Shown here in pieces: positions 1 to 64,000 of a DNA stretch of 64,000 nt. Below the pieces are notes generated by a model that was not told where the DNA came from, searched no databases, and saw only the letters and a program-made list of their open reading frames with translations. The stretch comes from Marinirhabdus gelatinilytica (GTDB lineage Bacteria; Bacteroidota; Bacteroidia; Flavobacteriales; Flavobacteriaceae), in the NCBI RefSeq assembly GCF_003353425.1, contig NZ_QRAO01000001.1:372001-436000 (forward strand). Reading direction: 5' to 3'. Position 1 is the first letter of the stretch. Each line of letters opens with the position of its first letter. Both the position numbers and the translations under genes were made by a program.

Positions 1-1094
1 TGCCGTATTACAAATTATTGGATGATAATATAGGTTACATAGTATTGCAAAAATTTAACCGAAAAACCACTTTAGAGACCAAAGCTGCACTACTGGATTT
101 AAAAGAGCAGGGAGCCAATAAAATTATTCTCGATCTACGGGGTAATCCGGGCGGATTGCTCAACGAGGCCATAAGCATAGTAAACCTCTTTGTGCCCAAG
201 GGGGAAGTAATTACCACTACAAAATCATCTATCGAAAAATACAATAAGGTGTATAAAACCAAGAATGAACCTGTAGATACCGAGATACCTCTAGTGGTAT
301 TGGTAAACGGCCGCAGTGCCTCCGCCAGCGAGATTGTTTCGGGTGGTTTGCAGGACCTGGACCGTGCCGTGGTGGTTGGTGCCCGAAGTTTTGGGAAAGG
401 GCTTGTCCAGCGCCCCAAAAAACTCACGTATGGCACACAGTTAAAAGTGACCATTTCCCGCTATTATACCCCCAGTGGTCGTTGTATCCAAGCACTGGAC
501 TACTGGAACCGTGACGAAAACGGGGATCCCGTTCGGGTAGATGCCAAGGAGTACAACAAATACACTACCAAGGGTGGGAGAACCGTGTATGATGGTGGTG
601 GTATCCTCCCGGATATTGAGGTGGAAACAGCTGTTTTTAGTCCTATCACGACTGCATTGCTGAAAGATCAGGCAATTTTTGATTATGCTACTGAATACCA
701 TTACAACAATCAAATGGCCGACTGGAAAGGGTTTGAGTTCAAGGATTCCGACTTTAGAAATTTTCTTGATTTTCTGAAGCGAAAGGGATTCAGTTATGAA
801 ACCGAAACCGAAAAAGAGTTTGCAGAGGCCCTTAGAAGTGCCGAAGATGAAGACATCGCAAAAGAAATTTCTGGAGATTATGAAGCATTGATGCAATCGA
901 TTGATGCAGCAAAGGAGAAGAAATTGGTTGCCAAAAAAGCCGAGATAAAATCGTTGTTGAGCGATGAAATCCTGAAACGCTACTTCTACAAAGAAGGCCT
1001 GTACGATTACCAAGTGGTGAACAACCCCGAAATTTTAGCAGGGATTGATGTGCTTACTAATGAAAATAAATATAAAAAGATATTGAAGAAATAG
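1..1094 (+). CDS. C-terminal processing peptidase, S41 family (5' partial)
   Basis: The reading frame is open to the left edge (codon phase starts at base 3), so the N-terminus and probably most of the PDZ domain lie outside the window. The visible part is the S41 tail-specific protease core: an RGNPGG strand-turn, then NGRSASASEI with the probable nucleophile serine, and SFGKGLVQ with the general-base lysine 25 residues later. That spacing is the one known for CtpA/Prc enzymes. A helical, Lys/Glu-rich C-terminal region of about 140 residues follows, as in Bacteroidota members. Such proteases act in the periplasm on C-terminal tails of envelope proteins. A perfect 11-bp hairpin follows the stop codon. 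The family is clear; the substrate is unknown. Confidence 0.93.
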   Translation, partial: PYYKLLDDNIGYIVLQKFNRKTTLETKAALLDLKEQGANKIILDLRGNPGGLLNEAISIVNLFVPKGEVITTTKSSIEKYNKVYKTKNEPVDTEIPLVVLVNGRSASASEIVSGGLQDLDRAVVVGARSFGKGLVQRPKKLTYGTQLKVTISRYYTPSGRCIQALDYWNRDENGDPVRVDAKEYNKYTTKGGRTVYDGGGILPDIEVETAVFSPITTALLKDQAIFDYATEYHYNNQMADWKGFEFKDSDFRNFLDFLKRKGFSYETETEKEFAEALRSAEDEDIAKEISGDYEALMQSIDAAKEKKLVAKKAEIKSLLSDEILKRYFYKEGLYDYQVVNNPEILAGIDVLTNENKYKKILKK

Positions 1095-1107
1095 GCTCTC
1101 GATAGTA

Positions 1108-1135
1108 TTATTTTCAGCTTTAGGGCTGAAAATAA
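1108..1135 (+). terminator. Hairpin downstream of the S41 protease
   Basis: An 11-bp perfect stem (TTATTTTCAGC pairing with GCTGAAAATAA) closes a 6-nt loop 14 bases after the stop codon. There is no clean T tract after it, so it could be a weak terminator or an RNA 3'-end stabiliser. The rest of the gap up to base 1270 is AT-rich and contains only a short palindrome (CTCAAGCACTTGAG). Confidence 0.55.
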
Positions 1136-1270
1136 CCACTCAAGCACTTGAGATAATTTGAGCCAACAACCAAGTATTTTAAATTATATGAAGCGATCGT
1201 TCTGGATATAAGTTTTGAATAAAGATTAAGGTCCTAATCAAAATCCTCTCGAACTGACGATACACACATC

Positions 1271-2089
1271 ATGGAAAATTTCCTTCTTTTTTTTGAGACC
1301 ATGCCCACTTGGATGAAAGCACTTTGGGTGTTTTTTACCTTAGGGTTGTTTTGGATCTTGGAGGGATATTACAGCTTGGTCGTACTTAAATACAAAAAGT
1401 GGAAGCACGCTAAAGTAAACCTCGTCCTTTTACTTTTTGTAATGATCATTAATGCAATATTTGGTATTGCCACTGTGGGGATTTTTGAATGGTTGGACGC
1501 TACACAATTTGGGTTGCTACACTTATTTGAAGCTCCCATTTGGCTAGAGCTGCTTATTGCAATTGCCATATTAGATTTAATTGCACAGTATTTTGTACAC
1601 TATTGCTTGCACAAAGTGCCTGCGATGTGGCGTTTGCATTTGGTACACCACAGCGACAAAAACGTGGACGTAACGACGGGCACACGCCACCACCCCATAG
1701 ATTTTATCATTCGTGAAAGCTTTGCTCTTGTAGCGGTGGTGATCACTGGGATGCCCATTGCATTTTATCTTTTCTATAGAATCTTGAGTGTTGCCTTTAC
1801 ATACTTTACCCACGCAAATATTTCGTTACCAAGAGGACTGGACAAGACGTTGAGTTATGTGATCGTTACCCCAAACATGCACAAATTCCATCATCACTTC
1901 CAGTTGCCATGGACCGATAGTAACTATGGCAACATGCTTTCTATTTGGGATAGGTTGTTCGGGACGTTTGTATATGGTGATACTTCACAAATCCAGTATG
2001 GAGTGGACATTGCAGACCATACCGATGACGAGAGTATTGCCGTGCAATTGGGTATTCCCTTTAACAGAAATGTGAAAAGTAAAACATAA
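1271..2089 (+). CDS. Sterol desaturase / fatty acid hydroxylase superfamily protein
   Basis: This 272-residue integral membrane protein has the histidine clusters of the di-iron fatty-acid-hydroxylase superfamily: HYCLH near residue 110, HLVHH near 123, RHH near 140 and HKFHHH near 204. These sit between hydrophobic segments at about 15-40, 48-72, 90-110 and 150-180. Such enzymes hydroxylate or desaturate lipids at the cytoplasmic membrane using O2 and iron; in Bacteroidota the substrates are often carotenoids, fatty acids or hopanoid-like lipids. The ATG at 1271 is the first in frame. The DUF6090-like gene begins 6 bases after the stop, so the two are probably co-transcribed. The superfamily is secure; the substrate cannot be inferred. 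Confidence 0.9.
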   Translation: MENFLLFFETMPTWMKALWVFFTLGLFWILEGYYSLVVLKYKKWKHAKVNLVLLLFVMIINAIFGIATVGIFEWLDATQFGLLHLFEAPIWLELLIAIAILDLIAQYFVHYCLHKVPAMWRLHLVHHSDKNVDVTTGTRHHPIDFIIRESFALVAVVITGMPIAFYLFYRILSVAFTYFTHANISLPRGLDKTLSYVIVTPNMHKFHHHFQLPWTDSNYGNMLSIWDRLFGTFVYGDTSQIQYGVDIADHTDDESIAVQLGIPFNRNVKSKT

Positions 2090-2095
2090 GTAGTT

Positions 2096-2659
2096 ATGGG
2101 AAAAAGATATTATATTAGAGAATTTGTATTTCAGATTATTCCCGTGGCTATTGGGGTGTTTTTGGGATTCCTGGTTTCAAATTGGACAGAAAGTAGAAAA
2201 GAAAATGAACGTTCCAAAAACCTAAAAGAAAGTTTGATTGCGGAACTGACTGAAAACAAAGCTCTAATAAAGCAAGTTCAAAAATATCATGTAATGTTGC
2301 GCGACACGACCAGGTATTTCGCTTCAAACAATAAAGGAATAACAAATCCTTCTTTTTTTAAAGGTGTAAACTTATGGTCCTTGACGGATAGTGCTTATGA
2401 AACCAGCATCCAGACAGGTATTATTAATACGTTGCCCCTTCAAGAGATTCAGGAAATAAACAAAGCATACACCCTCCAGGATAGATACAATGAGTTTTCA
2501 ACGCTGGTTATAACAGGTTTGATGTCCATAGATATTGGAGGTCCCAATAAAGAAGAAAAGTCGAAAGCTGCTCGTTTTCTATCTATAACAATGACAGATG
2601 TAGTAATCAAAGAAAGAGAGCTAATTGAACAATACAATAAGCTATTGAGAATGCTATAA
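2096..2659 (+). CDS. DUF6090-like membrane-anchored protein
   Basis: A 187-residue protein whose only recognisable topology is one N-terminal membrane helix (residues about 10-30, FQIIPVAIGVFLGFLVSNW), followed by a charged, helical soluble part. The layout (short basic start, helix with VxxGxFLGF, then a ExRKxxE linker) resembles the small uncharacterised Bacteroidota family DUF6090, where members often occur near membrane enzymes. It follows the sterol-desaturase-like gene by 6 bases and is probably translated from the same mRNA. No catalytic motif is visible and no function is proposed. Confidence 0.7.
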   Translation: MGKRYYIREFVFQIIPVAIGVFLGFLVSNWTESRKENERSKNLKESLIAELTENKALIKQVQKYHVMLRDTTRYFASNNKGITNPSFFKGVNLWSLTDSAYETSIQTGIINTLPLQEIQEINKAYTLQDRYNEFSTLVITGLMSIDIGGPNKEEKSKAARFLSITMTDVVIKERELIEQYNKLLRML

Positions 2660-2727
2660 TTGTGAGAATAGGCACCTTAACAAAACTTTAATTGCTTCGT
2701 ATATCTATTTTTCGTATACTATGGGTT

Positions 2728-3099
2728 ATGGTACAAGTAGACAAACAGGAAAATACAGAGACGCTCGAGGAGTCCGTAGCGTATTTAGAGAACAAAGGAT
2801 TTGAAAACATCAAAGCAGATCTTGAGGGTTACGAAACCCCAAAATCGTACAAAAAGGCAGGTAGCGATATTAGCATTACGCCAGATATTGTAGCCGAGCG
2901 CGCTGGCATTAAGCACTATTTTGAAGTAAGCCTGAAAAGTGAAAAACCAAGTTTGCTCAAGTCGAAATGGAGGTTTTTGGATGTGTTGACACGTATGAAA
3001 AATCACCGTTTTAAGATCATTACCCGTAGAGGGCACTATAAGTTTACCAACGAAATGTTGAAGGATCTTAACTTAGAGAAAAATCTCATCAAGCTGTAA
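2728..3099 (+). CDS. Small protein with a PD-(D/E)xK-like motif
   Basis: The open frame extends up to a TTG at 2692, but the ATG at 2728 gives a more natural start (MVQVDKQEN) and a 123-residue protein. Residues in the middle read TPDIVAERAG, then FEVSLKSEK: an Asp on one strand and an E-x-S-x-K on the next. This is the spacing of a PD-(D/E)xK nuclease-type core, followed by a strand/helix RFKIITRRGHYKF. That assignment is my structural inference; the family is otherwise unrecognised. Its last 11 bases overlap the end of the oppositely oriented GNAT gene, so the two transcripts converge. Confidence 0.7.
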   Translation: MVQVDKQENTETLEESVAYLENKGFENIKADLEGYETPKSYKKAGSDISITPDIVAERAGIKHYFEVSLKSEKPSLLKSKWRFLDVLTRMKNHRFKIITRRGHYKFTNEMLKDLNLEKNLIKL

Positions 3100-3529
3100 C
3101 CATGGCAATGTGCGGGATACCGTCTTCTAGGTAGCCCTCGCCGGTAGTTACAAATCCGTGTGATTCGTAAAACTGAATTAAATAGGTCTGCGCCGAAAGT
3201 TTTATTTTTTTGGTGCGGAACTTTTTTTCTATGGCCGTAACCGAAGCTTCCATAATTTCATGGCCATAGCCAAATTTCCGTTCTTTTTCGGGAACCACTA
3301 CCCTTCCTATCGCAGCCTCCTCAAAATAAATCCCAGGTGGGAAACAACGTGTATACGCTACAATGGTATCATTTTTCTTCCCGATTACATGTAATGCGTT
3401 GGCATCTTTTCCATCAATGTCTTGGTATACGCAATCTTGCTCCACTACAAACACTTCACTTCGTAACTGAAGGATATCGTAAAGTTCATAAATAGTAAGC
3501 TCTTCAAATTTTTTAACCGTGATTTCCAT
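3089..3529 (-). CDS. GNAT family N-acetyltransferase, ElaA-like
   Basis: A 146-residue single-domain GNAT protein. The start MEITVKKFEEL at 3529 is preferred over the open frame extending to 3571, because ElaA proteins begin this way. Characteristic ElaA features are LRSEVFVVEQDCVYQDIDG near the N-terminus, then IGRVVV and the acetyl-CoA loop region KFGYGHEIM, and YLIQFYESHGF towards the end. The family transfers acetyl groups from acetyl-CoA; substrates of ElaA proteins are not established. A -7-like TACATTTG (minus strand, 3601-3594) lies about 65 bases upstream. It converges with and overlaps the preceding small gene by 11 bases. Confidence 0.9.
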   Translation of the reverse strand: MEITVKKFEELTIYELYDILQLRSEVFVVEQDCVYQDIDGKDANALHVIGKKNDTIVAYTRCFPPGIYFEEAAIGRVVVPEKERKFGYGHEIMEASVTAIEKKFRTKKIKLSAQTYLIQFYESHGFVTTGEGYLEDGIPHIAMVTA

Positions 3530-3593
3530 ACTTGGTCCTTTCGTTTCTCCTGAGCGTTTCATAGGGCTCAAGAAGCGGAAATTATATCATTTT

Positions 3594-3601
3594 CAAATGT
3601 A
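3594..3601 (-). promoter_or_regulatory. -7 element (TACATTTG) for the GNAT gene
   Basis: On the minus strand the word TACATTTG matches the Bacteroidota sigma-A -7 consensus TAnnTTTG. It would give a leader of about 60 nt before the ATG at 3529. No convincing -33 TTG was seen. Confidence 0.45.
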
Positions 3602-3644
3602 GGTTTAATTTCTGTAATTAATGGTGGGTTAATTACTGCCAGAG

Positions 3645-4559
3645 CTAATCCTGTACAATTACATCCTTGGCATCATCTTTTTTGTACTCGGGCTGGATGT
3701 TCACATGGTTTATCCCGAAGTCCTTATACAGTCTTTTTTCAACTTGATCTAATATTGTATCGAACCGTGATAAGGTAATGTCTTCGTGAAAATCAATATG
3801 CGCCTCTAGATGGGTTTCGTTTTCGTTGAGCTGCCAGATGTGCATATGGTGTACGTTTTTTATTTCGGGTGCTTCGGAAATGGCTTCGCGAAGTTCCTCC
3901 AAACGTATATCGTCTGGGGTGAAGAGCATTAAAATCTTAAAGCTGCTTTTCAGCAAATCGTAGCCCATGAATAACAGGTATATTGCTATAAGGACCGTAA
4001 GAACACTATCTACCCAAAACCATCCAAAATATTTCATTAGCAACCCCCCGATCAAAACCGCAACACTGGCAGACATATCGGTTAACAAGTGTAAATATGC
4101 AGAACGCATATTCATATTCTCCTTACTGTCCTTTTTCAGTAATAACACACTGAAACCGTTTGCAGCAATCCCTAAAATGGCCAACCAAATTACCAATCCG
4201 CTCTCAATCTCCTGCGGATTCATAAACCGAAGCACCGCTTCATAGATTAGATACACCGCAACAATGAGCAAGGTAGCCGCATTGACAAACGCTGCAATAA
4301 TTTCGGCACGTTTGTAACCAAATGTTTTATCGAAGGAGGCCGCTTTTTTTGAAAATTTATCAGCTATATAGCTCACAATGAGCGAGAGTACATCGCTAAA
4401 ATTGTGCAAGGCATCACTCAATAAAGAAAGACTCCCAGAAATGAGGCCACCAATAATTTGGGCAACGGTTATAATAATATTCAACCCAATGGAAAGGAGG
4501 AGGTTGCGCCCTTTTAGGTCTTGGTGGGAATGCTCGTGATGGGAATGGTTTTGAGCCAC
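3645..4559 (-). CDS. Cation diffusion facilitator (zinc/cadmium exporter)
   Basis: CDF-family antiporter of about 304 residues. A His-rich N-terminus (HSHHEHSH) precedes six membrane helices. The metal-site signatures are SDALHNFSDV in helix 2 and HLLTDMSASV in helix 5 (HxxxD), and a cytoplasmic ferredoxin-like domain ends with HHMHIWQL and LEAHIDFHED. These proteins export Zn2+ and similar metals from the cytoplasm against protons. The open frame continues to a TTG at 4592, but a TAACTTTG -7-like element (4587-4580) lies inside that extension. I therefore prefer the GTG at 4559 (MAQNHSHH). If that element is not used, the TTG start remains possible. Transcribed away from rpiB's end. Confidence 0.92.
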   Translation of the reverse strand: MAQNHSHHEHSHQDLKGRNLLLSIGLNIIITVAQIIGGLISGSLSLLSDALHNFSDVLSLIVSYIADKFSKKAASFDKTFGYKRAEIIAAFVNAATLLIVAVYLIYEAVLRFMNPQEIESGLVIWLAILGIAANGFSVLLLKKDSKENMNMRSAYLHLLTDMSASVAVLIGGLLMKYFGWFWVDSVLTVLIAIYLLFMGYDLLKSSFKILMLFTPDDIRLEELREAISEAPEIKNVHHMHIWQLNENETHLEAHIDFHEDITLSRFDTILDQVEKRLYKDFGINHVNIQPEYKKDDAKDVIVQD

Positions 4560-4579
4560 TTTTTTTGGAGTAATTAACC

Positions 4580-4587
4580 CAAAGTTA
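4580..4587 (-). promoter_or_regulatory. -7 element (TAACTTTG) for the CDF transporter
   Basis: The minus-strand word TAACTTTG fits the TAnnTTTG consensus. Its position, inside the longest open frame, is the reason the GTG at 4559 is preferred as start of the transporter. Confidence 0.4.
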
Positions 4588-4615
4588 CTCAATAACTTGA
4601 TAACTCAATACCTTT

Positions 4616-5047
4616 TTAAGAGCAAGCTATTTTTTCTACACGGCGTAAATGGCGACCACCTTCAAAATCGGTGTTCAGGAACGTTTTTACCATTTCCAGT
4701 GCTTGGGGTTCACTTGTAAATCGAGCGGGGATACTCAACACATTCGCGTCGTTATGTTCTCTTGCCAGAGCAGTGATCTCTTTGGTCCAACACAGTGCCG
4801 AACGTACTTTCTGATGTTTATTGGCCGTCATGTTCGCCCCATTACCGCTTCCGCAGATTATGATTCCGTAATCAACGTTTCCAGCTTCAACAGCTGCCGC
4901 CACGGGATGCACAAAATCTGGATAGTCTACACTCTCATCACTATCGGTGCCGTAATTGGTCACTTTATGACCTTCACTTTCTAGATAGGCAGTAATGGTG
5001 TTTTTGTAATCGGTTCCTGCGTGGTCGTTTCCTATGGCTATTTTCAT
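4616..5047 (-). CDS. rpiB: Ribose 5-phosphate isomerase B
   Basis: RpiB/LacAB family, 143 residues, the usual length. It interconverts ribose 5-phosphate and ribulose 5-phosphate in the pentose phosphate pathway. Visible marks are GNDHAG at the N-terminus (phosphate-contacting His9), DYPDF near 41, and the active-site Cys65 in ICGSGNGANM. The open frame runs 54 codons further upstream, but MKIAIGNDHAG is the family start, and a -7 element (TATCTTTG, minus 5099-5092) sits within the extension, ruling the longer form out. The gene diverges from the FG-GAP repeat gene across about 200 bp. Confidence 0.96.
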   Translation of the reverse strand: MKIAIGNDHAGTDYKNTITAYLESEGHKVTNYGTDSDESVDYPDFVHPVAAAVEAGNVDYGIIICGSGNGANMTANKHQKVRSALCWTKEITALAREHNDANVLSIPARFTSEPQALEMVKTFLNTDFEGGRHLRRVEKIACS

Positions 5048-5091
5048 GTGTAAAGTCTGAGATGTCGGGTTAGGTTTTAATTTTATTAATA

Positions 5092-5099
5092 CAAAGATA
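5092..5099 (-). promoter_or_regulatory. -7 element (TATCTTTG) for rpiB
   Basis: Minus-strand TATCTTTG is an exact TAnnTTTG match about 45 bases upstream of the rpiB ATG. It supports the short rpiB start. Confidence 0.55.
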
Positions 5100-5244
5100 G
5101 TTAAGAATCTGTTATTAAATAGTTTAATTCCTGTGCTATTATATAATAAAATACCCATTAAAGGGTATTTCAGTAAGCTAATAATAGACCTACTTTTGGC
5201 ATGTCCCAAATTTACCGGTTCTACCTGTTTTTAAATTTAAAATC

Positions 5245-7002
5245 ATGATGAATCGTTTTTACTTTTTTTTGTTGTTTGTAACAACAGCAACAACATTTGC
5301 CCAAGTGGGTATTAATACTACGAACCCACAGGGAACATTAGATGTTACCTCTGTTGATAATACTGGTCTCGTACTACCAAGAGTAACTTCTGTAGAAGAT
5401 GTTACAGATGGCCAGGGTAATACTCCTGTTGAAGGAACCACTGTTTTCGACATATCCAGAAGCAGCACCTGTTTTTACCAGAATGGAGGTTGGGTATGTA
5501 TTGGGACCGATGGTAGTGGAAATCCTGTGCTCACAGAAGTTGGACCACCCGTTTTTGATGCGAGTAGTACCATTGATTATGTAAAAGCCTCTAATACAGA
5601 TTCAGATGATTTGTTTGGTTATAGTGTTTCAATATCAGATAATAATGAAACACTTGCTGTGAGTGCAGCAACTGAAAATAGTGGTGCTACAGGTATAAAC
5701 GGCAATCAAGCTGATAATAGTGCAACAAGTAGTGGGGCGGTATATATTTTTACTCGTAGTGGAAATATATGGTCACAACAAGCATATATTAAAGCATCCA
5801 ATACTGAGGCAAATGATCTTTTTGGTTTTAACCTTACCCTATCTGGAGATGGAAATACGCTTGCTGTAAGTGCGCTTAATGAAGATAGTAACGCAGTTGG
5901 TATTAACGGGGATGAAACTGATAATAGCGCAACAAATAGTGGGGCGGTATATATTTTTACTCGTAGTGGAACTGTATGGGAACAACAAGCATATATTAAA
6001 GCGTCCAACACAGATGCAAATGATCAATTTGGAAGAACTGTTTCTATTTCGGGCGATGGAAATACTCTCGCTGTTGGAACATTTGGCGAAGACAGTAGCG
6101 CAGTTGGAATTAATGGGGATGAAACCGATAATAGTGCAGGTCAAAGTGGAGCAGTATATATTTATATACGTAGCGGAAATGTATGGGCACAACAGGCTTA
6201 TATTAAGGCTTCTAATACAGATATAAGCGACTATTTTGGTTATAGAGTCTCTCTTTCAGATAACGGAAATATATTAGGGGTTAGTGCAAGTCTGGAAAAT
6301 AGTAATGCGGTTGGAATTGATGGAGATCAAAATAATAATAGTGCAACAAATAGTGGGGCGGTATATATTTTTACTCGTAGTGGAACTGTATGGGAACAAC
6401 AAACTTATATTAAAGCGTCCAATACTGAGGCAAATGATCAATTTGGGAGGTATTTATGTATTTCAGGAGATGGGAATACACTACTGGTGAGTGCACCCTA
6501 TGAGGATAGTAATAGTACCGGAATTAATGGAAATCAATCGGATAATTCATCAATAGAAAGTGGAGCTGTATATGTGTTTACGTTTAGTGGAGTTGTATGG
6601 ACACAACAAGCGTATATAAAAGCATCCAACACAGACTCTGATGATTTATTTGGGTGGAATATTTCTTCTTCAGATAATGGAAACAGAATTGCAATAGGTG
6701 CCACCAATGAAGACAGTAATGCTACAGGAATAAATGGTAACCAACTAGATAATTCTTCTATTAATTCTGGCTCCATATATGTTTTTTCAAGAAATGAAAA
6801 TGTATGGACACAACAAGCGTATATAAAAGCATCCAACACAGAACCAAATGAACGTTTAGAGAGTACTACTGTTTCTAGCAATGGAAATTTAATAATATCA
6901 GGTGCCGTTTACGAGGACAGCAATGCAACAGGTATAAACGGAGACCAAACCAATAACGCGGCTAGCAATAGTGGTGCGGTATATATTTACACTGCCAATT
7001 AA
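5245..7002 (+). CDS. Secreted FG-GAP repeat protein with seven 69-residue repeats
   Basis: A 585-residue exported protein. After a signal peptide ending near TTFAQ comes a GINTTNPQGTLDV segment, common at the N-terminus of Flavobacteriaceae surface proteins. From about residue 112 there are seven tandem repeats of 69 residues, each starting Y(I/V)KASNT and ending SGAVYIF-R-G-W-QQA, with ATGINGDQ-DNSA in the middle. These are FG-GAP-type beta-propeller blades, and seven blades would close one propeller. No T9SS sorting domain is present, so anchoring or export route is unclear. Tandem ATGs occur at 5245 and 5248. A role in adhesion or surface binding is typical for such folds but not shown here. 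Confidence 0.88.
   Translation: MMNRFYFFLLFVTTATTFAQVGINTTNPQGTLDVTSVDNTGLVLPRVTSVEDVTDGQGNTPVEGTTVFDISRSSTCFYQNGGWVCIGTDGSGNPVLTEVGPPVFDASSTIDYVKASNTDSDDLFGYSVSISDNNETLAVSAATENSGATGINGNQADNSATSSGAVYIFTRSGNIWSQQAYIKASNTEANDLFGFNLTLSGDGNTLAVSALNEDSNAVGINGDETDNSATNSGAVYIFTRSGTVWEQQAYIKASNTDANDQFGRTVSISGDGNTLAVGTFGEDSSAVGINGDETDNSAGQSGAVYIYIRSGNVWAQQAYIKASNTDISDYFGYRVSLSDNGNILGVSASLENSNAVGIDGDQNNNSATNSGAVYIFTRSGTVWEQQTYIKASNTEANDQFGRYLCISGDGNTLLVSAPYEDSNSTGINGNQSDNSSIESGAVYVFTFSGVVWTQQAYIKASNTDSDDLFGWNISSSDNGNRIAIGATNEDSNATGINGNQLDNSSINSGSIYVFSRNENVWTQQAYIKASNTEPNERLESTTVSSNGNLIISGAVYEDSNATGINGDQTNNAASNSGAVYIYTAN
5578..6999 (+). repeat. Seven in-frame tandem repeats of 207 bp
   Basis: Each unit encodes one 69-residue FG-GAP blade. 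Units 2, 3 and 5 share long near-identical DNA blocks (for example around 5938-6002 and 6349-6418), while other units have diverged. This pattern indicates recent internal duplication or gene conversion. The last unit is truncated to end at the stop codon. Confidence 0.85.
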
Positions 7003-7489
7003 TATAATATCCTAGTCTTCAATCATAACCATTTCTTAACCGTAGCTTTATATTTTAGTTAACAAGATTGTTGATATTTGTTTACTGAAAATGCACAAAA
7101 ACATTTGGTACTTTCACTTGAGAAATCAATATGCACTTTCTTTTCAGTATTCCTAAAAATAACGCTGTAATTTTTTGGCGAGTTATCAGCATCAAACTGT
7201 AGTTTTCAAACATAAAATTTCAGAAATCTTATTAAAAATTGATTGTCAACTCACGTTATCAACAACTGTTTATAGTACTTTGTAATTGCTTCATTTTAAA
7301 AGGAAATAGTTTCTTAAAAGTATGTTAACAACCTGTATGGAAAAGGTGATAATTTGAAATACAAACAAACCCTCAAAAAGTTATACCCCTTGTTAACACC
7401 CTATCATCATCATCATTTTATTTTTAAAATTTAGAAAAAAAGAAAAGATGATTATATAGTTGTTGAAAAGTATGATAACTTGAAAAAAA
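7003..7489. other. AT-rich intergenic region, weak replication-origin candidate
   Basis: 487 bp without any plausible gene, markedly AT-rich. It contains one DnaA-box-like TTATCAACA (7256-7264; one base off TTATCCACA) and related words on both strands: ATATCAACA (minus, 7077-7069), TTATCAGCA (7183-7191) and TTTTCAACA (minus, 7469-7461). Three GTTAAC words lie near 7058, 7324 and 7392. The last is followed by a short C run, a TCA triplet array (TATCATCATCATCATT) and a T/A-only stretch, which is the order expected for a box next to an unwinding element. The window also carries parS-like sites 18-24 kb away. No exact DnaA box is present, so this stays a low-confidence call. Confidence 0.25.
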
Positions 7490-7729
7490 TCAGACGATTT
7501 TAAGTTGCGAGGGGTTGTTTAGATCGCTCAGAATTTTTGAAGCCTCTGTGACATCTTCCCGATGTACCAAAAGACGGATGCCACCAAAGGCATTACTGTG
7601 GAAAGGAAGCACACTCACCATGGTCTCGTTCTGGAATAAAAAACGCAATCCAGCCTGTTGCAACAAATGTTGCAGTACCGTATATTCACTGGGATAGGTG
7701 AAAATTGCTATAACTTGGTAATCTTTCAT
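7490..7729 (-). CDS. DUF2007-type putative signal-transducing protein
   Basis: A 79-residue protein starting MKDYQVIAIFTYP at 7729; the frame is open 20 codons further but that extension looks non-native. The pattern (a short beta strand, a helix with EYTVLQHLLQQAG, FQNETM, a V-HREDVTEASKIL helix near the end) matches the small DUF2007 domain, described as a PII-like signalling fold. Many Bacteroidota carry it as a stand-alone gene. It is transcribed away from rnr, and its 3' end borders the AT-rich region. The biochemical role is unknown. Confidence 0.75.
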   Translation of the reverse strand: MKDYQVIAIFTYPSEYTVLQHLLQQAGLRFLFQNETMVSVLPFHSNAFGGIRLLVHREDVTEASKILSDLNNPSQLKIV

Positions 7730-7839
7730 AACAACATACTGGTTACTGAGCGTAGTAGAAGTGAAGGTACTAAATCTTTCACAATGCAAACGTAAGGTTG
7801 TGTTAATAATAGTACTTTTACGAATTATAAGAAAAAACC

Positions 7840-10074
7840 ATGCCGAAACGTAAGAAAAGAAGAAGAAACAATAATAAAATACAGGGACTCACCAATAGCA
7901 TCCTGACCATACTCCGCAAGAGCAACGGAACTCCCATTAACCATAAACAAATCGCAGCAAAGTTAGGCGTGGACGATCCCAGCAGTCGCAACCAGATCGT
8001 AAAAAAACTAAAGGAGTTACAAGTAAAAGGAGATATACAGGAAGTAGATCGCGGTAAGTACATAGTTGCACCCTCTAAGAACTATTATACCGGAACCATG
8101 GATATTACAGGTCGCGGTCGCGGTTTTGTGATCGTGGAAGATCTTGAGGACGATATAAAAGTATCCAACAAAAACCTGAACAAAGCCCTTAATGGTGACA
8201 CCGTTGAAGTGTATGTATTTAAGCGAAAACGCGGTGGAAGAATGGAGGGAGAAGTTACCAACATCATCAAACGTAAACGCACCGAATTTGTGGGTACCAT
8301 CCAAGTCTCCGATAAATTTGCCTTCGTAGAATGTATGGGCTACAATATGTACACTGATATCTTTGTACCAAAAAGTAAGATAAACAAAGCCGAAGATGGT
8401 GATAAAGTGTTAGTAAAAATGGAGGGGTGGGAACAAAATTCTGAATCTCCATTAGGAAGTGTACTTAAAGTGTTGGGTAAACCAGGCGAACACAATACCG
8501 AAATACATGCCATCCTGGCACAGTACGGATTGCCGTATGAGTTTCCCTACGAAGTTGAAAAATATGCCAATGAGCTGGATACCCGCATCCATGACGACGA
8601 AATAAAAAAACGTCGCGATATGCGAAAAACACTCACATTTACAATAGATCCAAAAGATGCAAAAGATTTTGACGATGCCCTGAGTTTTGAAGTCTTGGAT
8701 AACGGAAACTACGAAATTGGCATCCACATTGCCGATGTTTCCCATTACGTAAAACCAGGAAGTATATTGGACGACGAAGCTTACGAGCGTGCCACATCAG
8801 TTTATCTGGTGGATAGAGTAGTGCCCATGTTGCCAGAGATTCTTTCCAACAACGCATGCTCGCTACGTCCCAATGAGGAAAAATACACCTTCTCTGCAGT
8901 GTTTGAAGTCAATAACAAAGCTGAAGTGGTAAAAAAATGGTTTGGAAGAACCGTAACCTATAGTGATGCCCGTTTTGCATACGAAGAGGCCCAACAGATT
9001 ATTGAGGCTTCAGAATCAAATAACTTTAAGATGGGTGATACTATTTCAGAAAAAATAAGAACTATCCCAGCCAATATTTCCCTTACAGGAAAAGAATATA
9101 CCGTTGCTCAACCCATTGCTGCAGCCATTGTAGAAATGGACCGCTTGGCTAAAATCCTACGTAAACAACGCATGCACGCCGGGGCGATAAGTTTTGATAA
9201 AGTAGAGGTAAAATTTATTTTGGATGAAAACGCCAATCCCGAAGGTGTCTATTTCAAGGAAAGCAAAGATGCCAACAAGCTCATTGAAGAATTTATGCTC
9301 TTGGCCAACCGCAGTGTAGCCGAATTTATTGGCAAACAGAACCCAAAGAAAACATTTGTGTACCGTGTACACGACGAACCCGATGACCAAAAGATTGCAG
9401 CGTTGCAGAATATCATCAAACAATTTGGGTACAAAATGGATACCCGGGACCGAAAGCGAACTGCAGCTTCTATGAACAAGCTCTTAAAAGATGTACAAGG
9501 AAAAAAAGAGCAGAATATGATAGATACCATTGCTATACGCACCATGAGCAAGGCCCAATATACCATCCATAACATTGGGCACTATGGGCTGGCGTTCGAT
9601 TATTATACACACTTCACCTCACCCATACGTCGCTATCCAGATGTGATGGTGCATCGCTTGTTACAGCGGTATTTAGACAATAAACCAAGTGCCAAGGAAG
9701 AGAAATACGAAGACCGCTGCGGCCACAGTACCGAAATGGAAATACTCGCCACCAACGCAGAGCGTGATAGTATAAAATACATGCAGGTAAAATACATGCA
9801 AGACCATAAAGATGAAGAATTTGTGGGTGTCATCTCAGGTGTGACAGAGTGGGGAATCTATGTAGAGATCATTGAGAATAAATGCGAAGGCATGGTGCGC
9901 CTACAGGACCTGGACGACGATCATTACGATTTGGACAAAGAGAATTTTGCCGTTGTGGGCCAACATAGTAAAAATGCTTATGTTCTTGGCGATACGGTAA
10001 AGGTTAAAGTAAAAAATGCCGACCTGGTACAAAAGCATTTGGACTTTACGATGCTAGGGCATGTGGAGCAGTAA
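7840..10074 (+). CDS. rnr: Ribonuclease R
   Basis: A 744-residue 3'-5' exoribonuclease of the RNase II/R family, which degrades structured RNA. Order of domains: a Lys/Arg-rich start (KRKKRRRNNNK), a winged-helix segment (about 15-75), two cold-shock OB domains (about 80-215), the RNB catalytic domain (about 255-590) with the metal-binding cluster DPKDAKDFDD near 270-279, and a C-terminal S1 domain (about 655-740). Length and architecture are standard for Bacteroidota. The head-GIN gene follows 78 bp later in the same orientation. The start MPKRKKRRR is the first ATG and gives the expected N-terminus. Confidence 0.96.
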   Translation: MPKRKKRRRNNNKIQGLTNSILTILRKSNGTPINHKQIAAKLGVDDPSSRNQIVKKLKELQVKGDIQEVDRGKYIVAPSKNYYTGTMDITGRGRGFVIVEDLEDDIKVSNKNLNKALNGDTVEVYVFKRKRGGRMEGEVTNIIKRKRTEFVGTIQVSDKFAFVECMGYNMYTDIFVPKSKINKAEDGDKVLVKMEGWEQNSESPLGSVLKVLGKPGEHNTEIHAILAQYGLPYEFPYEVEKYANELDTRIHDDEIKKRRDMRKTLTFTIDPKDAKDFDDALSFEVLDNGNYEIGIHIADVSHYVKPGSILDDEAYERATSVYLVDRVVPMLPEILSNNACSLRPNEEKYTFSAVFEVNNKAEVVKKWFGRTVTYSDARFAYEEAQQIIEASESNNFKMGDTISEKIRTIPANISLTGKEYTVAQPIAAAIVEMDRLAKILRKQRMHAGAISFDKVEVKFILDENANPEGVYFKESKDANKLIEEFMLLANRSVAEFIGKQNPKKTFVYRVHDEPDDQKIAALQNIIKQFGYKMDTRDRKRTAASMNKLLKDVQGKKEQNMIDTIAIRTMSKAQYTIHNIGHYGLAFDYYTHFTSPIRRYPDVMVHRLLQRYLDNKPSAKEEKYEDRCGHSTEMEILATNAERDSIKYMQVKYMQDHKDEEFVGVISGVTEWGIYVEIIENKCEGMVRLQDLDDDHYDLDKENFAVVGQHSKNAYVLGDTVKVKVKNADLVQKHLDFTMLGHVEQ

Positions 10075-10152
10075 AAATTTAGATATAAAGTAGATTTTTT
10101 TAAATTCATTAATTGGATTCCAAGATGCCTGCTAAACCATAAAATTCCTGTC

Positions 10153-10836
10153 ATGAAAACCTACCTTTCTATCCTTCTTGTATTGATAAGTGTTTCCCTA
10201 TTGGCACAAGACTCTGTAGAACAAAACATTGGCGATTTTAGTGAGTTGAAAGTCTATGACTTGATCTATGTAAACCTGATCCCCTCCACAGAAAATAAAG
10301 TACTGCTCACTGGCGAGGACAAAGATGAAATTTCATTGGTTAACAAAGATGGTACTTTAAAAATTAGAATGAAAACTACCAAACCGTTTAGTGGTAGTGC
10401 CAATGCTGTAGTAGTGTATTATAAAGACCTAGCGGTGATAGATGCCAATGAAGGTGTTACCATTACCAGCGACCAAGTTTTGGAACGTGAGAGCCTGGAA
10501 CTGCGCGTACAGGAAGGTGGCGAAATAAAACTAACCTTGGCTGTTACGCAATTAATCTCAAAAGCAGTAACGGGAGGAAAGCTCTGGCTACAAGGGACCG
10601 CAACATCCCAAGACCTATCCATCAACACAGGCGGTATCTCCAACGGTAAAGACCTAAAAACCGAAACCACTAGTGTTACTATCAAGGCTGGAGGAGAAGC
10701 AGATATCAACGCATCGCAGCTAGCCAAAATTGACATTAAAGCCGGTGGTAGCGTCTATGTATATGGCAATCCAAAGGAAATTGATAAAAAGAAATTGTTT
10801 GGCGGGCGTATCAAAGTTATTAAAGAAGCCCCATAG
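10153..10836 (+). CDS. Head-GIN domain (DUF2807) exported protein
   Basis: 227 residues with a signal peptide (MKTYLSILLVLISVSLLAQ) followed by a beta-strand-rich body typical of DUF2807, described as putative auto-transporter adhesin head GIN domain. Signs are FSELKVYDLIYVNLIP at the start and the repetitive short strands TSVTIKAGGEADINASQL and IDIKAGGSVYVYGNP at the end, forming a right-handed beta-helix-like stack. It is presumably periplasmic or outer-membrane associated; the ligand is unknown. It lies between rnr and a LysE-type transporter, separated by 78 and 33 bp, so an operon of three is possible. Confidence 0.87.
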   Translation: MKTYLSILLVLISVSLLAQDSVEQNIGDFSELKVYDLIYVNLIPSTENKVLLTGEDKDEISLVNKDGTLKIRMKTTKPFSGSANAVVVYYKDLAVIDANEGVTITSDQVLERESLELRVQEGGEIKLTLAVTQLISKAVTGGKLWLQGTATSQDLSINTGGISNGKDLKTETTSVTIKAGGEADINASQLAKIDIKAGGSVYVYGNPKEIDKKKLFGGRIKVIKEAP

Positions 10837-10869
10837 CAAACGCCCAAAACTTCGTACTTTTACGATACT

Positions 10870-11601
10870 ATGTTCGACGGTATTGGTTATGCGGCTTTTT
10901 ATGGTTTCCTACTTGCTTTTGCAGTAGGCCCTGTATTCTTTACCCTTATCGAGACCAGTATTACCAAAGGTTTTCGTGCTGGTGTTGCCTTCGATCTGGG
11001 TGCCATTTTTGCCGATATTATCTTTATCATCATTGCCTATTTTAGTACCAGTAAGATATTGGAACGGGTAAAGGACGACCCGGGATTGCTCATTTTTGGA
11101 GGGGTTGTATTGATTGCCTATGGCGTGATATCGTATATCCGAACCTCAAGAAATTTAATTAAGATCGTTAGGGAACATTATGCGGTTTCCATCAAAAAAA
11201 ATCTGGGAGGTCTTTTCTTAAAGGGGTTCCTGCTCAACTTCGTGAACTTTGGGGTGCTTGCTGGTTGGATAGGTACTATTATTATGGCCAATGCACTTAC
11301 CTCTTCAGAGAGAGGAGTACTGTTGTTTTTAAGTACGGTCCTCATTGTTTTCTTTGCAACAGATTTGCTGAAAATCCTGCTCGCAAAAAAGCTGAAGAGT
11401 AAAATGACTCCACGGGTTATCTTCAAGACCAAAAAGTGGATAAGTATCCTCATCACAATTTTTGGACTCTTTTTATTGGTAGAGGGAATCTTTCCGGAAC
11501 AGGTTCAAAGAGGGCTAGAGAAAATACCACAGCAACAATCCCCTATTGATAAGCCCATCCCACCCGTAGAGGAAGAAGTGATGGAAGTACAGCAGCCTTA
11601 A
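10870..11601 (+). CDS. LysE family translocator
   Basis: A 243-residue protein with about six hydrophobic helices and the LysE/RhtB N-terminal signature AFAVGPVFFTLIETSITKGFRAG (split across the first helix and loop). The family exports amino acids or related metabolites by proton antiport across the inner membrane; the substrate here cannot be told. A central GFLLNFVNFGVLAGW motif matches the fourth helix of the family, and the C-terminus is Pro/Glu-rich and probably disordered. The gene ends shortly before a strong hairpin that lies between it and the convergent tRNA-Cys gene. Confidence 0.88.
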   Translation: MFDGIGYAAFYGFLLAFAVGPVFFTLIETSITKGFRAGVAFDLGAIFADIIFIIIAYFSTSKILERVKDDPGLLIFGGVVLIAYGVISYIRTSRNLIKIVREHYAVSIKKNLGGLFLKGFLLNFVNFGVLAGWIGTIIMANALTSSERGVLLFLSTVLIVFFATDLLKILLAKKLKSKMTPRVIFKTKKWISILITIFGLFLLVEGIFPEQVQRGLEKIPQQQSPIDKPIPPVEEEVMEVQQP

Positions 11602-11614
11602 GTAAATAATAAAA

Positions 11615-11639
11615 AAATCCAGCCGAAAAGGCTGGATTT
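11615..11639 (-). terminator. Rho-independent terminator of tRNA-Cys
   Basis: A perfect 10-bp stem, AAATCCAGCC with GGCTGGATTT, closes a 5-nt loop. Read on the minus strand, it is followed by a run of T residues, so it fits as the terminator of the tRNA gene. It may also act weakly for the LysE gene arriving from the other side. Confidence 0.85.
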
Positions 11640-11645
11640 ATGTTG

Positions 11646-11716
11646 AGGCATCTAGCGGATTCGAACCGCTGTAAAAGGTTTTGCAGACCTCTGCCTAGCC
11701 ACTCGGCCAAGATGCC
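11646..11716 (-). tRNA. tRNA-Cys (anticodon GCA)
   Basis: The minus strand reads a full 71-nt cloverleaf. The acceptor stem GGCATCT pairs with AGATGCC. The D arm contains GGCCGAGTGGCTAGGC, the anticodon loop is CTGCAAA with GCA, and the T loop contains TTCGAATC. The discriminator base is T (U), as expected for tRNA-Cys. CCA is not encoded. A terminator hairpin follows 6 bases later. It stands alone between the LysE gene and folB. Confidence 0.97.
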
Positions 11717-11761
11717 GTTATGAATTGGCAAATATAGAAATATAAAACAAATTTCAACACC

Positions 11762-12118
11762 TTAGCGCTTGCTTTTCATGGTCACTACCACTTCGGCCAC
11801 ATCACCGCCAATAGGTGGGTTCAATTTTGAAATAGAAACCTTCGCTTTTGTCACCAAAGAAATTTCAGCAAAAATTCTATCGATAATGCGTTGGCCCACT
11901 TGTTCCAAAAGTTTGCTTCGTTGTGCCATTTCGGTTTTGATGATGTGCTGTAAATGGACGTAATCTACCGTATCGTTCAAGCTATCGGTTTTTGCAGCCT
12001 CACTCAAATCTGCTTTGACTTTTAGGTTTACCAAGTAATCACTCCCTATCTTTTCTTCTTCAATCAAACAACCGTGGTTGGTAAAAATGCGCACATTTTT
12101 TAAGCGAATGGTACTCAT
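11762..12118 (-). CDS. folB: Dihydroneopterin aldolase
   Basis: A 118-residue FolB, which converts 7,8-dihydroneopterin to 6-hydroxymethyl-7,8-dihydropterin plus glycolaldehyde in folate synthesis. Family marks are the NHGCLIEEEKIGSDY segment near residues 14-28, LNDTVDYVHL near 50, LLEQVGQRIIDRI and the substrate-binding SKLNPPIGG near 100. The ATG at 12118 (MSTIRLKNVRIF) is chosen; the open frame continues 25 codons upstream through a Lys/Gly-rich stretch unlike the family. The gene is divergent from glnS. Confidence is high on family and length. Confidence 0.94.
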   Translation of the reverse strand: MSTIRLKNVRIFTNHGCLIEEEKIGSDYLVNLKVKADLSEAAKTDSLNDTVDYVHLQHIIKTEMAQRSKLLEQVGQRIIDRIFAEISLVTKAKVSISKLNPPIGGDVAEVVVTMKSKR

Positions 12119-12212
12119 AATTTTTTTTTGTAAAGATATTAATTTCCCCCCTTGCCCGCCCCCAACAAGCTTTTTTTTGGGAGAGGAACGCACTATGGGG
12201 TGTGTTTTTCAT

Positions 12213-12220
12213 TAACTTTG
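12213..12220 (+). promoter_or_regulatory. -7 element (TAACTTTG) for glnS
   Basis: TAACTTTG matches TAnnTTTG. Transcription from here would begin near 12226, giving a leader of about 95 nt that contains the inverted repeat at 12244-12305. It excludes the longer glnS open frame that begins at 12202. Confidence 0.5.
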
Positions 12221-12243
12221 TGCTTGTTGTAACGATGTCCGTT

Positions 12244-12305
12244 CGAGCGCAGTCGAGAACTATTTCTTGTTTAGGGCATACCATTCAACCTCTCGACTGC
12301 GCTCG
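12244..12305. repeat. REP-like 15-bp inverted repeat in the glnS leader
   Basis: The arms CGAGCGCAGTCGAGA (12244-12258) and TCTCGACTGCGCTCG (12291-12305) are perfect reverse complements with a 32-nt spacer. The core (TCGACTGCGCTCG) resembles short palindromic repeats dispersed through many Flavobacteriaceae genomes. In the predicted glnS leader it would fold as a long hairpin. Only one copy is present in this window. Confidence 0.7.
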
Positions 12306-12321
12306 GGAAGACACAAATACC

Positions 12322-14001
12322 ATGACAGAAGAAAAAGAACCACTCAATTTTATAGAGCATATAATAGAAGAAGACCTAAAAGGAAGCTACTCGAAAGAAG
12401 ACCTCCAATTCCGTTTTCCGCCCGAGCCCAATGGCTATTTGCATATTGGGCACGCATCATCCATCTGTTTGAATTTTGGTCTGGGACTGCGCTACAAGGC
12501 TCCCGTAAACCTGCGTTTTGACGACACCAACCCAGCAAAGGAAGAACAGGAATTTGTAGATGCCATAAAAAAAGATGTCTCTTGGTTGGGCTTTGAGTGG
12601 GCGAACGAATGTTATGCTTCAGATTATTTCCAACAACTGTACGACTGGGCCGTACAAATGATAAAAGATGGCAAGGCGTATGTAGACTCTCAAGCTTCTG
12701 AAGCCATTGCACAACAAAAAGGAACCCCCAGCGAGCCGGGTGTGGAAAGTCCGTATAGAAACCGTCCGGTTTCAGAAAGTTTGGAGCTTTTTGAACAAAT
12801 GAAAAATGGAGAAGCTCCCGAAGGCTCTCATGTGCTTCGCGCCAAAATAGATATGGCCTCTAGCAATATGCTCATGCGGGATCCTGTAATGTATCGGATT
12901 TTGCACAAGAGCCACCACCGTACAGGTACAGATTGGAAGATTTTCCCTATGTACGATTGGACACATGGAGAGAGTGATTATATAGAGCAGGTCTCCCATA
13001 GCTTCTGTACACTTGAGTTTTTGCCCCATAGAGAGCTTTACGATTGGTTCTTGGACCAAGTGCACGAAAAGGACAAGTTACGCCCTAAGCAGCGAGAATT
13101 TGCCCGTAGAAACTTGAGCCATACCGTTGTAAGTAAGCGTAAATTAGCAAAACTGGTTGAAGAAGGTGTTGTAAACGGTTGGGACGACCCGCGTATGCCC
13201 ACTATTTCGGGACTGCGCAGAAGGGGATACACCCCAGATTCCATCAAAAACTTTGCTGATAGCATTGGTGTGGGAAAACGTGAAAACTTGATCGATGTAT
13301 CGCACCTAGAATTTAACGTACGGGAAGACCTCAATAAAAAAGCAGACCGTGTCATGGCCGTTCTGGATCCCTTAAAGGTGGTTATAACCAACTATCCCGA
13401 AGGTGAAGAAGAATGGTTGGAAGCCGAAAACAATCCTGGGGACGATACGGCGGGAAGTAGGGAAGTACCCTTTAGCAGAGAAATCTATATTGAACAAAAC
13501 GATTTTAAGGAAGAAGCCAACCGGAAATTCTTCAGACTCAAATTAGGGGGCGAAGTGCGTTTAAAGAACGCATACATCATAAAGGCCGAAAAAGCCATAA
13601 AGGACGATGCCGGAAATATAGTTGAAGTACATTGCTCTTACGATACCGATAGTAAAAGCGGTAGCGGTACCGAAGCGTCGCTAAGAAAGGTGAAGGGAAC
13701 GCTGCATTGGGTATCCGTAAATCACGCATTGCCAGTTGAGGTACGCTTGTACGATCGCTTGTTTACCGATGCCTCACCAGACACCCACAAGGATAAGGAC
13801 TTTATGGAATTTATCAACCCGAACTCCCTAGAGGTTATTACGGGCTATGCAGAGCCAAGCCTAGAAAAACTACAACCAGAAGATACGGTGCAGTTCCAGC
13901 GACTGGGCTACTTTACGGTAGATAGGGATTCAACCTCGGCTAAAAAGGTGTTTAACAGAACAGTTGCCCTGAGAGACTCCTGGGCAAAATTGAAAGAATA
14001 A
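12322..14001 (+). CDS. glnS: Glutamine--tRNA ligase
   Basis: A 559-residue class I aminoacyl-tRNA synthetase charging tRNA-Gln. The ATP-binding HIGH motif appears as GYLHIGHA near residue 37, preceded by FRFPPEPNG. The KMSKS counterpart is VVSKRKL near 270. The C-terminal half forms the two beta-barrel anticodon-binding domains. The start MTEEKEPLNF at 12322 is the standard GlnRS start; the frame is open for 40 codons more, but that part overlaps the predicted promoter and inverted repeat. Having glnS implies direct Gln-tRNA charging rather than sole reliance on transamidation. The separate gltX is also in this window. Confidence 0.96.
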   Translation: MTEEKEPLNFIEHIIEEDLKGSYSKEDLQFRFPPEPNGYLHIGHASSICLNFGLGLRYKAPVNLRFDDTNPAKEEQEFVDAIKKDVSWLGFEWANECYASDYFQQLYDWAVQMIKDGKAYVDSQASEAIAQQKGTPSEPGVESPYRNRPVSESLELFEQMKNGEAPEGSHVLRAKIDMASSNMLMRDPVMYRILHKSHHRTGTDWKIFPMYDWTHGESDYIEQVSHSFCTLEFLPHRELYDWFLDQVHEKDKLRPKQREFARRNLSHTVVSKRKLAKLVEEGVVNGWDDPRMPTISGLRRRGYTPDSIKNFADSIGVGKRENLIDVSHLEFNVREDLNKKADRVMAVLDPLKVVITNYPEGEEEWLEAENNPGDDTAGSREVPFSREIYIEQNDFKEEANRKFFRLKLGGEVRLKNAYIIKAEKAIKDDAGNIVEVHCSYDTDSKSGSGTEASLRKVKGTLHWVSVNHALPVEVRLYDRLFTDASPDTHKDKDFMEFINPNSLEVITGYAEPSLEKLQPEDTVQFQRLGYFTVDRDSTSAKKVFNRTVALRDSWAKLKE

Positions 14002-14232
14002 CATTTCAACAACTAGAGATTGTTCAAAAATAATAATCTTGCCAAATAATAATCTTTTAAGATTTAGACACCCATAATTCTGAAATATTTAAGATAAATT
14101 GGCAGTAACCCGTTCATTTTAAGAAACCTTTACCATTTGTAATTTCGGTATTAACCGGTTGTTAACACGCCTTGGAGCTATGTTGGAGTATCTTTGTTAC
14201 AAACAACATTTAATAACATTAAAACAACAAAC
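14002..14232 (+). promoter_or_regulatory. Upstream region and -7 element of the YtxH operon
   Basis: This 231-bp gap after glnS is AT-rich with no gene. It holds a TATCTTTG -7 element at 14189-14196 about 40 bases before the YtxH start. A TTG lies 14 bases upstream of that (14172-14174), shorter than the usual 17-23 spacing. The position fits a separate, possibly stress-controlled promoter for the three genes that follow. Confidence 0.4.
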
Positions 14233-14610
14233 ATGGCATCAAACACAGGACAAACACTACTCGCATTATTAACTGGAGCAGCCATAGGTGCTGGAATAGG
14301 GATTTTATATGCACCAGATAAGGGGTCTAAGACCAGAGATAAAATAGGCAAGGAGACCAAGAAAGCGCAAAAGAGGCTTAACAAGCAAATCAAGGAAACC
14401 ACGAGCAACCTTAATGAGAAAGCTCAAAAAGCACGATTGAGCTTTGAACAAAAATTGGAAGACACGTTATCTTCAGCCAGCTACAAAGCAGATGATATAC
14501 TACTTGCTATGGAGGACAAACTGGAATCCCTTAGAAAGCAAAACGCAAAGCTTCAAAAAGAAGCAATAGTAGAAAAAACAAAAACTAAAGCCAAAAAAGC
14601 AACTGCATAA
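14233..14610 (+). CDS. YtxH domain-containing protein
   Basis: 125 residues starting MASNTGQTLLALLTGAAIG; the upstream 13 codons of open frame are not needed. A single hydrophobic, Gly/Ala-rich helix (residues about 8-26, GAAIGAGIGILYAPDKG) is followed by a long, very charged Lys/Glu/Ala coiled-coil tail. This is the YtxH (gas vesicle GvpP-like) domain pattern, a family linked to general stress in Firmicutes. It is the first gene of a three-gene block with a holin-X-like protein and an 81-residue protein. The three are spaced by 2 bp and a 4-bp overlap, so almost certainly co-expressed. Confidence 0.85.
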   Translation: MASNTGQTLLALLTGAAIGAGIGILYAPDKGSKTRDKIGKETKKAQKRLNKQIKETTSNLNEKAQKARLSFEQKLEDTLSSASYKADDILLAMEDKLESLRKQNAKLQKEAIVEKTKTKAKKATA

Positions 14611-14612
14611 GA

Positions 14613-15032
14613 ATGGCATTTGAAACCCTATCGCAACACCTGAACGACTCAGGAAAAAAAGTACAGGAATATCTTAAAAATTCGGCGGACTATTACAAGC
14701 TCCGCCTTTTTAAGCATGCCATGAAACTATCCACCTCGCTCATCAATATGTTGGCACTGGGTGGTATTTTTATGCTGTTTCTAATGTTCTTTTCTTTTGG
14801 GATTGCAATGTGGTTGGGCCGCATTCTGGAAAGCATGTTGTTCGGTTTCTTTATTGTTGGAGGGTTTTACCTTGTTGTGTTTTTGCTTCTCCTTTTCTTC
14901 GGAAAAAAACATATTGACAAAGCCATACTTTCAAAATTTTCAGAATTGGTGACAGAAGATATGGAGGAAGAAAAGCATATGTTCGAGGACGATGTTTCCC
15001 TAGAAGAGTTTAACGAAACAAAGTTACCATGA
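14613..15032 (+). CDS. Phage holin family (holin-X, superfamily III-like) membrane protein
   Basis: 139 residues. A soluble amphipathic start (about 1-40) is followed by two close hydrophobic helices (about 43-72 and 78-98, rich in Phe/Leu/Gly) and an acidic C-terminus. This layout is that of the putative holin-X family, which despite its name is chromosomal and occurs widely beside YtxH genes in Bacteroidota. There are no other phage genes nearby, so a prophage origin is unlikely. It begins 2 bases after the YtxH stop and overlaps the next gene by ATGA. Confidence 0.8.
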   Translation: MAFETLSQHLNDSGKKVQEYLKNSADYYKLRLFKHAMKLSTSLINMLALGGIFMLFLMFFSFGIAMWLGRILESMLFGFFIVGGFYLVVFLLLLFFGKKHIDKAILSKFSELVTEDMEEEKHMFEDDVSLEEFNETKLP

Positions 15033-15274
15033 AGAAAAAGTACTATACATTTGATGAGTTGGACCAGGATATAAAGCGAGCCAAGCTACAGTCTGAAATA
15101 GACAGGGAAGAGCTAAAATTGAGCTTGCACCAAACCAAAGAGAGCGTTACCCCAGGAAAGATAGCAACTGCCATAATAGGGGGTATGGCCACAAGCGCAG
15201 TGCTTATTAAACTATTAACACCCGTGGCGTCTTTTGCTATTGGGAGATTGCTACAAAAGTATAAGGAGAACTAG
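15029..15274 (+). CDS. Small helical protein of the YtxH/holin block (DUF6327-like)
   Basis: An 81-residue protein with a charged N-terminal helix (FDELDQDIKRAKLQSEIDRE) and one C-terminal hydrophobic segment (about 48-70, KIATAIIGGMATSAVLIKLL). The start overlaps the previous stop as ATGA, so translation is coupled. It resembles the small DUF6327-type proteins seen third in this block, but that is a pattern match, not a confirmed family. It probably sits in the inner membrane with its two neighbours. The operon closes at a strong terminator 26 bases after the stop. Confidence 0.72.
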   Translation: MKKKYYTFDELDQDIKRAKLQSEIDREELKLSLHQTKESVTPGKIATAIIGGMATSAVLIKLLTPVASFAIGRLLQKYKEN

Positions 15275-15299
15275 AAAAACGAACCTATTCACTATTTTA

Positions 15300-15337
15300 A
15301 CACAAAGCCCGATTTAAAAAAAAATCGGGCTTTGTGT
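15300..15337 (+). terminator. Strong rho-independent terminator
   Basis: A perfect 15-bp stem, CACAAAGCCCGATTT with AAATCGGGCTTTGTG, closes a 6-A loop and is followed by a T run at 15337-15340. It ends the YtxH operon. It lies just before the 3' end of the convergent SPFH gene and could serve both. Confidence 0.92.
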
Positions 15338-15361
15338 TTTTGGGTTAAAACAGCAACGTAT

Positions 15362-16354
15362 TTAAAACTGCACATCCTCGTCTGCTGGAGGTGGAGGTGG
15401 CTTTCTACGTGTTTTCTTATTGGTAATCCCCTTGGCAGCATTGGTCTTTTTCATCTGTTCGCCAATCTGGTTGCTGGCCACAAAACTGGCGATCATATCA
15501 TTCAGCATATTGCTTCCGGCTTGTGGGGAGTTGGGCAATAAAATAAGGTTGGTGTTGGTTTCTTCACCTATGCTCTGTAATGTGTCATAATGCTGTGTTA
15601 CCACAATAAGGGCACTGGCCTCTTGGGAGTTTATGCCCACGTTGTTCAGCACATCTACACTTTCTTCCAGTCCGCGCGCGATCTCACGTCGTTGGTCTGC
15701 AATACCCTGTCCTTGTAAACGCTTGCTCTCCGCCTCTGCACGGGCCTTTGCCACTATTTTGATACGCTCGGCTTCTGCTTCGTACTCAGCGGCCACTTTT
15801 TCACGTTCAGCAGCGTTAATACGGTTCATGGCTGCTTTTACCTGTACGTCCGGGTCAATATCGGTCACCAGGGTTTTTATGATGTCGTACCCGTAATCGC
15901 TCATGGCTTCGTTGAGTTCGGCTTTTACAGCAATGGCAATATCGTCCTTACGCTCAAACACATCGTCCAGTTTCATCTTGGGAACCTCGGCACGAACCAC
16001 GTCGAACACGTAAGAGGTAATCTGGTCGTGTGGGTTCTGAAGTTTATAAAAAGCATCGTACACCTTATCACGTATCACTTGGAACTGTACCGAAATCTTC
16101 AACCTTACAAATACGTCATCTTTTGTTTTGGTTTCGACAAGAACATCCAATTGCTGAATTTTTAGGTTAACCCTCCCCGCTATACGTTGTACCACAGGTA
16201 TTTTAAACTGAAGTCCAGAATTGCGGATGCTGCTAAAGCGCCCAAAATTTTCAATAAGGGCTGCAGTTTGTTGCTTTACCACAAAAAACGAAGAAAGCAA
16301 CAAGAAGAAAATGATAATTCCAAGAGGAACCAATAAAATAAGGAATGCGCTCAT
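15362..16354 (-). CDS. SPFH/band 7 (stomatin/prohibitin-like) membrane protein
   Basis: 330 residues: an N-terminal membrane helix (about 4-26), then the SPFH/PHB domain (about 27-200) with the phrases VVKQQTAALIENFGRF and GLQFKIPVVQRI. A charged coiled coil rich in Glu/Ala/Lys follows (about 195-245, AEREKVAAEYEAEAERIKI), then a short C-terminus with a PPPPPADED tail. It is closest to the stomatin/slipin-type members that form multimeric rings at membrane microdomains. The exact role in Bacteroidota is not established. It is divergent from a beta-barrel protein gene and converges on the YtxH operon terminator. Confidence 0.9.
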   Translation of the reverse strand: MSAFLILLVPLGIIIFFLLLSSFFVVKQQTAALIENFGRFSSIRNSGLQFKIPVVQRIAGRVNLKIQQLDVLVETKTKDDVFVRLKISVQFQVIRDKVYDAFYKLQNPHDQITSYVFDVVRAEVPKMKLDDVFERKDDIAIAVKAELNEAMSDYGYDIIKTLVTDIDPDVQVKAAMNRINAAEREKVAAEYEAEAERIKIVAKARAEAESKRLQGQGIADQRREIARGLEESVDVLNNVGINSQEASALIVVTQHYDTLQSIGEETNTNLILLPNSPQAGSNMLNDMIASFVASNQIGEQMKKTNAAKGITNKKTRRKPPPPPADEDVQF

Positions 16355-16436
16355 AATGCTGAAATATTAGTTGAATAATTCCGTTGAAGATACGAAAATA
16401 AAGCTATTTTTAGCCCCCTTAATCCGTAACCTCACT

Positions 16437-17114
16437 ATGAGTCACAAAAAAGCAGTTTTTGTTACCCTTGCATTGGTAATTTGTACCGGCGTAGTTGCCC
16501 AACGAAATTATGACGAATACAACCGTTTGGGTGTCCAGGCAGGAATTTCTTTTTTCGATATTAATACATCCCATTTTGTGACCGAGCAACAAACGGGTTT
16601 TGCCGGTGGTTTTACAACGAGGGGCTCTTTTCGAGGGGGTTTCGATTTGATTTACGGACTTACATTTTTTAGCAATAAGGTGGGTATTTTAGGCTCTAAT
16701 CTAGCTCATTCGCCTTCGGAAAGGCAATTCATAACCTACACCATTCCCAATGTACAGCTCAACTTTTTGGGTAGCTATAATATCGTAAAGCACCATTTCA
16801 GCTTAGAGTTTGGCCCCATCCTGAATGTAAACGGAAAAATGAAAGTAGATAGTGAACGTTTAGAAAATTATGTGCTGGATGGCTATACCACACTGCGCGC
16901 ACAGGACATTGAGGACATTAACCCCATTAACTTTCATGTAATGGGCGGAGCAACGGTGGGACTGGAAAATTTCAGGCTTTCTGCACAATACCAATACGGG
17001 GTTACCAACATTTTTGGGAGGCTGAACGATAACGATATTGAAAAACCCAACGGTGGAGAGGACTTTGAGGGCAACAGCTCGACCATTGTATTAATGGCGG
17101 TTGTTTATTTTTAG
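16437..17114 (+). CDS. Outer-membrane beta-barrel protein (PorT-like)
   Basis: 225 residues starting MSHKKAVFVTLALVICTGVVAQ, a clear signal peptide; the 22-codon upstream open frame is not part of it. The mature part shows alternating short beta strands with aromatic residues (RLGVQAGISFFDI, GFDLIYGLTFFSN, FSLEFGPILNVNG, FRLSAQYQYGVTNIFG, IVLMAVVYF). It ends in a phenylalanine, as expected for an outer-membrane barrel. The family is the outer-membrane beta-barrel (OMP_b-brl/PorT) group; the specific function is unknown. It converges with gltX, the stops being about 40 bp apart. Confidence 0.83.
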   Translation: MSHKKAVFVTLALVICTGVVAQRNYDEYNRLGVQAGISFFDINTSHFVTEQQTGFAGGFTTRGSFRGGFDLIYGLTFFSNKVGILGSNLAHSPSERQFITYTIPNVQLNFLGSYNIVKHHFSLEFGPILNVNGKMKVDSERLENYVLDGYTTLRAQDIEDINPINFHVMGGATVGLENFRLSAQYQYGVTNIFGRLNDNDIEKPNGGEDFEGNSSTIVLMAVVYF

Positions 17115-17154
17115 AGTTATTCGCAGTATACATACTGGCCGGGGACAAGTCCCA

Positions 17155-18666
17155 CTATTTCATATACCCAACAGCTGCCTCGATCCTTCTAACAGATTCT
17201 TCTTTCCCCAATATCGAAATAATCTCGAACACATCGGGACCTTTCATTTCACCCACAAGTGCAAGGCGCAACGGCATCATCACCTTTCCGAAGCCTATCT
17301 CATTGGTGGTAATCCATCCTTTTACATTTTCTGAAATATTTGAAGCTGTAAAGTCTTCGGTTCCGTGTAATAGCCCTACCACCTTGTTGAGGATTTGCGG
17401 GGTCTCTTCCTTGAATGCTTTCTTGGCAGCTTTTTCGTCATAACTCTTTGGTGCTTCAAAAAAGAAACTTCCCTGTTCCCACAGGTCTGAAATAAAGGTG
17501 GCACGCTCTTTTAGCAAAGGCACCACCACCGAAACATTCACTGTTGGACGCATCCCTTTGTTTTCTAAAAACTTGTTGAATTGGGCAGTTAAAACCCCTT
17601 CATCCATTTGTTGTAAATAATGATTCTGGAACCACTTGGTCTTCTCCGGATCGAACTTGGCACCAGCCTTGTTCACGCGCCCCAACTCAAAAGTCTCCAC
17701 CAACGCTTCCAAACTAAAGATTTCTTGCTCTGTACCTGGATTCCAGCCCAAAAAGGCGAGCATATTTACCACAGCTTCTGGGAGGTAGCCATCTTCTCTA
17801 TAACCAGAAAAAATATCGCCATCGGCAGTCTTCCATTGTAGCGGGAATACGGGAAAGCCCATTTTATCACCATCGCGCTTGCTCAACTTTCCTTTGCCCA
17901 CGGGTTTCATTAATAATGGCAAGTGGGCAAATTGCGGGGCCTCCCAGCCAAGGGCACGATACAGCAACACGTGCAACGCTAGAGAGGGCAACCACTCCTC
18001 ACCACGGATAACGTGGGAGATCTGCATTAAATGGTCGTCCACGATATTGGCCAAGTGGTAAGTTGGCATCCCATCGCTCTTAAAAAGCACCTTATCGTCC
18101 AAGACGTTGGTATCAATCTTCATATTGCCTCGAACAATATCGGTCAAGGGTAGGGTCTCATCCTGTGGGCTTTTAAACCGAATTACGTAGTCCTGGCCGG
18201 CATCCAACCTTGCTTTTGTTTCAGCTTCGGAAAGAGCAAGTGAATTGTCCAGTTTTAGGCGGTTGTGCCAATTGTAGATAAAGGTTTTTCCGTTCGATTC
18301 ATGTTCTTTTCGCTGTGCATCCAATGCTTCAGCAGTATCAAATGCGTAGTAGGCATTTCCGCTTTCAATGAGTTGGTCTGCATATTTTCGGTACAAATCT
18401 TTACGCTCGCTCTGGCGGTATGGGCCATGCTCACCACCAGCCACTGGACCTTCGTCTGTTGGGATGTTGAGCCAGTTTAGAGCTTCGATTATATATTCTT
18501 CGGCACCTTCAACATATCGGGTCTGGTCTGTATCTTCAATTCGCAATATAAAATCGCCATTGTGCTTTTTGGCAAACAGGTAATTGAACAAAGCCGTCCG
18601 TACCCCACCAATATGAAGGGGTCCTGTAGGACTGGGAGCAAAACGTACGCGCACTTTTGGAGTCAT
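17155..18666 (-). CDS. gltX: Glutamate--tRNA ligase
   Basis: A 503-residue class I synthetase that charges tRNA-Glu. The HIGH motif is FAPSPTGPLHIGG at residues about 8-20 and the KMSKS motif is KLSKRDG near 265. The four-helix and anticodon-binding regions fill the C-terminal half. The length is normal for bacterial GltX. A promoter with near-ideal Bacteroidota geometry precedes it (minus strand TTG, 20 bp, TACCTTTG) and places the ATG at 18666 about 24 bases after the -7 box. It diverges from a T9SS cargo gene. Confidence 0.96.
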   Translation of the reverse strand: MTPKVRVRFAPSPTGPLHIGGVRTALFNYLFAKKHNGDFILRIEDTDQTRYVEGAEEYIIEALNWLNIPTDEGPVAGGEHGPYRQSERKDLYRKYADQLIESGNAYYAFDTAEALDAQRKEHESNGKTFIYNWHNRLKLDNSLALSEAETKARLDAGQDYVIRFKSPQDETLPLTDIVRGNMKIDTNVLDDKVLFKSDGMPTYHLANIVDDHLMQISHVIRGEEWLPSLALHVLLYRALGWEAPQFAHLPLLMKPVGKGKLSKRDGDKMGFPVFPLQWKTADGDIFSGYREDGYLPEAVVNMLAFLGWNPGTEQEIFSLEALVETFELGRVNKAGAKFDPEKTKWFQNHYLQQMDEGVLTAQFNKFLENKGMRPTVNVSVVVPLLKERATFISDLWEQGSFFFEAPKSYDEKAAKKAFKEETPQILNKVVGLLHGTEDFTASNISENVKGWITTNEIGFGKVMMPLRLALVGEMKGPDVFEIISILGKEESVRRIEAAVGYMK

Positions 18667-18689
18667 AGTTCTATCAATTTATGTGAGTG

Positions 18690-18720
18690 CAAAGGTACAG
18701 AATCTATGAGAGGTGTTCAA
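18690..18720 (-). promoter_or_regulatory. gltX promoter (TTG-N20-TACCTTTG)
   Basis: On the minus strand a -33 TTG (18720-18718) and a -7 TACCTTTG (18697-18690) are separated by 20 bp, inside the 17-23 window typical of Bacteroidota sigma-A promoters. The leader would be short. Confidence 0.6.
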
Positions 18721-18755
18721 TTATGGTTTAGTATCTTCGCTTAAAATTTATTGTT

Positions 18756-20219
18756 ATGATAAGAGAAATTCTATTGTGTAGCTGTTTGTTGTTTTCAACT
18801 GTTTCTTTTAGTCAATGGGAATTTTATGGAAATACTATTACTGAACAAAACATCAATAATTCTATTGGCTATTCTTTAGCGACAAATGACACAGGAGATA
18901 AAATAGCGTATTTGCGATTTGCTGAAGGTTTTGAAAAAAAAGTAAGTGTTGTAGGTTATGAAAATGGGGGGTGGACAAATATTGGAGATATAGTGCCTTT
19001 TTACGTTGGGAACAATTCTTCTGCTAGCATAGCAATGAACAGTGATGGATCAAGATTTGTTGTTGGTATAGGCCCTACAAATGACCTTGGAATTTTGAAA
19101 GTATTTGAATTCCAAAACAATTCTTGGGTACAATTGGGACAGGATATTACAGGGGATACCATTGGAGATGGCTTTGGGGCATCTGTAGCTATGGATGGTA
19201 GCGGAAACAATATTATAGCCGGTGCGGGAAAAATTACTAGCGGATACATTAAGGTATTTGAACTTAGTAATGATGTGTGGCTTCAGAAAGGAGAAACAAT
19301 TGAAGAGGATGTCTCAGGAGAACAGTTTGGTTCATCAGTCGCAATCAACCAAACAGGAAATACGATAGTGGCTTCTGCCCCCTCCAGCGATGAAAGCTTT
19401 ATTGATGCTGGAAAAATCAAAGTTTATCAATATCAAGCAAATGACTGGCAACAAAAGGGTGGTGCTATAGTAGGAGCTAAAGCCAATGACAAAATTGGCC
19501 TGGCAAACAAACCGGGAAATAGCGCTGTAAAATTAAATTTTGATGGAACTGTAGTGGCGTATGGAACTTGGGCCCATTTAAACGATAACTCCCAACAGGT
19601 TGGACTTGTAGAAGTACTTGAATATGTGAATAATGATTGGGAAACAAAAGGGAGCCGATTTGAAGGGAGCACAGCGAATAGTTTTCTTGGCGGGTCAATA
19701 GATCTAGATAGGTTAGGTGGTATAGTAACCATGACAGATTTTCAGGCCTCGGGCGGATCACAAGTTTTAACCTACAAATTTGAAGATTTCGAGTGGCAAC
19801 AAATAAATGAAACGATTATTGACCCAGATTTTAGTGACACAAATTTCTTTGGATTTAGTGTTGCAATAAATGCAGAAGGAAACATTTTAGCAATAGGTGA
19901 CCCAAATGACGGTAACGGAGATGAAAGTAATATATGGGTTTATCAAAATCAATCATCTTTAAGCGCTCCAGATATTGTTTCTTATCAATTTAAATTATAT
20001 CCAAATCCAAACCGAAGCAAATTTAATATTGAATTTTCTGATAATCAAGCTAGAATTACAGTAAAGATCTTAGATGTTTTGGGCAAGGACATCTTAACTC
20101 GTGATTTTTATAATGCAAAAACGGTTGAGATTGAAGAAAACTTAGACCCGGGTGTATATTTGGCAAAAGTTTCTACTGAAAAAATTTCAGAGACCATTAG
20201 AATAGTCGTAAAACGATAG
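18756..20219 (+). CDS. T9SS type A sorting domain protein with WD-like/FG-GAP repeats
   Basis: 487 residues: a signal peptide (MIREILLCSCLLFSTVSFSQ), a body of about 65-residue repeats with GDGFGASVAMDGSG-type and ILKVFEFQNNSW-type phrases (beta-propeller, related to FG-GAP repeats), and a C-terminal domain of about 75 residues. That domain reads FKLYPNPNRSKFNIEFS, VKILDVLGKDI, LDPGVYLAKV and ends in basic residues. This is a type A type IX secretion sorting domain, so the protein is secreted across the outer membrane and probably surface attached. A weak -7-like TATCTTCG lies at 18732. It differs in repeat sequence from the seven-repeat protein at 5.2 kb. Ligand unknown. Confidence 0.88.
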   Translation: MIREILLCSCLLFSTVSFSQWEFYGNTITEQNINNSIGYSLATNDTGDKIAYLRFAEGFEKKVSVVGYENGGWTNIGDIVPFYVGNNSSASIAMNSDGSRFVVGIGPTNDLGILKVFEFQNNSWVQLGQDITGDTIGDGFGASVAMDGSGNNIIAGAGKITSGYIKVFELSNDVWLQKGETIEEDVSGEQFGSSVAINQTGNTIVASAPSSDESFIDAGKIKVYQYQANDWQQKGGAIVGAKANDKIGLANKPGNSAVKLNFDGTVVAYGTWAHLNDNSQQVGLVEVLEYVNNDWETKGSRFEGSTANSFLGGSIDLDRLGGIVTMTDFQASGGSQVLTYKFEDFEWQQINETIIDPDFSDTNFFGFSVAINAEGNILAIGDPNDGNGDESNIWVYQNQSSLSAPDIVSYQFKLYPNPNRSKFNIEFSDNQARITVKILDVLGKDILTRDFYNAKTVEIEENLDPGVYLAKVSTEKISETIRIVVKR

Positions 20220-20233
20220 TTCCGTTGTTTGAT

Positions 20234-21280
20234 CTAAACAGCGGGCCTCATCTGCTCAGGAATCCTTTTGTTCATAATAGCAAACCATAAAGGAGGTATC
20301 AATGAGAGCAACATGGAAGTGGGATAGCCAAAGGGCATTTGCGGACTTATGTCGTGGTAATCAAGTATTTGATATTTCTTGGACGATTTGTAATGGTGGT
20401 CACTATGGCGGGTAAGCTCATACAAGATAACCCGCCCCATCACGTGGTTGCTGTTCCAAGAGTGTATTTCGCTCACACGTTCGTAACGACCGCTCTTGGT
20501 CTTCTTACGGCTTAAGCCATAATGTTCAATATAGTTAATCGTTTCCAAAAGCACGGCACTGGTAATCCCTATGGCCAGTGCTATCCCGGCAATTGGTATT
20601 CCAAGAAAAAAAGCAATAGCACCCAGATATATAAGTTGGGACAGGGAGTAAAAAAGCATATCGTTCTTGAAGCTGAAAAAGGACACGTTTCCACGTTTTA
20701 GTAAGTTTAGCTGTATCCTCCAGGCGTTTATATGTTGCCTAACCATGGAGGTAACCCAAAACGAATAGACCGTTTGGTTGTACCGTGCGCTCGCTGGGTC
20801 TTCTTTGGTGGCTGCGTGCAAGTGGTGACCATAGTTATGCTCAATATAAAAATGTTGGTAGAGTGCCGGGAGCAGTAAAACTTTTGCCATAGTCTTTTCC
20901 CACTGTGTCTTTCGGTGTCCCAGTTCGTGGGCAACATTTATACCGTTACTGCCCACAGCAATCCCAACAGAGATCGTAAGTCCAATACGTTCTGCCGTGC
21001 TGTAATCGTGCTGGGTAATGCTCCATAGAAACCAACCCACGATACCAAAGACCAATGGAAGGTTGAGGTATAGCAGAATATCGAACAAAGGGTTCTTCAG
21101 TTTTTCTGAAATTTCTTCGGCTTTAAGGTTTTCCGTCTTAACGGGCAACAATAGCTCAAGAATAGGAATGATAACAAAAGCAAAAACAGGCGTAAAAAAC
21201 ACCCAATTCCCTTTAAGGTAAAGTCCAAGAATGGCGGCTAATGGTATGGAATAGGCAGCAAGATATTTTAAGTCTTTCAT
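20234..21280 (-). CDS. alkB: Membrane-bound alkane 1-monooxygenase
   Basis: 348 residues from MKDLKYLAAYSIP (21280); the frame is open 27 codons upstream but that part is not AlkB-like. AlkB inserts oxygen into the terminal carbon of n-alkanes at the inner membrane with a di-iron centre. The canonical His boxes are all present: HELGHRK near 118, HNYGHHLH near 148 with the following TKEDPASAR, NYIEHYGL, and HSDHH near the end, between about six membrane helices. No rubredoxin or rubredoxin reductase gene is adjacent, so electron donors must be elsewhere. The 3' end nearly abuts the convergent T9SS gene. Confidence 0.92.
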   Translation of the reverse strand: MKDLKYLAAYSIPLAAILGLYLKGNWVFFTPVFAFVIIPILELLLPVKTENLKAEEISEKLKNPLFDILLYLNLPLVFGIVGWFLWSITQHDYSTAERIGLTISVGIAVGSNGINVAHELGHRKTQWEKTMAKVLLLPALYQHFYIEHNYGHHLHAATKEDPASARYNQTVYSFWVTSMVRQHINAWRIQLNLLKRGNVSFFSFKNDMLFYSLSQLIYLGAIAFFLGIPIAGIALAIGITSAVLLETINYIEHYGLSRKKTKSGRYERVSEIHSWNSNHVMGRVILYELTRHSDHHYKSSKKYQILDYHDISPQMPFGYPTSMLLSLIPPLWFAIMNKRIPEQMRPAV

Positions 21281-21387
21281 AATCTTATATTTTGGACTTA
21301 TTTTTGATAAGTTTACAAAGCATTGCGTTGAATTCCGTTTCAACGAAATAAAATGGTACATTACAAGTTAAAGGTTATACCGAACCT

Positions 21388-24300
21388 ATGAGCACATTCA
21401 AGATCATCCAGCAAAAGCTGGAACAATTTATAAAAAAATACTACACCAATGAGTTGATCAAGGGTGCTATCCTATTTTTTTCGATAGGGTTGCTGTATTT
21501 CTTGATTACGTTGTTGGTTGAATATTTTTTGTGGCTAAGCCCATTGGGCCGTACCGTGCTGTTTTGGATGTTCGTAACCGTAGAACTGGGGCTCTTTGTA
21601 CGCTTCATTGCGTTTCCGCTTGCGAAACTCTTTAAGTTACAAAGCGGGATCACACAGGAGGAAGCTGCCAAGATCATTGGAAACCACTTCCCAAACGTGA
21701 ACGACAAGTTGCTCAACGTTATACAATTGAACCAAAACTACCGCGAAAGCGAACTCCTTGCCGCCAGTATAGACCAAAAGGCAGATGAGCTGCAACCCGT
21801 CCCTTTTACCACCGCGGTCAACTTTAAGAAAAACGTTAAGTATCTCAAATATGCTGTTATACCAGTGGTTGTTTTTCTTTTGTTCAATTTTTTTGGGGAG
21901 GAGGATACCTTCAGCAGCAGCTATGAGCGTGTTGTAAACTATGAAACGGCTTACGAACCGCCTGCGCCATTTGCTTTTTACATTGTGAACGACGATTTAA
22001 CAGCAGTTGAGAACAAGCCTTTTACACTTCAGATCAGAACCGAAGGCAAAGCAATTCCAGAAAACGCCAGCATTGAATATAATAACGAAACTTATTACCT
22101 AAAACAGAATGCCCCTGGGGTGTTCGAGTACACTTTTGCGCAGCCAGTGGAGCCTATCGATTTTAAGCTGGCAGCCAATAAGGTAACAAGCAAAACATAT
22201 AATTTAGATGTTCTCAAGACCCCGTCCCTGGTCTCTTTTGAAATGGTGCTGGATTATCCTGCGTATACAGGAAAGCGAGACGAAACCCTTAAAAGTACGG
22301 GTAATGCAACCATTCCCGAAGGCACACGCGTAACTTGGAGGGTACATACCAAAAATACAGAACAAGTAAACCTGAAAACAAAAGATAGCGCCTATTCCTT
22401 TACAGAAGAAGACCAAAAGTTTACTTACAACAAAGGGGTGTACCGAAAGCTTGATTACGCCATTACCACATCCAATAATTTTTTGAAGGAATACGAAAAC
22501 CTTTCCTTCACATTGGGTGTTGTGAGAGATGCTTATCCAGAAATTGAGGTGGAGTCCAAGCAGGACAGTACAGATAGCCAACTAACCTACTTTTTGGGCC
22601 GTGTGAGCGACGATTACGGCTTGAGCAAACTACGCCTTGTCTATTTCCCTATAGGCGAAGAGAAGGCAAGGAGAACAGAAATACTGCCTGTAAATAAAAC
22701 AACGGTAGACCAGTTTGTGTACACCTTTCCTGGCGATTTCCCGCTGGAAGAGGGTGTTGCGTACGAGTACTATTTTGAAGTGTTTGATAACGACGCCATC
22801 CACAACTATAAATCCAGCAAGTCTGGCGTTTATTCTTTCAGGAAATTAACAAAGGACGAAGAGGAGAAAGAGCAACTTCAAAATCAGGACAAATCCATTA
22901 AGGGAATGGACAAGACGCTCCAGGATATGAAAGAGCAGGAAAAAACACTTGAGGAGCTTTCAAAACTTCAGAAAGAGAAAAAGGAACTCAACTGGAACGA
23001 CAAGAAAAAACTCGAGAACTTCATCAAACGCCAAAAGCAGCAAGAAGAGATGATGAAGAAGTTTTCAGAAGAACTGAAAGAGAACCTCGAGAATTTTCAA
23101 CCCGAAAAAGAAGAAAAAGACCCTTTTAAGGAACAACTTGAAAAGCGGTTGGAAGAAAATGAAGAGCGCATCCAGGAAAACGAAAAACTGTTGGAAGAAC
23201 TGGAAAAGCTCCAAGAGAAAATAAACAAAGAGGAACTTACTGAAAAACTGGAAAATCTTTCCAAGCAAAACAAAAACCAAGAAAAGAACCTCGAGCAACT
23301 ATTAGAGCTTACCAAGCGGTACTACGTAACAAAAAAAGCTGAAAAGCTTGCCGAAGAAATCTATAAGCTGGGTGAAGAGCAAGAAAAAGTTGCCGATGCT
23401 CCCGAAGATGAGAACACAAAGGAAAAACAGGAAGAACTCAACAAGAAGTTTGAGGAATACCAAAAGGAAATGGACGAGCTCCAAAAAGAAAACCAAGGTT
23501 TAAAAGAACCCATGGAAATCCCCAATGACGAAAAGAAGGAGGAAGAAGTAAAGCAGGAGCAACAAAAAGCAACCGATAACCTTGGGCAACAGAACAAGCA
23601 GGATGCTAAGAAAAACCAAAAGAATGCAGGCGAAAAGATGAAACAAATGGGCCAGCAAATGCAGGCACAGATGCAGGCTATGGCAGGTGAAACCATACAA
23701 GAAGATGCCGAGATGCTCCGGCAGATACTCGACAATCTAGTAGTATTCTCTTTTGAACAAGAGGATCTCTTGGAACAGTTCAAGATCACTGATTACGGTA
23801 ACCCTGTCTTCGGAAAAAAACTGAATATCCAGAACGATTTAAAACTTAATTTTCAACACATTGACGACAGTATCTTTGCACTTTCGTTACGCAACCCAAT
23901 GATAAGCGAAAAAATAAATTCTTCATTAACGGATATTCAGTTCAACCTAGATAAATCCCTGGAACGTCTTGCCGAAAACCAAATGCGGCAAGGCTTGAGT
24001 AGCCAACAATATACTGTTACCGGCGCCAATGAACTTGCCATTATGTTGAGTGAGGCACTTAACAATATGCAAAACCAAATGCAGGCTATGGGCCAAGGTA
24101 AAGGCCAGGGCCAGGGCCAGGGACAAGGGCAGGGACAGGGACAGGGACAAGGGTTCCAGTTGCCAGACATCATTAAAAAACAAGAAAGTCTCACCCAACA
24201 GATGAAAGAGGGGATGGGCAAGCAAAAAGGAAAAAGCGAAGGAGGTAATGAGGGTGAGAGCGGTCAAGGCCAGAGCGGCGAGGGACAATCCGGAGAGTCT

Positions 24301-24870
24301 AGTGGGTCACAAGGAGAAAACGGTCGTTCCGGACAATCTGGCGATGGAAAGGGACAGGGCCAAGGAGAAGGTGATGGTGAGGGCGGCGACGGCAACAACG
24401 GAAAAGGAAACAAAGATGGCGACGGAGAGAATGGTGACGGTGAGGGGTATAACGAGGATTTAAATGGTGAGCTGTACGAAATTTACAAACAACAACAGCA
24501 ACTACGCCAGCAATTGCAGGATAGGTTGAGCAAAGAAGGCCTAAACGGCAGGGGGGGAGAATTGCTGAAACAAATGGAAGGCGTAGAACAGCAATTGTTG
24601 GACAAAGGTTTTAACGAGCGTACCTTGGAGAAAATGCTTAACCTACAATACGAGTTGTTGAAACTGGACAAAGCAGATTTCGAACAAGGCCAAGAGAGCC
24701 GTAGGGAATCTACCACAAACCATACTGAATTTCAAAACACACTTCGTACAACCCAAGAAGAGATTAAAAAGTATTTCAACACCACTGAAATTTTAAATCG
24801 AGAAGCACTACCGTTAAAGCCAAAATATAAAGAGCGTGTAAAGGAATATTTTAAACAAGACAATGATTGA
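21388..24870 (+). CDS. DUF4175 family membrane/coiled-coil protein
   Basis: A very large (1160-residue) Bacteroidota protein. The N-terminus has three hydrophobic helices (about 22-48, 55-78 and 150-165), then a beta-rich extracytoplasmic part up to about 480. A very long Lys/Glu/Gln coiled coil (about 490-780) follows, and a low-complexity stretch of alternating Gly-Gln and Gly/Glu/Ser (about 900-1030) precedes a helical C-terminus. DUF4175 is uncharacterised, though its position upstream of ybeY and mnmG recurs in Flavobacteriaceae. The last 8 bases overlap ybeY, so the genes are translationally coupled. The Gly-Gln DNA encodes eight GGG tracts (24108-24153). Confidence 0.88.
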   Translation: MSTFKIIQQKLEQFIKKYYTNELIKGAILFFSIGLLYFLITLLVEYFLWLSPLGRTVLFWMFVTVELGLFVRFIAFPLAKLFKLQSGITQEEAAKIIGNHFPNVNDKLLNVIQLNQNYRESELLAASIDQKADELQPVPFTTAVNFKKNVKYLKYAVIPVVVFLLFNFFGEEDTFSSSYERVVNYETAYEPPAPFAFYIVNDDLTAVENKPFTLQIRTEGKAIPENASIEYNNETYYLKQNAPGVFEYTFAQPVEPIDFKLAANKVTSKTYNLDVLKTPSLVSFEMVLDYPAYTGKRDETLKSTGNATIPEGTRVTWRVHTKNTEQVNLKTKDSAYSFTEEDQKFTYNKGVYRKLDYAITTSNNFLKEYENLSFTLGVVRDAYPEIEVESKQDSTDSQLTYFLGRVSDDYGLSKLRLVYFPIGEEKARRTEILPVNKTTVDQFVYTFPGDFPLEEGVAYEYYFEVFDNDAIHNYKSSKSGVYSFRKLTKDEEEKEQLQNQDKSIKGMDKTLQDMKEQEKTLEELSKLQKEKKELNWNDKKKLENFIKRQKQQEEMMKKFSEELKENLENFQPEKEEKDPFKEQLEKRLEENEERIQENEKLLEELEKLQEKINKEELTEKLENLSKQNKNQEKNLEQLLELTKRYYVTKKAEKLAEEIYKLGEEQEKVADAPEDENTKEKQEELNKKFEEYQKEMDELQKENQGLKEPMEIPNDEKKEEEVKQEQQKATDNLGQQNKQDAKKNQKNAGEKMKQMGQQMQAQMQAMAGETIQEDAEMLRQILDNLVVFSFEQEDLLEQFKITDYGNPVFGKKLNIQNDLKLNFQHIDDSIFALSLRNPMISEKINSSLTDIQFNLDKSLERLAENQMRQGLSSQQYTVTGANELAIMLSEALNNMQNQMQAMGQGKGQGQGQGQGQGQGQGQGFQLPDIIKKQESLTQQMKEGMGKQKGKSEGGNEGESGQGQSGEGQSGESSGSQGENGRSGQSGDGKGQGQGEGDGEGGDGNNGKGNKDGDGENGDGEGYNEDLNGELYEIYKQQQQLRQQLQDRLSKEGLNGRGGELLKQMEGVEQQLLDKGFNERTLEKMLNLQYELLKLDKADFEQGQESRRESTTNHTEFQNTLRTTQEEIKKYFNTTEILNREALPLKPKYKERVKEYFKQDND
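24108..24153 (+). repeat. G-tract repeat with G-quadruplex-forming pattern
   Basis: Eight GGG runs start at 24108, 24114, 24120, 24127, 24132, 24138, 24144 and 24151, with spacer loops of 2-4 bases. It codes for a Gly-Gln run in the DUF4175 protein, so the G-rich strand is also the mRNA-like strand. Confidence 0.75.
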
Positions 24871-25279
24871 GTTTTATTCTGAGAACAATTTTAAATTAAA
24901 CAATACGGCAGAAGTCTCCAATTGGATCTCTTCACAAATTTCCCAACGTGGTTTTGAGGAAGGAGAGCTTGTTTTCATATTTTGTGACGATGACTATCTC
25001 CACAAATTAAATGTTCAGTTTTTGGACCACGACACCCTTACCGATATTATTACATTCGATAATTCGCTAGGAAAATTAATCAACGGTGAAATATATATTT
25101 CTACCGAACGTGTCTCTGAAAATGCTACTGAATTTGATACTGACTTTACAACCGAACTCCACAGAGTTCTCATCCACGGAATTCTCCACCTTTGTGGATT
25201 CAAGGATAAAACTACAGGAGAAAGCAAAGCAATGCGTAATGCAGAAAATGAAGCACTAAACAATAGAAACTTTGTATAG
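24863..25279 (+). CDS. ybeY: Endoribonuclease YbeY (rRNA maturation factor)
   Basis: 138 residues with the UPF0054 motif HGILHLCGF near 109-117. YbeY is a single-strand-specific metallo-endoribonuclease that processes the 3' end of 16S rRNA and takes part in ribosome quality control. In the E. coli-type motif the third metal ligand is His (HGxLHxxGYDH); here the equivalent position is Asp (HGILHLCGFKD), a substitution I recognise as common in Bacteroidota. The start overlaps the DUF4175 stop by 8 bases. It is followed by the mnmG promoter, so mnmG has its own transcription start. Confidence 0.93.
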   Translation: MIEFYSENNFKLNNTAEVSNWISSQISQRGFEEGELVFIFCDDDYLHKLNVQFLDHDTLTDIITFDNSLGKLINGEIYISTERVSENATEFDTDFTTELHRVLIHGILHLCGFKDKTTGESKAMRNAENEALNNRNFV

Positions 25280-25314
25280 TATGCTGATTGTCAATAAATT
25301 ATGTTTTTAACTGC

Positions 25315-25342
25315 TTGGTTTACAGTTATTTACGTATCTTTG
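25315..25342 (+). promoter_or_regulatory. mnmG promoter (TTG-N17-TATCTTTG)
   Basis: A -33 TTG at 25315-25317 and a -7 TATCTTTG at 25335-25342 are 17 bp apart, an optimal Bacteroidota sigma-A arrangement. The leader would be about 40 nt and contains the parS-like site at 25364-25379. Confidence 0.7.
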
Positions 25343-25363
25343 CAAACTTAAATTTAACGTGAA

Positions 25364-25379
25364 TGTTTCACGTGGAACA
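25364..25379. other. parS-like ParB-binding site 1
   Basis: The sequence TGTTTCACGTGGAACA, read on the other strand, is TGTTCCACGTGAAACA, an exact match to the bacterial consensus TGTTNCACGTGAAACA. It lies in the mnmG leader. ParB-CTP clamps load at such sites near the replication origin to segregate chromosomes. Confidence 0.8.
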
Positions 25380-25390
25380 ATTTTAAATAT

Positions 25391-27262
25391 ATGTTCGAAA
25401 AAGAATATGACGTTGTAGTTGTAGGCGGTGGTCATGCGGGCTCTGAAGCTGCTGCTGCTGCTGCTAATATGGGTTCTAAAACTTTGCTTATTACCATGAA
25501 TTTGCAGAATATTGCGCAAATGTCATGCAATCCTGCTATGGGTGGTATTGCAAAGGGTCAGATAGTACGCGAGATCGATGCGCTTGGAGGTTATAGCGGG
25601 ATAGTTTCAGATACTTCTGCGATACAGTTCAAGATGCTCAACATGTCCAAGGGCCCTGCCATGTGGAGCCCCAGGGTACAAAGTGATCGTATGCGGTTTG
25701 CTGAAGATTGGCGAAACATGCTCGAAAGAACGGAAAACCTAGATTTTTATCAAGAAATGGTTTCGGGCATTGTTACTGAAAAAGGAAAAGTAGTTGGCGT
25801 TAAGACTTCCCTAGGTCTTGAGGTACGATCTAAAACCGTAGTGCTTACCAACGGAACCTTTTTAAACGGACTTATTCATATAGGCGAAAAACAATTTGGT
25901 GGTGGCCGTGCTGGCGAAAGAGCCGCTACAGGAATCACCAAGGATCTTGTCGAGCTAGGTTTTGAGTCTGGCCGAATGAAAACTGGAACCCCACCGCGCG
26001 TAGATGGGAGGTCCCTTGATTTTTCAAAAATGATCCTACAGCCTGGTGACGAAAATCCTCAGAAATTTTCCTTCCTGGATTGTACCAAACCACTCACCAA
26101 ACAGCGTCCTTGCCATATGTCCTACACTAGCGAACGAGTGCATGATTTGCTCCGTGAAGGTTTTGACAGGTCGCCCATGTTCAACGGTGCCATTAAAAGT
26201 GTTGGCCCTAGGTATTGTCCTTCGATTGAGGACAAGATCAATAGATTTGCAGATAAGGACAGGCATCAACTTTTTGTTGAACCAGAAGGATGGAACACGG
26301 TTGAGTATTATATAAATGGTTTTTCTACCTCTCTACCAGAGGATGTACAATTTAAAGCCCTTCGTGAATGTGATGGTTTTGAGAATGTAAAATTCTTTCG
26401 TCCTGGCTATGCTATAGAATATGACTATTTCCCACCCACTCAATTACTACATACATTAGAGACTAAATTGGTAGATGGCTTGTATTTTGCAGGCCAAATC
26501 AATGGGACTACAGGATATGAAGAAGCAGCTTCTCAGGGTCTAATGGCAGGAATCAACGCTAGCTTAAAGGTGCAAGAAAAAGAGCCTTTTATCTTGAACA
26601 GAGATGAAGCATACATAGGTGTCTTGATAGATGATTTAATCACGAAGGGAACAGAAGAACCGTATAGGATGTTTACTTCTCGTGCAGAATATAGAACTCT
26701 TTTGCGTCAAGATAATGCAGATTTCAGGCTAACTCCTAAGGGGTACAAATTAGGGTTGGCATCTGAAGAACGTCTCAAGAAAATGGAGAAGAAGAAAGAA
26801 AACGCGGGAGCGTTTGTCCAATTTTTTAAGAACACAAGCGTTTCGCATACCGAAGCAAATCCTATCCTGGAGTCTAAAAACTCAGCTACAGTGAGCCAAA
26901 GCGATAAAATGTTCAAGTTATTTTCACGTCCTGAAATTACCATGGAAGATATGCGAAAGATTGATGCAGTTGAAGACTATGTGCAAGACAAAGATCTCAC
27001 GTTCGAAGAACTGCAGCAAACCGAAATACAGGTAAAATATGCTGGATATATCGCTAAGGAAAAAAACAATGCCGATAAACTTAATAGGCTAGAGGGAATT
27101 AAAATCCCGAAGAATTTCGATTACTCAAAACTTAAGTCACTTTCTTATGAAGCTCGTGAAAAACTAAAGGCAATACAGCCTGCAACAATATCCCAAGCAA
27201 GCCGAATTAGCGGAGTTTCTCCAAATGATATTTCTGTGATGTTAGTGTATATGGGGCGCTAG
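25391..27262 (+). CDS. mnmG: tRNA uridine-5-carboxymethylaminomethyl(34) synthesis enzyme MnmG
   Basis: 623 residues, the usual length for MnmG (GidA). With MnmE it installs the carboxymethylaminomethyl group on U34 of several tRNAs, using FAD and a folate donor. Visible marks are the FAD-binding VVVGGGHAGSEAA start, the conserved CNPAMGGIAKGQ, GTFLNGLIHIG, and RCHMSYTSE-like segments (here QRPCHMSYTSERVH); a helical C-terminal domain completes it. It has its own promoter and is bracketed by two parS-like sites, 25364 and 27268. GidA is often near oriC in other phyla, but that is not general in Bacteroidota. Confidence 0.97.
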   Translation: MFEKEYDVVVVGGGHAGSEAAAAAANMGSKTLLITMNLQNIAQMSCNPAMGGIAKGQIVREIDALGGYSGIVSDTSAIQFKMLNMSKGPAMWSPRVQSDRMRFAEDWRNMLERTENLDFYQEMVSGIVTEKGKVVGVKTSLGLEVRSKTVVLTNGTFLNGLIHIGEKQFGGGRAGERAATGITKDLVELGFESGRMKTGTPPRVDGRSLDFSKMILQPGDENPQKFSFLDCTKPLTKQRPCHMSYTSERVHDLLREGFDRSPMFNGAIKSVGPRYCPSIEDKINRFADKDRHQLFVEPEGWNTVEYYINGFSTSLPEDVQFKALRECDGFENVKFFRPGYAIEYDYFPPTQLLHTLETKLVDGLYFAGQINGTTGYEEAASQGLMAGINASLKVQEKEPFILNRDEAYIGVLIDDLITKGTEEPYRMFTSRAEYRTLLRQDNADFRLTPKGYKLGLASEERLKKMEKKKENAGAFVQFFKNTSVSHTEANPILESKNSATVSQSDKMFKLFSRPEITMEDMRKIDAVEDYVQDKDLTFEELQQTEIQVKYAGYIAKEKNNADKLNRLEGIKIPKNFDYSKLKSLSYEAREKLKAIQPATISQASRISGVSPNDISVMLVYMGR

Positions 27263-27267
27263 AGAGT

Positions 27268-27283
27268 TGTTTCACGTGGAACG
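27268..27283. other. parS-like ParB-binding site 2
   Basis: TGTTTCACGTGGAACG shares the 14-bp core GTTTCACGTGGAAC with site 1 and differs from the consensus only at its last base. It is 5 bases after the mnmG stop, in the gap before the methyltransferase gene. Confidence 0.75.
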
Positions 27284-27315
27284 ATGTAAAACCTTATAAA
27301 TTTCAACTTATTCCT

Positions 27316-28158
27316 GTGGTTTCAAAATCTGTTTATATTTCTATAAAGGATCACCTGGTTTCTGGTGAAGAATTTAAGCTTTTGTTTGATCCGGAGCTAG
27401 AGATGCTCATCACAAGCCCACAACCTTTAGAGGAAACCCTACATTCATATTACGAAAGCGAAAACTATATTTCCCATACTGACGACAAGAAGGGAGTAAT
27501 TTCATTTCTGTACCAAACTGTAAAAGAATTCGCTCTTAAGAGAAAGGTAAAACTCGTTACAAAACTGAATAATGGAAATGGTAAGTTGTTGGATATTGGA
27601 GCAGGAACCGGCGATTTTTTAGTTGTAGCAAAAAATAGGGGTTGGGAGGTTTCTGGAGTAGAAGTTAGCGCAAAAGCTAGAAGTCTAGCTGCAGAAAAAA
27701 ATCTTGATTTAAAACAAGACATACAAGAAGTTCTTTCCCAAAAGTTCGATGTGATTACCTTATGGCATGTGTTGGAACATATTCCCAACTACAAAGAAAT
27801 GTTACAAACCTACCATTCACTTTTACATGAAAATGGAATCCTGATAATCGCTGTGCCCAACTTTAAGAGTTACGATGCCAATTATTATAAAAAACATTGG
27901 GCTGCTTACGATGTTCCTAGACACCTTTGGCACTTTTCAAGAGTATCTATCCCAAAAATCCTGAAAGATACTTTTAAGCTGGTTACTATGAAGCCTATGC
28001 TTTTCGATTCTTACTATGTTAGCTTACTTTCAGAAAAGTATAAAACAGGAAATAATTTTTCAATTAGGGCTTTTTGGGTCGGGTTGGTTTCAAATTTGAA
28101 AGCGATGCGCACCAAAGAGTATTCTTCCCTGATTTATTGCTTTAAAAAGCATATATAG
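27316..28158 (+). CDS. Class I SAM-dependent methyltransferase
   Basis: 280 residues, starting at a GTG (27316) with KDHLVSGEEF soon after. No upstream ATG is in frame before a stop. The Rossmann-type domain shows motif I LLDIGAGTGDFL near 95, an acidic loop (GVEVSAKARSLA) and the WHVLEHI post-loop (about 155) followed by HENGILIIAVPN. The N-terminal part (FDPELEMLITSPQP, YYESENYISHTDD) is a conserved extension of a Bacteroidota methyltransferase group found next to mnmG. Substrate unknown; the link with tRNA modification is only positional. parS-like site 2 lies between this gene and mnmG. Confidence 0.88.
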   Translation: MVSKSVYISIKDHLVSGEEFKLLFDPELEMLITSPQPLEETLHSYYESENYISHTDDKKGVISFLYQTVKEFALKRKVKLVTKLNNGNGKLLDIGAGTGDFLVVAKNRGWEVSGVEVSAKARSLAAEKNLDLKQDIQEVLSQKFDVITLWHVLEHIPNYKEMLQTYHSLLHENGILIIAVPNFKSYDANYYKKHWAAYDVPRHLWHFSRVSIPKILKDTFKLVTMKPMLFDSYYVSLLSEKYKTGNNFSIRAFWVGLVSNLKAMRTKEYSSLIYCFKKHI

Positions 28159-28302
28159 GGTATTTTATGGCTTTTAAGCCCCCTTTTAGGCACAGGACAG
28201 CACTACTTTGGCACAAAACACAAAATGTGCTTAGAACAGCTAAAAATAAGCTAATTATTGATAGATAAAGTTTATTTAAAAGCGTCTTGCAATAAGGAGG
28301 GG
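28159..28302. other. Convergent gap without a recognisable feature
   Basis: 144 bp between two convergent genes, AT-rich. I see only a weak hairpin (GCACA/TGTGC near 28211-28230) and no clear terminator. Confidence 0.4.
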
Positions 28303-29457
28303 TTATGTCAACTCTTTTTTGTGGATGAGTCTGGTTAGTTTAATGCTCAAGTCTGAAAATATAAGTTTCGCATTACCATTTCTCTCAATATGGTAAGAAG
28401 CATCTTCGAGCGCCTCACATATTTCAAAAATGTTGTTTTGATGTACAAAAGGAGCAAATTTTGAAATATCAAAAGAACCATCAGAACTCTCAAAAAACAA
28501 TAGAGAATCTGCTTTGTAATTTTTTAATAAGGCTTGCCGGAATGTTTCTATGCAATAACCCAAAAACTTTTTTTGTGTCTCTCGACCAACACCAGCAAGG
28601 TTGTCGCTCCATTTGAGCAATTCGTGTATGGCTTTCTTATTTCCTTTTGCTTTAAAAGCGGTGCGTACCCAGGTTACAAACCATTTGTTGAATATTGAGG
28701 CCTCACCATCTTCTTCCAACAATTGTAATGCGCGCTGAAGATCGCCTCCAGCCCTATGGGAAACTTGTAAGGCATTTTTGGCGTCCAAGCCTCGCTTTTC
28801 AACAAGATATGTTGCTATATCTTCTTCAGAGAGAAGCGGGAAATGTAATATTTGACACCTGGACCGGATCGTGCCTATGAGCTGTTCTTCCTGCTCTGTA
28901 AGTAACAGCAATACCGTTCTTTCGGGGGGTTCTTCCAGCAGTTTTAATATTTTATTTGCGCATTGTGTGTTCATATTATCTGCCATCCACGCAATAACCA
29001 CCTTGAAACCGCCCTCAAAAGATTTTAGGGATAGCGTTTTCAGCAAATCTGCTGCTTCATCTACATTAATATTACCCTGCTTGTTCTCTATACCCAAGGA
29101 TTTAAGCCAAGAGAATAGGGAAGCATAGGGAGTTTCTTGTACAAATTGCCGCCATTCTTCCATGAACAGCGAGGAGACGGGATGCTTTCTTACTTTATCA
29201 TTGGTGTTCACAGGAAAGACAAAATGTAGGTCGGGATGCGATAACTGTGCCACTCTCTTACGGGAAAGTTGTTCCTCATCACTTCCTTTTTTCAGTCCTT
29301 CACATAAAATTTCAGAAGCATACGCAAGCGCCATGGGCAACAAGCCAGTGCCCAAAGGCCCTACAAATAGCTGTGCGTGGGGAATTCGCCCATTTTCCAA
29401 GCTAGTGGTTAAGTGCGATTTAAGGTGTTTGTGACCTACTACTTCAGAAAAATCCAT
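28303..29457 (-). CDS. holB: DNA polymerase III delta' subunit-like ATPase
   Basis: 384 residues from MDFSEVVGHKHLKSHL (29457); the open frame's 11 extra codons are not family-like. This is an AAA+ clamp-loader protein (DnaX/HolB group). The N-terminal ATPase part has VGPLGTGLLPMALAYA where the Walker A lysine would stand, so ATP hydrolysis is probably lost. Loss of Walker A is expected of a delta' subunit, which acts as a stator in loading the sliding clamp. LLEEPPERTVLLLLT and IRSRCQILHFP follow, the latter being the sensor/arginine-finger region. Divergent from pgk across 83 bp. Confidence 0.88.
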   Translation of the reverse strand: MDFSEVVGHKHLKSHLTTSLENGRIPHAQLFVGPLGTGLLPMALAYASEILCEGLKKGSDEEQLSRKRVAQLSHPDLHFVFPVNTNDKVRKHPVSSLFMEEWRQFVQETPYASLFSWLKSLGIENKQGNINVDEAADLLKTLSLKSFEGGFKVVIAWMADNMNTQCANKILKLLEEPPERTVLLLLTEQEEQLIGTIRSRCQILHFPLLSEEDIATYLVEKRGLDAKNALQVSHRAGGDLQRALQLLEEDGEASIFNKWFVTWVRTAFKAKGNKKAIHELLKWSDNLAGVGRETQKKFLGYCIETFRQALLKNYKADSLLFFESSDGSFDISKFAPFVHQNNIFEICEALEDASYHIERNGNAKLIFSDLSIKLTRLIHKKELT

Positions 29458-29515
29458 ACGCAAAACTAAGCAATTAACAGCTATTGGCAAGGTGTTTCCT
29501 ATTGGTCAAAAACAG

Positions 29516-29523
29516 TATCTTTG
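29516..29523 (+). promoter_or_regulatory. -7 element (TATCTTTG) for pgk
   Basis: Exact TAnnTTTG match 17 bases before the pgk start codon, implying a very short leader. No well-spaced -33 TTG was found (29484 and 29502 are 29 and 11 bases away). Confidence 0.5.
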
Positions 29524-29540
29524 TTCGATAAAATTTCAGC

Positions 29541-30728
29541 ATGAAAACAGTAAAAGATATAAATTTCAACAATAAGAAGGTCTTGGTACGGGTAGACTTC
29601 AATGTTCCGTTAAATGACGACCTTGAAGTAACCGATACTACACGAATTGAAGCCGCCAAACCCACAATTCACAATATTTTAGAAGATGAAGGGAGCTGTA
29701 TCCTACTTTCCCACCTGGGAAGGCCAAAAAACAGGGAAGATAAATTTTCATTGCGTCATATTGTAAATACTGCGACCGAAATCTTGGGTGTTCAGGTTAA
29801 ATTTGTGGAGGACTGTATTGGCCCAGCCGCGCAAGAAGCGGTGGATAATTTAAACCCTGGAGAAATTTTACTGTTGGAAAATGTCCGGTATTACCCAGAA
29901 GAAACCCAGGGAGATAGGGGGTTTGCTGAAAAATTGGCTTCTTTAGGGGATTATTATGTGAACGATGCATTTGGTACTGCCCATAGGGAACACGCTTCTA
30001 CGGCAGTAATAGCAGATTTTTTCCCTAACGATAAATGCTTTGGGCTACTATTGGCTTCTGAAATTGAAAATGTAAAAAAAGTGCTTTCTGATGGTAAATC
30101 CCCCGTCACTGCAATTATTGGCGGGGCTAAGGTTTCGTCTAAGATCACTGTTATAGAAAACATATTGGATACCATAGACCATTTGATTATTGGAGGAGGA
30201 ATGGCCTTCACCTTTATCAAGGCAATGGGCGGAAACATAGGCGGTTCCTTGGTTGAAGAAGACAAGCAGGATACTGCAATGGAAATTATGAGAAAGGCAA
30301 AGGAGAAGAGCGTACAGGTGCACTTGCCGGTAGATGTTGTTGCGGGCGATAGCTTTTCGGAATATGCCAATACCACCAATGAACCAGCGGACAATATCCC
30401 AGAGGGTTGGTTGGGGCTCGATTCAGGGCCTCGTAGCAACGAACAATTTGCCGAAATCATCGCAAAATCCAACACCATCTTGTGGAACGGCCCTGTTGGT
30501 GTTTTTGAAATGGAACAATTTGCTGAGGGCACCAAAAAACTTGGCGACGCCATTGCAAATGCAACAAAAAACGGGGCATTCTCATTAGTGGGCGGAGGAG
30601 ATTCTGTAGCAGCTGTAAAGCAATTTGGGCTTACCCATAAGGTTAGCTATGTTTCAACAGGTGGCGGCGCAATGCTGGAGATGCTAGAGGGAAAAACCTT
30701 GCCGGGTATAAAAGCTATCCTAGAATAG
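29541..30728 (+). CDS. pgk: Phosphoglycerate kinase
   Basis: 395 residues, standard length. It interconverts 1,3-bisphosphoglycerate and 3-phosphoglycerate with ATP synthesis in glycolysis. Signatures are the N-terminal RVDFNVPLNDD, SHLGRPK near 55, LLENVRYYPEE, the ATP-binding GGAKVSSKI near 195, and the C-terminal GGGDSVAAVK loop. It is a single-gene unit followed by the MltD-like gene after a 97-bp gap. Nothing unusual in the catalytic residues. Confidence 0.97.
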   Translation: MKTVKDINFNNKKVLVRVDFNVPLNDDLEVTDTTRIEAAKPTIHNILEDEGSCILLSHLGRPKNREDKFSLRHIVNTATEILGVQVKFVEDCIGPAAQEAVDNLNPGEILLLENVRYYPEETQGDRGFAEKLASLGDYYVNDAFGTAHREHASTAVIADFFPNDKCFGLLLASEIENVKKVLSDGKSPVTAIIGGAKVSSKITVIENILDTIDHLIIGGGMAFTFIKAMGGNIGGSLVEEDKQDTAMEIMRKAKEKSVQVHLPVDVVAGDSFSEYANTTNEPADNIPEGWLGLDSGPRSNEQFAEIIAKSNTILWNGPVGVFEMEQFAEGTKKLGDAIANATKNGAFSLVGGGDSVAAVKQFGLTHKVSYVSTGGGAMLEMLEGKTLPGIKAILE

Positions 30729-30825
30729 GCGTGGCTCCATATCAAACAATGTTAAAAATTTGTGCAAACCATTCATTTCATTACTTTTAACCATAATTTA
30801 CCTTAAAAAGTTGCGTTTCCTTTCT

Positions 30826-32388
30826 ATGAAAACAGTTTCCCTTAGCTTACTGACCTTTTTTGCAATTACAACCTTGTTGGCACAAGATGAAAACGCCATA
30901 GACTCCCTTCAACGCAAGCAATTGCAAATGGTAGATTCTATAATGGTAACCCCTTTTTCAAGTGAATTACCAAAAACCGTGGTTGCAACCGAAATCAAGG
31001 ACACACTGGTCTATACTTTGGAAGATATGAAAGAGGCCAGAAAAATAGACAGCCTCTGGCTTAAGGAGCTGTTTGGCACCGGACGTTTTGAAGAAATGTA
31101 TGGCAGCGTTGTAAATGAAGTTTACGAACCTGTTGAATATGAAGAATTACCTACAGAGGTTTTGAAACAACGATTGGAAGAACTAAACGCCAGAACCCCT
31201 TTTAATGTAGAGTATAACCCATCCCTTGAAAGTGTAATAAAAGGCTATTTAAAAAACCGTCGCACCACAATGGCTAGGCTCATGGCGCTTAGCGACTATT
31301 ATTTTCCCATGTTCGAAGAGCAATTGGACAAGCACGGGCTGCCCTTGGAAATGAAATACTTAGCCATTGTAGAATCTGCATTGGACCCAAGAGCAACTTC
31401 TCGTGTAGGCGCACAGGGCCTGTGGCAGTTTATGTTCGCTACGGGGAAGATATTCGGATTGGAAGTTAATAGCTACGTTGATGAACGGTCGGACCCCATT
31501 ATGGCAACCGAAGCTGCCTGCAAATACCTTAAAAGCCTTGAAAAGAGCCTGGGAGACTGGGATCTGGCGCTTGCAGCATACAATTCGGGTCCTGGTAACG
31601 TTTCCAAGGCATTGCGCAGGTCAGGCGGATATAAAAATTACTGGAATATTCGGCAGCATCTTCCACGTGAAACAGCAGGGTATCTCCCCGCATTTCTGGC
31701 AACGATGTATATTTTTGAATATGCCGAAGAACATGGCTTTAGGAGTAATGGGCCAAAGTTTCCATTCATCGCTACAGATACTCTGAAGGTCAAAAAAATG
31801 ATCACCCTACAACAGGTTGCTGAAGTAACAAACCTGGATATTGAAGAGGTGCGGTTTTTAAACCCTTCCTATAAAAAAGATGTTATACCGGTTATAGAGG
31901 ACGAAAACTATGTACTTAGGCTCCCTATAGATGCTGTGGGCAAATTTGTTGCAAACGAAAATGCAGTATATGCCTTTGCTGAAAAAGAGCTTGCCGAGCG
32001 GGAAAAGCCACTCCCACAGTTTTTTGAGCAGAGCGACAAGATTAGATACCGTGTACGTAGTGGCGACTATCTAGGTAAAATAGCCGAAAAATATGGAGTG
32101 TCAATTTCCAGTATCAAACGGTGGAACGGTCTTAGGAGCAATAGATTGCGTATAGGACAAAGACTTACAATTTATCCAAGAAAACCTTCAGGAGCTACGG
32201 CTAGTGGCCAAAGCAAAAAAGATAGTGACCATAACTCTGCAAGAACATATACTGTGAAAAATGGAGATTCTCTTTGGAGCATTTCAAGAAAATTTCCTGG
32301 GGTTACAGTGGACAATCTTAAAAAATGGAACGGTATTGGCGGTACTAAACTTAAACCAGGAATGAAGCTAAAGATTAAAAAGAGCTAG
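30826..32388 (+). CDS. MltD-like lytic murein transglycosylase with two LysM domains
   Basis: 520 residues with signal peptide MKTVSLSLLTFFAITTLLAQ (start 30826; the 22-codon upstream open frame is not used). The SLT catalytic domain spans about 180-310. The catalytic glutamate lies in AIVESALDP, with GLWQFMFATGK and the YNSGPGNVSKAL loop following. Two LysM peptidoglycan-binding modules close the protein: YRVRSGDYLGKIAEKYGV near 405 and YTVKNGDSLWSISRKF near 475. It cleaves glycan strands in the periplasm to remodel peptidoglycan. A parS-like site (31659) lies inside its coding sequence. Confidence 0.93.
   Translation: MKTVSLSLLTFFAITTLLAQDENAIDSLQRKQLQMVDSIMVTPFSSELPKTVVATEIKDTLVYTLEDMKEARKIDSLWLKELFGTGRFEEMYGSVVNEVYEPVEYEELPTEVLKQRLEELNARTPFNVEYNPSLESVIKGYLKNRRTTMARLMALSDYYFPMFEEQLDKHGLPLEMKYLAIVESALDPRATSRVGAQGLWQFMFATGKIFGLEVNSYVDERSDPIMATEAACKYLKSLEKSLGDWDLALAAYNSGPGNVSKALRRSGGYKNYWNIRQHLPRETAGYLPAFLATMYIFEYAEEHGFRSNGPKFPFIATDTLKVKKMITLQQVAEVTNLDIEEVRFLNPSYKKDVIPVIEDENYVLRLPIDAVGKFVANENAVYAFAEKELAEREKPLPQFFEQSDKIRYRVRSGDYLGKIAEKYGVSISSIKRWNGLRSNRLRIGQRLTIYPRKPSGATASGQSKKDSDHNSARTYTVKNGDSLWSISRKFPGVTVDNLKKWNGIGGTKLKPGMKLKIKKS
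31659..31674. other. parS-like site 3, inside the MltD-like gene
   Basis: TCTTCCACGTGAAACA differs from the consensus TGTTNCACGTGAAACA only at its second base. It encodes LPRETA, a conserved SLT-domain phrase, so the match may owe something to coding constraint; parS sites within genes are nevertheless well known. Confidence 0.5.
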
Positions 32389-32411
32389 AAATTCCATAGA
32401 ACACATTTTCC

Positions 32412-33386
32412 ATGAAATCAATATACATAGCATTTCTCTGCTTATTATTTGTTGCAACTTCCTGTAACGATGGCTCCAAGAGCAAAAGTACCTACAGGCC
32501 AGATTCAGTAGGTAATATAAATTCCCTTCAAATTGTAACCCCTGAAGAACTGTGGAATGGTGAGGTAGGTGAGACCATAAGAGAATATTTCGCTGCTCCA
32601 GCCGATGGGTTACCACAAGACGAACCTTTGTACTCTATGGTGCAAATGAAGCCTAGTAGCTTTACAGATTTTGCACAACGGTACCGCATATTTTTACACG
32701 CCACACTTAGCGATTCTACCAATTTCAGCTTAAAGAAAAACAGCTTTGCCAAGCCCCAAACAGGTGCTTTCCTTACGGCACCAACAACAGGTGAGCTTAT
32801 AGCGTTGATAAAAGAGAACCAAGAGCAAATAAAGGCTGCATTCTATGCTTCCGAAATAAAGGAAAAACAAAAGCGTATCAGGCTCTCCCTACGAAAACTG
32901 GATACCCTACAAAAAGAATTTGGAGTCAACCTAAAAGTACCCACCGCATATCGTGTTGCTAAATCTGGGGGCGACTACTACTGGTTGCGAAAAAATATCG
33001 AAGCCGGCACTACCAATATTTTTATTTATGAAGCACCCCTAAGCGCCATAAGCAAGGATAGTACCATGGCCGATATCATAAACGTGAGGAATACCATTGG
33101 CGCAGCATTATTGCCAGTGGAGGACGGCAGTAAATTTATTACCGAAGCAGCATATTCCCCATTCCTCTTCAATGCCGAATTGGACGGAAAACAAACCTAC
33201 ATCACCAAGGGAACCTGGGAAATTACCGATGCGTATATGGCAGGCCCCTTTGTTAACTACGCGGTTAGGGACGAGGTCAACGACCGCTGGCTCATCATAG
33301 AAGGGTTTACCTATGCACCTTCCGAAGAAAAAAGAGATCTTCAGTTTGAGTTGGAGGCTATTATCAAGTCCGCCAAGATTAATTAG
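32412..33386 (+). CDS. DUF4837 family lipoprotein
   Basis: 324 residues with a lipoprotein signal (LLFVATSCND; lipobox Cys at residue 18), so it is probably anchored in the outer membrane. The body contains the Bacteroidota-specific DUF4837 phrases LQIVTPEELWNGEVGETIRE near 38 and ATSKGG-type stretches; the second half has YYWLRKNIEAGTTNIFIYE. No catalytic motif stands out. It begins 24 bases after the MltD-like stop and is likely co-transcribed with it, ending at the bidirectional terminator 33453-33485. Confidence 0.86.
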   Translation: MKSIYIAFLCLLFVATSCNDGSKSKSTYRPDSVGNINSLQIVTPEELWNGEVGETIREYFAAPADGLPQDEPLYSMVQMKPSSFTDFAQRYRIFLHATLSDSTNFSLKKNSFAKPQTGAFLTAPTTGELIALIKENQEQIKAAFYASEIKEKQKRIRLSLRKLDTLQKEFGVNLKVPTAYRVAKSGGDYYWLRKNIEAGTTNIFIYEAPLSAISKDSTMADIINVRNTIGAALLPVEDGSKFITEAAYSPFLFNAELDGKQTYITKGTWEITDAYMAGPFVNYAVRDEVNDRWLIIEGFTYAPSEEKRDLQFELEAIIKSAKIN

Positions 33387-33452
33387 CAATCTTGTTCCCT
33401 TGAGGAAAGGAGGGGTGTCTTTTCTGGGATTATAAAAAATACCCAAACACAA

Positions 33453-33485
33453 AAAACCCGCTAGAGAAAGTTCCTAGCGGGTTTT
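33453..33485 (+). terminator. Bidirectional rho-independent terminator
   Basis: A 12-bp perfect stem, AAAACCCGCTAG with CTAGCGGGTTTT, closes a 9-nt loop, with T/A runs on both flanks. It separates the DUF4837 gene from the convergent tatA. Confidence 0.9.
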
Positions 33486-33507
33486 ATTGTGTTGCTTACA
33501 AGAGAGA

Positions 33508-33702
33508 TTATTTCTTTTCCTCCAGTTTCTCATCTTTATCTTCTTTGGAGGCATCTTTAAATTCCTTAATTCCGCTTCCAAGCCCGCGCATCATTTCGGG
33601 GATTTTACGACCACCAAACAATAGCAGGACCACCACAACAATTAAGACAATTTGCGGCCAACCAATAACCATAGGGATAAAAAGTGCTTCCATAGTATTC
33701 AA
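33508..33702 (-). CDS. tatA: Sec-independent translocase subunit TatA
   Basis: 64 residues, starting [17 protein letters not shown]. The short membrane helix (about 14-31, [16 protein letters not shown]) leads into the conserved [18 protein letters not shown] amphipathic helix and a Lys/Glu/Asp-rich tail. This is the TatA/TatE pattern (the FGG-(R/K)KIPE phrase). TatA forms the pore of the twin-arginine pathway, exporting folded proteins. Its promoter is a near-ideal TTG-N18-TACCTTTG upstream on the minus strand. Confidence 0.94.
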
Positions 33703-33714
33703 AATTTAATATGG

Positions 33715-33743
33715 CAAAGGTAACAAGTTTTTATAAGAAACAA
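33715..33743 (-). promoter_or_regulatory. tatA promoter (TTG-N18-TACCTTTG)
   Basis: On the minus strand a -33 TTG (33743-33741) and a -7 TACCTTTG (33722-33715) are 18 bp apart, with the tatA ATG at 33702. Confidence 0.6.
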
Positions 33744-33787
33744 CGTTTTTGCTCATAAGATAGCTACAAAACCGCTTTCAATTATTT

Positions 33788-33795
33788 TATATTTG
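33788..33795 (+). promoter_or_regulatory. -7 element (TATATTTG) for the M23 peptidase gene
   Basis: TATATTTG ends 8 bases before the ATG at 33804, so the transcript would start almost at the start codon (leaderless or nearly so). Confidence 0.45.
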
Positions 33796-33803
33796 TACAC
33801 GCT

Positions 33804-34670
33804 ATGGCAAAGAGTGAGAAACGTTCCAAAAAAATAAAGAAAAAGCTACTACACAAGTATCGCTTGGTTGTGCTCAATGAAGACACTTTCGAGGAGCGCT
33901 TTTCCTTTAAACTGAATAGGCTTAATGTATTTGTGTTCAGCACCATATTTGCGCTCGTGCTTATTATAGCCACTATCATCCTAATTGCTTTTACCCCATT
34001 ACGGGAATATATCCCAGGGTATTCCTCCACCAGCTTAAAACAAAAAGCAACCAATCTTGCCTATAAAACAGACTCGCTACAGCAAGAACTCGTCGTGAAC
34101 GAGCAATACCTTGCCTCGATACGTAAAGTGCTCACAGGGGACGTTAAAACAGTCGACTTCAATAAAGATTCTATCATTGAAGCTGCCAATATCGATGCAT
34201 CGCAGGTAAATCTGGAACCTTCTAAACAAGATTCACTGTTGCGGGAAAAAGTTGCGCGGGAAGATAAATATAACCCTTTAGCTGAAGCCGGTGATATTAA
34301 TATGGCGCTATTTGCACCCGTGAAAGGAACCATATCATCTCCATACGATCCAGAAGAGAAGCATTTTGCGGTGGATGTGGTTACTGTTAAAGATGCCCCG
34401 GTAAAAGCAGTGGCAGATGGAACCGTAATCTTTGCAGAGTGGACCGCTGAGACAGGCTATGTAATGATTATTGAGCACAGGAACAATATTATCTCAGCTT
34501 ACAAACACAATGCCTCCCTAAATAAAGAGCAGGGCGAACTGGTAACGGCCGGTGAGGTAATTGCCAAAGTGGGAAACACGGGAGATCTCACCACTGGTCC
34601 ACACCTCCATTTTGAACTTTGGAGCGATGGTTACCCCATAGACCCCACAAACTTTATAGATTTTGAATAG
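33804..34670 (+). CDS. M23 family metallopeptidase (LytM-type)
   Basis: 288 residues: a basic cytoplasmic start (KSEKRSKKIKKK), one membrane helix (about 43-63), a helical linker and a C-terminal M23/LytM domain (about 180-288). The zinc-binding residues are in KHFAVDVV (HxxxD) and HLHFE near 270. These enzymes or their inactive relatives act on peptidoglycan cross-links in the periplasm during division or envelope remodelling. The catalytic residues appear intact. It begins a unit with the GH3-family gene 3 bases downstream. Confidence 0.92.
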   Translation: MAKSEKRSKKIKKKLLHKYRLVVLNEDTFEERFSFKLNRLNVFVFSTIFALVLIIATIILIAFTPLREYIPGYSSTSLKQKATNLAYKTDSLQQELVVNEQYLASIRKVLTGDVKTVDFNKDSIIEAANIDASQVNLEPSKQDSLLREKVAREDKYNPLAEAGDINMALFAPVKGTISSPYDPEEKHFAVDVVTVKDAPVKAVADGTVIFAEWTAETGYVMIIEHRNNIISAYKHNASLNKEQGELVTAGEVIAKVGNTGDLTTGPHLHFELWSDGYPIDPTNFIDFE

Positions 34671-34673
34671 CCT

Positions 34674-36155
34674 ATGTCTTTAAAATCTTTTGCCGCCAAA
34701 ATATTTGCCAAGACCACGGTACGAAAAATCAGTCGTTGGTCTTCTAACCCTGTAAAAACCCAGCAAAAGGTTTTTAAAAAACTTATTGAAACAGCCGCAA
34801 ACACTAGCTTCGGGAAAGACCATGGTTTTTCTGAAATTTCTTCATACCATGATTTTGCAAAGCAGGTGCCCATTAGGGATTACGAAGCATTAAAGCCTTA
34901 TGTTGAAGAAGTTGTAAAGGGCCAGGAAAATATTCTCTGGCCAGGAAAACCACTCTATTTTGCCAAGACCTCTGGCACTACTTCTGGTGCAAAATATATC
35001 CCGTTGACCAAGGACTCCATGCCATCCCATCTACAAGGGGCGCGTAATGCCATGCTATGTTACATTAATGAAACTGGCAATGCAGACTTTGTGGATGGAA
35101 AAATGATTTTCTTGCAAGGTAGCCCAGAGATGACCGAAAAAAACGGCATACAGGTAGGCAGATTGTCCGGTATCGTGGCGCATTATGTCCCTAACTACCT
35201 TCAAAAAAACAGGCTCCCTAGTTGGGAAACAAATTGTATTGAGGACTGGGAAAAAAAGGTAGATGCCATTGTTGAAGAGACCAGAAACCAAGATATGCGC
35301 ATGATAAGCGGTATCCCATCGTGGGTACAGATGTATTTTGAAAAACTGAAGGTAAAAACCGGGAAGCCCGTAGGCGAACTATTCCCTAATTTTGAATTGT
35401 TCATTTACGGGGGGGTTAACTACGAACCCTATCGTGCAAAGTTTGAAGCGTTGATAGGTCGAAAAGTCCCAAGTATTGAGCTTTTCCCAGCTTCGGAAGG
35501 TTTCTTTGCCTTTCAGGATAGCCAGAAAGAAAAAGGCATGTTACTACAATTGAACAGCGGAATGTTCTTCGAGTTTGTGGAAGCAGACCAATTTTTTGAA
35601 GAAAACCCTAAGCGTCTTACCATTGGTGACGTACAGCTGGGCGTAAACTATGTACTACTGGTCTCAACCAACGCGGGATTATGGGCATATAATGTGGGAG
35701 ACACTGTTCAGTTTACTTCGGTGAAACCCTACAGGGTAATTGTTTCGGGGCGTATAAAACACTTTATTTCGGCATTTGGGGAACATGTGATAGGCAAGGA
35801 GGTAGAACAAGCTATAAACGAAGCCATGGAGACCTTTGGTTTCAGTATTTCAGAATTTACCGTAGCCCCTCAAACCAGTCCTCCCGAAGGCGAACTTCCC
35901 TACCACGAATGGCTCATCGAATTCGAGGACGAGCCCAAGCACCTTGACCAAATAGCCAAAAAGCTGGACGCATCAATGCAAGAACAAAACAGCTACTATT
36001 TCGATTTAATTGAAGGCAAAATCCTGCAGCCACTTAAAATCAAGGCATTGCCCAAAGATAGTTTTCAGAAATACATGAAATCGCAAGGGAAGCTGGGCGG
36101 CCAGAACAAAGTGCCCAGATTGTCCAACGACAGGAAGATTGCGGATAGGTTGTAG
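34674..36155 (+). CDS. GH3 auxin-responsive promoter family protein
   Basis: 493 residues, the GH3 family (adenylate-forming acyl-amido synthetases best known for conjugating plant hormones). Visible features: the adenylation P-loop-like phrase FAKTSGTTSGAKYIPLT near 100, ELFPASEGFFAFQD near 260, and the ATP-site region YNVGDTVQFTS near 340. Bacterial members exist in many Bacteroidota but have no assigned physiological substrate. The start is 3 bases after the M23 stop, so the two may share an mRNA. Nothing suggests recent transfer. Confidence 0.9.
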   Translation: MSLKSFAAKIFAKTTVRKISRWSSNPVKTQQKVFKKLIETAANTSFGKDHGFSEISSYHDFAKQVPIRDYEALKPYVEEVVKGQENILWPGKPLYFAKTSGTTSGAKYIPLTKDSMPSHLQGARNAMLCYINETGNADFVDGKMIFLQGSPEMTEKNGIQVGRLSGIVAHYVPNYLQKNRLPSWETNCIEDWEKKVDAIVEETRNQDMRMISGIPSWVQMYFEKLKVKTGKPVGELFPNFELFIYGGVNYEPYRAKFEALIGRKVPSIELFPASEGFFAFQDSQKEKGMLLQLNSGMFFEFVEADQFFEENPKRLTIGDVQLGVNYVLLVSTNAGLWAYNVGDTVQFTSVKPYRVIVSGRIKHFISAFGEHVIGKEVEQAINEAMETFGFSISEFTVAPQTSPPEGELPYHEWLIEFEDEPKHLDQIAKKLDASMQEQNSYYFDLIEGKILQPLKIKALPKDSFQKYMKSQGKLGGQNKVPRLSNDRKIADRL

Positions 36156-36379
36156 AGGGTAGTATACTAGCTATTTCGCTCGTTCTTTTCAATAAGCGAT
36201 GAGCGAGGGAGAGTCCTTGCGGGTTTCTTGGGATGGTGCGTTGGCAACCCGAAAGGTCTTAGCTCGGGTGCACTCCAGGACGGTACGAAAACAAAAGTTA
36301 TTCCCGAAACCCTATCAGACAGACTTAGCTACCTTTGCTATTCTGCTGTTATATTTTCATAGCTCGCCCCAGCCCTAAA

Positions 36380-36401
36380 GGGTGCTTGTGCTCCCTTTTT
36401 T
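36380..36401 (+). terminator. Terminator-like hairpin in the GH3-DUF6909 gap
   Basis: GGGTGC and GCTCCC pair (one internal mismatch) around a TTGT loop and are followed by six T residues. It lies 43 bases after a -7 box. Confidence 0.55.
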
Positions 36402-36466
36402 ATCATTATTTAACCGCTACCAACAAAAATTTACCAACTCACCAATTCACCAATTCACCAAACCCC

Positions 36467-36474
36467 TATCTTTG
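36467..36474 (+). promoter_or_regulatory. -7 element (TATCTTTG) for the DUF6909 gene
   Basis: Exact TAnnTTTG match ending 8 bases before the ATG at 36483, implying a leaderless or near-leaderless mRNA. Confidence 0.5.
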
Positions 36475-36482
36475 CAACCAAT

Positions 36483-38165
36483 ATGAGTTTGATAAACACA
36501 CACAAAAGAACACGTGCACAGGAAAGTACGGGAGCTATAGAGCGTTTGTACATCACCATGCGTCATTTGTTCAATCGTGGGTTCTATAAGCCCATGGGGG
36601 TTTCTGGAGAGACGCTGCGAGAGTCCTTGCTTATCTTGCGTCCAGAGATATACGGCAGCATTGCCGAAGATAAAATAGAACTCCAGGGCTTATTGTATGT
36701 GATGGACCGTCTGCCCTTTGGTATTGAGGAATGTACCTACATAAACCTTACCAGTGACGAGGGCTATGCCAATTCACATTTTGAACCCATTATCCCAGCA
36801 AAACGACGTCGTAATTGCTATCGCATAGACGAAGAACAGATGAATATTGAGGTTACCCGTGGCCGTTCGGAGATTTATGATGTGTTAACGCACCTTACCT
36901 TCTTGTACATAGAGTCCCATAAAATAATGAGGCAAGTGGTGATCAATGAAGAGGGACATGTAATACGCGACTGGAAAAAACTGGAGGCAGCTGTTACAAA
37001 AAAAGGAAAACTTACACAGGAAGAGAAAGAAGTAGCCCTTACCCATACCGCTAGTTTCTTGGGCCGCACCTTTGATGAGGTAAAAAGTGTTTTTCCTTTG
37101 TTTGCAAGTGATGAAAACCCCAATAGGTTTTTCAACATTATTTATTACCTGGGAAAACTGGCTATTGAAGAGGCGTTAAAGGACCAAAAACGCATTATTA
37201 CCTTTAGCCCAGTACTCCGTGAGCGATTGGGGCACCACATCCACGGTGAAAAATGGGCCAGGAACATTAAGCAAACACTGGCAGATAAAGGCCTGTTGAA
37301 ACGTCCCATCCACGTGATAAGCGCTAATATGCACAGCGTGATGAACACGCTGTTCGCCAACACAGCACTGTCCACCGAGGCAAAAAAACTGAAGGGACTA
37401 CAGCTTTTTGAAGCCCTTAGCAGCAGTAAGAACAAGAAGCTGCGGGACAAGGTTTTCAAAAGAGCTTCAGAAAACGGGATGGTGTATCTAGAAGATTCCA
37501 GCGGGACAAATATTAATGTACAAGTGTTCGACACAGCACAATTTCCACAGGAGATTTACAAGCATTCAGAAAAAGAAATAGAGGAAAAACCCGTAATTAT
37601 TGTCATGGACTATGCTTTTGGTGAACAAGCCTATGAAACCATGGACGAGTTGCTGAAGCCTTTTAGAGACGAAAAAGGAAGCCAACATTTTATGAACGTT
37701 GTTTCGGTGAGCATAATGGGAAAAGCTGGTATCTTGGAAGGGGGGAAGGGAGATGTTATGATACCTTCGGCCCATGTGTTTGAGGGCACGGCAGATAATT
37801 ACCCTTTTAAAAACAAATTGAAAAAGTCTCATTTTGCTGAAGACGACCTTAACGTTTGCACGGGCACGATGATTACCGTTTTGGGAACATCGTTACAGAA
37901 TAGGGACATCCTGAAATTTTTCCACGAAAGTACCTGGAATGTCATAGGGCTTGAAATGGAAGGTGCACATTACCAAAAGGCCATCCAGGCCGCTGCAAAA
38001 ATCAGGGGAAGTATTAGTGCCAAGACCAAAGTACGTTATGCGTATTACGCAAGTGATAATCCATTGGAAACAGGTAGCACTTTAGCGAGTGGTGGTTTGG
38101 GTACCAGTGGCGTAAAACCCACCTATAAAATCACCGAAAAAATGTTAAATCAAATTTTAGAATAA
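36483..38165 (+). CDS. DUF6909 family protein, nucleoside-phosphorylase-like C-terminus
   Basis: 560 residues, Bacteroidota-specific DUF6909. The N-terminal half is helical and uncharacterised (RLYITMRHLFNRGFYKPMG; EIYDVLTHLTFLYIE). From about residue 360 the sequence reads like a Rossmann-type nucleosidase/phosphorylase: VIIVMDYAFGEQ, SIMGKAGILEGGKGDVMIPS, HVFEGTADNYPF, VIGLEMEGAHYQKAI and YYASDNPLETGST. The EMEGA phrase corresponds to the purine-nucleoside/MTA-type nucleosidase ribose-binding motif. That domain assignment is inference. It is followed after 14 bases by rfbB, though the two look unrelated. Confidence 0.83.
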   Translation: MSLINTHKRTRAQESTGAIERLYITMRHLFNRGFYKPMGVSGETLRESLLILRPEIYGSIAEDKIELQGLLYVMDRLPFGIEECTYINLTSDEGYANSHFEPIIPAKRRRNCYRIDEEQMNIEVTRGRSEIYDVLTHLTFLYIESHKIMRQVVINEEGHVIRDWKKLEAAVTKKGKLTQEEKEVALTHTASFLGRTFDEVKSVFPLFASDENPNRFFNIIYYLGKLAIEEALKDQKRIITFSPVLRERLGHHIHGEKWARNIKQTLADKGLLKRPIHVISANMHSVMNTLFANTALSTEAKKLKGLQLFEALSSSKNKKLRDKVFKRASENGMVYLEDSSGTNINVQVFDTAQFPQEIYKHSEKEIEEKPVIIVMDYAFGEQAYETMDELLKPFRDEKGSQHFMNVVSVSIMGKAGILEGGKGDVMIPSAHVFEGTADNYPFKNKLKKSHFAEDDLNVCTGTMITVLGTSLQNRDILKFFHESTWNVIGLEMEGAHYQKAIQAAAKIRGSISAKTKVRYAYYASDNPLETGSTLASGGLGTSGVKPTYKITEKMLNQILE

Positions 38166-38179
38166 CCTAAATATATATT

Positions 38180-39205
38180 TTGAAAAACAATAAAGTATTA
38201 CTCACAGGGGGCGCAGGGTTTATAGGCTCCAATTATGTACAACATGCAATGGAAAACACCCAAGACGAAATTTTTGTCTTGGACAAGCTTACATATGCAG
38301 GAAGTTTACAAAATTTAGAGGGCTGTTTGGGAGAGAACGGAGCTTTTTTTATCAAAGGGGATATTTGTGATGATGCCTTTGTAAAATCACTTTTTGAGAC
38401 GCATCAATTTAATCGCGTGATACATTTTGCAGCCGAAAGCCATGTAGATAATTCCATTACCGGTCCAGCAGCTTTTATTGAGACCAATATTGTGGGCACG
38501 TTCAATTTGCTTCAAAATGCCTACAAACTTTGGATGGATGGTCCCAATAGACTTAAAGATGAGTTTAATGACGCCAGATTCCTTCACGTTTCAACAGACG
38601 AGGTATATGGAACCCTTGGCGAAACGGGTCTTTTTACCGAGGAGACCCCGTATGCGCCCAACAGTCCGTACAGTGCGTCCAAGGCCTCTTCAGACTTTAT
38701 AGTACGCAGTTATTTCCACACGTACGGAATGCCGGTTGTTACAACCAACTGCTCCAACAATTATGGCCCTAACCAACATAAAGAAAAATTGATACCAACC
38801 ATTATCCGTAAAGCAATTTCTGGCGAGGACATCCCTATTTACGGCGATGGAAAGAACATACGTGATTGGTTGTACGTGATGGATCACTGCAAAGGGATAC
38901 AATTGGCATTGGACAAGGGTAAACTGGGTGAAACCTACAACATTGGTGGTCGTAACGAGCGACAAAACCTTTATATTGCACATACTATTTGCGATTTATT
39001 GGATGAAATGCAGCCCAAAGGAGAAACTGAAAGTTACCGTGACCAAATTCGTTTCGTGACCGATAGACCCGGCCATGACTTTAGATATGCTATCGACGCT
39101 TCAAAAATTGAAGGCGAATTGGGATGGGAAGCCGAAGAAAATTTTGAGAGCGGCATAAAGAAAACCATTGCGTGGTATTTGAACAACAAAGAGCGACTTT
39201 TATGA
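38180..39205 (+). CDS. rfbB: dTDP-glucose 4,6-dehydratase
   Basis: 341 residues of the extended SDR family; converts dTDP-glucose to dTDP-4-keto-6-deoxyglucose, second step of dTDP-L-rhamnose synthesis. Motifs: TGGAGFIGSNYV (NAD-binding) at residues 9-20, HVSTDEVYG near 137 and the catalytic YSASKASSD near 167. It starts at a TTG (38180); no ATG is available nearby and the protein aligns from its start. It heads the polysaccharide locus and is separated from rfbA by an 85-bp gap that contains partly self-complementary sequence. Confidence 0.96.
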   Translation: MKNNKVLLTGGAGFIGSNYVQHAMENTQDEIFVLDKLTYAGSLQNLEGCLGENGAFFIKGDICDDAFVKSLFETHQFNRVIHFAAESHVDNSITGPAAFIETNIVGTFNLLQNAYKLWMDGPNRLKDEFNDARFLHVSTDEVYGTLGETGLFTEETPYAPNSPYSASKASSDFIVRSYFHTYGMPVVTTNCSNNYGPNQHKEKLIPTIIRKAISGEDIPIYGDGKNIRDWLYVMDHCKGIQLALDKGKLGETYNIGGRNERQNLYIAHTICDLLDEMQPKGETESYRDQIRFVTDRPGHDFRYAIDASKIEGELGWEAEENFESGIKKTIAWYLNNKERLL

Positions 39206-39290
39206 AATGCCCACTAAAAAATTTTGCAAATCTATCCGGGATGGACAAAGAAGGCGTCCCATCTTCCGGTCTATCAAATATTAAATACAT

Positions 39291-40145
39291 ATGAAAGGAA
39301 TAATTTTAGCCGGAGGATCTGGCACAAGGCTCCACCCACTCACCCTTGCCGTGAGTAAGCAATTGATGCCCGTGTACGATAAGCCTATGATTTATTATCC
39401 CCTATCAACACTCATGTATGCTGGGATTAATGAAATATTGATTATTTCTACTCCCCAGGATCTCCCACTGTTCAAAAAGTTATTGGGTGATGGTAAACAG
39501 TTGGGCTGTAATTTTCAATACGCAGAACAGGCCCACCCTAATGGTTTGGCAGAAGCTTTTATTATAGGTCGTGATTTTATTGGGAACGATAAAGTTGCTT
39601 TAATCTTGGGAGACAACATTTTTTACGGTTCTGGTTTAAAAGAACTGTTGCAGCAAAACAATAATCCGGATGGCGGTATAATCTACGCCTATCACGTACA
39701 TGACCCAGAGCGATATGGTGTGGTAGATTTTGACGATGAAGGCAAAGCCCTTTCTATAGAAGAAAAACCCAAGAATCCAAAATCTAACTATGCAGTGCCC
39801 GGCATCTATTTTTACGACAATACAGTCGTAGCGATTGCACAAAATATACAGCCCAGCGCAAGGGGAGAGCTTGAAATAACCGATGTTAACAACGAATACC
39901 TAAAACAAGGAAAACTTAATGTAAGCATCCTGGACAAGGGAATCGCTTGGCTGGATACCGGTACTTTTGCCTCCCTGATGCAAGCCGCCCAATTTGTTGA
40001 GGTTATTGAAGAGCGCCAAGGCTTAAAGATTGGTGCTATAGAAGAGGCTGCCTACGAAATGGGCTATATTAACAAAAAACAATTACAAAAACTGGCCGAG
40101 CCCTTATTAAAGAGTGGCTACGGAAAACCACTGTTAGACCTATAA
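39291..40145 (+). CDS. rfbA: Glucose-1-phosphate thymidylyltransferase
   Basis: 284 residues; joins glucose-1-phosphate and dTTP to make dTDP-glucose, first step of dTDP-rhamnose synthesis. It begins [18 protein letters not shown] with the nucleotidyltransferase signature and continues with [12 protein letters not shown] and [10 protein letters not shown]. The C-terminal [13 protein letters not shown] is the usual helical tail. It lies 5 bases before rfbC and between the other rfb genes, confirming the assignment. Confidence 0.97.
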
Positions 40146-40150
40146 ATATT

Positions 40151-40696
40151 TTGGAACTACGACCCACCCCCCTAAAAGACTGTTTTATAGTAATACCCAG
40201 GGCCTTTAAGGACCCGCGAGGTACTTTTTGTGAAACCTACAACCAACAAGCCTTTAAAAAAGTTACGGGGTTGGACATACATTTTGTACAGGACAACCAG
40301 AGTACCTCAAGGAGAGGGGTGCTGCGGGGGTTACATTTTCAAAAAGGGAATATGGCACAGGCCAAATTGGTCAGGGCCATCCAGGGAAGGGTGCTGGATA
40401 TTGTGGTAGACATCAGGAATGAATCTGAAACCTTTGGGCAATCCTTCTCCATAGAATTGACTGCCGAGAACCGAAAACAGCTCTTTGTCCCCCGTGGTTT
40501 TGCACATGGGTTCATCACGTTATCTGAAACTTCGGTTTTTGGGTATAAATGTGATAATTTTTATGATGCTTCCAGCGAGAGCGGAATTATCTATAACGAC
40601 GCAACCTTGGCACTGGATTGGCATCTTCCCGATGAAGAATTTATAGTTTCAGAAAAAGACCTTCTACTTCCTAGCTTTAAGGAAGCTATTGTATGA
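40151..40696 (+). CDS. rfbC: dTDP-4-dehydrorhamnose 3,5-epimerase
   Basis: 181 residues, RmlC cupin-fold epimerase acting on dTDP-4-keto-6-deoxyglucose. Characteristic: VIPRAFKDPRGTF, DNQSTSRRGVLRGLHFQ with the catalytic His, LVRAIQGRVLDIVVDIR, and FVPRGFAHGFITLS. The start is a TTG (40151), as for rfbB; the next in-frame ATG would remove the conserved N-terminus. The 3' end overlaps rfbD as ATGA, indicating coupled translation. Confidence 0.96.
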   Translation: MELRPTPLKDCFIVIPRAFKDPRGTFCETYNQQAFKKVTGLDIHFVQDNQSTSRRGVLRGLHFQKGNMAQAKLVRAIQGRVLDIVVDIRNESETFGQSFSIELTAENRKQLFVPRGFAHGFITLSETSVFGYKCDNFYDASSESGIIYNDATLALDWHLPDEEFIVSEKDLLLPSFKEAIV

Positions 40697-41553
40697 AAAA
40701 GATTTTGGTAACAGGCGCAAATGGGCAATTGGGGAGGTGCATACAAGACGCTTCAAAAAACCAAGCGGGGTTGCAGTTTGTGTTTGCCACCAAAGAAGGG
40801 CTGGATATCACTGAAGTAGATTCGATTAAAGCCTATTTCAGTAAACAAGGTTTTGATTATTGCATCAACACCGCTGCATACACCAATGTAGATCAAGCTG
40901 AAAAGGAAACCGAAGCAGCGTTCCAGATAAATGCTGAAGGGGCTAAAAACCTAGCCGACATTTGTGCTGAGAACGATACAACCCTTATACACATTTCAAC
41001 AGATTATGTGTTTGATGGTGAAAAAGAAAGTCCTTATGTGGAGACGGACGCCACCAACCCCATAAACGTATATGGGGCCTCAAAACTGAAAGGGGAGCAG
41101 TTTATCCGGGGTATATGTAAAAAGTATTACGTACTAAGGACTTCGTGGCTGTATAGCCAATACGGGCACAATTTTTTAAAGACAATACAAAAGCACGCGA
41201 TAGCTGGAAACCCATTGACCATTACCACGGAACAAACAGGCACGCCAACCAATGCCAACGACCTGGCACGGATAATCCTAAAGATTATCCACAAGGATCC
41301 TAAAAAATATGGTGTATATCATGCCAGTAATGGCGGAAGCACTACTTGGTTCGGGTTTGCAAAAGAGATAGTGGCACAGTTGGGCTTAACAGCAAAAACA
41401 ACCCTTGCAGAAACCGACTATTATCCTACATTTGCAAAACGGCCCAAGAACAGTGTGTTGACCACCAAAAAGGTCACAGAAACATTTAATGTTTTCGTTA
41501 AAGACTGGGAAAAGAGTTTGCAATCGGTTATTTCAATACAAGAAACAACATAA
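40693..41553 (+). CDS. rfbD: dTDP-4-dehydrorhamnose reductase
   Basis: 286 residues, RmlD SDR enzyme making dTDP-L-rhamnose from the 4-keto sugar. Motifs: VTGANGQLGRCI near residue 6, STDYVFDG near 113, the catalytic Y-x3-K in VYGASKLKGE near 135 and RTSWLYSQYGHNF. It completes a full rfbBACD set, so the locus can make L-rhamnose donors on its own. The Wzz-like gene begins 9 bases downstream. Confidence 0.96.
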   Translation: MKKILVTGANGQLGRCIQDASKNQAGLQFVFATKEGLDITEVDSIKAYFSKQGFDYCINTAAYTNVDQAEKETEAAFQINAEGAKNLADICAENDTTLIHISTDYVFDGEKESPYVETDATNPINVYGASKLKGEQFIRGICKKYYVLRTSWLYSQYGHNFLKTIQKHAIAGNPLTITTEQTGTPTNANDLARIILKIIHKDPKKYGVYHASNGGSTTWFGFAKEIVAQLGLTAKTTLAETDYYPTFAKRPKNSVLTTKKVTETFNVFVKDWEKSLQSVISIQETT

Positions 41554-41562
41554 TATAAAGTT

Positions 41563-42534
41563 ATGGCAAAAGAACATCACGACGAAGTAGATTTGGTGTA
41601 CGTCATCAAAAAAATCAAAGAAATTATTAAGGGATGGATAGTCCTTTTGTTCAAGGCAATCGATTTTGCCCTGAAATTTTGGTTCATAATTCTCGCTTTG
41701 ATTTTGATAGGCTTTGGGTTGGGTTGGTATAAGGTTAAAGATCAGAAACCCTCCCGTAAGGCAACAGTAGTTGCCAAACTTAACTATGAGCTGTTCCCTT
41801 ATGTTGAAAACGCAACCTTATTGTATAACTCTAAAGCAAAGAAATACGACTCATTATTCTTAAAGCCATTGGGAATGAACCACTGGAACCCCCAAGTGAA
41901 GGAAGTAATGATTGAGCCCATCGTTGATTTTAAGGACATTACGGATGATTATCAAATAAACGAGCGTAGTCTTGACATGTTGTTGAACAGGATGGAGTTT
42001 GACGAAGAAACACCCCTGAATGATATCCTCGCTAAAAAATACGATTATTTCAAATTTGATATCTCTCTTTCTGGATACGCAACACCTGAGGACGTCCAAC
42101 GCTTTTTTGATTTCTTGAACAACGACCCAGAACTGGCCGAATACAAAAAAGTAGCCCAACAAAGTATGCGAGAGCAAATTGAGCATAATAAAAAGAGCCT
42201 CTCATTAATAGATGGTGTTTTTGAAAGTTATCTCAGCACCGAAAATGGAGGAACAGACATAGGCCCAAGAGACAAAGGGTTTGACCTCAACGAACTTATG
42301 GATGCAAAGCTGCTGGTTCAAGATAGAAATCAAATCTTAAAAGATGAAATTGTTCTATCACAGGACATCGTGGTTCCACTTCACGAGATCAGGACTCGAG
42401 ATGCAGATGGCAGATTACTGAACAAAAAACATATAATATACCCTATACTTTTTGTATTTGTATTCTTCCTCTTGGCATACACACGCTATGTATACCTGTA
42501 CTTAAGAGACGTAGCGAAAGAAAACCAAGGGTAG
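41563..42534 (+). CDS. Wzz-like chain-length determinant family protein
   Basis: 323 residues with two membrane helices, at about 40-62 (FWFIILALILIGFGLGW) and 288-310 (YPILFVFVFFLLAYTR), and a periplasmic part of about 225 residues between them. This is the Wzz/PCP layout, although the loop sequence is only weakly like known chain-length regulators. It lacks a cytoplasmic kinase domain. Wzz-like proteins set the length of polysaccharide chains; here a regulator for the nearby Wzy polymerases is the natural reading. It sits between rfbD and wecB with gaps of 9 and 4 bases. Confidence 0.72.
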   Translation: MAKEHHDEVDLVYVIKKIKEIIKGWIVLLFKAIDFALKFWFIILALILIGFGLGWYKVKDQKPSRKATVVAKLNYELFPYVENATLLYNSKAKKYDSLFLKPLGMNHWNPQVKEVMIEPIVDFKDITDDYQINERSLDMLLNRMEFDEETPLNDILAKKYDYFKFDISLSGYATPEDVQRFFDFLNNDPELAEYKKVAQQSMREQIEHNKKSLSLIDGVFESYLSTENGGTDIGPRDKGFDLNELMDAKLLVQDRNQILKDEIVLSQDIVVPLHEIRTRDADGRLLNKKHIIYPILFVFVFFLLAYTRYVYLYLRDVAKENQG

Positions 42535-42538
42535 TTCT

Positions 42539-43669
42539 ATGAAAAAGAAAAACCTAATTGTTTTTGGCACTCGTCCAGAAGCCATAAAAATGGCGCCCTT
42601 GGTCAAGGCATTTATCAAAGATGAAAGTTTTGACACCAAAGTGTGTGTAACAGCACAACATCGCGAAATGTTGGATCAGGTACTGGAGTTTTTTGAAATC
42701 ACCCCAGAGTATGACCTCGACGTGATGAAACCCAACCAGAACCTGTATAGCCTTACCGCTACGATTATAGAGGGGATGAAGCCTGTTTTGGAAGAGGTTG
42801 ATCCAGACTTTGTATATGTGCATGGAGATACCACAACCTCAATGGCGGTTGGCATTGCTGGGTTTTATGCAGGCGCCAAGGTGTGCCACGTAGAAGCCGG
42901 TTTACGTACTTTTAACAGGCAATATCCATTTCCAGAAGAATTCAACAGGCAGCTAACGGGCCGTATTGCCGATTACCACTTTGCACCTACAAAAAGAGCA
43001 AAAGAAAACTTGCTGAAAGAGAACACAAAAGACGATTTAATTCTCGTAACAGGGAACACGGTAATCGATGCACTACTTTTTGGAATTGACAAGGTAAACG
43101 CTTCAGATTATAACGATGCTGAAATTGAAATGCTTTCCGAAAAGCTAGACATTTCAAAAGAAATTATTCTCGTTACAGGACATCGTAGAGAGAACCATGG
43201 GGAAGGTTTGCTGAATATTTGCTCTGCATTGAAGACGATAGCCCAAGAACATCCAGAGACACAAATTATCTATCCTGTTCATTTAAATCCAAACGTAAAA
43301 GGCCCTGTACACGAACTATTGGCGGGTATTGACAATATATTCTTGGTAGCACCACTGGCCTATCCCGCATTTATCTGGTTGATGGAAAAAAGCTATTTGA
43401 TCATTACCGATAGCGGTGGCATCCAGGAAGAAGCGCCAAGTTTAGGGAAGCCTGTCTTGGTTACAAGAACCACGACCGAGCGACCCGAAGCTGTAGAAGA
43501 GGGAACAGTACTGCTGGTTGGCACGGATACTCAAGAAATCATCTCAAAAACAAAAAAATTACTGGAAGACAGCTCATATTATGCAACGATGAGCCAGTTA
43601 CACAACCCTTATGGCGATGGAAAATCTTCATCAAGGATTGTCAATTTTATTAAAAGCTTAGATTATTAA
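42539..43669 (+). CDS. wecB: UDP-N-acetylglucosamine 2-epimerase (non-hydrolysing)
   Basis: 376 residues, the usual length. It interconverts UDP-GlcNAc and UDP-ManNAc. The GT-B-like fold is evident: FGTRPEAIKMAPLVKAF at the start, YVHGDTTTSMA near 93, HVEAGLRTFNRQYPFPEE, TGHRRENHGEG near 213, and DSGGIQEEAPSLGKPVL near 295. Followed by wecC after a 77-bp gap. The pair makes UDP-ManNAcA, a capsule or enterobacterial-common-antigen type sugar donor. Confidence 0.96.
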   Translation: MKKKNLIVFGTRPEAIKMAPLVKAFIKDESFDTKVCVTAQHREMLDQVLEFFEITPEYDLDVMKPNQNLYSLTATIIEGMKPVLEEVDPDFVYVHGDTTTSMAVGIAGFYAGAKVCHVEAGLRTFNRQYPFPEEFNRQLTGRIADYHFAPTKRAKENLLKENTKDDLILVTGNTVIDALLFGIDKVNASDYNDAEIEMLSEKLDISKEIILVTGHRRENHGEGLLNICSALKTIAQEHPETQIIYPVHLNPNVKGPVHELLAGIDNIFLVAPLAYPAFIWLMEKSYLIITDSGGIQEEAPSLGKPVLVTRTTTERPEAVEEGTVLLVGTDTQEIISKTKKLLEDSSYYATMSQLHNPYGDGKSSSRIVNFIKSLDY

Positions 43670-43670
43670 T

Positions 43671-43684
43671 CCCTCCTAGAGGGG
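43671..43684. repeat. C/G-rich palindrome in the wecB-wecC gap
   Basis: CCCTCCTAGAGGGGG can fold on itself (CCCTC with GAGGG), and a GGGGTGTTT/AAAACCCC pairing extends across the 77-bp gap. Similar C-then-G tracts occur near 33407 and 12146. This looks like a dispersed Flavobacteriaceae intergenic palindrome, not a gene; T-runs typical of a terminator are absent. Confidence 0.4.
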
Positions 43685-43746
43685 GCTAGGGGGTGTTTAG
43701 CCAAATGTTAAATATAAAACCCCTCCTATTAAAGTAGTAAATAGTA

Positions 43747-44955
43747 ATGGAACACAAACCAACGGTAGTGATGATGGGGCTAGGCTACATAGGCCTTCCC
43801 ACTGCGGCATTGATTTCAAGCAGGGGTTTAAAGGTAACCGGCGTGGATATTCGGGAAGAAGTAGTAGATACCATCAACCAAGGGAAAATACACATTGTAG
43901 AACCAGATCTCGATGGACTGGTACACCACGTAGTAAACAAAGGGCTTTTACAAGCTAGCACCTCCCCAATTGAGGCTGAGGTCTATCTTATAGCAGTGCC
44001 CACACCCTTTAAGGGAGATCACGTGCCAGATATATCCTACGTGCTTTCAGCCGTAGATAAAATTATCCCTACACTTTCCGAAAATGCCCTGATTATCCTG
44101 GAATCTACCAGCCCTGTAGGAACAACCGAAAAAATTCAACAACGCATTTTTGAAACACGTCCGGAATTAAAGGACAAGATTTACATTGCCTACTGTCCAG
44201 AGCGGGTATTGCCAGGCAATATTTTACATGAGTTGAAACATAACGACCGTGCTATTGGTGGGATTGATGAAACTTCTACACAGAAAGCCATTTCGTTCTA
44301 CAAACATTTCGTGGTGGGTGAGCTACACCCCACCAATGCCAAGACTGCCGAAATGGTAAAGCTAGTAGAAAATGCTTCCCGTGATAACCAAATAGCTTTT
44401 GCCAATGAACTGAGTATGATTTGCGATAAGGCAGGTATCAACGTTTGGGAAATGATCGCCTTGGCCAACAAGCATCCACGAGTTAACATTCTTAGACCCG
44501 GGACGGGAGTGGGTGGGCACTGTATCGCTGTGGATCCGTGGTTTATAGTTTCAGAATTTCCAGAAGAAAGCCAAGTAATAAAAAAGGCACGTGAGGTAAA
44601 CAACTACAAGACCGAGTGGGCTATTGAAAAAGTAAAGAACGCTGCGCTTCAATTTAAGGTAGATAGGGGTAGAGATGCCGTTATTGCCTGTATGGGGTTG
44701 GCCTTTAAGCCCGATATCGATGATTTGAGGGAGTCCCCAGCCTTGTATCTCACCGAAAGCTTAGAAACAGCAGACTTTAATGTGCTAGGTGTAGAACCCA
44801 ATATCGAAAGTGATTCTACTATGACCCTTCACGCCATTTCCGATGCTATTGAGAAGGCAGACATTATTGCCTTTTTGGTAGCGCACAATGAATTTAAAAA
44901 CATACAAATTCCCGAAAATAAAATTGTGATAGATTTTGTGGGGTTGGAAAATTAA
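43747..44955 (+). CDS. wecC: UDP-N-acetyl-D-mannosamine dehydrogenase
   Basis: 402 residues of the UDP-sugar dehydrogenase family, oxidising UDP-ManNAc to UDP-ManNAcA with NAD. GLGYIGLPTAALIS near residue 11 binds NAD; the central domain carries ESTSPVGTTEKI and CPERVLPGNILHEL, a WecC hallmark; the catalytic cysteine is in GTGVGGHCIAVDP near 250. The neighbouring wecB supplies the substrate. The C-terminal NAD/substrate domain is complete. A lipoprotein gene begins 20 bases after the stop. Confidence 0.95.
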   Translation: MEHKPTVVMMGLGYIGLPTAALISSRGLKVTGVDIREEVVDTINQGKIHIVEPDLDGLVHHVVNKGLLQASTSPIEAEVYLIAVPTPFKGDHVPDISYVLSAVDKIIPTLSENALIILESTSPVGTTEKIQQRIFETRPELKDKIYIAYCPERVLPGNILHELKHNDRAIGGIDETSTQKAISFYKHFVVGELHPTNAKTAEMVKLVENASRDNQIAFANELSMICDKAGINVWEMIALANKHPRVNILRPGTGVGGHCIAVDPWFIVSEFPEESQVIKKAREVNNYKTEWAIEKVKNAALQFKVDRGRDAVIACMGLAFKPDIDDLRESPALYLTESLETADFNVLGVEPNIESDSTMTLHAISDAIEKADIIAFLVAHNEFKNIQIPENKIVIDFVGLEN

Positions 44956-44975
44956 TAACTTATAAATAAACAAGT

Positions 44976-45836
44976 ATGAAAATTATTTACGTATTCCTAG
45001 TACCCCTAGTATTGTTTAGTTGCAAGCAAAATGAAAATCGAGATATTGTTATAAGCAATCACGGTGAAAAGAGAGAGTACAATGATAAATTTCAAGATTC
45101 GTTTAACTCTTTTTGGTATACCCACCAAGTTGCTAGTCCAGATAGATTACAATTTGTAAAAGACCCAAGTGATGATAGTAATGATTTATTAAAGGTTTCT
45201 TTAACTAAGACCGACACCGTGGCTAAAGGTTTTAGGAGTGAAATAATAATTAAGCCAAAAGATTCTTTTGGGTATCTAAATAAACATTCCTTTAAATTCA
45301 AGTTCCCTAAATCTTTTTTTGAAAAGGAAGAAAAAAAAGGGGTCATTCTATTGAATCAATGGCACAATGTCCCGTATCCTGGATACAATTACCGAAATCA
45401 AATTGTTAAGGTGAGGGTTCCATTTGCTATGATGGTAGAGCATACACCTAATGGTGACTTTTATATGAAATTACACTATGGACTAAATGTGGGTACACTG
45501 AATGAAATGGAATATGCTATTTGGCCAGGGGAACTAAAACCTGATGTCTGGTACACCTTTGAGAACGAGATATTTTGGAGTTTATACGAGGACGGTTATT
45601 CCAAACCAAAAATTGATGGAATTTGTTTTGAAAGTGGCGATGAAGAGGTGTGTTCTTTTGAAGGAGCAAATATGTACCATATTTTGCCTCACGATTATAA
45701 AATGGGGCTTTATTGGTCTCCGGGTCATGTTCATGATAGACATATTTACTATGATGACTTTAAAATGACTACAGAACGTGTGGGATATTTTCCACCTGTG
45801 ATTGAAACAGATAGTATTAGGTTTAAAAAGAAATAA
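44976..45836 (+). CDS. Lipoprotein with a polysaccharide-lyase-like (heparin lyase I-type) fold
   Basis: 286 residues. The signal MKIIYVFLVPLVLFSCKQ has a lipobox Cys at 16. The body has the concanavalin-like features of the Polysacc_lyase family: TVAKGFRSEIIIKPK, VILLNQWHNVPYPG, and a final PHDYKMGLYWSPGHVHDRHIYYDDFK. A lipoprotein inside a glycan biosynthetic locus could trim or anchor the polysaccharide, but the activity is inferred. Base composition is more AT-rich than the rfb/wec genes before it, and this lasts through the following block. A 168-bp gap follows, with nothing recognisable in it. Confidence 0.6.
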   Translation: MKIIYVFLVPLVLFSCKQNENRDIVISNHGEKREYNDKFQDSFNSFWYTHQVASPDRLQFVKDPSDDSNDLLKVSLTKTDTVAKGFRSEIIIKPKDSFGYLNKHSFKFKFPKSFFEKEEKKGVILLNQWHNVPYPGYNYRNQIVKVRVPFAMMVEHTPNGDFYMKLHYGLNVGTLNEMEYAIWPGELKPDVWYTFENEIFWSLYEDGYSKPKIDGICFESGDEEVCSFEGANMYHILPHDYKMGLYWSPGHVHDRHIYYDDFKMTTERVGYFPPVIETDSIRFKKK

Positions 45837-46004
45837 CTGAAAATCTATTTTTGAGTTAGTATAGGAAGTTCAAGAGTTTTAGGTGACAATGATTTTTATC
45901 CTGCGTTAATTTTATTTGGAGCATTTCCTAAAAAATTTATAGTATTTTTTATGACAAGCTTTTTACTTTGATTCGCCGCCACTAAGAAATTTTAAGTTAA
46001 TAAT

Positions 46005-47477
46005 ATGTTTAAAAATATTAAAGTGACTCATAGTTTTAAGGTTTATTTAGGCCTCATAGTAGCATTCTTTCTCAGGATTTTTAACCTGAATTATGAGGGG
46101 CTGTGGAATGATGAGCTCTTTACAGCGTTTTCGGCAAGTAACAGACAATCTCTGGGTTTTACTATTAAGACTGTAGCGGCAGATGTGCACCCACCTTTAC
46201 ATAATATTTTAACAAAACTATGGACAATTAACTTTGGTTTTAATGATACTTCGCTTCGAATGTTTAATGTAATGCTGGGAGTTTTGGGAGTACTCTCCGT
46301 ATATCATCTGGCAAAACTTCTTTTTAATAAAAAAACAGCAGTTTTTGCTCTATGGTTGGCAGTGTTAAACTCTTTTCTCATTTTATACAGTCAAGAAGTT
46401 CGATCCTATATGTTGCTTTTCGTGCTAGCTAATTACTCTTATTATTATTTTGTAAGACTGCTGGACAATCCCAATAAGACTAGCAACTTAGTTTATTATG
46501 TCCTTTTTAGTGCAGCAGCACTTTATACACATTATTTTGCTTTATTCATTACCATAAGCCAAGGTGTTACCCTACTAATATTAATGGATTATTCTAAACT
46601 CAAAAATAGTTGGAAGAGTTATTTGTTGATGTTTCTAGGTCCAATTTTACTTTTTGTTCCTTGGATGCCTATTTTTCTAAAGCACTTACAATATCCTTTC
46701 AGCTATATAAATGAAGCAAAAATGCATATGCTGTATAGGTTTCCTCAAGAATTCTTTAATGATAAACTTATAGGACTTTTAGTACTTGTAATAATATCTT
46801 TACTTCTTATTTATTTCGTACTACGTAAATTTTCTAAATCAACACGCTTTACAGCATATTTCACTTCTTCTCATAAATCATTAGCGATACTATTTCTTTG
46901 GATTGTTGTTTATTTTTCAATTCCTTTTGTCAAATCGTACTTATCTGATAATAATAGCAATATGAACCATAGGTATTTTATTGCTATTGTTGGTCCCATG
47001 GTATTGCTTTTAGCTTTTAGTATAGCTAAGATTAAATCCCAAAAGATTAGAACTGGAATTTTTATTGGTATTATAGTTTACAGCACCATTATATTAGCGA
47101 CAAGTGAAAAGCCTTATTTTGAAAAAAAAGGTATGTATCGTGAAATTGTTCAGTCAGCAGATGTAGATAATGGAACACCAATACTTTTCTTAACCTCAAA
47201 AGCAAGAAATTTTGACTATTACTTGAGACAAAATGGTTATAGGCAGTTACGGGCTAGGCAAAAAGATTTTGACGTATATATGAACGAGAATGACCCTGAA
47301 GAATATGTAGTTTTTATAGACTTACACCATAAAATTTATCAATTAGATAAAATATTAAAAGAGAAACAAATAGAATATGAGGGATATAGCTTATTTGAGA
47401 TGAAAGAAGCTAGAAATATGCATAAGGCAACAACTATGAGAATGTTGCATTACAAGAAGTCTAACGATTCGTTATGA
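46005..47477 (+). CDS. GT-C family (GT39-like) membrane glycosyltransferase
   Basis: 490 residues with about 11-12 hydrophobic segments. The first loop carries LWNDELFTAFSASNRQ, a GT-C acidic motif (NDE), followed by the VHPPLHNILTKL phrase and YSQEVRSYMLLFVLANYS. These are the features of lipid-phosphate-sugar-dependent transferases of the PMT/ArnT type. Such enzymes take the sugar from polyprenyl-phosphate on the periplasmic face. The last four bases overlap the UbiA gene (ATGA). Since the next four genes look like a polyprenyl-phosphoryl-arabinofuranose pathway, this is the natural candidate for the arabinofuranosyltransferase; that is inference. Confidence 0.82.
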   Translation: MFKNIKVTHSFKVYLGLIVAFFLRIFNLNYEGLWNDELFTAFSASNRQSLGFTIKTVAADVHPPLHNILTKLWTINFGFNDTSLRMFNVMLGVLGVLSVYHLAKLLFNKKTAVFALWLAVLNSFLILYSQEVRSYMLLFVLANYSYYYFVRLLDNPNKTSNLVYYVLFSAAALYTHYFALFITISQGVTLLILMDYSKLKNSWKSYLLMFLGPILLFVPWMPIFLKHLQYPFSYINEAKMHMLYRFPQEFFNDKLIGLLVLVIISLLLIYFVLRKFSKSTRFTAYFTSSHKSLAILFLWIVVYFSIPFVKSYLSDNNSNMNHRYFIAIVGPMVLLLAFSIAKIKSQKIRTGIFIGIIVYSTIILATSEKPYFEKKGMYREIVQSADVDNGTPILFLTSKARNFDYYLRQNGYRQLRARQKDFDVYMNENDPEEYVVFIDLHHKIYQLDKILKEKQIEYEGYSLFEMKEARNMHKATTMRMLHYKKSNDSL

Positions 47478-48337
47478 TGAAAATCTTCAACTTATTAAGA
47501 GTACATCAATGGGTAAAAAACCTCTTTGTATTCTTGCCAGCTTTTTTTTCGGGTAGATTACTTGAGGTTTCCTTTTTTACTGAGTCCCTTATTGCTTTTT
47601 TTCTATTTTCCTTTACAGCCAGTATTATTTATATAATTAATGACTATAAAGACATTGAAAAAGATAAGTTACACCCTGTAAAAAAGCATAGACCTTTGGC
47701 ATCGGGTGCAATTTCAAAACAGCTAGCGCTGTTACTTCTAATTCCTTTTGCAGCATTTGTGGTCATTGGCGCCTTTTATTTTTTAAGCATACAAGCGATA
47801 TTAGTATTAGTGGCATATTTTTTAATGAATCTTGCCTATACTTTTTACCTGAAAAATATTCCTATAGTAGATGTTACGATTATAGCTTTAGGATTTGTGT
47901 TTAGAGTATTGTTCGGGGGTTTTGTAGCTGTAATACTAGTGTCTAAATGGGCGCTGTTACTTACATTTTCACTAGCCTTGATTCTCGCTTTAGGAAAACG
48001 AAGAGGAGAGTTGGTTTTAATGCCAACCAATACACGTAAAGCTCTTCAGGGTTATACGGTAGAGTTTTTAAACATTGCGCTCACCATCGCTATTTCTATT
48101 ACGCTTGTTTCGTATATTATGTATAGCGTGTCTGCCGAAGTAATTAAAAATTTTGGTTCGGACTATTTATATGTCACAACTTTGTTTGTTTTAATGGGTT
48201 TACTTCGCTATTTACAGCAAAGCGTGGTCTTTAACAAAACAGAATCTCCTACTAAATTTTTATATAAAGATCATTTTGTACAACTTATGGTTTTTCTTTG
48301 GATTGTGTCTTTTTTCGTAATTATCTATTTTAAATAA
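47474..48337 (+). CDS. UbiA-family prenyl-phosphate phosphoribosyltransferase (DPPR synthase-like)
   Basis: 287 residues with about nine membrane helices. The UbiA Mg-diphosphate motif appears as NDYKDIEKDKLHP (NDxxDxxxD), with KKHRPLASG just after. The closest known homologue type is the polyprenyl-phosphate 5-phosphoribosyltransferase (mycobacterial Rv3806c), which attaches ribose 5-phosphate from PRPP to decaprenyl phosphate. Ubiquinone or menaquinone prenyltransferases also belong to UbiA, but the short protein, the RVHQWVKNLFVFLPAFFSG start and the DprE1/DprE2-like neighbours favour phosphoribosyl transfer. Overlaps the GT-C stop by 4 bases. Confidence 0.88.
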   Translation: MMKIFNLLRVHQWVKNLFVFLPAFFSGRLLEVSFFTESLIAFFLFSFTASIIYIINDYKDIEKDKLHPVKKHRPLASGAISKQLALLLLIPFAAFVVIGAFYFLSIQAILVLVAYFLMNLAYTFYLKNIPIVDVTIIALGFVFRVLFGGFVAVILVSKWALLLTFSLALILALGKRRGELVLMPTNTRKALQGYTVEFLNIALTIAISITLVSYIMYSVSAEVIKNFGSDYLYVTTLFVLMGLLRYLQQSVVFNKTESPTKFLYKDHFVQLMVFLWIVSFFVIIYFK

Positions 48338-48342
48338 ATAAG

Positions 48343-49653
48343 ATGAAAATTGAAAAAACTATTAGCAATTGGGGTAACTTTCCTAAGTTAAAAGCTTCAG
48401 AATATCTTTTTGAAAACCTTCATAAAACGCAGGGCATTTTGGAAGCTGAAGAAAGTGTTTTAGCAAGAGGAAATGGCCGCTGTTATGGAGATGCAGCATT
48501 AAACAATGCTGTGGTTTCCACTCTTTCACTAAAGCATTTTTTAAGCTTTGATGAAACTGAAGGCACTCTAACTTGTGAGGCTGGTGTGTTGTTTTCAGAT
48601 ATTTTGAACTTAGTGGTGCCAAAAGGATTTTTCTTGCCCGTAACTCCCGGCACAAAATTTATAACTGTTGGGGGCGCTATTGCAGCCGACGTACATGGAA
48701 AGAATCATCATAAAGATGGCTGTTTTTCAGAATTTGTCACGCAATTAAAATTGGTTATTGATACAGGCGAAACAATTATTTGTTCAAGAACCGAAAATAC
48801 AACGCTCTTTTGGGAGACCATTGGAGGAATGGGTCTTACGGGTATTATTGTTGAAGCGACTTTCCAATTAAAAAGAATAGCCAATTCCTATATTTATGTA
48901 GAAAGTATCAAAGCAAAAAACCTTACCGAAATCATGGCCCTCTTTGAGGCCTCTGAAGATTGGACTTACACAGTGGCTTGGATAGATTGTTTACAAAAAG
49001 GCAAACACATAGGTCGCTCTATTTTGATGCGTGGTGAACATGCTCGACCCGAACAACTTTCTAATAAGCAACAAAAAGAACCGTTTAAACTTTCGCCTAC
49101 AAAGGCTATCAAAATTCCTTTTAACTTTCCACGTTTTGTGCTCAATACGCTAAGCGTGAAGGCGTTTAATTGGCTGTATTACAACAAACAAACTCCTAAA
49201 ACCATTAAAAAAGTAACTCATTTTGAACCATTTTTTTATCCGTTGGACTCCCTATTGGAGTGGAATAGAATTTATGGAAAGTCTGGATTTATTCAATATC
49301 AATTTGTGATTCCAAAGGGTGTGGGCAAAGAGGCGCTACAAGATATATTACAAACTATAGCCAAGAGTAATCAAGGGTCTTTTTTGGCTGTGCTAAAGCT
49401 CTTCGGAAAAAACAATCCAAAGGCCTACAATTCCTTCCCAATAGAAGGTTACACCTTGGCGCTAGATTTTAAAGTGAATAAAAAATTATACAAATTAGTA
49501 CCCGAATTAGATGCAATTGTCCTAAAATATAAAGGTAGAATTTATAGGGCAAAAGACAGTCTCTCTAATGCTAGGCTGTTAGATTATGTAAAAGTGCACA
49601 ACACAAAATTCAACTCAGTTCAAAATCGAAGAATAAACAAAGCAACCCCATGA
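48343..49653 (+). CDS. DprE1-like FAD-dependent decaprenylphosphoryl-ribose oxidase
   Basis: 436 residues. FAD-binding features of the vanillyl-alcohol-oxidase family match DprE1 closely: RGNGRCYGDAALN near 42, TPGTKFITVGGAIAADVHG near 100 followed by KNHHKDGCF, and the catalytic-lysine region YRAKDS near 406. In M. tuberculosis DprE1 the cysteine that benzothiazinones modify (Cys387, in NICVDFP) corresponds here to Ala in YTLALDF. DprE1 oxidises the 2'-OH of polyprenyl-phosphoryl-ribose. Overlaps the next gene by 4 bases. Family assignment is strong. Confidence 0.92.
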   Translation: MKIEKTISNWGNFPKLKASEYLFENLHKTQGILEAEESVLARGNGRCYGDAALNNAVVSTLSLKHFLSFDETEGTLTCEAGVLFSDILNLVVPKGFFLPVTPGTKFITVGGAIAADVHGKNHHKDGCFSEFVTQLKLVIDTGETIICSRTENTTLFWETIGGMGLTGIIVEATFQLKRIANSYIYVESIKAKNLTEIMALFEASEDWTYTVAWIDCLQKGKHIGRSILMRGEHARPEQLSNKQQKEPFKLSPTKAIKIPFNFPRFVLNTLSVKAFNWLYYNKQTPKTIKKVTHFEPFFYPLDSLLEWNRIYGKSGFIQYQFVIPKGVGKEALQDILQTIAKSNQGSFLAVLKLFGKNNPKAYNSFPIEGYTLALDFKVNKKLYKLVPELDAIVLKYKGRIYRAKDSLSNARLLDYVKVHNTKFNSVQNRRINKATP

Positions 49654-50369
49654 TCATACTAGGCGCCAATTCTGAAATAGCAAGAGAGTTCACAGAGCTT
49701 ATGCTTCAAAAACAATCTTTTGTAACTGTGTATTTGCTTTCTTCAAATGCTGAGCAACTTGTTACTTTTAAGAAGCACTTAGAAGTAAAATACAAGACTG
49801 AGGTCAAAATCATTCCGTTTGATTTGATGGGGCAAATAAAGTTAGATTTTTCTGCGATGGAATATAATTTGGTTTTTAGCGCTGCGGGTTATTTGGGTGA
49901 CACAGAAGCGGGTGTTATTGCAAAAACAGAAGACATGTCACGCATTATGGCAATTAATTATTCTGGATTGGTTCATTTCCTTAATGCTGTTGCCAATGAT
50001 TTGTTGGAGAAGGAAAACGGCACCATTATTTGCATAAGCTCGGTAGCTGGTGAACGGGGACGACAGAGCAATTTTATTTATGGCAGTGCAAAGGCTGGAA
50101 TAACTGCCTATTTAAGCGGGTTGCGAAATTTTCTGTATAAGAAAAACATACACGTAATGACCGTAAAACCAGGATTTATGGATACCAAGATGACCCGTGG
50201 AATGGATCTGCCTGGCCCGTTGACTATCAATCCAAAAAAAGCAGCACACCTTATTTATTCAGGCTATAAAAAGAAGAAAAACACCATTTACATCTCGGGA
50301 ATTTGGAGGCTCATTATGTTTGTGATACGCAACATACCAGAAATTATCTTTAAGAAGCTTTCTTTATGA
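49650..50369 (+). CDS. DprE2-like short-chain dehydrogenase
   Basis: 239 residues, SDR family. Begins MIILGANSEIAREF (nucleotide-binding GxxSxIA type), with SSVAGERGRQSNFIYGSAKAG carrying the catalytic Ser/Tyr/Lys. The last of these is nearly identical to DprE2's equivalent region. DprE2 reduces the 2'-keto sugar made by DprE1, giving polyprenyl-phosphoryl-arabinofuranose. It lies between DprE1-like and a HAD phosphatase with 4-base overlaps on both sides, so all are translated together. The C-terminus is basic and may contact the membrane. Confidence 0.9.
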   Translation: MIILGANSEIAREFTELMLQKQSFVTVYLLSSNAEQLVTFKKHLEVKYKTEVKIIPFDLMGQIKLDFSAMEYNLVFSAAGYLGDTEAGVIAKTEDMSRIMAINYSGLVHFLNAVANDLLEKENGTIICISSVAGERGRQSNFIYGSAKAGITAYLSGLRNFLYKKNIHVMTVKPGFMDTKMTRGMDLPGPLTINPKKAAHLIYSGYKKKKNTIYISGIWRLIMFVIRNIPEIIFKKLSL

Positions 50370-50956
50370 GCGCACTCTATCTATACGATTTTGATGGCAC
50401 CCTAACCACAAAAGACTCTTTGTTTGCGTTTTTAAAGTTTGCAACACCTAGAGGAAAATATATTTTGGCTGTGGTTAGCCTTGCTCCGTTACTTGTCTTA
50501 GCAAAATTAGGGTTGATTTCCAAAGCTGAAACTAAGCGAAAGTTAATATCAGCCTGCTTAATGGGAAAATCGAAGACTGAACTAAGCTCACTTGCAATCC
50601 GTTTTTTTAAAAAAATTAAAGACACCCCCTTTTTTAGGGAAAAAGCGCTCGTCTCTATTGAAAACAATAAAGGTAAAGGGAAAATTTACATCGTTTCAGC
50701 ATCAGTAGATATATGGATGGAAGCTATTGCAAAGAATTTAGGAGTAGGCCTTATCTGTACTCAAGCCGACTTTAAGAATGATATTTTCAGCGGAAATTTT
50801 AAAACCCCCAATTGTAATTATGAAGAAAAACCCAAAAGAGTGCTGGCAGAAATAGATCTTAATAATTTTTCTGAAATCAATTATTTTGGAGATTCCAAAG
50901 GGGATATGGCAATGAAGTCCTTAGCAACAGCGTTCTATTTAAACCATTTTAAGTAA
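50366..50956 (+). CDS. HAD-IB family phosphatase
   Basis: 196 residues. HAD signatures: DFDGTLTTKDS near residue 8, IVSASVDIWM near 105, and GDSKGDMAM near 175; the cap is small and helical. In the arabinofuranose block it is the candidate enzyme that removes the 5-phosphate from polyprenyl-phosphoryl-ribose 5-phosphate, which in mycobacteria is attributed to an unrelated phosphatase type. That role is inferred from position. The start overlaps the SDR stop by ATGA. A gap of 67 bp with a TACATTTG box follows. Confidence 0.85.
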   Translation: MSALYLYDFDGTLTTKDSLFAFLKFATPRGKYILAVVSLAPLLVLAKLGLISKAETKRKLISACLMGKSKTELSSLAIRFFKKIKDTPFFREKALVSIENNKGKGKIYIVSASVDIWMEAIAKNLGVGLICTQADFKNDIFSGNFKTPNCNYEEKPKRVLAEIDLNNFSEINYFGDSKGDMAMKSLATAFYLNHFK

Positions 50957-50990
50957 TCATATTCCTAAAGCACAACCTTTCTAAAATGTG

Positions 50991-50998
50991 TACATTTG
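50991..50998 (+). promoter_or_regulatory. -7 element (TACATTTG) upstream of the NeuB-fusion operon
   Basis: TACATTTG fits TAnnTTTG and lies 25 bases before the TTG start at 51024, suggesting that a new transcription unit begins here. Confidence 0.45.
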
Positions 50999-51023
50999 AA
51001 GACTAAAATTAAACCTCATACCA

Positions 51024-52688
51024 TTGAAAACAATAGCTGAAAGTGCCTTTAACCACAATGGCGACCTAGAATATACATTAGAGCTTGCCAGAGCAGCCAA
51101 AGAGGCGGGAGCCGATTATTTTACCGTACAGGTAATGGATGTCGCCGCGTTTTGTGTTGAAGATTATAGCAAGTACGAGATTTATGAAAACAACACGCTG
51201 TCTTTTAAGGAATGGAGCCAAGTGTTTGCATATTGTAAAAAATTAGACCTACCCGTGATCCCCTGTGTGCTGGACATTCCCTCATTCGATTTTTGTTATG
51301 GGGAAGGCTATCGGTTTTTAAAACTTCATGCTACAGACATTACCAACAAAACGATGTTGGACAAGATGGCAACTTACAAGGATGTAACGTTCATACTGGA
51401 AACCCAATGCGCTACAAATTTGGAGATAAAATTTGCATTGGACATCATTGGCGATCAGGTGGAGTGCCTTATGCACGGTTTCAGTAATTATCCTACCGAG
51501 GTGGAAGACCTGAACCTGAATGCGCTGGATTATTTCAAGAATGAATACCCACAATACAGTACAGGATTAGCAGACCATTCCCTGGACACGGCAAATATAC
51601 CTTTAATGGCGCTGGCAAAAGGCTGTGAATATCTGGAAAAGCACATCACCCTAACCCGAAACAACCGTAAGTTCGATTATCAAGTATCGTTATATCCCCA
51701 CGAATTTGCTGTAATGGTACAACAACTAAAGCATTATCAACAAGCGTTGGGCGATTACAAAAAACACCCTACAAAAACAGAACTTCCCTACCGGGATGTA
51801 ATGTATAAAAAAGTACTGGGTGGTGGTGATTTCAAAAGAGCAGATGCTGGGGTAGATTATATCACACACCAATTCAACAATTTTAAAAGGGCAGATGTTG
51901 GCATTGCGCTCATAGCCCGCTTAAAGTCTAAAAGATTGCCGTTAAAGGTGCTTAAACCATTTGGCGGGACCAATATTATAGACTTTCTATACAAACGCCT
52001 GCAAACAGCAAAGAAGGTCAAAGACGTGTTTCTCTCAACATCGACCCTTGCCGAAGATACGTCCTTGGCAGAGGTGGGACAACAGAACGGGCACAAGGTG
52101 TACCGTGGCCACGCCGTTTCGGTACTAGACAGAATGTTGGAGCTTTCTTTGCAGGAACAGTGGGGCGCTGTTTTTAGAGTAACGGGCGACAACCCGTTTA
52201 CAGATCCGGAGTTGGTGGACGAAATGATAATGCTTATGGTTGAGAACGATCTGGATTATGTACGGGCCAACAATGTTCCCTTTGGTGTCTCTGCTGAACT
52301 GTTCAGCACCAAATACCTTTGGAACCTCTATCTACATATGGACAATCCTATGCATTCAGAATACCTCACGCTCTTTATTTTGAACGACAAAGAAGCCCAG
52401 AAAGGATGTATCGATATTGTTTCTGAAGTTGAAGACCTTAAATACATCAACCTTTCGGTAGATTACCAAGAAGATTATGATAGAGCCCTGAAACTTGCAA
52501 CTGCATTGGACGCAACCCAATTAAAAACCTGTACGTTGAAGGACATAACGGGTGTCATAGATTCCTTTAAAAGAGAAGACAAAACCAAGCTCATTAAACT
52601 TCCCGAGGGAGAAGATGTGCCATTTTCAGAGTTTTTGGAAAGGCTAGAGGAACAAGACTACATAATCAGAAAAAAAATTACGCTTTAA
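51024..52688 (+). CDS. Fusion: NeuB-type sialate synthase domain + SpsF-like cytidylyltransferase
   Basis: 554 residues. The first about 270 residues form a NeuB TIM-barrel: AESAFNHNGD at the start, HGFSNYPTEV and the metal-site phrase TGLADHSLDT. After a short linker in which FKRAD appears twice, the second half (about 295-540) is an SpsF/NeuA-type nucleotidyltransferase: ARLKSKRLPLKVLKPFGG, YRGHAVSVLDRM, FRVTGDNPFTDPELVD. The usual C-terminal SAF antifreeze-like domain of NeuB is missing, replaced by the transferase. One polypeptide may thus both make and activate a nonulosonic-type sugar. Start TTG at 51024. Which sugar is unknown. Confidence 0.85.
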   Translation: MKTIAESAFNHNGDLEYTLELARAAKEAGADYFTVQVMDVAAFCVEDYSKYEIYENNTLSFKEWSQVFAYCKKLDLPVIPCVLDIPSFDFCYGEGYRFLKLHATDITNKTMLDKMATYKDVTFILETQCATNLEIKFALDIIGDQVECLMHGFSNYPTEVEDLNLNALDYFKNEYPQYSTGLADHSLDTANIPLMALAKGCEYLEKHITLTRNNRKFDYQVSLYPHEFAVMVQQLKHYQQALGDYKKHPTKTELPYRDVMYKKVLGGGDFKRADAGVDYITHQFNNFKRADVGIALIARLKSKRLPLKVLKPFGGTNIIDFLYKRLQTAKKVKDVFLSTSTLAEDTSLAEVGQQNGHKVYRGHAVSVLDRMLELSLQEQWGAVFRVTGDNPFTDPELVDEMIMLMVENDLDYVRANNVPFGVSAELFSTKYLWNLYLHMDNPMHSEYLTLFILNDKEAQKGCIDIVSEVEDLKYINLSVDYQEDYDRALKLATALDATQLKTCTLKDITGVIDSFKREDKTKLIKLPEGEDVPFSEFLERLEEQDYIIRKKITL

Positions 52689-52689
52689 A

Positions 52690-54513
52690 ATGAAGTATTT
52701 CCTAACCGTTTTATTGTGTGTAGTGAGCATAACCAGCCTTTTATCCCAAGAACATATCTGGGATACCAATATGGACTTTACTACTGAAAATATAATGAAG
52801 GTTGTTGGGAATACACCTAAAACTATATATATATCACAAACAGTTCTTGTAAGGGACAGTGTTATAGTCCCAAAAAACATTACCCTTCAATTTACAAGAG
52901 AAGGCAAATTCCGTATTGCCAATGAGGCGACACGTCTCATTGTAAACGGCCCGATAAAAGCAGGAATACAGCATATTTTTGATGTGGGGGCCCAGGCAGT
53001 AACCTCTTACAGGTTTGAGTCGGTATCGAATATTAAAATGTCTCAGACAAACATATTCTATCCAGAATGGTGGGGTATATTTCCCGATATTATTCCTGGT
53101 CAAAATGGAGATACAGGATCAAACATAAGACACCACCTATTTATGAAAGAAATGATGCTGGATATTGCCGCATCTGGAGGCGGAACATTGCAATTTTCTG
53201 AAGGTGCTTATTATATTAGGGACATTGTTATAGACTCAAACAATATTACCGTACTCGGCAAGGGCAAAAAGACAATACTGCGTCACGATAGAACAAATTT
53301 TGGCACTTCTACAAGGCGGGGCGGAATTTTCACGATACAAGGTCCAACATTAGAAAAATACTATAGTAAGGTCTTTCCGGAAGGAGCAGTACTTGCAGGC
53401 AATTTTTTATATGATAAAGAACAATATCCCATAAGGAACATAGTAGTTAAAAACTTGGCAATTGAGTGGCACCCTGAATCTTCTAGAGAAGACCCAACAA
53501 TGAATGGCCTTACTGTAGTGAACTCTATTAACGTAAAAGTAGAAAATGTTCACGTAGATCTTGCTGGGGCAAATAGAGCATTTTATGTAGGGAGTATCTT
53601 TGATGGTGATGTAACTGAAAATGTTACTATTAAAAATTCAACAGGGATCAATTGCAGGACAGGTGTGTTTATTGTCCACGGATATGACAATAAAGATTTT
53701 ATAAGAAATAAGATGTCTTTAGGAAACATTGTAATTGAAAACAATACATTTGATCTGGTTGACCTCCCTGACCTAAATCTTAAAAATGATCATATAGTCC
53801 TAAAATATGTAGACACATACAAAACGGGAATCTATTTTATTGGTAATGAATTCACAGAAAGTTTTATGTTAGGAAACAGTTTTATTGAGCGCAACATGGG
53901 TCCAGTGAAAATAGTGAACAATACTTTTAATAATGTGGATATGGGCATACGTTCTTGGCTTCCTGGCAAAGACAAAAGAAAAAATTATAACCAAAAAGTT
54001 ACTATAGACAACAATACGTTCAACAATTTTCGATATTTTGGGATTATAGTGCCATTTTCTGAAGCAGTTATAAAAAATAACATCTTCCGTGTAAATCAAA
54101 TAACACCAGTACCCCAAGAATTTACCGATGCAAATGAAGAAGCTTTTATCGCTAGTGCTATACATATTGCAAAATCGCCTTGGAGGATATTCAAATCTAG
54201 ACAAGGACCAATGGATGTTGTAATAGAAAACAATAAAATTGAAGGGTGTTATCTTGGTGTAACGCCAATTGTAGTTCAACCCAATAACGATGGTACTGTG
54301 AAATTAATCAACAATGAAATTAGTTATGACGGTAGTTGTTCCACCCCCCAAAATGATATTGTAGTGACAACAAGCCGAAGAAAATTTCGCACAAAAAAAG
54401 CCACCATTTTTTTAGAAAATAATACAAGGGACACCAGCAACCAAAATAAAGAGAAGGCATCTATTTTTTTAGATGTCAAAAGAGAAAAGCACATTACACT
54501 TATAGAACGATAA
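52690..54513 (+). CDS. Secreted right-handed parallel beta-helix protein
   Basis: 607 residues, with a signal peptide (MKYFLTVLLCVVSITSLLSQ). The body has repeated short strands such as IVIENNTFDLVD, VKIVNNTFNNVDMG and VTIDNNTFNNFRYFG spaced about 25 residues, plus INVKVENVHVD. This is the pectate-lyase/tailspike parallel beta-helix (NTF-type turn) pattern. Such folds serve as polysaccharide lyases, epimerases or binders. It sits inside the glycan operon between two NeuB genes; the start is 2 bases after the previous stop. No catalytic residues could be assigned with confidence. Confidence 0.8.
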   Translation: MKYFLTVLLCVVSITSLLSQEHIWDTNMDFTTENIMKVVGNTPKTIYISQTVLVRDSVIVPKNITLQFTREGKFRIANEATRLIVNGPIKAGIQHIFDVGAQAVTSYRFESVSNIKMSQTNIFYPEWWGIFPDIIPGQNGDTGSNIRHHLFMKEMMLDIAASGGGTLQFSEGAYYIRDIVIDSNNITVLGKGKKTILRHDRTNFGTSTRRGGIFTIQGPTLEKYYSKVFPEGAVLAGNFLYDKEQYPIRNIVVKNLAIEWHPESSREDPTMNGLTVVNSINVKVENVHVDLAGANRAFYVGSIFDGDVTENVTIKNSTGINCRTGVFIVHGYDNKDFIRNKMSLGNIVIENNTFDLVDLPDLNLKNDHIVLKYVDTYKTGIYFIGNEFTESFMLGNSFIERNMGPVKIVNNTFNNVDMGIRSWLPGKDKRKNYNQKVTIDNNTFNNFRYFGIIVPFSEAVIKNNIFRVNQITPVPQEFTDANEEAFIASAIHIAKSPWRIFKSRQGPMDVVIENNKIEGCYLGVTPIVVQPNNDGTVKLINNEISYDGSCSTPQNDIVVTTSRRKFRTKKATIFLENNTRDTSNQNKEKASIFLDVKREKHITLIER

Positions 54514-54516
54514 AAT

Positions 54517-55551
54517 ATGACCTACGTAATAGGAGAAATAGGACAAAACCATAACGGCTCGGTAGATATTGCCAAAGCAATCATTGATGTAGTGGCAAGG
54601 CCCGTGTATGACAAACTGTTCGGTAAGGAGCTAAAGCGTATGGACGCTGTAAAGCTTACCAAACGCGATTTAGCACAGGAACTATCGGCCTCACAAATGG
54701 CTAGGCCATACGATACACCCAACAGTTTTGGAAAAACATATGGAGCCCATCGGGAATACCTGGAACTGGATGATGTACAACATTACGATTGTTACCAATA
54801 CGCTAAGGAAAAAGGGCTGGACTTTGTAGAAACGCTCTGCGCCGTAGGTTGCTTGAGCATTCTGAACCATTTTACACCAGACAGACTTAAAGTGGCATCC
54901 AGGGACCTAACCAACCTCCCACTATTGGATGCCTTGGCCCAAACCAAGATCCCCATCATTGTTTCTACGGGTATGGCAGGAGAACGGGAACTGAACGAGG
55001 CATTAGAGACACTCACGAGACATCACGAAGAGATATCTATATTACACTGTGTCTCGCAGTATCCCACAGAGTACGAGAACGTAAACCTGAATACCATTCC
55101 TTACTTACAAGAAAAATACCCGCAATACACCATTGGGTATTCAGACCATACGGTAGGTATAGCCACACCTGTTGCGGCAGTGGCCATGGGCGCAAAAATT
55201 CTGGAAAAACACATCACCCTGGACCGTCAGATGAAAGGAACGGACCAAGCAGGATCGTTAGAGATTGATGGTATCTACCGTATGATGCGCGACATAAGAA
55301 ACCTAGAGCTTTCCTTTGGTACCAAAGAAATTAAAATTGAAGACTCTGTTAAAGCAGCGCGCGAAAAACTAGAGCGGTCTATAGCCACATTACGAGCCTT
55401 GCCAGAAGGTCATATCATTACCTTAGATGATATCCATCTATTAAGCCCTGGAGATGGTATAAAATGGATGGATAAAGCTGAGGTGTTAGGAAAGAAATTA
55501 AAAAATGCCATGCCCAAGGATGAGATTATTTACAAAAGCAAACTGCACTAA
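54517..55551 (+). CDS. N-acetylneuraminate synthase family protein (NeuB-like)
   Basis: 344 residues, full NeuB architecture: TIM-barrel (MTYVIGEIGQNHNGSVD, KVASRDLTNLP, HCVSQYPTEYENVNL, YSDHTVGIATP) followed by a C-terminal SAF domain (about 285-344, ERSIATLRALPEGHII). It condenses phosphoenolpyruvate with a hexosamine-type sugar to make a nonulosonic acid (sialic, legionaminic or pseudaminic type). Unlike the fused paralogue, it keeps the SAF domain. It begins 4 bases after the beta-helix stop and its TAATG stop/start overlaps the phosphatase by one base. Confidence 0.9.
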   Translation: MTYVIGEIGQNHNGSVDIAKAIIDVVARPVYDKLFGKELKRMDAVKLTKRDLAQELSASQMARPYDTPNSFGKTYGAHREYLELDDVQHYDCYQYAKEKGLDFVETLCAVGCLSILNHFTPDRLKVASRDLTNLPLLDALAQTKIPIIVSTGMAGERELNEALETLTRHHEEISILHCVSQYPTEYENVNLNTIPYLQEKYPQYTIGYSDHTVGIATPVAAVAMGAKILEKHITLDRQMKGTDQAGSLEIDGIYRMMRDIRNLELSFGTKEIKIEDSVKAAREKLERSIATLRALPEGHIITLDDIHLLSPGDGIKWMDKAEVLGKKLKNAMPKDEIIYKSKLH

Positions 55552-56072
55552 TGGCATTACCCAAACTTGTGATAACCGATATTGATGGCGTCTGGACAGA
55601 CGGCAGTATGTATTACGATGATATCAACCAAGAATTTAAACGCTTTAACACAAGCGACAGTGTTGGAGTGCTGTTTTTAAAATATCTTGAAGTACCCTTG
55701 GTTATTATGACGGGGGAAAACACACAAATTGTACAACGAAGAGCAGAAAAATTAAAAATTTCTGAAGTGCATTTAGGTGTAAAAAACAAGTTAAAACTTG
55801 CCAAAGAAGTTTGTAGGCAATATAAGATTACCTTAGCTGAAGTAGGTTTTATTGGCGACGACATTAATGATTTAGAATTACTTCAACAAGTAGGGTTTAG
55901 TGCAGTGCCCAGCAATGCCCCACAGTACGTAAAAGACAAAGTAGATTTAGTACTACAAACTAAAGGTGGTGATGGTGCTTTCCGGGAATTCGTGGAGCAT
56001 TTGGTTTTTAAATACAGCAGTATCGAAACAATGCTTCAGCTCTATTATAAAGAAAAAAACTTGAGACAATAA
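55551..56072 (+). CDS. KdsC-like HAD phosphatase
   Basis: 173 residues of the KdsC/NeuB-associated HAD family without a cap domain. Motifs are VITDIDGVWTDGSMYYD at residues 7-23 (DxDGxxTDG), VIMTGENTQIV near 52, and GFIGDDINDLELL near 100. It removes a phosphate from the sugar acid, for instance an N-acylneuraminate-9-phosphate or similar. It directly follows the NeuB gene (TAATG overlap), which favours the nonulosonate rather than KDO role. Its C-terminus is intact. Confidence 0.9.
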   Translation: MALPKLVITDIDGVWTDGSMYYDDINQEFKRFNTSDSVGVLFLKYLEVPLVIMTGENTQIVQRRAEKLKISEVHLGVKNKLKLAKEVCRQYKITLAEVGFIGDDINDLELLQQVGFSAVPSNAPQYVKDKVDLVLQTKGGDGAFREFVEHLVFKYSSIETMLQLYYKEKNLRQ

Positions 56073-56090
56073 GACCTCTTGTAAAAAACT

Positions 56091-57545
56091 ATGGAAAAAA
56101 AGCAAGGCAAACTCGCTAGAAACGCCGCTATTTATAGCATTTTTAGCTTGTTACAACGTGGTCTGGGCTTTTTTTTGCTTCCGGTATATACCACGGTCTT
56201 AGCTACCGAACAGTTGGGTATCATAAGTACAGCTACTGCGGTAATCTCTTTTTTGGTATTGTTGTTTGGGCTTTCTTTTAGGGGGTCTACTGCCTATTAT
56301 TATTACGAGTATAAAGATGAAAACCTGCCATATCTCAAGAAGTTGTACGGTACGAGCGTTGTTTTTGTTATACTGTGTTCCCTCGGGGGAATCGTGCTGT
56401 TGCTGCTTACCAAACACTGGGTTTTAAATACCCTGTTTGAAAACATCCCTTTCTATCCCTACGTGCTCTTGGCACTGGCCAGTATTTTTTTACAACCGCT
56501 CTATTTTTACTACCAATCTATCTTAAAAGCCAAACAAAAAGCCAAAAGGGCCTCGTTTTTGGATTTTGTGTATTTCGCCGTAATGATTGGTCTTACCTTA
56601 GTGCTCATTCTAGGGTTTAATTTTCGGGCAGAGGGTGCCCTATTAGCCAATGCCGTGGCAAGCCTGCTCGTTTTTTGTATAAGTGTAGTAGGGCTATGGG
56701 AAGAAATCACACTTTGCTTTGTTCCCGCAATTTTAAAGAAAGTACTCAAATACTCATTGCCACTATTGCCCCACAACCTATCGGGTTGGGCTATGAACAT
56801 GGTAGACCGTGTTATGTTAAATGCCATAAACTCACTGAGCGTTGTTGCTCTGTTCGATGTAGGTTCGCAAATAGGAAAGGTAGTAAACATGATTTCCCTT
56901 GGGGTAAACTCTGCTTATGCCCCTTGGTTTTTTGACCAAGTAAAGAACAATGCCAACAGCAAAAAGAATATTGTTTCTGTAACCGAGAAAATAGTTATCC
57001 TCTATACGGTGGTAGCTGTGTGTGTAAGTTGGATCGCTCCAGAATTATTGCAACTCATAAGTAAACCTGCCTATCATGAATCGTGGACAGTTACCCCGCT
57101 CATCGCTATGGCATTTGTGATAAATGGCTTTTATTTTACCTTCAGCAGTGTGTTTTTTTTGGAGAAAACCAAATACCTTCCTTTTTTGACCCTAAGCGGC
57201 GCAGCGGTAAACATTGCCCTCAATTATTTTTTGATCCAGGAATACGGCTTTATGGGCGCTGCTATCGCAAGCTTATGCACAAAGATTTTCTTTACTGCGC
57301 TTACCTATTACTTTAGCCAGAGTATATTTTACATCCCTTATAATCTCAAGGTTATTTTACTGGTTATTGCCACAGGGGGAGCCCTTTCTTCCCTGCCTTA
57401 TATAATCCAACCCTATATTATTGGATACAATCTATTGCTGGTGACAGGTATAAAGTTGTTAATTCTAGCTATTTTTGGGGGGTATTTTGCATTTAAAAAC
57501 CTACAAACCATAAAAAGTTATCTAAAACCGAACAATGGTCCTTAA
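56091..57545 (+). CDS. Polysaccharide flippase, Wzx-type
   Basis: 484 residues with about 14 hydrophobic segments, of the MATE-like oligosaccharide flippase family (Wzx). The start KLARNAAIYSIFSLLQRGLGF is characteristic. It should move the lipid-linked repeat unit to the periplasmic face, and with the Wzy-like proteins downstream and the Wzz-like protein upstream it indicates a Wzx/Wzy-dependent route. The next gene overlaps its end by 11 bases. There is no unusual residue. Confidence 0.93.
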   Translation: MEKKQGKLARNAAIYSIFSLLQRGLGFFLLPVYTTVLATEQLGIISTATAVISFLVLLFGLSFRGSTAYYYYEYKDENLPYLKKLYGTSVVFVILCSLGGIVLLLLTKHWVLNTLFENIPFYPYVLLALASIFLQPLYFYYQSILKAKQKAKRASFLDFVYFAVMIGLTLVLILGFNFRAEGALLANAVASLLVFCISVVGLWEEITLCFVPAILKKVLKYSLPLLPHNLSGWAMNMVDRVMLNAINSLSVVALFDVGSQIGKVVNMISLGVNSAYAPWFFDQVKNNANSKKNIVSVTEKIVILYTVVAVCVSWIAPELLQLISKPAYHESWTVTPLIAMAFVINGFYFTFSSVFFLEKTKYLPFLTLSGAAVNIALNYFLIQEYGFMGAAIASLCTKIFFTALTYYFSQSIFYIPYNLKVILLVIATGGALSSLPYIIQPYIIGYNLLLVTGIKLLILAIFGGYFAFKNLQTIKSYLKPNNGP

Positions 57546-58872
57546 GAATGTCCTGCAAGAAATTGAAAGTGAATATGCGGTTGAGAGCATTATTTTAAGT
57601 GACGGTACTCCTGTTTGGCCGTTATTAAGGCAGGCGATTTATTTCAAAATACAGCAAAAGAAGGTTCAGTATAGCAACAAGCTTCGAACACGGAACAAAA
57701 AACAGTTGCTCAAGAATTTTTTTTATGGATTTCCCCATGTCTTTCAACTTAAAAAGTTTCAATTTATATTTTTTAACAATACAGATAAGCGCGTTCTTAT
57801 AAACAATACATATTTTGATATCTTTCAAGATGCTTGGGCAGATAAGGTAGGCCAAAGGAAAAGTTTTTTTATAGAGTGGGCCAAACAAGCACACTTGCCT
57901 AAAGACAGAGTGCATTCCGAAAATGTAACATCAGACCTTCCTTTTAAACTGGTGGTGGGGATTGTGAGTAAATTCAAAACAATCTCAATCAAAAACGAAC
58001 ATCTTCTCAAGGAAATTTTAACACAACAAGGAATTTCCTTTGACTATTCAAAAGAACTAAAATCAAAACTGGCCGAGATTTCTGTTTTTTCCAGACTCTT
58101 TAAAATAATGGAGCCCAAAGCTATTTTTGTGTTGAGTAGTTTTACCAAAATAGGAGTGGTGAGAGCTGCAAAACAATTGGCTATTCCCGTATTTGAACCT
58201 CAGCATGGTTTTATTGGCGATACCCATCCCTTTTACCATGCCCTTAAAAAATTTCCAGATTTCTATCCAGATGTTTTATTAAGCTTTGGTGCTTCTGAAA
58301 AGATTATAAATAAGAGAACACTTGTTTTTTCTTCTGAAAATATAATTCCAACAGGCAGTTTACAGCTAGATTTGGTACAAGAAAGAGCACTCCCTGATAA
58401 ACTGAAAGAGCTTAAGGCAAAATATAGACTATTGTTTTGTGTAACACTTCAGGCAATAAAAGATAAAGAAATACTCTCTTGGGTAGAAGGCCAAGCAAAA
58501 TCCAATAAGGATTGGCTCTTTATTGTTAAGCCCAAGCAACCAAACTTTACTCTTTCCCTCTATACTTCAACAGCAAATGTTATTACTTTGTCAGAGATCT
58601 CCACCTACGATGTGTTGAAAGCGAGTGATTATAATATTACAATCTTCTCAACCACTGTGATTGAAGGAATATTTTTGAAGGCAAAGCCCTTGCTGTATAA
58701 TGTTGATGATTTACCAAAGAAATATTTTGACTTGTCCACAAGCACTATTGCCCTTATCAACAACGGGGAACCAATAACAGAAAAACACCTAGACAAAAAA
58801 GGGAATTTTACAACCCCTTATTTTGTGAGTGGATATTTTAAAAATGTTGAAAGCGCATCGCTATGTTTTTAA
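57535..58872 (+). CDS. GT-B-like surface-polysaccharide glycosyltransferase (unassigned)
   Basis: 445 residues without signal peptide. The phrases FEPQHGFIGDTHPFYH near 220 and TIFSTTVIEGIFLKAKPLLYN near 385 resemble the C-terminal GT-B active site of capsule-type transferases (CDP-glycerol glycerophosphotransferase and polysialyltransferase-like). I cannot name the substrate, and weaker similarity to other families is possible. AT-rich like the arabinofuranose block. It overlaps the flippase stop by 11 bases and the next gene by 10, so it is translated in a chain with them. Confidence 0.65.
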   Translation: MVLKNVLQEIESEYAVESIILSDGTPVWPLLRQAIYFKIQQKKVQYSNKLRTRNKKQLLKNFFYGFPHVFQLKKFQFIFFNNTDKRVLINNTYFDIFQDAWADKVGQRKSFFIEWAKQAHLPKDRVHSENVTSDLPFKLVVGIVSKFKTISIKNEHLLKEILTQQGISFDYSKELKSKLAEISVFSRLFKIMEPKAIFVLSSFTKIGVVRAAKQLAIPVFEPQHGFIGDTHPFYHALKKFPDFYPDVLLSFGASEKIINKRTLVFSSENIIPTGSLQLDLVQERALPDKLKELKAKYRLLFCVTLQAIKDKEILSWVEGQAKSNKDWLFIVKPKQPNFTLSLYTSTANVITLSEISTYDVLKASDYNITIFSTTVIEGIFLKAKPLLYNVDDLPKKYFDLSTSTIALINNGEPITEKHLDKKGNFTTPYFVSGYFKNVESASLCF

Positions 58873-60101
58873 GAAACCTCCTCTTTATACTCTTAATTCT
58901 TCAGCCTTTTATTGATAAATTGGCTCGCAAGGCCGGGTGGAGCATCAATATCTTTAATGAATTGTTGAGTATTGGGGTGTTCTTGGCCTTTATGGTAGTG
59001 CTCATCCACCGGAAAAAACTGAACAGCCTCGCCCTGTTAATGTTTGCTTTTATTGGGTATTGTTGTTTGTTGGTACTGTACAGGGGGGTGTACCCTTTGG
59101 GGTTCTTCCAGGTGGTTATCTATAGCCAGTTTTTCTTTTATTTCTTTTATTTCTTAACACTTTCACGAGAAGAAAAAAATAGGACCATACTATCTTTTAA
59201 AAAAATCATGGCGGTCTTTGTGTACGTAATTGCTATTATTGCAATTTTTGAGGCCAAGGACCACACCACCTTCAGGAACTGGATGGGTGTGCATAGTGTA
59301 AAACGGGGCATCAACTATTTTTACTTGATTTCTTTTTTTGGTTCAGGTCCTAGTTTGGCAATATTTATCACAATATTCGTCGCTTTATGGCATTACTGCC
59401 ATTATGCCCTGAAACAAACCATTAAGAAAAAACATATTTTCAACTTGGTGCTGGCCATTATTTTGGGAGTACTCAGTTTTTCAAGAAAAGAGGTGTTTTT
59501 TATATTTATTTTCTTGGTGTTCTTCCCTTACCCTTCTAGAAACCAGTTGAACAAATGGCTAAAACGGCTTATATTTTTTACCACGTTGTTCACGGGACTT
59601 ATTGTATATTATCTTGCATTCTTTACTTCGGCCAATACGGTTGCTTTAGACAAGGATTATGTGCGTTACAAGATTGTTGACAAATCAGCCGAGATTTATG
59701 CTGACCATTTCCCCTGGGGATCAGGTCCGGGAACTTGGGGCTCTAGAGTATCTCTTTGGACCCAGCATATATATGAACAGTATAATATTGGGCCAGACCT
59801 ATTAGGTTGGAAACCTGGATCTCAAGGCCCTATTTACGATGCTTTTCTGTTTACATTGTTTACTGAAATAGGAATTGGGATTTTTATTCTATTCCTCTTT
59901 ACCTACAAAATTTTTGAAGCAAAAACAATCACAAAAGATAGTTACGGAAGATTTACCAAGAACTTTCTGATATTATTTTTGTTGGTTTTGGGAATGTTTG
60001 CCCCTATGTTTACCAATAACTTTGGGTTTGTTATCATGGCGTTAACGGCATTAATGATTTCAAACGTATCTTTATTCAAATTCAAAAGATGGTATGCGTA
60101 A
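58863..60101 (+). CDS. Wzy-like O-antigen/capsule polymerase candidate
   Basis: 412 residues with about ten hydrophobic segments and one large extracytoplasmic loop near 270-310 (HFPWGSGPGTWGSRVS), typical of Wzy polymerases. Wzy proteins have poor sequence conservation, so the call rests on topology and location between the glycosyltransferase and an acyltransferase. It overlaps both neighbours (10 and 8 bases). Another polymerase-like gene lies at 62356 and an O-antigen ligase-type gene at 60618, so polymerase and ligase roles cannot be separated by sequence alone. Confidence 0.7.
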   Translation: MFLRNLLFILLILQPFIDKLARKAGWSINIFNELLSIGVFLAFMVVLIHRKKLNSLALLMFAFIGYCCLLVLYRGVYPLGFFQVVIYSQFFFYFFYFLTLSREEKNRTILSFKKIMAVFVYVIAIIAIFEAKDHTTFRNWMGVHSVKRGINYFYLISFFGSGPSLAIFITIFVALWHYCHYALKQTIKKKHIFNLVLAIILGVLSFSRKEVFFIFIFLVFFPYPSRNQLNKWLKRLIFFTTLFTGLIVYYLAFFTSANTVALDKDYVRYKIVDKSAEIYADHFPWGSGPGTWGSRVSLWTQHIYEQYNIGPDLLGWKPGSQGPIYDAFLFTLFTEIGIGIFILFLFTYKIFEAKTITKDSYGRFTKNFLILFLLVLGMFAPMFTNNFGFVIMALTALMISNVSLFKFKRWYA

Positions 60102-60609
60102 ATTGAAGTTAATATTTTACTACTTAATTATATCCAAATTGCCTCATTCAAGACTGTGGAGCGGGTTCAATGGTTTACGTAGATGGTATGTTGCTTCCGT
60201 CCTGAAGATCATGCCAAATGATAAAAATTCCAAATTTGAAAACGGAATCTATATTTCCAACGGCAAAAAAATAAAAATAGGTAGTTACGTGCGAATCAAT
60301 GAACATGTTTTTCTGCAAGGGGAAATAGATATTGGTAACCACGTGATGATTGCCCCTTATACGGCTATTTATACCAAGGCACACCAGCATTCGCAAGTGG
60401 AGGTGCCTATGGTGTTACAAGGTGATTCAAAAACAAAAAAAGTTACGATAGCAAATAACGCCTGGTTGGGGAGAAACGTGGTGGTGTTGCCGGGAATCAC
60501 CATTGGCGAAGGGGCTATCGTGGGAGCAAACTCTGTGGTGACCAAAGATGTAGCCCCATTCTCGATTGTAGGAGGTGTTCCCGCTAAGTTTATCAGGGAA
60601 AGAACATAA
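60094..60609 (+). CDS. Left-handed beta-helix (hexapeptide) acyltransferase
   Basis: 171 residues with hexapeptide repeats (IKIGSYVRINEHVFLQGEI, IGNHVMIAPYTAIYT, GRNVVVLPGITIGEG, GAIVGANSVVTKDV) and the final GGVPAKFIRER typical of the NodL/LacA/maltose-type O-acetyltransferases. Such enzymes acetylate sugars of capsules or O-antigens with acetyl-CoA. It lies in the polymer-assembly part of the locus, so O-acetylation of the glycan is likely. Both ends are short-spaced or overlapping with neighbours. Confidence 0.9.
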   Translation: MRKLKLIFYYLIISKLPHSRLWSGFNGLRRWYVASVLKIMPNDKNSKFENGIYISNGKKIKIGSYVRINEHVFLQGEIDIGNHVMIAPYTAIYTKAHQHSQVEVPMVLQGDSKTKKVTIANNAWLGRNVVVLPGITIGEGAIVGANSVVTKDVAPFSIVGGVPAKFIRERT

Positions 60610-60617
60610 CCAAACGT

Positions 60618-62366
60618 ATGCTTCAACAAAAATGGTTTCGTGCTATACTTTTATCGATAGGAATATTGCTATTGCTGAACGTACTCCATGCTTTTTTCCT
60701 CCATCAAAAAAAATACGATCCTGTAACGGTTCAATTTGATGCTATCTCAAATTTTGACACGTTTGTATGGCTTACACAACAAGATAAATTTTCTGATTCT
60801 ATTAATAGATTACCGGAAACGCTTTTAAAAAGCAATACTTCTGAAACTATCTCTCAAACCATTTCAGCGACAAACGGAATTAAATTTTTGGGAATATATT
60901 GGTCCAATAGCGAGCAGGGTCTTTTAAGGATTAAAAACGCAAGTTTTAGTGTAAACGGTAAAACCATACCTTTAGAGAACCTCCATAAATTTATAGACTA
61001 TACCAGTGCCAATGTTACTTCAGCAATTGAGGGTGAAACTATAGTGCTTAGTTCTAATAAAGCCGGGAATGGCTGGCTTATGGTAGACCAATCCCAGCTT
61101 GAAGACAGAAGCAAGCAAAAACAGTTCTTACCATTTAATTGGTGGGTAAACCTACTACTGTTTCCTATTATGTTTTTTCTGCTTTTTTGGAAGTTCCCTC
61201 AACTAAAAAACAAGGCGGAACTGTTAAGGGTTCCGGGCTTTTTACTATATAGGATAAGGATTTGGATATTTTATCTTTGGTTCTTCCTGTTTCCTTTTTG
61301 GTTGCAAAGTTCGCACATATTTTTAGCGGTTTCACTGGCCTTGACCATTGCTCGTTTTATAACGAGGAAAGAAGCTTTTAACTTTAAGAAAATAAAACTA
61401 TTTATCCCGCTTATCATCCTTTTTTTAGCAGTTTGTACAATAGATGTGCTGTTCCATCCAACCGACTTAGGAAACGATTTTGGCGATTACATTTATTTTT
61501 TATTGGTGCCTTTTTTGTTCTTGGGTATAAAACGTGAAGATTTGCGCAAAGCCTTTTGGGTATTCCAGGTCTCGGTTTCAGTCTTTGTAGTGCTTTTATC
61601 AATAGCATGTGTAGCACGCTATATGGAATTGGACAGCTCCTATATGCTCACGTCATTTATGTTTGAAACAGTAGACCAATATTGGCATACAAGTTATTTG
61701 GCTGGATTGGTGCTAATAGCCTTGTTCTTTCAGTTGTTTAATCAAAGACTCACATTTTGGTACTTGCTGGTATCTTTTGCAGCATTCGTGTTTATTTACG
61801 GCACCCAGGCAAGACTCCCTCTATTAATTGGGCTTGTTATGATCTTGTTCCTGACGGTTTTACAACTACCAAGAAGATTTCAGAAAGTATATGCAATGGG
61901 TGTTTTTATTTTGGTAGTGATTGGGGGTGTTGTGGTGTTTTCTTCCGACAGGGTTCAAAATAAACTTGCAAAGACCTTTTTGGTAAACGACTTCAATAAA
62001 GCCGATGCACGTCCACAACTCTGGCAAGCAGGAATCTCAATTTTTAAAGAACACCCTGTTGCGGGTATTGGTCGCAGCAATATACGAGCAGAACTCTCCA
62101 ATAATCTAGGGGTATCATCAGATATAAAACACAGGCGGTACAATGCACACAACCAGTATATTGAATTTTTGCTGGCCTATGGTATAGTAGTGCCTATATT
62201 ATTTTTAGTAGTATTGTTTGTGCCAATTGTTGCACAATATAAGACAGCGACTATATTCTTGGCCTATTTTATAATTGCCATGATGGTGGAGTCCTACCTT
62301 TCCCGCCAGGCTGGTGTTGTTTTTTTCAGTTTATTTTATAGCTTCTTTATTTATTATGATCGCTAG
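60618..62366 (+). CDS. O-antigen ligase family protein with N-terminal extension
   Basis: 582 residues. An N-terminal membrane helix and a beta-rich extracytoplasmic segment (about 30-170, including TVQFDAISNFDTFVW and KTIPLENLHKFIDY) precede a polytopic WaaL/Wzy_C domain of about 380 residues. The domain has the ligase-type loop ADARPQLWQAGISIFKEH near 465, then GIGRSNIR and HNQYIEFLLAYG (Wzy_C signature). It may attach or polymerise glycan in the periplasm. The extension is not part of the usual family and deserves a second look. It overlaps the following gene by 11 bases. Confidence 0.85.
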   Translation: MLQQKWFRAILLSIGILLLLNVLHAFFLHQKKYDPVTVQFDAISNFDTFVWLTQQDKFSDSINRLPETLLKSNTSETISQTISATNGIKFLGIYWSNSEQGLLRIKNASFSVNGKTIPLENLHKFIDYTSANVTSAIEGETIVLSSNKAGNGWLMVDQSQLEDRSKQKQFLPFNWWVNLLLFPIMFFLLFWKFPQLKNKAELLRVPGFLLYRIRIWIFYLWFFLFPFWLQSSHIFLAVSLALTIARFITRKEAFNFKKIKLFIPLIILFLAVCTIDVLFHPTDLGNDFGDYIYFLLVPFLFLGIKREDLRKAFWVFQVSVSVFVVLLSIACVARYMELDSSYMLTSFMFETVDQYWHTSYLAGLVLIALFFQLFNQRLTFWYLLVSFAAFVFIYGTQARLPLLIGLVMILFLTVLQLPRRFQKVYAMGVFILVVIGGVVVFSSDRVQNKLAKTFLVNDFNKADARPQLWQAGISIFKEHPVAGIGRSNIRAELSNNLGVSSDIKHRRYNAHNQYIEFLLAYGIVVPILFLVVLFVPIVAQYKTATIFLAYFIIAMMVESYLSRQAGVVFFSLFYSFFIYYDR

Positions 62367-63534
62367 GTTTACTCACAGTTTGAAAAAGATTGGTGCCAAC
62401 CCTCTGGCACTCATCTTCTTGTTGTTGGTGCTCAGCGAGTTTATCTATAAAATATGTATTAAGGAACATTGGCACGAGTTTAAAATTTCCGCAGGGTTAA
62501 AGACACTGTTACAACTGTTTTTTGTAGTTCAGATTGCTAGGTCGAATTATAAGAAATTAATACCAATTGTCCTTCTGGTCATTATCTTTATGTTGGGACA
62601 AGTTGGATGGGTGCCCTTGGGACAATTTATTAAGAATACTTGGTTTCTGGACAAATACTTGTTCGTATTATTGGTGTTGACATACGTTTCCACAATTTCG
62701 GGCGTGAAGCAATACTATCCTCTGCTGTTTCAGATCTTTGAGATATTCATGGTGCTGAACTCAATTTTCATAGTTATCGGTTTTGTTTTCGATCTTGATT
62801 ATTTCAGCACTTATTATGGGCACGGCAAGCGGTTTGGGTTAAATGGTATGATACTAAGGTCTGGGGCATCAACATATATTTATTGGATAGCACTTTTCTA
62901 TTTTTTTACAGCATGCTTTGTAAAGCGACGAAAGAAATATTGGCAATTGATTATTGTGTTGCTGGCTTCACTACTCATTGGCACGAAAGCCATGTTCATT
63001 GCCTATTTTTTTCTGGGGGTATTGCTTCTGCTTCTTTTCAGAAAACATAAAAACAAATGGTGGTTGTTAGCTATAGCCCTGGCCGGAATAGTGGGGGCTT
63101 ATTTTTTCAAAGATGCCCTGGAGTGGGTCATGTTGCAGTCACCGTCGTTACGGCAAGTGTATAATGAACGCGGTTTGTTTTCTGCCGTAGTTTCGTTGCG
63201 CGACCAGCACTTATTTGAAGAGATGCTGCCATTGATAAGAGAAAAATGGACGTGGCGTAACTACCTTTTTGGAGGTGGGTACAATATGCATTATCGTAGC
63301 CAGTTTGGAATGCTCGATCTGTTCTATTTCTTCGGGATCGTTGGCACCATGGCGTATCTTTTTATTTTTGGGAAGTTATTTTGTACCTTTAAGAAAAACC
63401 TTGTTACAGTAACTTTTATTATAGGCACATTTGTGTTGATGGCCTTTAGCGCTAACTTTTTTTATGAAACTATACTGGCGTTTTATTTGGTGGTGGTGAA
63501 GGGGTATTTTGAAAATGAAAAAAATAAAACTTGA
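62356..63534 (+). CDS. Second Wzy-like polytopic membrane protein
   Basis: 392 residues from MIARFTHSLKK (62356); the frame opens 14 codons earlier. About ten hydrophobic segments with a large loop carrying FGGGYNMHYRSQFGMLD near 320, similar in layout to O-antigen polymerases. No family signature is strong enough to choose polymerase over another membrane glycan protein. It overlaps the ligase-type gene by 11 bases and the terminal lipoprotein by the 4-base TTGA. Together with the genes at 58863 and 60618 it gives three polymerase/ligase-like proteins in one locus. Confidence 0.65.
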   Translation: MIARFTHSLKKIGANPLALIFLLLVLSEFIYKICIKEHWHEFKISAGLKTLLQLFFVVQIARSNYKKLIPIVLLVIIFMLGQVGWVPLGQFIKNTWFLDKYLFVLLVLTYVSTISGVKQYYPLLFQIFEIFMVLNSIFIVIGFVFDLDYFSTYYGHGKRFGLNGMILRSGASTYIYWIALFYFFTACFVKRRKKYWQLIIVLLASLLIGTKAMFIAYFFLGVLLLLLFRKHKNKWWLLAIALAGIVGAYFFKDALEWVMLQSPSLRQVYNERGLFSAVVSLRDQHLFEEMLPLIREKWTWRNYLFGGGYNMHYRSQFGMLDLFYFFGIVGTMAYLFIFGKLFCTFKKNLVTVTFIIGTFVLMAFSANFFYETILAFYLVVVKGYFENEKNKT

Positions 63535-64000
63535 GACTAATTGCTTTGTTAATTACAACACTATTATTCGTTGGTTGTTCTAGTTCTGACGATATGAACG
63601 AACAAGTACAAAATTCATCCAATTTCTCTGTTATAGATTACAATCCAAAAGAAACATATACAGCGGAAGAAGTAACAATACAAACAGAAGGACTAGACCC
63701 TACCGCAACCATTGAAGTTCATTTTTCTGGTGTTAAATCCGACAAAGTTAGTATTAATGGCAATGCTATTGTAGCTAGGGTTCCACGTAACAGTAGTTCT
63801 GGGGATCTAACCATCACAATGAATGGTAACGAGAACATAGCAGGAACCATTTCGATAACTGAAGAAACGGATGATTTCTATATTGCCTATGAAGATAGCC
63901 CAGACGAGCCTTTTAGCCTTATTTCTTTTAGACCCTATGATATAGGAAACGACATGGTAGGGGACCCATTATTCAATATGACCCAGATTGGTCCTTTCGT
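63531..64000 (+). CDS. Lipoprotein with IPT/TIG-like domain (3' partial)
   Basis: The frame runs off the right edge. It starts at a TTG (63531) that overlaps the previous stop as TTGA. An upstream ATG at 63515 is out of frame with the body (it stops quickly), so the TTG start is preferred. A compact signal RLIALLITTLLFVGC ends in a lipobox Cys near residue 16. The visible body (about 140 residues) has FSVIDYNPKETYTAEEV, VHFSGVKSDKVSINGNAI and ARVPRNSSSGDLTITMNG, a pattern like an IPT/TIG beta-sandwich. A surface glycan-binding role is possible but unproven. Confidence 0.75.
   Translation, partial: MRLIALLITTLLFVGCSSSDDMNEQVQNSSNFSVIDYNPKETYTAEEVTIQTEGLDPTATIEVHFSGVKSDKVSINGNAIVARVPRNSSSGDLTITMNGNENIAGTISITEETDDFYIAYEDSPDEPFSLISFRPYDIGNDMVGDPLFNMTQIGPF

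Follow-up and report, generated by a model that had tools for sequence, protein, structure and literature searches.

Described NeuB-type synthases, such as N. meningitidis NeuB (1xuu/1xuz) and C. jejuni PseI (8h2c), have PEP residues in their barrel and a full SAF domain, whose Arg314 is given in the available part of PMC6795526 as the residue reaching into the partner's active site in the N. meningitidis enzyme. Ser213 is listed among the ligand contacts of NeuB in the same partial text, and in the available part of PMC7371886 the NeuB positions 110, 129, 131, 132, 182 and 184 surround PEP. Activation of a nonulosonate by an SpsF-type enzyme is described for the legionaminic pathway of Bacillus subtilis, in which SpsE and SpsF are encoded by separate genes and, as far as the available part of PMC7439481 extends, no PEP-less NeuB partner is described. 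From Leptospira borgpetersenii come a NeuB chain of 290 aa without SAF (6ncs) and an SpsF-type cytidylyltransferase (6oew). Bacteroides thetaiotaomicron reportedly has a KDN pathway (cited in PMC6200933), whose KDN-9-P synthase and phosphatase correspond in kind to those encoded beside the gene studied here.

In the window, i.e., the whole analyzed stretch of 64,000 nucleotides from Marinirhabdus gelatinilytica, one gene joins both kinds of domain in a single chain (Table 1). Its start codon is TTG, with ATG at the same position in two relatives that were read directly. The Pfam scan found NeuB (PF03102) at residues 25-246 and CTP_transf_3 at residues 298-432 (131.8 and 65.9 bits against cut-offs of 22.1 and 22.6), and no SAF domain. 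In an AlphaFold2 model built from 18 aligned fusions (mean pLDDT 87.8, pTM 0.61), residues 1-246 had their best structural match in 6ncs (Z 30.3, rmsd 2.1, 242 aligned), with 1xuu beside it (Z 30.2, rmsd 1.9, 241 aligned), and the C-terminal half, at residues 289-523, was best matched by 6oew (Z 26.9, rmsd 2.3, 229 aligned). Pfam and structure comparison thus agree with the statement of an earlier note on this DNA that a NeuB barrel is joined to an SpsF-type transferase without SAF, and a NeuB with SAF is encoded nearby. The barrel fold, the metal histidines, E25, K129 and D247 are common to the fusion, N. meningitidis NeuB and PseI. However, the fusion differs from both Leptospira proteins: 6ncs is unfused and keeps its PEP-site residues (KFQ, ILSRG, GYSDHS), and 6oew is a separate chain with an REH motif (H at the fusion's Y447). 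Against the equivalog model TIGR03569 the fusion scored 156 bits and its canonical neighbor 253, both below the cut-off of 399.65. The fusion probably activates a sialic-acid-like sugar from the neighboring gene rather than making it.

Table 1. Features of the fusion gene and its locus in the window.
Feature	Positions	Strand	Basis or remark
Fusion ORF, PEP-less NeuB-like barrel + SpsF-type cytidylyltransferase (predicted), 554 aa	51024..52688	+	stop included
NeuB-like barrel, residues 1-250	51024..51773	+	Pfam, alignment, model, structure match
Linker, residues 251-291	51774..51896	+	alignment and model
R272 codon	51837..51839	+	invariant 18/18; placed on SAF Arg314 in three of four alignments
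SpsF-type cytidylyltransferase domain, residues 292-519	51897..52580	+	Pfam, alignment, structure match
C-terminal extension, residues 520-554, with KLP motif	52581..52685	+	alignment
Canonical NeuB + SAF, predicted KDN-9-phosphate synthase, likely the real synthase	54517..55551	+	Pfam, alignment
KDN-9-phosphate phosphatase	55551..56072	+	NF058599, 236 bits vs cut-off 180
BFO_1060-like glycosyltransferase, candidate nonulosonate transferase	57535..58872	+	weak, 26 bits vs cut-off 200

The fusion is rare: counting the window's own genome, it was present at full length in 4/5 genomes of the genus sample and in 3/395 of the phylum sample, and in the order sample (n = 395) the only full-length match was in the window's own genome. 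A scan of GTDB genomes yielded 17 loci, 16 with an intact fusion and one with a broken fusion, and all loci with a named group belonged to Bacteroidota. These 16 intact fusions, the window copy and a copy from genome G395 make up the alignment of 18 used throughout. No relatives were found in one scan of IMG/VR, and all plasmid matches were below 60% identity; the one that was read, from Neorhizobium, consists of an ordinary NeuB and a separate lone SpsF. Because full length is kept in 18 genomes, the fusion is neither chance nor a gene-calling artefact; the earlier note had named such an artefact, with independent genes for the halves, as a refuting case, and only the part concerning the existence of homologous halves as separate genes holds. 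Across the fusions, the NeuB half was more conserved than the SpsF half (mean pairwise identity 57.7% vs 51.2%; invariant positions 61/250 vs 44/263), and dN between the window copy and the locus L041 was 0.044 and 0.116, respectively, the dN/dS ratio being unusable because dS is saturated in most comparisons. A pseudogene reading was rejected, the NeuB half being the more conserved one. In searches of the open-licence PMC literature, nothing on this fusion or on a PEP-less NeuB was recognized. A connection to the ela genes (8-epilegionaminic acid) was also dropped after a look at the literature, as ElaA is described as a putative oxidoreductase.

With N. meningitidis NeuB as the numbering reference, the active-site alignment revealed both replaced and retained residues in the barrel. 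T34, C81, A103, E126 and A183 of the window copy stand at K53, T110, S132, S154 and S213, and all 18 fusions have T, C, A/G, E and A at these positions. By contrast, K53, K129, S132, S154 and S213 were kept in ordinary NeuBs (24/24 canonical, 5/5 SAF-less and 2/2 reverse-fusion NeuBs, and 13/13 further canonical ones, 44/44 in total). The replacement residues T34, C81, E126 and A183 are themselves invariant in the fusion family. K53 and S154 are positions that we take to be PEP contacts. The window copy retains E6, Q36, K100, Y156, H185, E205, H207 and D218, and E25, Q55, K129, Y186, H215, E234, H236 and D247 of the reference are retained in 18/18 fusions, including the metal histidines H215/H236 with E25 and D247. 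As these changes occur in 18/18 fusions against 44/44 ordinary NeuBs that keep the residues, most of the PEP surroundings have been replaced, and the fusion barrel appears to have lost the PEP site, although a PEP site may have been rebuilt from other residues. The NeuB half is probably repurposed rather than dead, since it retains the metal and sugar-side residues and exceeds the transferase half in conservation.

Concerning the linker, the earlier note had suggested a small internal duplication of an FKRAD phrase. The first phrase (residues 269-277) falls on a conserved R-x-x-x-G site, and at the second (residues 287-294) the relatives read FKKEDVG, FQRADVG, FNKENVG, FKKENIG or YDKSKVV; because the second phrase varies in this way and is no conserved copy, the duplication was abandoned and the repeat is regarded as coincidence. 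R257, K262 and R272 of the linker are invariant in the fusions. In three alignments (MAFFT, hhalign) R272 was placed on the arginine of the SAF KRPGTG segment, but a later MAFFT alignment gave a different register in which the R272-Arg314 pairing was not reproduced. As the register held in three alignments and was lost in the fourth, we go no further than suggesting that the linker is a shrunken SAF remnant that retains its arginine.

In the transferase half, the motif A-R-x-x-S-x-R-x-x-x-K plus D389 and D480 is invariant in 18/18 fusions (the window copy retains R299, S302, R304, K308, D389 and D480), and presumably this nucleotide motif and the two acidic residues have functional roles in SpsF-type transferases. 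With these motifs intact, the half does not look dead. The fusion lacks the IQAR and EHV motifs of lone SpsFs and has I297 and Y447-L448 instead. Among the partnered SpsFs (18 fused and 5 paired), Y447-L448 occurs in 23/23 and I297 in 22/23, and all 23 carry K525 and P527 in a C-terminal extension, while lone and reverse SpsFs have Q and H-V in 7/7 and are mostly without the extension; three of three additional lone SpsFs agree with the lone signature. The pair of genome G544 departs from the partnered signature and has E at the expected D389 position. This distribution suggests that SpsF residues have co-adapted to a NeuB-like partner.

A separate NeuA, which the earlier note had named together with a catalytically dead transferase half as a refuting case, was not found in the window genome, where PF02348 finds just the fusion and a KdsB-like protein. 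In 8/18 fusion genomes the CTP_transf_3 matches are likewise the fusion and one strong match, taken as KdsB on the basis of reading the window genome's copy; in each of the remaining 10, one or two more matches are present. The KdsB-like cytidylyltransferase of the window genome (contig C3, L004:319-2178, minus strand, 619 aa) is itself fused to an apparent iron-type alcohol dehydrogenase, a part labeled by reading, and frames of similar size occur in G395 and G745-G747. We assume that this protein might belong to an 8-amino-Kdo type pathway.

Genes for KDN-9-P synthase and phosphatase accompany the fusion in 16/18 loci. Two loci deviate: L048 has a NeuB of legionaminic type, and in L054 no canonical NeuB lies within the 15.7 kb stretch, two being found elsewhere in the genome. 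Every fusion genome (18/18) has another NeuB at E < 1e-60. The neighbors, with an NF058599 phosphatase over its cut-off, indicate KDN instead of the ManNAc-type substrates that had been supposed. By the KDN-locus genes, the other NeuB and the scarcity of other CTP_transf_3 matches, the transferase half is the best candidate for the CMP-KDN synthetase. CMP activation, as claimed in the earlier note, is therefore retained by inference from the intact motifs, the KDN locus and the lack of any other non-KdsB cytidylyltransferase in the genome. Between the fusion and the synthase, a 607-aa protein (window 52690-54513) without Pfam or NCBIfam match keeps its place in the genus relatives. At window 47474-50956, genes for a UbiA-type decaprenyl-phosphate phosphoribosyltransferase, a DprE1-like, a DprE2-like and an HAD-IB protein stand in a row, the first three scoring below their equivalog cut-offs; the set is of polyprenyl-phosphate-arabinose type, inside a Bacteroidota polysaccharide locus.

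The KDN-9-P phosphatase model was over its cut-off in 11/395 genomes of the phylum sample, and the surroundings were read for all 11 and for two genomes just below the cut-off. Among the 11, the fusion occurs in G000, G404 and G409, a lone SpsF in G678 and G666, and a reverse SpsF-NeuB fusion in G087 and G719. In G072, G460 and G568 a SAF-less NeuB is accompanied by a NeuA-like protein, either fused or separate, and the contig of G577 is too short to judge; G588 and G554, below the cut-off, resemble G072, the NeuA-like labels being given by eye. The reverse fusions (L090:5869-7614 in G087 and L091:8846-10639 in G719) likewise unite these two domain families in a single chain, but in the opposite order, with a SAF-length tail and with intact PEP-site residues, and might plausibly be true bifunctional synthase/CMP-transferases. 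In L092, L094, L096 and L097 a SAF-less NeuB of 287-296 aa adjoins a protein of 383-394 aa whose C-terminal part matches KDN-9-P phosphatase, in L094 with an N-terminal KdsB-like match, giving a CMAS-like architecture.

Genes of the YhcH/NanQ anomerase family (PF04074) were located directly upstream of the fusion in 5/16 other loci (L046, L049, L050, L051, L055) and beside an unfused SpsF and NeuB-like pair, described below, in 3/6 pair genomes (G033, G049, G544). Such genes also stand beside SpsF at L101, L102 and L103, inside nonulosonic-acid biosynthesis loci. In the title of Kentache et al. (2021), a reference cited in PMC13214540, YhcH is described as an anomerase that gives open-form Neu5Ac to the aldolase. 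Given this description and the position of the genes, it may matter at the activation step in which ring form the free acid is present. However, this theme of free sugar handling is not uniform, as no YhcH-family gene was found in the window genome.

The unfused pair bears on the origin of the fusion. In five genomes (G033, G049, G089, G395, G397) SpsF precedes a divergent NeuB whose tail is of SAF length, and a sixth, G544, has the NeuB-like gene first, which is the order of the fusion. Both members of the pair have altered active sites: the five aligned pair NeuBs keep K53 and have D/E at K129, G/T at S154 and A at S213. The pairs adjoin aminotransferase, acetyltransferase and NeuB genes, read as legionaminic type. 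G089 has a second pair (L104:1041-2842) beside another NeuB gene, with a protein nearby that is PseG-like by eye. The fusions form one clade in the tree of each half, and fusions and pairs lie together on one side of a branch (support 100/99 for NeuB and 100/98 for SpsF, with long-branch warnings from the tree program for both trees). By these trees, the fusion shares ancestry with the SpsF and PEP-less NeuB-like pair of legionaminic-type loci. In L048 the fusion sits inside a locus otherwise matching the pair-carrying L039/L040 (aminotransferase 58.6%, NeuB 64%), a Rosetta-stone case that links the two halves. The fusion of Flagellimonas meridianipacifica (L057) is cut to an N-terminal remnant of 112 codons, after which comes a lone SpsF from the other clade; KDN synthase and phosphatase are intact there, and the gene downstream is 45% identical to the gene beside the intact Arenibacter fusion (L056). 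The replacement supports CMP activation as the job common to the fusion and this lone SpsF, and with a lone SpsF in place of the broken fusion, the NeuB half can evidently be lost.

The reading that we prefer, at somewhat better than even odds, is that the fusion is a CMP-nonulosonate synthetase (CMP-KDN here) whose PEP-less NeuB barrel handles the free acid as partner of the transferase. The neighboring NeuB with SAF would make the nonulosonic acid as a 9-phosphate, the neighboring phosphatase would free it, and the C-terminal SpsF-type domain would move CMP from CTP onto the free acid. The N-terminal barrel would descend from a synthase, having lost the PEP site and kept the metal and sugar-side pocket, and would bind, select or condition the free acid. 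The comparisons support the fold, the replaced PEP site, the partnership and the pathway context; we infer the CMP-KDN activity of the transferase half, and the free sugar acid as ligand of the barrel is conjecture. Against this reading counts that L057 and other KDN loci use a lone SpsF without a NeuB-like half, and judging by these loci (L057, L088, L089) the NeuB half may be dispensable or have a purely structural role.

A stronger form of the preferred reading, possible but with the odds against it, makes the NeuB half an enzyme that acts on the nonulosonic acid through a new metal-dependent chemistry without PEP and feeds the transferase by, e.g., ring-form or anomer interconversion, C4 epimerisation via retro-aldol/aldol, or a pyruvate-type aldol reaction. 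The equivalents of E25, K129, H215, H236 and D247 conserved alongside a remodeled PEP site argue for it, as do the YhcH/NanQ genes near fusions and pairs, but loci with YhcH already have an anomerase, the substrate is putative, and in L057 a lone SpsF has replaced the fusion. It is likewise possible, again with the odds against it, that the NeuB half is catalytically inert and serves the CMP-KDN synthetase in oligomerization, stability or regulation. Vertebrate CMAS, which carries a phosphatase-like domain, offers a comparison, similar phosphatase fusions occur in the same phylum, and a lone SpsF is enough in L057, L088 and L089; however, the 61/250 invariant positions, including both metal histidines and the new pocket residues, are more than a scaffold seems to need, and the unfused pair likewise keeps the metal and sugar-side residues. 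The bifunctional enzyme of the earlier note, with PEP condensation in the NeuB half, activation in the SpsF half and a site closed without SAF, is very improbable: although the barrel and Mn-ligand residues are retained, and intact PEP sites are seen both in SAF-less NeuBs (5/5 compared; 6ncs) and in reverse SpsF-NeuB(SAF) fusions, the PEP-site residues have changed in 18/18 fusions, E for S154 included, and each of the 18 genomes encodes a canonical synthase, adjacent in most loci, so that synthesis in the same chain finds no support.

Returning to the preferred reading, we tentatively propose, as its less assured extension, that pair and fusion form an undescribed two-part family of Bacteroidota CMP-nonulosonate synthetases, in which a PEP-less barrel would do a new metal-dependent step on the free nonulosonic acid, concerning its ring form, anomer or C4 stereochemistry, and hand it to a co-adapted SpsF. 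If this is true, a synthase has turned into a product-handling enzyme for the next step of its own pathway. NeuB is often used as a marker gene for nonulosonic-acid synthesis, and a NeuB-fold lineage apparently outside PEP chemistry would mislead NeuB-based annotation, since public models score the fusion as NeuB. Should the barrel indeed use the free acid as its ligand, a pathway enzyme would have been recruited to the following step, and the fusion would represent a new CMP-sugar synthetase design for CMP-KDN and CMP-legionaminic acid.
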